A DNA stretch of 22,134 nucleotides from a virus, in IMG/VR virus record IMGVR_UViG_3300025112_000214, positions 1 to 22,134 of that record. The stretch is one strand, 5' to 3'. A program made the position numbers and the translations under genes. This document shows, piece by piece, positions 1 through 22,134 of the stretch (its first letter is position 1; the number at the start of each line of letters is the position of its first letter). Below the pieces are notes generated by a model. That model worked only from the letters and a program-made list of their open reading frames with translations. It was not told where the DNA came from and ran no database searches.

Positions 1-1
1 A

Positions 2-688
2 TATTCAATTTTAACTCACCAAGATGGAGCAGAAGAGGCTGCATTAGAATATTCTGATGAGGATGCAGACTTTCATCAAATAGTGGCAGACATGGCTAAT
101 ATAAGTCGTAAAGAAGCTAAGATAATTAACTTAGGACTTAGTTATGGAATGGGTAAGGACAAACTAACCCAACAACTAGGAATCAGTCCAGAAGAAGCAG
201 AGTTATTGTTTGATCAATACCATGAAAGAGTACCTTTCATCCGTGGTCTACGAGACTCTGCTTCTAGAATGGGGGCTAATAGAGGCTTTGTCAAAACTAT
301 TCTGGGTCGTAAGTGTAGGTTTAACCTATACGAACCTTTTGACCGTAGGGAAATACCCTACCCTCTTGAAAAAGCTATGGATGAATATGGCGGTAGGTTA
401 AAAAGAGCTTACACATATAAAGCAATGAATAGACTCATACAAGGCTCAGCAGCAGATATGACTAAACAAGCTATGTTAGATTTACACAAGGAAGGGATAG
501 TGGCTCATACTCAAGTTCATGATGAACTCAATATATCTATAAAAAATAAAGAGGATTGTGAAAAGATAATAGAAATAATGAGAGACTGTGTTGAACTTAG
601 AGTACCCAATAAAGTTGATGCAGAAATAGGTAAAAGTTGGGGAGAGGTTGTAGAATATAGGGAGTACTTTTTAAATGAGAAAAACTGA
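2..688 (+). CDS. polA: DNA polymerase I family (family A), C-terminal part; 5' end outside window
   Basis: Replicative family A DNA polymerase of the phage, cut by the left edge; the frame is open from base 2, so the GTG at 83 is internal. About 228 residues of the palm/fingers region are present. The O-helix (motif B) is at 107-145: R (107-109), K (119-121) and Y (143-145) align with E. coli Pol I Arg754, Lys758 and Tyr766, and the codon at 131-133 is Leu where E. coli has Phe762. Motif C is QVHDEL, with the catalytic Asp codon at 521-523. The polymerase catalytic core looks intact; any exonuclease domain would lie upstream. The gene overlaps the next one by 14 bases, suggesting cotranscription. 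Family assignment is firm. The Leu762 variant is known from marine phage polymerases and has been linked to altered fidelity or rate; that link is family knowledge, not seen here. Confidence 0.95.
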   Translation, partial: YSILTHQDGAEEAALEYSDEDADFHQIVADMANISRKEAKIINLGLSYGMGKDKLTQQLGISPEEAELLFDQYHERVPFIRGLRDSASRMGANRGFVKTILGRKCRFNLYEPFDRREIPYPLEKAMDEYGGRLKRAYTYKAMNRLIQGSAADMTKQAMLDLHKEGIVAHTQVHDELNISIKNKEDCEKIIEIMRDCVELRVPNKVDAEIGKSWGEVVEYREYFLNEKN

Positions 689-968
689 TCTTAAAAAACT
701 GTACTTTAATATATACATGACGTACACAAACAGCTACACAACGCTTGAAGAAATAGGAACTAAATACAATGTTTCTAAACAAAGAGTTTGGCAAATAATA
801 AGGTATTGTAAACTCGGTGACGGTAATTACTATAAAGGTCTAAAACGCTATAACGATACCTACAAAAGTTACAGGGAAGAATTCAAAGACGCTGATTCAA
901 AAACACTGAACGCACTTATGAGAGATTGGATGAAATTAAAAAATATAAGGTTGATAAAAAATGGGTAA
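675..968 (+). CDS. Small helix-turn-helix protein
   Basis: 97-residue protein of unknown specific role. Residues about 22-45 read TLEEIGTKYNVSKQRVWQII, a typical helix-turn-helix with the pattern of sigma-70 region 4 or Trp-repressor-like domains (E-I-x-x-x-Y-x-V-S-x-Q-R-V-x-x-I). The rest is basic and aromatic (many Lys and Tyr). The ATG at 675 overlaps the polymerase end by 14 bases and the gene overlaps the nuclease start by 8, so it sits in the same transcript. It could be a transcriptional regulator or a DNA-binding accessory of replication; only DNA binding is supported. No sigma region 2 is present, so it is not a full sigma factor. Confidence 0.72.
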   Translation: MRKTDLKKLYFNIYMTYTNSYTTLEEIGTKYNVSKQRVWQIIRYCKLGDGNYYKGLKRYNDTYKSYREEFKDADSKTLNALMRDWMKLKNIRLIKNG

Positions 969-1362
969 AATAAACTCAAGAAACAAAGGAGCGTCTTTTG
1001 AAAGAGAAGTCGCTAAACTCATAAACACGTTCTTTGATGAAATAGACTATGACTATAAAGTTAAACGAAACTTAGAACAATATCAGGAAAAGGATTTAGG
1101 TGATTTAAATATGCCTAACCATACAATTGAATGTAAACGATATGCCTCTGGTAATTGGTATAAAGAAGAATGGTGGAAACAAGTGTGTGGGTCTTGTGGA
1201 GACACAATACCTGTTCTGATCTGGAAATATAACCATCAACCAATGAGGGTGTGTATTCCTCTTTGGTCTATAGACCATACTTGTAAAGTTAAAGATAATT
1301 CAGTGACTGTGGTACTTACATTTGAACACTGGCTAGAGTATGAACTTGCCTATAATCTTTAA
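961..1362 (+). CDS. Putative PDDEXK-fold endonuclease (resolvase-like)
   Basis: 133-residue protein. The N-terminus NSRNKGASFEREVAKLIN matches the first helix of small PDDEXK nucleases (Holliday-junction-resolvase-like and VRR-NUC-like), with a conserved Glu in FEREV. The catalytic core follows: Asp in DLGDLN and the ExK-type motif IECKRY about 15 residues later, a classic D-x(n)-ExK arrangement. A WYKEEWWKQV helix comes next. The likely role is branch or end cleavage during phage DNA replication or recombination, consistent with lying two genes after the polymerase. The stop codon lies inside a 17-bp palindrome (1352-1368). The nuclease fold is fairly sure; substrate (Holliday junction, nick or restriction-like) cannot be told from sequence. 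Confidence 0.75.
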   Translation: MGKINSRNKGASFEREVAKLINTFFDEIDYDYKVKRNLEQYQEKDLGDLNMPNHTIECKRYASGNWYKEEWWKQVCGSCGDTIPVLIWKYNHQPMRVCIPLWSIDHTCKVKDNSVTVVLTFEHWLEYELAYNL

Positions 1363-1368
1363 GATTAT
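1352..1368. promoter_or_regulatory. 17-bp perfect palindrome, candidate operator
   Basis: ATAATCTT, a single central T, then AAGATTAT: an 8-bp perfect dyad spanning the stop codon of the nuclease gene and lying about 85 bp before the DUF932 gene. TATATT at 1371-1376 directly beside it could be a -10 element, so a repressor bound here could control the downstream gene. It has no T-run, so it is not a good terminator. The dyad is seen directly; the operator role is inferred. Confidence 0.4.
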
Positions 1369-1449
1369 GCTATATTCTTTAAATAGGTACTATATTATAA
1401 AAGGTATGTTTAGTAATTATACGAAAACATTTTTAGAAAGGAGAAAGAT

Positions 1450-2478
1450 ATGGCAGATGCTGTAGAAACAATGGCTTACGCTGGGGAAGTACCTTGGCAT
1501 GGGCTAGGTGTTAAAGTTGAAGACAACCTAACACCACAAGAAATGCTTGTTGCTGCTGGACTTGATTGGACAGTTAGTAAAAGGCATTTATTTACTCACG
1601 CTGACCCAGACGTAAACACTTCCGATGACCTTATCGGTGTAGAAGGTTACTCTGTGTTAGTCCGTGATAGTGATAACAAAACTTTTGGTCCGTGTGGTCC
1701 AAGGTTTGTACCTAGTCAAAACGCACACGCTTTTGAATTTTTTAAGAAGTTTACCGACGCAGGACACATGAAAATGGAAACTGCTGGTTCTCTTAAAGGA
1801 GGAGAAAATGTTTGGGGACTAGCTAACGTCAGTAAAGACTTTACACTTCCTGGTGATGACCGAATTTTAGGTTACTTATTAGTAAGTGTGTCTCATAAGT
1901 GGGGGAAATCTAATGAAATTAGATTTACACCTATAAGGGTAGTGTGTAACAACACACTGACAATGGCTTTGTCTGATAAGGCTACTGCTGGTTTTAAAAT
2001 GCCTCATGTACGTGCTATAGATAGCGAAGTATTTGTGGCTGCTGAACGAGCACTAGGGTTGGCTGGAGACAGAATGGATGAATTTCAAGAAGCTGCGGAG
2101 TTTCTTAGCTCTAAGAAGTTTGATAAAAATTCAGTCGTTAACTATATAGCTGACTTATTTCAACCTGAACTGATAACAGCGCAGGAAGAAATAGAAAAGA
2201 TGAGCGATACTAGAATGATAGCTACTCGTCAATCGATGGTTGATGAGTTTAAACGCATACCCAGTACGGTGTATCAAGCTATTGAGGAACAGCCAGGAGC
2301 AAACCTTAAATCCTCTAAGGGTACTTGGTGGGGAGCGATGAATGCTGTTACCTTTGTGGTTGACCATAAATGGGGTCATGACCGAGACGCCTCGCTACAC
2401 AATGCGTGGTTTGGTGGTCGTGCTTCATTAAAGCAGAAAGCTATGGCTAAAGCCATAGACTATGCGAGAGCTGCATAA
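1450..2478 (+). CDS. DUF932 / TIGR03299-type phage-plasmid protein
   Basis: 342-residue protein, start ATG with a strong AGGAG 7 bases upstream. The N-terminus has the family hallmark: AYAGEVPWHGLGVKV, then LTPQEMLVAAGLDWTVSKR, followed by a central part ending in FTPIRVVCNNTLTMAL, matching the RVVC-N-L motif of DUF932. The length (about 340) is normal for the family. Members occur widely in phages and plasmids; their biochemical role is unknown, although the 'LGT_TIGR03299' name is used. It stands alone: 87 bases of non-coding DNA with a palindrome precede it and a hairpin terminator follows at 2491-2515, so it is probably expressed as a single-gene unit. Family assignment is confident; function remains open. 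Confidence 0.88.
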   Translation: MADAVETMAYAGEVPWHGLGVKVEDNLTPQEMLVAAGLDWTVSKRHLFTHADPDVNTSDDLIGVEGYSVLVRDSDNKTFGPCGPRFVPSQNAHAFEFFKKFTDAGHMKMETAGSLKGGENVWGLANVSKDFTLPGDDRILGYLLVSVSHKWGKSNEIRFTPIRVVCNNTLTMALSDKATAGFKMPHVRAIDSEVFVAAERALGLAGDRMDEFQEAAEFLSSKKFDKNSVVNYIADLFQPELITAQEEIEKMSDTRMIATRQSMVDEFKRIPSTVYQAIEEQPGANLKSSKGTWWGAMNAVTFVVDHKWGHDRDASLHNAWFGGRASLKQKAMAKAIDYARAA

Positions 2479-2490
2479 CCAGTAAGGAGG

Positions 2491-2530
2491 ATGGTGTCAT
2501 TATTCATGACACCATTCCTTTACATTTCTT
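2491..2530 (+). terminator. Hairpin terminator after the DUF932 gene
   Basis: Perfect 10-bp stem, arms ATGGTGTCAT (2491-2500) and ATGACACCAT (2506-2515), with a 5-base loop, followed by a pyrimidine-rich tail with interrupted T runs (TCCTTTACATTTCTT). It starts 13 bases after the stop codon. The tail is not a pure U tract, so efficiency is uncertain. Confidence 0.65.
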
Positions 2531-2547
2531 AAGAATTTTCTTAAGAT
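2519..2547 (+). promoter_or_regulatory. Putative sigma-70-type promoter with paired CTTAAG repeats
   Basis: TTTACA (2519-2524, five of six matches to TTGACA), 17-bp spacer, TAAGAT (2542-2547). Two copies of TTTCTTAAGA (2525-2534 and 2537-2546), each containing the palindrome TCTTAAGA and starting 12 bp apart, fill the spacer and -10, where a repressor or activator could act. It has the same architecture as the promoters at 4583, 5731, 8566, 11438 and 11922. It lies about 27 bp before the 2574 gene. Confidence 0.5.
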
Positions 2548-2573
2548 AGGGTTTCCAAATTAGAGAAAAAAGA

Positions 2574-3212
2574 ATGGAAGAACGTAGAGTGAAAACAGAA
2601 CAACAAATAGCTCATGAAGATAAGATCTTTAGAAACACGAATACCTGGGATGTGATTACTTTTGTTAATAATACTCCCTCGGGTATTGATTGGAAAAGAA
2701 TAGTTTTGATAAAAGATACAGAGGTGGGTAAAATAAGGGCAGGTTCTGCGCATCTTCACGACCCAGAAAAATACGCTCCTCCTTCATGGCTTACAACCAG
2801 TAAAGCAGCAGAAATTTGGAAACTATACACCAGAAAAAATAAAGAATTTAAAGACAAGAAACAAGCAAGTCTTGTTTTATGGAAACATTTTAAACCAAAA
2901 GCAAAAAAACCTAAATACGAAGATTTTTCTAAGCACTATCTAATAAGAGAAGGTCTTTGGAAAGACGAGGAAACTGGAGCAACCGCTCCAGTTTTGGACA
3001 GGGTTGAACAACCAAAACGAAAACGCACAACCCTATCAGAAACAGCTAAGATAGGTGCGACAGGTAAACAACCCAAGTCAGAAAAAAATATTGCAAGACT
3101 TAAACTCTACAGGAGGAGTAAGGTTAGTACAATTTTAGCTAAGAACCCAGAAATAAAATTAGGAGATATCAAGTATGATATACGAAACAAATACGCACAA
3201 ATTGTGGGCTAA
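2574..3212 (+). CDS. Basic protein of unknown function with C-terminal DIKYD module
   Basis: 212-residue, Lys-rich protein, not recognised. The first half (about 1-125) has mixed composition with WKRIVLIKDTEVGKIRAGS and a SKAAEIWKLYTRKNKEF helix; about 130-180 is a basic, low-complexity linker (KRKRTTLSETAKIGATGKQPK). The last 35 residues, with V-x-x-I-L-A followed by GDIKYDIRNKYAQIV, resemble the C-termini of the proteins at 8642 and 11515 (VxxALATRLVxAxDxKYDV). Positive charge suggests nucleic-acid contact, but no catalytic motif is visible. It appears to be a single-gene unit: terminator and promoter before, hairpin at 3245-3265 after. The start ATG has only a weak AGAG site. It is a real gene by length and context; function unknown. 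Confidence 0.8.
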   Translation: MEERRVKTEQQIAHEDKIFRNTNTWDVITFVNNTPSGIDWKRIVLIKDTEVGKIRAGSAHLHDPEKYAPPSWLTTSKAAEIWKLYTRKNKEFKDKKQASLVLWKHFKPKAKKPKYEDFSKHYLIREGLWKDEETGATAPVLDRVEQPKRKRTTLSETAKIGATGKQPKSEKNIARLKLYRRSKVSTILAKNPEIKLGDIKYDIRNKYAQIVG

Positions 3213-3244
3213 ATGCAGCCCCTTAGAGCGTCTTTTTTATAAAA

Positions 3245-3265
3245 CTAGGGTTAGGTATAACCTAG
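3245..3265 (+). other. Hairpin downstream of the 2574 gene
   Basis: CTAG-GTTA (3245-3248 and 3250-3253, G3249 bulged) pairs with TAACCTAG (3258-3265) around a GGTA loop, giving 8 bp. It is preceded, not followed, by a T run (TTTTTT near 3234-3239), so it is poor as a + strand terminator. It could be an mRNA end structure or an operator for the oxygenase gene 25 bp downstream. Confidence 0.35.
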
Positions 3266-3289
3266 CTAAAAGAATTTAATGGAGCGTAA

Positions 3290-3991
3290 ATGCAAGCCCC
3301 TCCATACTTAGTCAAAAACTTTCTACTTACTATTAAAGCTGAGTGGATGCTTGATAAGACTACACTTGAATTAACAAGAGACGCATTACCAAGTTTAAAG
3401 AAATTCCAAGAAAGTGATGGGCAAGAAAATGTGAAAAACGTGTTACAAGAATATGTCACCGACCATGGGCATGATATTTATTCTGTGCCCTTGTTTACTC
3501 AAGAGTTTTGTGACACTATGTTAGATGAAATAGAAAACATGAAACAGCACTTTAACTTTAGTCCTAACACAGAGGAAGATAAACTTAGACAAATACCAGA
3601 AATAGTTTTACATGAAAAATCTCCCGAGTTATTTAATTCAATGCTTGGGGTGATTTTTAATGTTATGAACCCTATCTTTATGTCAATTTGGCAACGGTAC
3701 TCTCATGCTGCCGCAACTATACAGATTGCGAATTATAATATTAGGGATAAAAAGCAAGGTGCGTGGCACCACGACCAAACCGCAGATATAAGCATGGTTG
3801 TTCCTTTGAACACAGGTACTTATAAAGGCGGAGGAACTGAGTTTCATGGTCGGACTACGGTAAAACCTTTACCCAATGGTCATGCTTTATTTTTCCCTAG
3901 TTTTACGCACATGCATCGTGGACTACCAGTCAAAGATAAAGGAGATAGATATTTATTAGTGTTTTGGTTATACGGAGGTGGAGATGAATAA
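3290..3991 (+). CDS. 2OG-Fe(II) oxygenase (prolyl 4-hydroxylase-like)
   Basis: 233-residue non-haem iron dioxygenase that should couple oxidation of a substrate to decarboxylation of 2-oxoglutarate. The iron triad is visible: H160 and D162 in AWHHDQTAD, and H209 in FTHMHRG; R220 in GDRYLLVFW would bind the 2-oxoglutarate carboxylate. The strand motif YKGGGTEFHG, then PLPNGHALFFPS, is typical of the P4H/PHD-like superfamily. The first 90 residues are poorly conserved and may be substrate-specific. Start ATG has GGAG 9 bases upstream. It overlaps the 54-aa gene, which overlaps a cytidylyltransferase, so the three are probably made together. Such enzymes are common in marine phages; targets proposed for the family include protein side chains and nucleobases. 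The substrate here cannot be told. Confidence 0.9.
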   Translation: MQAPPYLVKNFLLTIKAEWMLDKTTLELTRDALPSLKKFQESDGQENVKNVLQEYVTDHGHDIYSVPLFTQEFCDTMLDEIENMKQHFNFSPNTEEDKLRQIPEIVLHEKSPELFNSMLGVIFNVMNPIFMSIWQRYSHAAATIQIANYNIRDKKQGAWHHDQTADISMVVPLNTGTYKGGGTEFHGRTTVKPLPNGHALFFPSFTHMHRGLPVKDKGDRYLLVFWLYGGGDE

Positions 3992-4148
3992 ACCAATAAG
4001 AACTTACGACGGATATTTAGAAATACTGGACAATGTACGAATGATTATTCGTATGCATGCTCCAGAAGAATCGGTTGTAGAACTCAATAAACAAATAAAC
4101 AAATTTGAAGATGAACTCTCAGAAATGTTAGCAGGTCGTGAAGGATAA
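3984..4148 (+). CDS. Small protein of unknown function linking oxygenase and cytidylyltransferase
   Basis: 54 residues: starts MNKPIRTYDGYLEILDNV and continues with a probable helix-helix layout ending ELNKQINKFEDELSEMLAG, which has heptad-like hydrophobic spacing suggestive of a short coiled coil. Not recognised. The ribosome site GGAGGTGG just upstream of the ATG is one of the strongest in the window. It overlaps the oxygenase by 8 bases and the next gene by 11, so translational coupling of all three is likely. The coupled position suggests a partner or regulator of one of the two enzymes, which is inference only. Confidence 0.7.
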   Translation: MNKPIRTYDGYLEILDNVRMIIRMHAPEESVVELNKQINKFEDELSEMLAGREG

Positions 4149-4569
4149 AAAAATAGGTATTACTTTTGGTTCTTTTGATTTGTTTCATGCTGGTCATGTA
4201 TTTATGTTAGAGGAAGCAAAAACTGTTTGTGACTATTTAATTGTAGGTCTTCAGAGTGATCCCACAATAGATAGACCAAAAACTAAAAATAAACCTGTGC
4301 AAAATATTATAGAAAGACAAATCCAGCTTAGAGGTTGTAGGTATGTAGACGAAATTATCCTATACAGCACCGAAGAAGAATTGTTAGACATGCTTAACAC
4401 CATAAAGTGGGACATTAGAATCATTGGTGAGGAATATAAGTCTAAACACTTTACTGGAAAAGAACTTTGTAGTACTGTTGCAGGCAGTATTCACTTTAAT
4501 AAAAGGAAACATGGGTTTTCCTCAACGAGCTTAAGAAAAAGAATTACAGAAGCTCAGTTTTTAACATAA
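4138..4569 (+). CDS. Cytidylyltransferase-like nucleotidyltransferase (TagD family)
   Basis: 143 residues with GTG start. It has the diagnostic nucleotidyltransferase motifs: GSFDLFHAGH (HxGH at 17-20, binds the nucleotide triphosphate), an R-x-x-x-L-R helix (ERQIQLRG, 59-66) and FSSTSLRKR (127-135, the ISSTxIR signature that closes the CTP site). Length and motif spacing match glycerol-3-phosphate cytidylyltransferase and related small enzymes that join CTP to a phosphorylated alcohol or sugar. GEEYK at 97-101 also fits. In a phage this could feed surface or DNA modification, or modify host envelope precursors; the acceptor is not knowable from sequence. It is coupled to the oxygenase through the 54-aa gene. 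The enzyme class is confident, the substrate is not. Confidence 0.88.
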   Translation: MKDKKIGITFGSFDLFHAGHVFMLEEAKTVCDYLIVGLQSDPTIDRPKTKNKPVQNIIERQIQLRGCRYVDEIILYSTEEELLDMLNTIKWDIRIIGEEYKSKHFTGKELCSTVAGSIHFNKRKHGFSSTSLRKRITEAQFLT

Positions 4570-4581
4570 ACTGCAATTGTG

Positions 4582-4611
4582 CTTTACTACAAGCTAGAAG
4601 TAAAGTAAAGT
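4582..4611 (+). promoter_or_regulatory. Hairpin and possible promoter before the 4644 gene
   Basis: CTTTACT (4582-4588) pairs perfectly with AGTAAAG (4599-4605) across a 10-base loop, 12 bases after the cytidylyltransferase stop. The same bases give a promoter-like TTTACT (4583-4588), 17-bp spacer, TAAAGT (4606-4611). The 15-mer at 4596-4610 is the exact reverse complement of the CTTTACTTTACTTCT core found at 8570-8584. The site may therefore be a promoter, a terminator, or both. Confidence 0.4.
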
Positions 4612-4643
4612 TTATATTTATATAAATAAATAAGGAGAAATTT

Positions 4644-5006
4644 ATGCAACCCTATGCCGATGTCCCTATGAGAAAAGTAATATGGAAAGATATTGAATTG
4701 ATTAACGAAGTGGCTGAAAAACGCAACTACAATCGACAAATAGATCTTTCAAAACTTAAAAAAGAGGTTAAAAAGCAGATAAAATCAATGGGTTACGAAA
4801 ATTTTAATAAAGTGTTTTTTGCTGCAAAAGAAATAATGCTACATGAACACAAAGGTGGTAAAAAATGTGCACCACATATGAGAATTGGAATTTGGTTTCC
4901 TAACAATATTCAAGTGTACGTGGACTGTGATTTACAACTTTGGAACTCTTTTGAAAGAGTTTTGTATCCTTTTAAGGAAAAACCTAAGCTAACCCTTGTA
5001 AAATGA
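4644..5006 (+). CDS. Conserved-looking phage protein of unknown function
   Basis: 120 residues, start ATG with AAGGAG 7 bases upstream. Not recognised. Three parts can be seen: a charged helical first half (IELINEVAEKRNYNRQIDLSKLKKEVKKQIKS broken by short turns), a KVFFAAKEIMLHEHKGGKKCAPHM stretch containing His and Cys residues that could bind metal, and a beta-rich end (RIGIWFPNNIQVYVDCDLQLW). No signal peptide or membrane segment. It shares a 4-base overlap (ATGA) with the next gene, so these two and probably the small terminase form one operon started from the promoter-like site at 4583. Confidence 0.75.
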   Translation: MQPYADVPMRKVIWKDIELINEVAEKRNYNRQIDLSKLKKEVKKQIKSMGYENFNKVFFAAKEIMLHEHKGGKKCAPHMRIGIWFPNNIQVYVDCDLQLWNSFERVLYPFKEKPKLTLVK

Positions 5007-5245
5007 AACAATCCTCTTTTAAAGAGGGACTACCTATACCAGAAATAGTTCCTCGTAATAATAAATATAACCTACATAAAATGCAAATTGGTCAATACTT
5101 TACTGTGGAAGACTGGGATTCTGAAGATGTTCAGCGTTTAAGGGTTGCGGTTTGTAACTACGCCAGAAGAAATGATAAAAAGTTTGTCACTCGTAAAATA
5201 GAAGAAGACGGTGATTGGAAGCTTCGTGTTTGGAGAGAGTTTTGA
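5003..5245 (+). CDS. Small basic protein, possible nucleic-acid binder
   Basis: 80 residues. The pattern LHKMQIGQYFTV followed by VQRLRVAVCNYARRNDKKFVTRKIEEDGDWKLRVWREF recurs, to my memory, in many short phage proteins of the 'K-M-x-V-G-x-x-F / A-x-x-Y-A-R-R-x-x-x-K-F-x-x-R' type, whose function is unassigned. A helix rich in Arg and Asn between two strands suggests a small DNA- or RNA-contacting fold. Start ATG overlaps the previous stop by 4 bases, and its own stop is overlapped by the TTG start of the small terminase. Gene is sure, function unknown. Confidence 0.75.
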   Translation: MKQSSFKEGLPIPEIVPRNNKYNLHKMQIGQYFTVEDWDSEDVQRLRVAVCNYARRNDKKFVTRKIEEDGDWKLRVWREF

Positions 5246-5706
5246 GTAAAAAATTAACCCCCAAACAAGAAAAGTTTGCACAAAATGTAGCGAAAGGTAT
5301 GAAGAAAAAAGACGCTGCAAAACAAGCTGGGTACAGTAAGAAAAATGCAGGGCGTGCTGGTACTATGCTCACTTCTAAATCGAACCCAGAAGTACAAGAC
5401 CGCATTCACGCTCTACAAACTAAAGCTGCCAGTAAGGCTGAACTCACGCTGGGTAACCACTTAGTTGACCTTAAAGATATTCGTGACGGTGCTATGCGTA
5501 ATGGTGCGTGGTCTGCTGCGGTGACTGCCGAAGTGGCACGTGGTAAAGCTGCAGGTTTGTATGTGAACCGTAGCGAACTGACCGTGAACCGTGTGGACAC
5601 CATGTCAAAAGATGAGGTGCTCGCGAGGATGAAAGAACTTTACTATGAATCAGGTGGTATTCTTCCTGAGGGTAAAGTTATAGAAGGTGAATACGAAGAA
5701 CAGTAG
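5242..5706 (+). CDS. terS: Terminase small subunit
   Basis: About 154 residues from a TTG start at 5242, chosen because GGAGAGAG lies 4-11 bases upstream and the codon overlaps the preceding stop; an upstream in-frame TTG at 5215 lacks such a site. The N-terminus KLTPKQEKFAQNVAKGMKKKDAAKQAGYSKKNA is the classic helix-turn-helix of Terminase_2-type small subunits, which recognise the packaging site on phage DNA. A central helical region (oligomerisation) and a C-terminal part ending in acidic EGEYEEQ, probably the large-subunit contact, follow. Oddly, the large terminase is more than 8 kb downstream instead of adjacent. A second role as a DNA-binding regulator cannot be excluded. Family assignment is strong. 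Confidence 0.85.
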   Translation: MSKKLTPKQEKFAQNVAKGMKKKDAAKQAGYSKKNAGRAGTMLTSKSNPEVQDRIHALQTKAASKAELTLGNHLVDLKDIRDGAMRNGAWSAAVTAEVARGKAAGLYVNRSELTVNRVDTMSKDEVLARMKELYYESGGILPEGKVIEGEYEEQ

Positions 5707-5730
5707 TTGCCTTTATTCTTAAACCCATAC

Positions 5731-5759
5731 TTTACTTTCCTTTACTTCTAACCTATGCT
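5731..5759 (+). promoter_or_regulatory. Putative promoter, TTTACT-N17-TATGCT
   Basis: TTTACT (5731-5736), 17-bp spacer containing a second TTTACTT, and TATGCT (5754-5759). The flanking text ACTTTACTTT...CCTTTACTT closely matches the promoters at 8566 and 11438. It lies 33 bp before the 5792 gene in an 85-bp gap. Confidence 0.6.
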
Positions 5760-5791
5760 AACTATATATTATATTAATAGGAGAAAATACT

Positions 5792-5932
5792 ATGGAAGAA
5801 TGTAAAGAGTGTAACGGGAAGGGAGTAGTAGGAGTTGAAAGTGGACTCAAAGGTCCAGCCCCTGAATTTATAATCGCCTTTAAATGTAAAAAATGCACTG
5901 GGGTTGATGATTTTATCGGGAGAAAGGGGTGA
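5792..5932 (+). CDS. 46-aa zinc-ribbon-like protein
   Basis: Short protein with two CxxC knuckles: CKEC at residues 4-7, followed by NGKG as in the DnaJ zinc-finger CxxCxGxG repeat, and CKKC at 32-35. The four cysteines could hold one zinc ion. The ATG has AGGAG at a good distance (GGAG then 9 bases) and follows the promoter at 5731. Six bases separate it from the next gene. Short phage proteins of this kind are common but have no known role; a nucleic-acid or protein contact is plausible. Confidence 0.65.
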   Translation: MEECKECNGKGVVGVESGLKGPAPEFIIAFKCKKCTGVDDFIGRKG

Positions 5933-5938
5933 AGTATT

Positions 5939-6202
5939 ATGGAAGAATTTGAATACAATAGCATGAACAGCTATGAAGAAAACTTTGAAACTTGGCATTA
6001 TCTAAACACAAAAGAAAAAGAGCTGTTTAGTGAGGAACCCTACTCAAAAGAAAAAGGGAAAAAAGTTTTCGATGGTTTGTATAAGAACAAATTAGCACAC
6101 TCTATAAAGATAAACACAAACGGGGTATTAGAGGATGTGTTAGTGCTAGAAAAAGATGCTGTTGAGTCTGACTTACGAGCAGTAAATTTTACCAAAAAAT
6201 GA
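5939..6202 (+). CDS. Hypothetical protein, acidic
   Basis: 87 residues, rich in Glu, Asn and Tyr in the first 35 (MEEFEYNSMNSYEENFETW), with a Lys-rich middle and a strand-like end (NGVLEDVLVLEKDAVESDLRAV). No recognised domain. The ribosome site AAGGGGTG is upstream of the ATG; it lies 6 bases after the zinc-ribbon gene and probably shares its promoter at 5731. It ends where the GC-richer non-coding stretch 6203-6383 begins. Confidence 0.65.
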   Translation: MEEFEYNSMNSYEENFETWHYLNTKEKELFSEEPYSKEKGKKVFDGLYKNKLAHSIKINTNGVLEDVLVLEKDAVESDLRAVNFTKK

Positions 6203-6215
6203 AGAGTTTAATAAA

Positions 6216-6379
6216 ACAACCCGATCCGAAGCTGTGCGCCTCAGGCAGCGTAATCAAGGTGAGATGTGTGTGACGCCATAAGGGTTGTGCCAGTTTGGTA
6301 TATGAGTAGGTATAATTAATGCTCATGTCTAGAAAGCTATTACTGGCTATTCATAGAACGGCTAATCTCGCCACTGAGG
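6216..6379 (+). ncRNA. Candidate structured RNA / long 5' leader of the 6384 gene
   Basis: This 181-base gene-free gap is visibly richer in G+C than its flanks and all frames are broken by stops. By eye it offers: a 7-bp helix ACAACCC (6216-6222) with GGGTTGT (6282-6288); directly abutting it a 6-bp helix GCCAGT (6289-6294) with ACTGGC (6342-6347); nested in that, ATGAG (6302-6306) with CTCAT (6322-6326); inside the first, GCTG/CAGC (6231/6246). CCTCAG (6239-6244) can also pair with CTGAGG (6374-6379), which contains the ribosome site of the next gene. It does not resemble a tRNA or a riboswitch I know. It could be a free RNA or a cis-regulator. Confidence 0.4.
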
Positions 6380-6383
6380 TAAC

Positions 6384-6788
6384 ATGAGAACCTGTGTCTG
6401 TTGTAGAAAAGAATTAAAACAAACCAACCATTCCTTCTATTGTTCTGACGAGTGTAAAACAGGAACTCTTTACAAAACCAACAAAAACCCTCTGTCCTTC
6501 TATGGAACTGCTGATTACGATAGAGATATTCATTATCGACATGGAACTGTTTGTACTATGGGGATGTCCCCTGATATCTTAGCAAAAGCAGAAGAAAATG
6601 AAGAAGAACACGGCATAGTGGAAGATACAGACGCACTACAAAAAATTATATTTGAAGAGATGAACTCCCCAAAATATAGAAAAGCCACTGCTAAATACTG
6701 GTTGAGAAAACGTCGTAGATTAAAGAATACTAAGAATGGTCCTAGTGATAAACCCTTATCCCGTTTAATATATTACTTTAATAAATAA
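6384..6788 (+). CDS. Hypothetical protein with N-terminal zinc-binding motif
   Basis: 134 residues. The N-terminus CVCCRKELKQTNHSFYCSDEC has Cys at 4, 6, 7, 20 and 24, a pattern seen in small zinc knuckles that begin phage and restriction-related proteins (CxxC...CSxxC, as in FCS/MYM- or HNH-associated ribbons). No HNH nuclease residues follow. The C-terminus is very basic (KYWLRKRRRLKNTKNGPSD), suited to nucleic-acid contact. The ATG follows GAGG with 4 bases between, and that site could be masked by pairing with 6239-6244 in the leader. It is 12 bases before the next gene. Function unknown. Confidence 0.72.
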   Translation: MRTCVCCRKELKQTNHSFYCSDECKTGTLYKTNKNPLSFYGTADYDRDIHYRHGTVCTMGMSPDILAKAEENEEEHGIVEDTDALQKIIFEEMNSPKYRKATAKYWLRKRRRLKNTKNGPSDKPLSRLIYYFNK

Positions 6789-6800
6789 AGGAGAATAAAT

Positions 6801-7394
6801 ATGCCGAATCATTGTTACAATCAAGTGACGATACAGTCAACCAAAGAAGACATAGAAAAGATTATGGAACACCTACGAGGTGGGGAAGCTATGTTTGATT
6901 TCAATAACCTAGTACCGATGCCCGAGGAACTGAAAGACCTACACCATATAACTGCAGAAGGAAAAGAATGGTTTTACTCAGTTACGAAGTATAAAGCGTC
7001 TCTCAATGGAGAAAAAGAACCTTACCTAAGTTTCCCTGATTTAGATTGGATAAAAGAAAATCATATAGATGGTTTTACGCTCCGTCGCATAAAAAACGAA
7101 TACGGAACTGCTAGTTGGTACGATTGGTGTTGTGAGAATTGGGGTACTAAGTGGAATGCTTACGATGTTGAATATTTCACAGGTCCAATCCCTAAGGCTA
7201 CAGCTATTAAAGAGGGTAGGCAGATAGTCTATAGACTTTCTACCGCATGGGCAGAACCCAGACCTATTATTAATGCACTTATGAGATATTTATCTCAACC
7301 TGGATTTGACCAAGACCTAGAAATGAGATGGCGTTTTGAGGACGAGTTAGAAAACTTCAATGGGGAGATAAGAAACGGCGATGATGAAGTTTAA
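6801..7394 (+). CDS. Api92-like (DUF1281-type) phage protein
   Basis: 197 residues. The opening MPNHCYNQVTIQSTKEDIEKIMEHL and FDFNNLVPMPEEL, then WYDWCCENWGTKWNAYDVE and RLSTAWAEPRPIINALM, form the well-known signature of the Api92-like family (ferredoxin-like alpha/beta fold) found in phages and in plasmid or conjugative elements. Length is normal. The family's biological role is unknown; the W-CCENWGTKW segment is the most conserved part. Start ATG has GGAG 9 bases upstream. It overlaps the next small gene by 14 bases. Assignment is confident from the motif set; no enzymatic claim is made. Confidence 0.85.
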   Translation: MPNHCYNQVTIQSTKEDIEKIMEHLRGGEAMFDFNNLVPMPEELKDLHHITAEGKEWFYSVTKYKASLNGEKEPYLSFPDLDWIKENHIDGFTLRRIKNEYGTASWYDWCCENWGTKWNAYDVEYFTGPIPKATAIKEGRQIVYRLSTAWAEPRPIINALMRYLSQPGFDQDLEMRWRFEDELENFNGEIRNGDDEV

Positions 7395-7557
7395 AGAGGT
7401 TAGGTTTGAAAGTGTATCAGAAAGAACTAAGTTTTTAGATGCCTTCTTCCCCGACCGAGAAAAACTTGAACAGAACTCCTACCAAGTACAAGAACAAGCG
7501 GTTGTGGTGGTTGATGGTAAAAAAGTTCTATTTTTGACGGGTGTTGATGAATCTTAA
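7381..7557 (+). CDS. 58-aa hypothetical protein
   Basis: Small protein, MMKFKEVRFESVSERTKF then a FFPDREKLEQNSYQVQEQAVVVV stretch in which a helix is followed by two strands (AVVVVDGKKVLFL). It starts inside the end of the Api92-like gene (14-base overlap) and a GGGGAG lies about 10 bases upstream; the second ATG at 7384 is an alternative. Unrecognised. The overlap and the clean frame support a real gene. Confidence 0.6.
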   Translation: MMKFKEVRFESVSERTKFLDAFFPDREKLEQNSYQVQEQAVVVVDGKKVLFLTGVDES

Positions 7558-7633
7558 ATTAACAGGATGGTTTGGATGGTTTGTGTGGTTGTTGGGTGTA
7601 TATATTGTATTAAAACTATTAGGAATATGCTAG
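7547..7633 (+). CDS. 28-aa single-span membrane peptide
   Basis: A tiny ORF overlapping the previous stop by 11 bases: an N-terminal MNLKLTGW, then a Trp-rich hydrophobic run (WFGWFVWLLGVYIVLKLLGI) long enough to cross a membrane. The ribosome site is weak (GGGTGT), so expression would rely on coupling to the upstream gene. It could be a phage membrane peptide. The hydrophobic pattern is striking, but chance cannot be excluded at this length. Confidence 0.42.
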   Translation: MNLKLTGWFGWFVWLLGVYIVLKLLGIC

Positions 7634-7692
7634 GGAAGGAAAACCATGTTATATAAAGTTATAGGTATGTTAAATTATAAAGGAGAAACAAA

Positions 7693-7998
7693 ATGAAAGG
7701 TTTTGACAGAATAGATAAACTCTATCTCTCTGCAGAAGGTGAGCAATTATCGAGTAAAATCGATCATGCTTATTATAGACAGACAGATACAGTATCTTTG
7801 CCAATATCGCCTATCCTAAGAGGAGAAGACTTCTGGGACGGCATTTACGAAGCTATAGAAAATTTGGACTTTATTTACTGGACAGGGGAGAATAACGGAA
7901 CTACCTACAAACTCAAAAGGAACGAGGATAATACTCTTAGTCTACAACAGAAAGGTCATATAGTGCAAATGCAAACAAAAGGTAAGGAGGAAAGATGA
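7693..7998 (+). CDS. Hypothetical protein
   Basis: 101 residues, start ATG with AAGGAG 9 bases upstream. Not recognised. It has an N-terminal MKGFDRIDKLYLSAEGEQLSS, a central LRGEDFWDGIYEAIENLDFIYW helix and a beta-rich end (TYKLKRNEDNTLSLQQKGHIV). No signal peptide or metal motif. It is preceded by a 59-bp AT-rich gap after the membrane peptide and shares a 4-base ATGA overlap with the next membrane gene, so the two are probably translated together. Confidence 0.68.
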   Translation: MKGFDRIDKLYLSAEGEQLSSKIDHAYYRQTDTVSLPISPILRGEDFWDGIYEAIENLDFIYWTGENNGTTYKLKRNEDNTLSLQQKGHIVQMQTKGKEER

Positions 7999-8126
7999 TG
8001 GAACTATTAATATGGATGCTGTATTTGCCTTGGAACCTGCTTAAATGGGTAGTGATACTTGGGGCTTGGTCCGTGGTTATTTATTGTATTTTCACAGGCG
8101 TGAAGAATTATTTGGAGACTAGATAA
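7995..8126 (+). CDS. 43-aa membrane protein
   Basis: MMELLIWMLYLPWNLLKW leads into VVILGAWSVVIYCIFTGV, giving one or two closely spaced hydrophobic segments, with a charged tail KNYLETR. The ribosome site AGGAGG lies 4 bases upstream of the first ATG, among the best in the window. It overlaps the previous gene as ATGA and the next as TAATG, so it is locked in a three-gene coupled run. Small size and one membrane span fit holin-like or host-membrane-acting phage peptides, but no lysis gene is nearby, so function is open. Confidence 0.6.
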   Translation: MMELLIWMLYLPWNLLKWVVILGAWSVVIYCIFTGVKNYLETR

Positions 8127-8557
8127 TGGGTACACGAAGCAATATTGCAATAGAGCAAGAAGACGGAAGCGTGAAAGTTGCTTACTGTCACTATGACGGA
8201 TACGTAGAGCATAACGGTATAATCCTGCTGAACCACTATTGGGGCGAGAAAAAAGCTCAAGAATTGGTGGACAATGGCTACGCCAGTTCGCTCAGTTCCA
8301 CACTAGAGGAAATTAATGACGGTAGAGTACATAAGGATAAACCCGACACTTATAGGTCTTTAGGCAACTATATGTCGTGGCACGTAGACCCTGTGTACAT
8401 AGAGTACATCTATTTGTGGAGAGATGATGAGTGGCAGGTGTCTAGGTCTATGGTTTATGATACACCTGATGGCTTTACAAAAAGTCAATGTTACCACACT
8501 GCCTTTAAACCATTACACGAAGAGTTTTGGTTAGAAAAGAAGACCGTGAATAGTTAG
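8126..8557 (+). CDS. Conserved phage protein of the MGTRSxI type
   Basis: 143 residues. The opening MGTRSNIAIEQEDGSVKVAYCHYDGYVEHNG, followed by ILLNHYWGEKKAQELVDNG, is a recurrent signature of an unassigned phage and cyanophage family (short beta strands with Y-C-H-x-D-G-Y). The conserved Cys/His/Asp cluster could be a metal or catalytic site, but this is not established. The C-terminal half repeats Tyr/Trp-rich strands (YIEYIYLWRDDEWQV). GGAG is 10 bases before the ATG, which overlaps the preceding stop. It ends the coupled run 7693-8557. Confidence 0.78.
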   Translation: MGTRSNIAIEQEDGSVKVAYCHYDGYVEHNGIILLNHYWGEKKAQELVDNGYASSLSSTLEEINDGRVHKDKPDTYRSLGNYMSWHVDPVYIEYIYLWRDDEWQVSRSMVYDTPDGFTKSQCYHTAFKPLHEEFWLEKKTVNS

Positions 8558-8565
8558 ATCATTTA

Positions 8566-8593
8566 TTTACTTTACTTTACTTCTAACTATAAT
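8566..8593 (+). promoter_or_regulatory. Putative promoter, TTTACT-N16-TATAAT
   Basis: TTTACT (8566-8571), 16-bp spacer, perfect TATAAT (8588-8593). The best -10 of the promoter set. Tandem TTTACT repeats in the spacer match the sites at 5731 and 11438. It is 49 bp before the 8642 gene. Confidence 0.7.
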
Positions 8594-8641
8594 AGAGTGT
8601 ACGGTTAATAATTAAGTTAACCAAAGAAAGGAGAAACGGCA

Positions 8642-8941
8642 ATGCCAAAATCTACTACTGCCAAAAAAGCTAGTCCTACGGCGACTGCACCTAAGTCTAA
8701 ATCAGCTAAACGACCTTTAGCAGATATAGCAGCCAGCACTACTAAAAAGGTAAACGCTGGTGGTCTTGACCTCAAAGCTGTCCTTAAAAATAATAGGGAT
8801 AAAGTGGCGAGGGCTCCAAGCAACGCTGAGAGGCACTTAACCCTAGATGGTAAAACCGTTGAGGAAGCACTAGCTACTCGACTGGTTGATGCTCGTGATA
8901 TCAAGTATGATGTCAGTAAGGGGTTTATGCTGATTGCTTAA
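8642..8941 (+). CDS. Small basic protein with DIKYD C-terminal module (paralogue of 11515 gene)
   Basis: 99 residues. The first 40 are low-complexity Lys/Ala/Thr/Pro (a basic tail like that of histone-like proteins); after AGGLDL the last 55 form a compact module KVARAPSNAERHLTLDGKTV then EEALATRLVDARDIKYDV and SKGF. Over 45 residues about 30 are identical to the protein at 11515-11751, and the end resembles that of the 2574 protein. The module has no known name to me. Strong ribosome site (AAGGAG). It is a one-gene cassette: promoter at 8566-8593, hairpin at 8949-8973 after the stop. The strong promoter and charged tail suggest an abundant DNA- or RNA-associated protein; this is inference. 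Confidence 0.8.
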   Translation: MPKSTTAKKASPTATAPKSKSAKRPLADIAASTTKKVNAGGLDLKAVLKNNRDKVARAPSNAERHLTLDGKTVEEALATRLVDARDIKYDVSKGFMLIA

Positions 8942-8948
8942 CTATTAT

Positions 8949-8978
8949 GCCCAGTGGCTTTTGGTCGCTGGGCTATTT
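8949..8978 (+). terminator. Strong hairpin after the 8642 gene
   Basis: GCCCAGTGGC (8949-8958) pairs with GTCGCTGGGC (8964-8973), 10 bp with two G-T pairs, around a TTTTG loop; a short TATTT follows. It starts 8 bases after the stop. Likely a terminator, though the T-run is weak. It also argues against an upstream start at 8947 for the next gene. Confidence 0.6.
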
Positions 8979-8985
8979 AGGAGAA

Positions 8986-9216
8986 ATGATGAATAAATAT
9001 TTTGACACACTAGACATGACGCTTTATAATTATGCTCATAAACCACCACGCAGTATTAGAGCAGCAATGCGTAAGCAACTCAACACACAACATGACGTGG
9101 TCGGTGGTTGGCGTTATATTGTGGACCTTTGGAAGAAAGACAGGGAAGACGGTTATAGGTGGGGAGGTAATACTCCTAAGCCTGTGGTCCATCCTGACGT
9201 ATTTAAGAGGATATGA
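8986..9216 (+). CDS. Hypothetical protein
   Basis: 76 residues from the ATG at 8986, chosen because AGGAGAA precedes it directly and the earlier in-frame ATG (8947) lies within a hairpin; the next ATG (8989) is equally possible. The sequence MMNKYFDTLDMTLYNYAHKP, then a basic helix SIRAAMRKQLNTQHDV and WRYIVDLWKKDREDGYRWGGN, has many Tyr/Trp/Arg. Not recognised. It overlaps the phosphatase start by 4 bases, so the two are cotranscribed and may work together. Confidence 0.65.
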   Translation: MMNKYFDTLDMTLYNYAHKPPRSIRAAMRKQLNTQHDVVGGWRYIVDLWKKDREDGYRWGGNTPKPVVHPDVFKRI

Positions 9217-9650
9217 TGGTTAAACGATTACCGCCTAACTACATCAACCAAGCCGTAATAGTAGATATAGACGGAACTCTTGCACACGGCACAGGGAGAG
9301 ACCCCTACGACTACACACGAGTACACGAAGACCTACCCGACGAACAAATAAAAGAGTTAACTAAAATGCTCCATGAAGAGTTTTTTATAATCATAGTAAG
9401 CGGTAGGGAGGACTATTCTCAAGAGGATACTGAACAGTGGCTCGAGGACCACGATATACCTTACGACGCAATACACATGAGACGCACGAAAGACTTTAGA
9501 CCCGATACCGAAGTTAAACAAGAAATATACCAAGAATTAATAGAACCCCACTACAATGTGTGGCTGGTTCTTGATGACCGTAATAGCGTAGTGAATATGT
9601 GGCGGGATATTGGGCTAAAATGCCTGCAAGTTCAAGCAGGGGATTATTAA
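9213..9650 (+). CDS. HAD phosphatase related to T4 polynucleotide kinase 3'-phosphatase domain
   Basis: 145 residues. The HAD motif I is VDIDGTLA (nucleophile Asp and acid/base Asp), motif II the Ser of VSGRE, and the later DDRNSVVNMWRDIGLKCLQV matches the polynucleotide kinase phosphatase domain (LDDRNxVVxMWR). The intervening GRDPYDYTRVHEDLP and the MRRTKDFRPDTEVK segment fit the same subfamily, which removes 3'-phosphates from nucleic-acid ends. There is no P-loop kinase domain, so only the phosphatase half of the T4 enzyme is present. The likely role is repair of 3'-phosphate DNA or RNA ends, possibly against host nicking defences. ATG overlaps the previous stop. Strong family assignment. 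Confidence 0.88.
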   Translation: MMVKRLPPNYINQAVIVDIDGTLAHGTGRDPYDYTRVHEDLPDEQIKELTKMLHEEFFIIIVSGREDYSQEDTEQWLEDHDIPYDAIHMRRTKDFRPDTEVKQEIYQELIEPHYNVWLVLDDRNSVVNMWRDIGLKCLQVQAGDY

Positions 9651-9661
9651 GAATTGTCCAC

Positions 9662-9694
9662 TGATCAATAGCTTCATAGCTATACTTATATAGT
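9662..9694 (+). repeat. 33-bp direct repeat, copy 1 (leader of 9717 gene)
   Basis: Identical over 33 bases to 10175-10207. Begins TGATCAATAGCTTC and ends CTTATATAGT. Contains a 6-bp hairpin, ATAGCT and AGCTAT around TCAT. It lies 11 bases after the phosphatase stop and 22 before the next ATG. Similar AT-rich spacers with AAGGA follow both copies. Confidence 0.9.
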
Positions 9695-9716
9695 TAATTA
9701 AATAAGGAAAAATGTT

Positions 9717-10184
9717 ATGAATGAACAAGTAAAAAATGGTTGGTACTTACGCTTTAAAGAAGAGGCAGAGTACAACATACGGGAAGTTATTTCTCCAGGT
9801 GCCGAGCAAGACCGAGTGGTGAATATAATTAATGATCTACTCACTGATTGTCACGGTGATTTGTGGTGGCACTTTGATGAGGATCACGGTTATAATGAAG
9901 ACCTTGATGAGTCTTTACCTGAATTTAATACTGTGTATGATTCTTCGTGGCTCAATGACGTTCCCGATAGTGGTTATAATATCATTCGGTTAGGTTATGG
10001 TGATGTGTACGCTGGTGAATCTTTTAATCAGAGAGATATCTATATAGCGTTATCTATGAATGGTTGCTCATTAGCTAGTGCCCTCACTGAATATTATAAG
10101 TTTACCATTCCCGTTATAGATCGTTACGCTCTGTGGGGTGTTAAAACTTTAGTGAACGTTATGACTAAGCCTAGTGATCAATAG
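9717..10184 (+). CDS. Hypothetical protein behind 33-bp repeat
   Basis: 155 residues, unrecognised. Acidic and Trp/Tyr-rich: a first helix WYLRFKEEAEYNIREV, a CHGDLWWHFDEDHGYNEDLDE stretch rich in His and Asp (possible metal site, not a known motif), then SGYNIIRLGYGDVYAG and a hydrophobic C-terminal helix. No signal peptide. The ribosome site is AAGGA. Codons here end in T more often than in the head genes, a mild compositional shift shared with the next gene. Its last codons (SDQ and stop) lie inside the second copy of the 33-bp repeat, so that repeat also works as coding sequence. Confidence 0.7.
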   Translation: MNEQVKNGWYLRFKEEAEYNIREVISPGAEQDRVVNIINDLLTDCHGDLWWHFDEDHGYNEDLDESLPEFNTVYDSSWLNDVPDSGYNIIRLGYGDVYAGESFNQRDIYIALSMNGCSLASALTEYYKFTIPVIDRYALWGVKTLVNVMTKPSDQ

Positions 10185-10207
10185 CTTCATAGCTATACTT
10201 ATATAGT
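10175..10207 (+). repeat. 33-bp direct repeat, copy 2 (leader of 10236 gene)
   Basis: Identical to 9662-9694, 513 bp downstream. It covers the stop codon of the 9717 gene (10182-10184) and ends 28 bases before the 10236 ATG. Same ATAGCT/AGCTAT hairpin. A shared promoter, processing site or regulatory leader is likely; a recombination scar is possible. Confidence 0.9.
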
Positions 10208-10235
10208 AAGTTTAATAAATATAAGGAATAAAATT

Positions 10236-10826
10236 ATGAATATCTTAAAAGACTATGCCGATCAACTTAAACCTTTGAACAAGGCTATCAATGATTATAA
10301 CGAGTTCTGGCATGCTCAATACTTTGATTATAACCCTACTGCTTTCCGTATTTCATCTTATGGTGGCGGTAGTTATTTTAATGAGTGGGAGAGTGGTCAA
10401 GCTGAAAAGCAAGATGGCTATATACCTATGCTCAGTGTCCAGACTCGTGAAACCGATGGCTATACCCTTATTGAACTCAATAATAAAAACGCTCAAAAGC
10501 TCATAGATGAACAGCCTAACGTATATGAATGGCTTGAATACATACTGCGTCGTGAAAATCAAGACGGCTGGGAGGGGTTTGGCTGGGGCGATGATAAAAA
10601 ATACTGTCACGGTATAGCTTCTGAAACCCTCACTGGTGTTTATGCTGGTAGGCATATGGGACAACAAGAACCGCCTAGTAAACTAATCCTGTGTTTCAAT
10701 ACGGGTGGTGGGGAAGCGTACGATCAACAATTACTTAGGGTCATAAAGGTTAAAGAACCATATGATGACTTTAGTTATGTCGGAGATTTTATCTCGGACT
10801 ACTGTAGTCCTACTCTTACTATATAG
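10236..10826 (+). CDS. Hypothetical protein behind 33-bp repeat
   Basis: 196 residues, unrecognised. Opening helix LKDYADQLKPLNKAINDYNEFW, then Gly/Tyr/Trp-rich beta regions (SYGGGSYFNEW, ENQDGWEGFGWGDD) and a C-terminal alpha/beta part with LILCFNTGGGEAYDQQLLRVIKV. It shows no detectable similarity to the preceding protein even though both share the same leader, so the two are probably co-regulated instead of duplicated. Ribosome site AAGGA. T-ending codons are frequent, as in the previous gene. No membrane segment. Confidence 0.7.
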   Translation: MNILKDYADQLKPLNKAINDYNEFWHAQYFDYNPTAFRISSYGGGSYFNEWESGQAEKQDGYIPMLSVQTRETDGYTLIELNNKNAQKLIDEQPNVYEWLEYILRRENQDGWEGFGWGDDKKYCHGIASETLTGVYAGRHMGQQEPPSKLILCFNTGGGEAYDQQLLRVIKVKEPYDDFSYVGDFISDYCSPTLTI

Positions 10827-10882
10827 CTGTTACTATATTAGCATCCCCAGAAAATACTTTTATAAATCACAAAATATCTCAT

Positions 10883-10915
10883 TCTAGCCAATAAGCCAAT
10901 AGGGTATTGGCTAGA
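10883..10915. repeat. 11-bp inverted repeat
   Basis: TCTAGCCAATA (10883-10893) is perfectly complementary to TATTGGCTAGA (10905-10915); the 11-base loop itself contains another GCCAAT. No T-run follows, so it is not a typical terminator. It begins 57 bases after the 10236 gene. Confidence 0.8.
10885..10902 (+). repeat. 18-bp repeat, copy 1
   Basis: TAGCCAATAAGCCAATAG; 17 of 18 bases identical to 11180-11197 (A in place of C at the tenth base). Each copy itself holds two GCCAATA units. Confidence 0.75.
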
Positions 10916-10930
10916 GTCCTCTTACTTACT

Positions 10931-10964
10931 CGCTTTATTAAGGTTATTGGCTAACCTATTAGCG
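10931..10964. repeat. Imperfect cruciform
   Basis: AGGTTA (10941-10946) pairs with TAACCT (10952-10957) around TTGGC, and outer arms CGCT (10931-10934) and AGCG (10961-10964) can close it through an internal loop. The loop again carries ATTGGCTA, as in the preceding inverted repeat. Confidence 0.6.
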
Positions 10965-11085
10965 ACCTATTGACTTAAATTAGGCAATATGGTCTTTGGA
11001 CTGTGGTTCGTGGTACTAGGTTGGTAATAATAACCACACGACATAAAGCATGTGAAAGAGTTTATACAAGAGGTTTATAGAAATT

Positions 11086-11277
11086 GTGAGCCTATATATA
11101 GAACTAACTTTTGATCCGCACACGGACAAAGGTAAAAAAGTTATAGAGAATGGACCATGGTTCCCGTTTCTTAGTCATTTAGCCAATACGCCAATAGCCA
11201 TGATCTATTATACCGTGATCATGATCCGTGGACCGAAGTATCTTGCCATTGTGATCACGCTGCATGTGATCTGGTAA
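11086..11277 (+). CDS. Doubtful 63-aa ORF
   Basis: GTG start with GAGGT 11 bases upstream. The first 38 residues (MSLYIELTFDPHTDKGKKV...) look like normal protein, with charged and hydrophobic positions alternating; the rest is hydrophobic and is encoded by the repeat and GATC-rich DNA, as if a gene end had been replaced or extended by repeats. Could be a decayed gene or chance. The in-frame stop at 11053-11055 rules out a longer start. Confidence 0.22.
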   Translation: MSLYIELTFDPHTDKGKKVIENGPWFPFLSHLANTPIAMIYYTVIMIRGPKYLAIVITLHVIW

Positions 11278-11380
11278 TCGAAAAGCGTTGCGTGGGATGT
11301 TGCTTGGTAATCTTAGTTCCGTTTTTACGTGTAACATTGTGATCGCATCATGGACCAGTGACCGTGATCGCATTGTGATC
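11113..11380. repeat. Cluster of nine GATC sites, six as GTGATC
   Basis: GATC occurs at 11113, 11202, 11217, 11223, 11253, 11268, 11341, 11366 and 11377; six are GTGATC (starting 11215, 11251, 11266, 11339, 11364, 11375), all in the same orientation. CATTGTGATCGCA is repeated exactly at 11335-11347 and 11371-11383, and ACCGTGATC at 11212-11220 and 11361-11369. About one GATC would be expected by chance in this length. Iteron-like; binding protein unknown. Confidence 0.7.
11180..11197 (+). repeat. 18-bp repeat, copy 2
   Basis: Matches 10885-10902 at 17 of 18 bases. It lies at the left edge of the GTGATC-rich stretch, linking the hairpin part and the GATC part of this non-coding region. Confidence 0.75.
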
Positions 11381-11437
11381 GCACACGACGCACGGATTTT
11401 GACAGAAAAAGAACATACAGAATATTAAGATTAATAC

Positions 11438-11466
11438 TTTACTTTAACCTTTACTTAAGGCATAAT
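11438..11466 (+). promoter_or_regulatory. Putative promoter, TTTACT-N17-CATAAT
   Basis: TTTACT (11438-11443), 17-bp spacer with a second TTTACTT, CATAAT (11461-11466). Same layout as at 5731 and 8566. It is 48 bp before the 11515 gene. A perfect TTGACA also occurs at 11399-11404, but its -10 would be poor. Confidence 0.65.
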
Positions 11467-11514
11467 GAGCTTAGTTAAGTAATTAAGCTTAACATTAATA
11501 TATAGGAAAATACT

Positions 11515-11751
11515 ATGAATAATAAAACTACTACAAAAACTAAGAACGAAGTTAAAGTAAATTTAGGCGGACTAGACGGAAGCCTGATTTATACGGCAAC
11601 AGGTAAAGTAGCTAGAGCCCAGCATAACGCTGACCGCCACCAAGCTTTAAACGGCAAGACGGTTAAGGAAGCAATAGCGACCAGGCTAGTAAACGCCCAA
11701 GACGTTAAGTATGACGTAGCGAAGGGATTTATTACCTTAGAAAATAGCTAA
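11515..11751 (+). CDS. Small basic protein with DIKYD-type module (paralogue of 8642 gene)
   Basis: 78 residues: a short Lys/Thr-rich N-terminus, GGLDGSLIYTATG, then KVARAQHNADRHQALNGKTV, KEAIATRLVNAQDVKYDV and AKGF. About 30 of 45 residues are identical to the end of the 8642 protein, whose N-terminal tail is about 20 residues longer. No known family comes to mind. AGGA precedes the ATG. It stands alone between the promoter at 11438 and the 9-bp GNRA-loop hairpin at 11765, exactly the arrangement of its paralogue, and lies beside the GATC/hairpin region. A nucleic-acid-binding or regulatory role is plausible but unproven. Confidence 0.8.
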   Translation: MNNKTTTKTKNEVKVNLGGLDGSLIYTATGKVARAQHNADRHQALNGKTVKEAIATRLVNAQDVKYDVAKGFITLENS

Positions 11752-11764
11752 CCCCCAACGGAAA

Positions 11765-11786
11765 GGGTAGCGGGAAACCGCTACCC
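11765..11786 (+). terminator. 9-bp hairpin with GAAA tetraloop after the 11515 gene
   Basis: GGGTAGCGG (11765-11773) and CCGCTACCC (11778-11786) form a perfect stem closed by GAAA, a stable GNRA loop, 13 bases after the stop codon. What follows is A/C-rich with no U tract, so it is either a non-canonical terminator or an mRNA-stabilising 3' end. Confidence 0.55.
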
Positions 11787-11843
11787 CGACCACAAACCCC
11801 AGACACTAAACTATTACAACCACACCAGAAACCTTTATTTTTT

Positions 11844-11858
11844 ACCCCCCTACCCCCC
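11844..11858. other. Paired C6 tracts
   Basis: ACCCCCCTACCCCCC, with more C4-C5 runs at 11752-11756 and 11784-11810, all non-coding. On the - strand these are G runs that could fold as a G-quadruplex. Immediately downstream CCTTATA (11857-11863) and TATAAGG (11878-11884) form a 7-bp inverted repeat. Confidence 0.5.
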
Positions 11859-11921
11859 TTATACGATAACGATTAGATATAAGGCTAAAGGGTCAGTTTT
11901 TCACAGACATTGGAATTACAT

Positions 11922-11950
11922 TTTACTTTTTTCTGTTACTGAACTACACT
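11922..11950 (+). promoter_or_regulatory. Putative promoter of the head module, TTTACT-N17-TACACT
   Basis: TTTACT (11922-11927), 17-bp spacer, TACACT (11945-11950), followed by ATATAG. Lies 47 bp before the first gene of the head operon and matches the layout of the other five sites. Confidence 0.5.
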
Positions 11951-11974
11951 ATATAGACAAAAAGACACGGATTA

Positions 11975-11994
11975 AAATTTTTTTGCAAAAATTT
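11975..11994 (+). other. AT hairpin next to the 11997 start codon
   Basis: AAATTTTT (11975-11982) pairs with AAAAATTT (11987-11994) around TTGC, ending 2 bases before the ATG at 11997, where a ribosome site would be expected; none is visible. Could limit initiation there or mark a different true start (12057). Confidence 0.45.
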
Positions 11995-11996
11995 CT

Positions 11997-13964
11997 ATGG
12001 CTAGGAACTACACTGATAAAGAATTAGCATTAACACCCACCCCAGGAGAGAGTGAAATGCTACCTTGGGATCCTTCTCCCCTAGAAAAACAATCCCACGG
12101 AATAGCTTCTTTGTTGCGTAAGTTGGGATACGATAATTACCGTGCACAACAATTAGCAGAAAACACCACGTTCTTATCAGAGTTCATTCCAGGATTCGGC
12201 GATGTTCAGGGTCTTAGAGAAGGAAAGCACATGATGGAGGAAGGCAGCCCGAAGCTAGGTGCTGCGGTCATGGGACTAAGTGCGATTCCCTTTGTACCAA
12301 TTACCCCCATTAGAAAAGCACTTCAAAAAGGAATCAAAGTCAGTCCTACAAAAGTAGAACGAACCCACACCGATTGGGAGAGCTTCAAAAAACAAAGAGA
12401 CGCAGGTTCGTTCAAAGAATTCGAAGAGGACATAATAGATGCACACGGAAACGTAGACGTAGGCGAAACACCCAGATACACTTCTTTGATGCCTTTACAA
12501 GTAGGCAGACTTAATTTTGAAACCAACGCAGAAAGACAATTACTCAGTAACCCAGATTTTGCTAATCCTAATAAAGCCTACGATGTTGACGGTTTTATAA
12601 AAAGCACCGTAGCCAATTCCCCAAACCCAATACGCACCACAGTAAAAAGTCAGTTAGATGAATGGGTTTCGCCTGCGCTCCGTGGTAAAAAAGCAACAAT
12701 ACAAGACATACTGGACGATATAGGCAAAAACAAACCCACTATAAAAGAAAACTACATGGATGATGCCACTAACGCAAGAACTAGATACATGCCTAATATC
12801 CCCACCACCCCACCACCAAGCACAGCAAGAGAGGCACTACAAGTCATACACCCTGCTAAATACACAGAAAGAAGTTTTTCCGTTCACTCTCCTAAACATG
12901 GCAAATTATTCGAGGATCCAGGTCACACAGAAGTTTCAGGCGGTGCCTTACCTACGAGAAGCCTATCCCATCTCACTGAAGAGTTTACAAACTCCGCCAA
13001 CCGCATATTCACTACTCGCTCAGGTCTGTACGACATAGACGGTCAAAAAGTTTTTATACCAGCGGAAGGTCAATCAGGTATTTATAGAATGGGCACGTCT
13101 AAATCTAAAGCAGCAAGAACTGTTTCTTCGCCACAGAGCTTAACCAGTGGAGATATTCAACATTTGCTAGCTACTGGAGAAGATCTATCAAAAGTAGATA
13201 GCATAGGCGGTACATGGGGTAGAGACTTTATATCAGAAAACGAGGCAGCTACACGTGATCACTTTATAAACACACTAGAAAGCACAGGAAATAAAGATAA
13301 ATGGAAAGATCTTGTTAAGGAACAACAATTCGACCTTGATGTAACACTAGATGAATTAAAACTAAGCCACGACCTGCCTGATGATGTAGATTGGCACTCG
13401 GTAGACTCTAAGATATTCCAACAAGCAGAATTGCTAACCCAAGACAACGCCATAGAATATGGCAGAAAACTCAGTGACCTGCTTAAAGTAGATGTGGGTG
13501 ATGCTATAGAACCCCCACTTTTTAAAGAGTGGTTCCCCATGCATATGAAGACTTCCCTAAACGATGCGGTAGAAGTAGGTGCGGATGTGGTTCGTTTTCC
13601 TGTGAACCCTGAATCTGTAGCAAAACAAACAGGTCAACCATTAAATCCTGGAAGAGCTCGAGCTTGGTCAGATGAATTATCAACAGACCCCTACAGAACC
13701 GAACCTGATGATGTATCTAATTGGCTTCCTGGTGAAGAAGCTGAAGCACTGGGCAAAATATACAAACAACGCACAAAAGACGGCATTAAACGTATAGAAG
13801 CTGAATACGGCATCAAACTCAATGCTAAACCAGTCAAGGACGATAATTACAATGAGTTTTTAGAAATAGTCCTCACACCAGAACTTAAAGAAGCCTTTCA
13901 AACTGTGGTTTATAAAGATGGCGGTGCTGTGTATAAAAAACCCTTAATGAATCTTAAGTATTAG
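11997..13964 (+). CDS. Large protein of unknown function upstream of terminase; resembles parts of phage polyvalent proteins
   Basis: 655 residues from the ATG at 11997; that start has no ribosome site, while the in-frame ATG at 12057 follows AGGAGAG and would give 635. Residues about 60-115 include a hydrophobic FLSEFIPGFGDVQGLREG and GLSAIPFVPITPI. Around 510-545, EWFPMHMKTSLNDAVEVGADVVRFPV matches, from memory, the W-x-x-x-x-K-x-x-L-x-x-A-x-x-x-G-x-D segment in giant marine-phage polyvalent proteins, and the end EIVLTPELKEAF, then DGGAVYKKPLM, matches their C-termini. No catalytic motif was identified. It opens the head operon, 9 bases before the large terminase, so it may be packaged or ejected with DNA. 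Function is not established. Confidence 0.75.
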   Translation: MARNYTDKELALTPTPGESEMLPWDPSPLEKQSHGIASLLRKLGYDNYRAQQLAENTTFLSEFIPGFGDVQGLREGKHMMEEGSPKLGAAVMGLSAIPFVPITPIRKALQKGIKVSPTKVERTHTDWESFKKQRDAGSFKEFEEDIIDAHGNVDVGETPRYTSLMPLQVGRLNFETNAERQLLSNPDFANPNKAYDVDGFIKSTVANSPNPIRTTVKSQLDEWVSPALRGKKATIQDILDDIGKNKPTIKENYMDDATNARTRYMPNIPTTPPPSTAREALQVIHPAKYTERSFSVHSPKHGKLFEDPGHTEVSGGALPTRSLSHLTEEFTNSANRIFTTRSGLYDIDGQKVFIPAEGQSGIYRMGTSKSKAARTVSSPQSLTSGDIQHLLATGEDLSKVDSIGGTWGRDFISENEAATRDHFINTLESTGNKDKWKDLVKEQQFDLDVTLDELKLSHDLPDDVDWHSVDSKIFQQAELLTQDNAIEYGRKLSDLLKVDVGDAIEPPLFKEWFPMHMKTSLNDAVEVGADVVRFPVNPESVAKQTGQPLNPGRARAWSDELSTDPYRTEPDDVSNWLPGEEAEALGKIYKQRTKDGIKRIEAEYGIKLNAKPVKDDNYNEFLEIVLTPELKEAFQTVVYKDGGAVYKKPLMNLKY

Positions 13965-13973
13965 GATCCCTAC

Positions 13974-15494
13974 ATGACGACTGGCGCCAACCTAGAACAA
14001 CTTCCCGAAGACGTATTAAAAGAACACCTAGAACTAGCAGAAAGATTAGAAGAGCTTGAGCGAGTAGAAACTTGTCAAAATGATTTTTTAAGTTTTGTCA
14101 AAAGCCAATGGCCAAGTTTTATACAAGGGGCTCACCATAAAACCATGGCGGAAGCATTCGACCGTATAGCTAAAGGTAAAATAAAACGGCTTATTATCAA
14201 TATGCCACCCCGACACACGAAGTCTGAATTTGCTAGTCATATGTTTCCCGCATATTTAGTGGGTCGTAATCCGTCTCTCAAGATCCTACAAGCAACACAC
14301 ACCGCAGACTTAGCCGTAAAATTTGGACGTAAGATTCGTGACTTAATGTTAATGGAAGACTTTCAAAAAATTTTTGACTCCGTAGCTATTAACCCAGATA
14401 GTAAAGCAGCAGGAAAATGGGAAACACAAGATACAAAGAATCCTAAACTAAAAGGGGAATATTACGCAGCAGGTGTGGGTGGTGCTCTGGCGGGTCGTGG
14501 TGCGGATTTGTTTATTATTGATGACCCTCACTCAGAGCAAGACGCCATGAACCCCAAGTCCATGGACGATGTTTATGAATGGTACACTTCTGGTCCACGT
14601 CAAAGGCTTCAACCTGGAGGGTCCATTGTCATAGTCATGACGCGATGGAACGTAAACGATTTAACAGGTAGACTGCTCAAAGATGCAGCTCGTGATCCTA
14701 GAGCGGATCAATGGGAAGTTATCGAACTTCCCGCAATACTGCCCAGTGGTAAACCGCTGTGGCCAGAGTATTGGCCATTGGAAGAAATAGAAAGCGTAAA
14801 GGCATCCCTAAGAGGTGGTCCAAAATGGCACGCACAATACATGCAAAACCCAACCTCCGAAGAAGGTGCCCTTATAAAAAGGGAATGGTGGAAAGAATGG
14901 CCAAACGACAAACCACCTAAATGTGAATATTTGATTCAAAGTTACGATACAGCGTTTTTAAAATCAGAGATGGCGGACTATAGTGCCATAACCACGTGGG
15001 GTGTGTTTTATCCAGAAGGTCGACTAGGCGGAGAAGAAATCTACCATGGCGACGCACCACACATTATTCTACTAGACGTAGTCAAGGGTAAATATAATTT
15101 CCCTGAACTTAAAGGTCAAGCCTTTAAACAATACGAACACTGGGAACCTGACGTAGTGATAATAGAAGGTAAAGCCTCAGGTATGCCACTAACGCAAGAA
15201 CTCCGTAACGTAGGAATTCCTGTTCAAAACTACGTTCCTTCAAAGGGCAACGACAAAGTAGCAAGAGTCAATAGCTGTGCTCCGTTATTTGAATCGGGCA
15301 TGGTTTGGTACCCTGATACCAATTGGGCAAAAGACGTAATAGAAGAATGTGCGGCATTCCCAGCGGGAGACCATGACGATCTAGTAGACTCCACAACCCA
15401 AGCCTTAATGAGATTTAGGCAAGGCGGTTTTGTTAAGCTGCCTTCCGATTATGAAGAAGAGGTTTTATATAAGAAGAAAATGAGTTATTATTGA
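13974..15494 (+). CDS. terL: Terminase large subunit
   Basis: 506 residues, DNA-packaging ATPase and nuclease. Residues 72-84 LIINMPPRHTKSE hold the Walker A-like P-loop (PPRHxKS); LFIIDDPHSEQDA (179-191) is Walker B; an IVMTRW coupling motif follows near 220. The nuclease domain starts near 320 with IQSYDTAFLKSEMADYSAI (first Asp), continues with VIIEGKASGMPL, and ends with PAGDHDDLVDSTTQALMRF, the standard Asp pair of the RNase H-like fold. Both activities look intact. Length is normal. The ATG follows GGAT weakly, 9 bases after the previous stop. The small subunit is far upstream at 5242. Confidence 0.95.
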   Translation: MTTGANLEQLPEDVLKEHLELAERLEELERVETCQNDFLSFVKSQWPSFIQGAHHKTMAEAFDRIAKGKIKRLIINMPPRHTKSEFASHMFPAYLVGRNPSLKILQATHTADLAVKFGRKIRDLMLMEDFQKIFDSVAINPDSKAAGKWETQDTKNPKLKGEYYAAGVGGALAGRGADLFIIDDPHSEQDAMNPKSMDDVYEWYTSGPRQRLQPGGSIVIVMTRWNVNDLTGRLLKDAARDPRADQWEVIELPAILPSGKPLWPEYWPLEEIESVKASLRGGPKWHAQYMQNPTSEEGALIKREWWKEWPNDKPPKCEYLIQSYDTAFLKSEMADYSAITTWGVFYPEGRLGGEEIYHGDAPHIILLDVVKGKYNFPELKGQAFKQYEHWEPDVVIIEGKASGMPLTQELRNVGIPVQNYVPSKGNDKVARVNSCAPLFESGMVWYPDTNWAKDVIEECAAFPAGDHDDLVDSTTQALMRFRQGGFVKLPSDYEEEVLYKKKMSYY

Positions 15495-15515
15495 TAACCT
15501 AAAGGGTAGAAAAAT

Positions 15516-17915
15516 ATGGCAATAGAAGCACAAAGATATCCAAAAAAGGGCGAACCTGTAATTCCTCAAGGGGAAGAAGAATTAATAGTAGAAGTAGCCG
15601 AAGAAGATCCAACAGCAGGCGGTGTTGAATTTCAAGTAGGTCAGAACGGTGAAATGTTGCCCATGGAAGAAGGCGCACAAGCACAAGAAAATGAACACAA
15701 CACCAACCTCACCGAACTTTTAGAAGAAAGTTTTCTTGGAGAAATATCAGGAGAATTGGTAGGAGCTTATCAAGAAGACAAAGAATCTCGTGATGATTGG
15801 CTTACTGCTTTTGCCAATGGTTTAGATTTATTAGGGATAAAATCAGAAGACCGAGACATGCCGTTTCCAGGAGCAAGTGGCGTAACCCACCCACTACTTT
15901 CAGAAGCAGCAACACAATTTCAAGCTCAAGCCTATAAAGAATTATTACCAGCCAATGGTCCAGTCAATACAAAGGTCGTAGGGGCAGAATCCCCCGAAAC
16001 AATGGCACAGTGTCAGCGTGTGAAGGAGTATATGAACTACCAAATCACCGAAGAAATGCAAGAATACGACCCAGATATGGATAGTTTGCTTTTTTACCTG
16101 CCGTTGGCAGGAAGTGCCTTCAAAAAAGTCTATTTTGACTCATTATTAGGTCGTGCGACGTCTGCTTTTGTAAAAGCGGAGGATTTAGTCGTCAGTTATG
16201 ACACTACAAACCTAGAAACTTCGCCAAGAATCACCCATGTTCTCAATATGACGGGAAATGATATCCGAAAAATGCAATTAAGTGGTGTTTATCGGGATAT
16301 TGAGGTTGGCAACCCTGGAGAAATGACTTTAGATGAGGCAAAAGACAAAATTGACGAGTTACAAGGTCTGAGTAAGCCCACTAGCGACTATAATGAGTAC
16401 ACTTTACTAGAAATTCACGTTGATTTAGAACTAGAAGGCATAGATGAATACGAATATGCGGTGCCTTATATAGTCACTATTCTTGAAGATAGTGGTGAAA
16501 TCCTAGCAATTAGGCGTAATTGGGCACTAAATGACGAAGTATTGCGTAAAAAAGAGTATTTTGTACACTATAAGTTCCTTCCAGGACTTGGATTTTACGG
16601 TTTTGGCTTAATTCACATGATTGGGGACTTAACTAAGTCCGCTACAAGCATTTTAAGGCAACTAATCGATGCTGGAACGCTTTCTAACCTTCCTGCAGGA
16701 TTTAAAGCACGTGGTATGAGGGTTCAAGGGGAAGATGAACCCCTAAGACCAGGAGAATTTAGAGATGTTGACGTTCCAGGAGGTACAATCCGTGATGCAT
16801 TGATGCCTTTACCTTATAAAGAGCCTAGTAACGTATTAAGTCAACTATTGGGCATACTTATTGACTCTGGAAGACGATTTGCGAGTATTGCGGACATGCA
16901 AGTCGGTGATATTGGCTCCCAACAACTTCCAGTAGGCACAACTGTCGCTATGCTAGAACGTGGCACTAAAGTTATGTCTGCCATACACAAAAGACTTCAT
17001 TTTGCGCAAAAGAAAGAATTTAGACTCTTGGCTGGTGTTTTCTCGAGATCACTACCTCCAATATACCCCTATGCGGTAGCTGGTGCCAGCCAAGAAATCA
17101 AACAATCAGATTTTGATGACCGTATTGATATTATCCCAGTCAGTGATCCCAACATATTTAGTATGGCACAACGTGTGATGTTAGCGCAACAAGAATTACA
17201 AATGGCGCAAGCAGCACCACAAATACATAATTTACGGGAAGCCTATAAAAGAATGTACGAGGCACTAGAGGTAAAAAACATAGACTTACTTTTACCGCCT
17301 CCACCAGAAGTTCCACCAAGAGACCCGATCAGTGACCAACAGGCAGCGATAATGGGTCAACCTATTAAGGCGTTTGAATTCCAAAACCATGATGCCTATA
17401 TAGCCTCCCATTCTGCATTTCTACAGAACCCACAAATGCAACAAAACCCACCAGCTCTTCAATCAATACAAGCTAATATACAAGAGCACATAGCAATGGG
17501 GTACAAACAACAAATTGAACAAGCACTAGGACAACCACTACCACCGCTTGATCAAATACAACAGATGCCGCCAGAACAAGCTCAGGAACTAATGAATGAA
17601 ATAGCTACCGCAGCAGCAACAGCAACTCAAGAAGTCACAGGTCAGCAAGAGGCTCTCATGAAAGCACAACAAAGTGCTCAGATGGATCCGATTGTAGAAC
17701 TTAAGAAAGAAGAAATTGCACAAAGAGCTCAGGCAGATGCTTTACGAGCAGAGGTGGATCAGGCTAAAATAGAATCACAAGAAGCAATAGCAGAAATGAA
17801 GGTTGCTCAAGATAGAGAAGAAGCCTTGTTAAAAGCACAAGGTGATATTAATAAAACGTATGGTCAGATATTGAAAGATGTAAGATCATCCGATACAAAC
17901 ACGAAAGGTGACTAA
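15516..17915 (+). CDS. Portal protein
   Basis: 799 residues, forms the dodecameric DNA entry ring at one capsid vertex. An acidic, disordered first 75 residues lead into the portal core: DRDMPFPGASGVTHPLLSEA, a long alpha/beta wing and the segment KFLPGLGFYGFGLIHMIGDLTKSATSILRQLIDAG with the conserved stem helix, as in large podovirus- and myovirus-type portals of marine phages. About 600-799 is Gln/Ala/Met-rich helical sequence ending in a long coiled coil (KKEEIAQRAQADALRAEVDQ), likely the barrel. Ribosome site AAAGGG is moderate. Position right after terL and before the scaffold and capsid genes confirms the call; no protease domain is fused. Confidence 0.9.
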   Translation: MAIEAQRYPKKGEPVIPQGEEELIVEVAEEDPTAGGVEFQVGQNGEMLPMEEGAQAQENEHNTNLTELLEESFLGEISGELVGAYQEDKESRDDWLTAFANGLDLLGIKSEDRDMPFPGASGVTHPLLSEAATQFQAQAYKELLPANGPVNTKVVGAESPETMAQCQRVKEYMNYQITEEMQEYDPDMDSLLFYLPLAGSAFKKVYFDSLLGRATSAFVKAEDLVVSYDTTNLETSPRITHVLNMTGNDIRKMQLSGVYRDIEVGNPGEMTLDEAKDKIDELQGLSKPTSDYNEYTLLEIHVDLELEGIDEYEYAVPYIVTILEDSGEILAIRRNWALNDEVLRKKEYFVHYKFLPGLGFYGFGLIHMIGDLTKSATSILRQLIDAGTLSNLPAGFKARGMRVQGEDEPLRPGEFRDVDVPGGTIRDALMPLPYKEPSNVLSQLLGILIDSGRRFASIADMQVGDIGSQQLPVGTTVAMLERGTKVMSAIHKRLHFAQKKEFRLLAGVFSRSLPPIYPYAVAGASQEIKQSDFDDRIDIIPVSDPNIFSMAQRVMLAQQELQMAQAAPQIHNLREAYKRMYEALEVKNIDLLLPPPPEVPPRDPISDQQAAIMGQPIKAFEFQNHDAYIASHSAFLQNPQMQQNPPALQSIQANIQEHIAMGYKQQIEQALGQPLPPLDQIQQMPPEQAQELMNEIATAAATATQEVTGQQEALMKAQQSAQMDPIVELKKEEIAQRAQADALRAEVDQAKIESQEAIAEMKVAQDREEALLKAQGDINKTYGQILKDVRSSDTNTKGD

Positions 17916-18113
17916 ATGAAAGATACCACTAAATATAAAAAAGTGAGTTTTCCAGCTCCTAGAAAAATTAACTTGGCTAAACCAGTCAAAGGCACTACGG
18001 TTCTTAATGCAACAAGTAGTAGTGTTTTTGGCGATGGTCAAAAAACAGTTCAAGGGAAAGGTGCTGCAACTAAAGGTACTAAGTTCAACAAAAGTCCTAG
18101 CGGAGCTCGATAA
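17916..18113 (+). CDS. Small basic protein, head module
   Basis: 65 residues, Lys/Ser/Thr/Gly-rich with few hydrophobics (MKDTTKYKKVSFPAPRKINL, later KGAATKGTKFNKSPSGAR). Probably unstructured. Its ATG touches the portal stop (TAA then ATG), with AAAGGTG as ribosome site. Such short basic proteins beside portals are often virion-associated, but I do not recognise this one. Confidence 0.65.
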   Translation: MKDTTKYKKVSFPAPRKINLAKPVKGTTVLNATSSSVFGDGQKTVQGKGAATKGTKFNKSPSGAR

Positions 18114-18118
18114 AAACA

Positions 18119-18514
18119 GTGAGCGATTCTCCAGAAGCATTTGTATATAATGCTACACTAGACCGTATTATTGACGGAGACACATTTGATTGTGTCCTAG
18201 ATCTTGGCTTTGATGTAAAACTACACAAGCAAAGAGTGCGTTTAGCAGGCATAGACACACCTGAATCTAGAATCAACACAAAAAGATATCCAGAAAGAAC
18301 TCAAGAAAAGGTTATGGGGAAAGCTGCAAAAGAACGATTAAAAGAACTTTGCACAGGGAAGTTCAAACTTAAATCTTTAGGGAAAGGTAAGTACGGAAGA
18401 ATTTTAGGTGTCCCGTACACAGCAGACGGTGAAGATATTTGTCAAAAACTAATATCAGAAGGTCACGCTGTTGAGTATTGGGGCGGAAAGAAAATAAAAA
18501 TCTGGGGAGAATAA
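18119..18514 (+). CDS. Thermonuclease (SNase-like, staphylococcal nuclease homologue)
   Basis: 131 residues from a GTG start 5 bases after the previous stop (GGAG upstream). The SNase fold is clear: IIDGDTFDCVLD (Asp19 and Asp21 with calcium-binding role), RVRLAGIDTPESR (catalytic Arg41 and Glu49, equivalent to Arg35 and Glu43 of nuclease A), and GKYGRILG (Arg94, equivalent to Arg87). All three catalytic residues are kept, so it should cut DNA or RNA in a calcium-dependent way. No signal peptide, so it acts inside the infected cell or in the virion. Placement among head genes suggests host-DNA breakdown late in infection or packaging in the particle; not established. Confidence 0.92.
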   Translation: MSDSPEAFVYNATLDRIIDGDTFDCVLDLGFDVKLHKQRVRLAGIDTPESRINTKRYPERTQEKVMGKAAKERLKELCTGKFKLKSLGKGKYGRILGVPYTADGEDICQKLISEGHAVEYWGGKKIKIWGE

Positions 18515-18516
18515 TA

Positions 18517-18657
18517 ATGCCAGGAATGTGCGAAAGGAAAAGATACATGAGAGGAGAAGCCAAAACATCTCGTGGTGATTATGGTAAAAAAGGCTATAGT
18601 CATGGCGGAGACGTTAAAAAATATGGTGGTGGCGGTAAAGTCTATAAAAAGAAATGA
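18517..18657 (+). CDS. 46-aa basic Gly-rich peptide
   Basis: MPGMCERKRYMRGEAKTSRG then a KKGYSHGGDVKKYGGGGKVY end: a basic N-terminus and a Gly/Lys/Tyr-rich tail. GGGGAG sits 7 bases before the ATG. Similar GG-x-V-x-K tails occur in other marine phage proteins (and at the end of the 11997 protein: DGGAVYKKP). Possibly a small virion or linker peptide. Two bases separate it from the nuclease stop; it overlaps the next ORF by 4. Confidence 0.6.
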   Translation: MPGMCERKRYMRGEAKTSRGDYGKKGYSHGGDVKKYGGGGKVYKKK

Positions 18658-18725
18658 CAGAAGAAGAACTTATCATTTTTTTACAGGGGTTTGGGTTTAC
18701 GTGTAAGTTAGAGGACTTAACTTAA
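18654..18725 (+). CDS. 23-aa ORF linking two genes
   Basis: MTEEELIIFLQGFGFTCKLE, then DLT: a short amphipathic helix. It starts on the previous stop (ATGA) and its own stop overlaps the next start (TAATG), so ribosomes could step through. There is no ribosome site of its own. A real coupled microprotein or a translation relay are both possible. Confidence 0.45.
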   Translation: MTEEELIIFLQGFGFTCKLEDLT

Positions 18726-18925
18726 TGGATCCTGTTTATTTAGTACAAAAAGTTTTAAAAGAACTTCGTCAAAGACAAGAAGACTTAACAGAAGTGTTAA
18801 GAACAGGCGGAGTTCAAGATTGGGAAGGATATCAAAAAATACTCGGTGAGCTTGCAGGTCTGAGCTCAGCTGAGAGAATAATAATAGACCTGCAAAACAT
18901 CAAGGAGCAAAACGATGGCAGTTGA
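18725..18925 (+). CDS. Small helical protein, head module
   Basis: 66 residues, almost all helix: VYLVQKVLKELRQRQEDLTEV, then a Gly/Asp/Trp turn (RTGGVQDWEGYQKILGELAG) and IIIDLQNIKEQ. Phage proteins of this size and pattern lie between portal and scaffold genes in several T7-like and marine genomes, with no assigned role. Good ribosome site (AGAGG). It overlaps the GroES-like gene by 11 bases, indicating coupled production. The charged pattern could form a coiled-coil oligomer. Confidence 0.68.
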   Translation: MDPVYLVQKVLKELRQRQEDLTEVLRTGGVQDWEGYQKILGELAGLSSAERIIIDLQNIKEQNDGS

Positions 18926-19376
18926 TGCATTAAAAGAAGCACCAAAAGGTGACACCATTCCCGACCACGTTGAAATGGTTAGAGAATCAAAACCAGAGGA
19001 AGAAAAGCAAGAGTTCACACCTGAATCAGTTCAGGAAGATGAGTCTCTTATAGAGAAACTTCCCGACCCCACAGGATACAGAATATTGATACTACCTTTT
19101 AGTCAAAAACAAATGACTAAGGGAGGAATCTTGTTAGCCGACACCACTTTAGAAAAAGAAAGATTAGGTACTAATGTTGGTTTCGTAGTATCATTGGGAC
19201 CAGATGCTTACAAAGATAAATCTAAATTCCCGAATGGCGCATGGTGCCAAGAAAGAGATTGGGTTATATTTGGAAGATACGCAGGAGCTAGAATCAAAAT
19301 TGATGGTGGTGACTTGCGCTTATTAAACGATGATGAAGTATTAGCTGTGGTGAGTAACCCAGAAGATGTACAGTAA
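18915..19376 (+). CDS. GroES-like co-chaperonin
   Basis: 153 residues. A 50-residue acidic extension precedes a Cpn10 domain (about 52-147): PTGYRILILPF, the mobile-loop-like QMTKGGILLADTTLEKERLG with its GGI/L contact motif for GroEL, then GFVVSLGPDAY and RDWVIFGRYAGARIKIDGGDLRLLNDDEVLAVV, matching the G-x-V-x-x-V-G-P and V-x-Y-x-x-Y-x-G-x-x-I pattern of GroES. Phage co-chaperonins (T4 gp31 is the functional example) adapt host GroEL to fold the capsid protein. Location just before scaffold and capsid genes fits that. The N-terminal extension is not part of normal GroES. Strong assignment for the domain; partner is inferred. Confidence 0.88.
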   Translation: MAVDALKEAPKGDTIPDHVEMVRESKPEEEKQEFTPESVQEDESLIEKLPDPTGYRILILPFSQKQMTKGGILLADTTLEKERLGTNVGFVVSLGPDAYKDKSKFPNGAWCQERDWVIFGRYAGARIKIDGGDLRLLNDDEVLAVVSNPEDVQ

Positions 19377-19400
19377 TCACGCAAACTAAAGGAGAAAATC

Positions 19401-20327
19401 ATGGCAGCAACCATGCAACAAGAAACTGAAAACGAAGAGGTCGAGATTCAAGTAGACGCACCAGAGGAAGAAGAACAAAATCCAGAGGTTGCCGTTGAAG
19501 AACCCAAAGAAGAACCTCAACAAGAAGAACCCCAACAAGCAAAATCCGATGAAGAGGAAATTGCGGACTATAGTGAATCTGTTAAAAAACGAATAAATAA
19601 GCTAACTTATAAAATTCGTGAAGCAGAGAGAAGGGAAGCAGCAGCAGTTGAATACGCTAAAGGTGTTCAACAAAAACTAAACAGCACTCAAGTATCCCTT
19701 TCACAAAAAGACAAAAGCCTATATGATGAATATAGTGCAAGAGTTGAAAGCCAACTCGCCACTGCCGAAGATCGTTATAAAAAAGCACACGATATCGGAG
19801 ATTCAGAGGCACTGTTGGCAGCACAAAAAGATGTTGCTACACTTGCTGTAGAACTTGAAAGTCTAAACAGAGTTAGACCTCAAGAACAAGCACAAGAGCC
19901 ACCTGTTGATGTACAACAACCTCAACAAGTACCACAGCAACAACCTCAAGTGCAAACTCCCCCAGCACCTGATGCGAAAGCTCAGGAGTGGGCAACAAAG
20001 AACAATTGGTTCGGTGAAGATTTGGCTATGACAACAAGTGCTTTTGCTTTTCATAGGCAATTAGTCGAACAAGAAGGATTTGATCCAACAACTGATGATT
20101 ATTATCAAGAAGTAGATCGAAGAATGGCGGAAGCCTTTCCCCACAAATTAAACGGTGGTGGAGAAGTTTCTCAAGTAAATAACGTTCAAGAGAATGTTGC
20201 AAATTCTAGCAGAGGTGCTAGAGGCAGAACAGGAAAAGGACGCACAGTAAAGCTATCGTCTAGTCAAGTTGCAATAGCAAAAAGACTAGGTGTTCCGCTT
20301 GAAGAATACGCTAAACACGTTAAGTGA
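19401..20327 (+). CDS. Capsid scaffolding-like protein
   Basis: 308 residues. The first 55 are extremely acidic (Glu/Gln-rich), 60-160 form long charged helices (VKKRINKLTYKIREAERREA) suited to coiled-coil dimers, 160-195 is a Pro/Gln linker, and the C-terminal third contains a folded part ending in GRGRTVKLSSSQVAIAKRLG-like basic sequence that could bind the inner capsid face. This layout, and its position between chaperonin and capsid genes, is typical of phage scaffolds that guide procapsid assembly and are then lost. Good ribosome site (AAAGGAG). No protease signature. Call rests on composition and order, not on a conserved motif. Confidence 0.75.
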   Translation: MAATMQQETENEEVEIQVDAPEEEEQNPEVAVEEPKEEPQQEEPQQAKSDEEEIADYSESVKKRINKLTYKIREAERREAAAVEYAKGVQQKLNSTQVSLSQKDKSLYDEYSARVESQLATAEDRYKKAHDIGDSEALLAAQKDVATLAVELESLNRVRPQEQAQEPPVDVQQPQQVPQQQPQVQTPPAPDAKAQEWATKNNWFGEDLAMTTSAFAFHRQLVEQEGFDPTTDDYYQEVDRRMAEAFPHKLNGGGEVSQVNNVQENVANSSRGARGRTGKGRTVKLSSSQVAIAKRLGVPLEEYAKHVK

Positions 20328-20337
20328 AGGAGATAAA

Positions 20338-20832
20338 ATGGTAGATAAAAATACAACAACTGTAGAAAAAGATACCACTACAGATCGAGCTCCAAGATCT
20401 GCAGATAGCCGAGCAGAAACTGCTCGCCCAAAACCATGGCAACCACCGTCTTTATTAGACGCACCAACGCCACCAGAAGGTTACGTTTACAGATGGATAC
20501 GGGAATCAATGGCTGGAGTAGAAGACAAAGCGAATATGTCAAAACGTATTCGTGAAGGATGGGAACCTGTGAGAGCAGACGAACACCCTGAGTTTGAAGC
20601 CCCAACTGTTGAACACGGTAGACATACTGGCGTAATTGGAGTAGGTGGGTTAATCCTCGCGAAGATGCCAATCGAAACCGTCGAACAACGACGTGCATAC
20701 TACAATAAAATGGCTTCAGACCAAATGGAGGCAGTCGATTCAAATTTAATGCGAGAAAGTGACAACAGGATGCCTATTAGCAAACCTAATAGAAATACTC
20801 AAGTCACATTTGGTAAAGGAGGCGATTCTTAG
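20338..20832 (+). CDS. Head-associated phage protein of unknown function
   Basis: 164 residues from the ATG at 20338, chosen because AAGGAG precedes it by 5 bases; the in-frame ATG at 20290 lies inside the scaffold gene and has no such site. A Thr/Lys-rich first 40, then PPEGYVYRWIRESMAGVEDK, SKRIREGWEPV, and a hydrophobic VIGVGGLILAKMPIETVEQR. The EGYxYRWxRE and GWEPV motifs recur, in my memory, in marine phage proteins just before decoration and capsid genes. Possible structural or assembly role. It is 10 bases after the scaffold gene. Confidence 0.7.
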   Translation: MVDKNTTTVEKDTTTDRAPRSADSRAETARPKPWQPPSLLDAPTPPEGYVYRWIRESMAGVEDKANMSKRIREGWEPVRADEHPEFEAPTVEHGRHTGVIGVGGLILAKMPIETVEQRRAYYNKMASDQMEAVDSNLMRESDNRMPISKPNRNTQVTFGKGGDS

Positions 20833-20871
20833 AATCGTCAATATATAAATTAACTTAAAATAGGTGAAAAC

Positions 20872-21414
20872 ATGGCAAATGTAAATGACCCAAATGGATT
20901 CACACCAGCATATCACATGGCTGGGGGCACTATTCGTCCTTCTGAGTTTCCTATCCAAAGTGGTGCTACTGGCGATATCTTTTCAGGTGACGTCGTTAAG
21001 CTCACAAGCGGATATGTACTTCAAGGAGGGGCAACAGATGCTCCGCTAGGTGTATTTGGTGGCTGTGAGTACCAAAAGTCTACAGGAGAAGTAGTCTTCA
21101 CAAGAAGATTTGTCTCAGGTACGGCTACACTAGGTTCTGCAAATATTAAAGCATACGTGTACGCTGATCCTAACATCGTGTATGAAGCCCAGTTTACTGG
21201 GACTCCCGCACAAACTGATGTTGGAAAAGTGCATACTATCTCTACAACTGCAGGTGATACTAACAACAACCGTTCGAAAGAAGGCGTGACTACGACTACT
21301 GCTAGTGGTATAGCAAAATTAGTGGCTTATGTGGCTAGACCAGATAACACTGCTAATGCGCAATACGCTAGAGGGTATTTCATATTCCCAGCTTCGACGT
21401 ACGGTAACGACTAA
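20872..21414 (+). CDS. Putative capsid decoration protein
   Basis: 180 residues. The opening DPNGFTPAYHMAGGTIRPSEF and GATGDIFSGDVVKL, followed by beta-strand and Gly/Thr-rich sequence to the end (GYFIFPASTYGND), match phage head proteins that often precede the major capsid gene and coat or stabilise its surface. No helix-rich or catalytic region. AGGTG is 7 bases before the ATG, in a 39-bp AT-rich gap. Family is inferred from pattern and position; a minor head role other than decoration is possible. Confidence 0.72.
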   Translation: MANVNDPNGFTPAYHMAGGTIRPSEFPIQSGATGDIFSGDVVKLTSGYVLQGGATDAPLGVFGGCEYQKSTGEVVFTRRFVSGTATLGSANIKAYVYADPNIVYEAQFTGTPAQTDVGKVHTISTTAGDTNNNRSKEGVTTTTASGIAKLVAYVARPDNTANAQYARGYFIFPASTYGND

Positions 21415-21427
21415 AAGGTGAATAACA

Positions 21428-22134
21428 ATGGCAATTAATAGAGCTCAATTAGTAAAAGAACTCGAGCCTGGACTGAATGCACTCTTTGGTCTCGAGTATA
21501 ATCGTTACGAGAACGAGCACGCTGAAATTTTTGATACAGAAACTTCAGATCGTGCGTTTGAGGAAGAAGTGATGTTATCAGGCTTTGCGCAAGCTCCAGT
21601 AAAAGGAGAAGGTGCAGCAGTGAGTTATGATACAGCACAAGAAACTTTCACGTCTCGTTACACTCACGAAACGGTAGCCCTTGCTTTCGCATTGACAGAA
21701 GAAGCAATCGAAGATAATCTCTACGACACGCTTTCTTCCAGATATACAAGAGCTTTGGCTAGATCGATGGCAAATACGAAACAAGTTAAGGCTGCAAATG
21801 TACTTAATAATGGTTTTTCTACTTCCTATCCAGGAGGCGACGGGAAACCTCTCATGACCACTGATCACCCAACTCTTACAGCTGGGGATCAATCGAATGA
21901 GCCAAGTTCAGCAGCAGACCTCAACGAAACTTCGTTGGAGAATGCCTTAATCGATATCTCTGGATATAAAGATGAAAGAGGTATTAAGGTTAATGTACAA
22001 GCCAGAAAACTGATCGTTCCACCACAACTACAATTTGTAGCTGACAGGATTTTAAACACTCCTGGCAGAGTAGGAACATCAGATAACGACATCAACGCCA
22101 TGAAAAACATGGGGATGTTGCCAGAAGGCTATAC
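21428..22134 (+). CDS. Major capsid protein (HK97-fold, Mu gpT-like), 3' end outside window
   Basis: First 235 codons, open at the right edge. Segments such as FETETSDRAFEEEV-like acidic start (IFDTETSDRAFEEEVML), GEGAAVSYDTAQETFTSRYTH, then VALAFALTEEAIEDNLYDTL, ARSMANTKQVKAANVLNNGF and a loop PLMTTDHPTLTAGD match the Mu gpT / HK97-like major head family: long spine helix then the A-domain. VNVQARKLIVPPQLQFVADRIL is the A-domain strand pair. The frame has no interruptions. AAGGTG precedes the ATG 13 bases after the decoration gene. Strong call by sequence and by order. Confidence 0.9.
   Translation, partial: MAINRAQLVKELEPGLNALFGLEYNRYENEHAEIFDTETSDRAFEEEVMLSGFAQAPVKGEGAAVSYDTAQETFTSRYTHETVALAFALTEEAIEDNLYDTLSSRYTRALARSMANTKQVKAANVLNNGFSTSYPGGDGKPLMTTDHPTLTAGDQSNEPSSAADLNETSLENALIDISGYKDERGIKVNVQARKLIVPPQLQFVADRILNTPGRVGTSDNDINAMKNMGMLPEGY

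Follow-up and report, generated by a model that had tools for sequence, protein, structure and literature searches.

A 22,134-nucleotide virus record of an uncultured marine phage (the window; every feature given below lies on its plus strand) carries three dispersed genes, at 2574-3212, 8642-8941 and 11515-11751, which encode members of one unnamed protein family, and this family is wider than the earlier note on the window had supposed. The family is tied to a promoter box, TTTACTT, which takes the -35 position in the promoters of its short members and is scarce in related phages without the family. We put forward, tentatively and in full view of competing explanations, the family module as a candidate reader of this box and as a regulator; the proteins would be transcription factors that control their own genes within a promoter system specific to this lineage, and would work in the manner of MotA of phage T4 but without homology to it.

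Three Paralogous Proteins Share One Module

The 22-kb window comprises the final part of a DNA polymerase gene, a middle region whose genes are mostly unnamed and the beginning of a packaging/structural operon. Its terminase shares 55-62% identity with the terminases of the Pelagibacter phages HTVC027P and HTVC023P, of phage 023Pt_psg01 and of DSL-LC04. The coordinates and reading frames that had been given for the three genes were right. The long type, at 2574-3212, is a protein of 212 aa in which an N-terminal domain of its own, of about 150 residues, precedes the C-terminal family module (residues 163-212, positions 3060-3209, as placed by alignment and profile). The middle type, at 8642-8941, has 99 aa and begins with a Lys/Ala/Pro/Ser/Thr-rich N-terminal tail that is followed by the module at 8741-8938, and in the short type of 78 aa, at 11515-11751, the module makes up nearly the whole protein. 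All three are basic, as had been noticed before, with pI values of 9.95, 10.17 and 9.75, respectively.

The 8642 and 11515 proteins are identical at 37 of 61 residues (61%, E 7e-25). Direct comparison of the 2574 and 11515 proteins gave a weak match, with 29% identity over 42 residues (E 0.01, for a single comparison). With the 11515 protein alone as query, orthologues of the 2574 protein were found in other contigs (L034, L028, L037, L032, L029 and L030) at E values from 5.5e-8 to 2.8e-6, and these orthologues align across the entire module (ATGKxxKSEKNAARHxLYKKxKVKTIL...IKLADIKYDIKSGYAEIVG). The profile detected the 2574 module at E 6.8e-20 through the identical orthologue frame L015, which is itself one of the training rows of the profile. 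The earlier note had let the membership of the 2574 protein depend on the score of its C-terminus; by way of the orthologues and the profile that score is significant and the 2574 protein is the third member, so that a family shrunk to two is ruled out. Within the module, K31, N38, R41, D63, Y66 and D67 vary little or not at all, and the best-conserved stretch is DIKYD, the putative second helix of a helix-turn-helix.

The module is predicted, with confident models, to adopt a small winged-helix-like fold. The AlphaFold2 model of the 78-residue 11515 protein (pLDDT 90) has the order strand-helix-strand-helix-helix-strand, and a model of the 2574 protein built from 2574-type sequences only shows the identical order of secondary structure in its module, the two models being partly dependent in that some 2574-type modules were also rows of the first alignment. 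The helix-strand-helix-helix-strand order of winged-helix domains, such as the N-terminal domain of the IclR-type repressor BlcR (3mq0), occurs in both models, whereas the module is smaller than usual and its N-terminal strand replaces the last strand of the wing, as read from the DSSP order. Foldseek searches against solved structures in the PDB gave no significant match, and VIA Z was at most 6.7, which is no proof of a new fold; the weak neighbours fell mostly on winged-helix regions, such as those of FAM91A1, RPC39 of RNA polymerase III, PriA and BlcR. Among predicted viral structures the best Foldseek match was Gp18 of the Alphaproteobacteria phage PhiJL001 (Q5DN87, function unknown), with E 6e-3, probability 1.00 and 22% identity, but Gp18 is twice as long, the rmsd over the alignment is 11 and the E value lies above 0.001.

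A profile search of marine viral contigs found the module in 188 open frames from about 100 viral loci, a count that includes overlapping pieces of one contig, and twelve larger contigs hold two to four copies apiece. In a tree of 70 modules, which is based on 63 columns and leaves many inner forks open, the main long type is split from the short types with support of 100/100, which indicates that the long/short duplication is old. In L047 and L049 a module of the 8642 type is fused to a different N-terminal part, and the module has therefore been joined to differing partners more than once. As far as sequence searches reach, the family is absent from every library tested. Pfam, PHROGs and NCBIfam returned only scattered weak matches that were inconsistent across members (best 0.0025 and 0.0049), the PDB sequences gave no match, and the window proteins had no match in Pfam at E up to 10. 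No relative was found by tblastn in GenBank phages with three family queries or in plasmids with one, and one pattern scan of the GTDB genomes gave six pattern matches, none of them a relative. The description of three dispersed paralogues of an unnamed family is upheld by these searches, since no known characterised family was hit consistently in Pfam, PHROGs or NCBIfam.

A Promoter Box Accompanies the Family

TTTACTT was found within 120 nt upstream of 54 of the 56 short members; of the 990 other open frames, 57 have it there (Fisher 2e-56, a value that overstates the evidence because the loci are related). It is present in 67 of 74 leaders, compared with a mean of 9.4 after shuffling, and is kept in 11 of the 13 clusters formed at 60% module identity. 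Leaders of short members usually contain two to four copies at steps of 5-6 or 10-12 bp. In 41 of the 67 scored leaders, the first copy (as TTTACT) is 15-17 bp from a TATAAT-like -10 hexamer, a distance that places this copy at the position of the -35 element.

Only four tandem clusters of TTTACTT occur in the window, all of them intergenic, and two precede the 8642 and 11515 genes. The promoter of 8642 (8566-8593) has copies at 8566, 8571 and 8576, of which the first is the -35 element, and a -10 hexamer TATAAT at 8588-8593; that of 11515 (11438-11466) has copies at 11438 and 11450 and a -10 hexamer CATAAT at 11461-11466. In both, the additional copies lie within the spacer that separates the -35 and -10 elements. 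The 2574 gene is preceded by a weaker promoter-like site at 2519-2547 (TTTACA, 17 bp, TAAGAT), which lacks an exact TTTACTT and agrees with the consensus at 9 of 12 bases, a degree of agreement that chance also yields. The exact box is likewise missing before 32 of 37 genes of the 2574 type. The proposal that each gene is separately driven is thus borne out by sigma-70-like promoters for 8642 and 11515, while for 2574 it has just the weaker site. A strong, terminator-like hairpin (2486-2521, z -5.1) occupies the interval between the DUF932 gene and 2574.

Outside the family, a single TTTACTT at 11922-11928 precedes the late (packaging/structural) operon, 75 nt ahead of its first gene, and a single copy about 75 nt ahead of the start of this gene is found in all nine homologous leaders. 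Single copies also precede some primase, helicase and long-member genes. Beside another gene, three genomes have an inverted-repeat version of the box, TTTACTTTACTTGTAAAG.

In phages with the family, TTTACTT is enriched 4-30-fold between genes, in contrast to 0.5-2-fold in three of the four terminase relatives without it; DSL-LC04, which also lacks the family, has a 7-fold ratio that comes from five sites only. The phages without the family number four and were partly sampled for the motif; the stretches read were 25-40 kb long. Their upstream regions carry TTGACA-type elements, as judged by eye. The scarcity of the box together with these elements is read as marking out a lineage in which TTTACTT took over the -35 role. 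The nearest cultured relatives, HTVC023P and HTVC027P (terminase 55-60% identical), are similar in genome size to the window phage, but neither a family member nor the sigma-like protein described below was found in them, and at the places read their promoters are of the TTGACA type, unlike the TTTACTT promoters of the window phage. The earlier note had described neither the link between box and family through absence elsewhere, nor the box ahead of the late operon, nor the structure in the mRNA leader.

Candidate Readers of the Box

The module is a candidate reader of TTTACTT on account of its predicted fold, its basic charge and the additional boxes found at the promoters of the family itself. 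The three proteins would then be paralogous phage transcription factors, in which one winged-helix-like DNA-binding module is combined with differing N-terminal parts, and they would recognise TTTACTT as the stand-in for the TTGACA -35 element in this phage lineage. At their own promoters, the extra boxes in the spacer would provide a geometry of self-limiting control, and at the late operon and some replication genes single boxes would let the module factors time transcription by the host RNA polymerase. We infer both the binding of the box by the module and the sign of this regulation. That DIKYD is best conserved is as expected given a constant target, but its helix has two invariant aspartates, which is unusual for a DNA-reading face and counts against the module as the reader. 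Of the DNA/RNA-binding or decoy function once suggested for these proteins, DNA binding is indirectly favoured by the winged-helix-like models and the tight link to the promoter box, and nothing was found in support of a decoy.

It is also conceivable, if somewhat unlikely, that another factor reads the box, above all the protein at 675-968 together with the host polymerase, and that the module proteins are mere clients of this strong promoter with a different job, for example in taking over or inhibiting a host process. This 97-aa protein has a helix-turn-helix like that of sigma-70 region 4, by which sigma reads -35 elements, and it occurs in all five module-bearing genomes queried and in none of the four whole relative records; TTTACTT moreover precedes genes unrelated to the family. 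Its match to Pfam Sigma70_r4 (E 6e-5) reaches 22.9 bits, just below the cut-off of 24.1, however, and it lacks region 2. Furthermore, additional copies outside the -35 position are concentrated at the family promoters whereas the late promoter has one, and a plain -35 reader has no need of them. Since the family and the sigma-like protein share one presence pattern, the box is not assignable to either from these data, and the 675-968 protein is equally placed as a candidate reader. By analogy with AsiA and MotA of T4, the two may act jointly. A search for a T7-type RNA polymerase gave no match, and the control search was equally empty.

A broader scheme, which we regard as unlikely, is a hitherto undescribed takeover system in which the sigma-region-4-like protein and two to four paralogous winged-helix factors would jointly turn the RNA polymerase of the host away from TTGACA and towards TTTACTT promoters throughout a large group of uncultured marine phages. 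The paralogues would act at different stages or compete for the same boxes, and the system, though assembled from unrelated proteins, would parallel the sigma appropriation of T4.

Quite improbable, in our judgement, is that the proteins are architectural, of a histone-H1-like or nucleoid type, with a winged-helix-like core and a Lys/Ala/Pro-rich tail, strongly expressed and coating phage or host DNA with little sequence preference. The N-terminus of the 8642 type (MPKSTTAKKASPxATAPKSKSAKRP), the pI above 10 and several promoters near the sigma-70 consensus would fit such a role. Yet the 11515 type has a short tail only, acids are among the few strictly conserved positions of the module, and the link to the promoter box would become incidental.

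Should the module proteins indeed be box-reading regulators, they would provide a first handle on the timing of expression in these phages, and the box would be a promoter motif from which expression plans could be read in metagenomic phage genomes. In that case a protein family absent from the libraries would also receive a name.

Hairpins in the Leaders and Behind the Genes

The 8642 and 11515 transcripts carry a 22-nt hairpin, located downstream of the promoter and ahead of the start codon at 8602-8623 and 11473-11494, respectively, whose loop is conserved and AATTA-like and whose stem covaries. Among 16 differing leaders, 96% of cells are paired, a figure inflated by the picking of these leaders by eye for showing the hairpin, and the observed covariation was reached by no shuffle. 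A match for the leader was absent from Rfam. A pseudoknot common to all leaders was considered and proved not to be general (mean z 0.6); it is found mainly in the clade in which two short members form a convergent pair, with z up to 4.2.

That the module is an RNA-binding domain which controls its own mRNA through this hairpin is highly improbable: changes on both sides at seven of eight pairs, frequent U-G pairs, which favour RNA over a DNA palindrome, and covariance model matches in the window at exactly the two leaders ahead of the 8642 and 11515 module genes speak for it, but outside the training set the same hairpin was matched in two genomes ahead of the DUF932 gene, and a clear match at that place is missing from one large module clade (L084, L088, L104, L106 and kin). 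The matches before DUF932 genes indicate a shared leader of stand-alone genes that is not specific to the family, and they weaken the case for a module-specific autoregulatory site.

The hairpins reported behind the genes were recovered for 8642 (8949-8973, z -4.1) and 11515 (11765-11786, z -4.3), both without a clear U-tract, but not for 2574 (z -0.3).

Comparison With T4 MotA

For the module proteins as tentative readers of TTTACTT, T4 MotA is among the closest known systems, and the differences are several. First, no Pfam model, including those of MotA, matched the window proteins, and no MotA model was among the Pfam matches of 31 modules. Second, the MotA box of T4, WWWTGCTTtA, is single and lies 12 bp from the -10 element (PMC2988021), whereas the first box here lies 15-17 bp away and is repeated. 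Third, these phages have several paralogues each as compared with one MotA, and the putative partner resembles sigma region 4 itself and not AsiA. On the other side, AsiA and MotA act together in T4 (PMC2988021), and a small second, sigma-related protein accompanies the family in the same way as AsiA accompanies MotA. MotA consists of an N-terminal domain and a winged C-terminal DNA-binding domain, and the 2574 protein is in the same length class. In addition, the MotA box resembles TTTACTTTA, and a phage box in place of the -35 element, with the sigma-70 -10 element kept, is also seen here, with TTTACT in 41 of the 67 scored leaders.

Leader structures of the family and of other genes

Stand-alone genes were preceded by a covarying leader hairpin of 22 nt with a conserved AATTA-like loop, for which no Rfam match was obtained at gathering scores. 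Such hairpins lay before the family members at 8642 (window 8602-8623) and 11515 (window 11473-11494), and before DUF932 genes in two other genomes, the marine viral loci L122 (18002-18023) and L119 (7944-7965). Leaders resembling an H-type pseudoknot (z up to 4.2) preceded the short members at loci L047, L048, L049, L050, L056, and L057, which belong to the clade whose two short members are arranged convergently; in the predicted pseudoknot, the hairpin loop AAGGGT can pair with ACCCTT immediately 5' of the ribosome-binding site. The long non-coding region upstream of 11515 (window 10827-11514), resembled by a region in L050, was rich in short palindromes and in GATC, with 9 copies in 688 bases versus 56 across the whole 22 kb.

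Promoter-like sites and a sigma-like protein

A 44-nt repeat, which includes ATAGCTTCATAGCTAT, was present in two 93% identical copies (window 9662-9705 and 10175-10218), each before one of two neighboring genes, and may represent a further promoter or leader pair. The sole perfect sigma-70 consensus match (12/12, TTGACA-17-TATAAT) within the first 20 kb of the window was located at 9002-9030, where the gene that follows 8642 begins. The TTTACTT box, found at the -35 position before most short members, also occurred as an inverted repeat at three loci (L112:19663-19686, L116:17551-17575, and L127:279-303), immediately upstream of a conserved uncharacterized gene encoding the protein MNIFKL...MHCDKHVSKMILESAQML. 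Directly after the DNA polymerase gene, window 675-968 encodes a small sigma-70-region-4-like protein; none was found in the nearest cultured relatives, Pelagibacter phages such as HTVC023P and HTVC027P, and among the family-bearing phages this protein is conserved.
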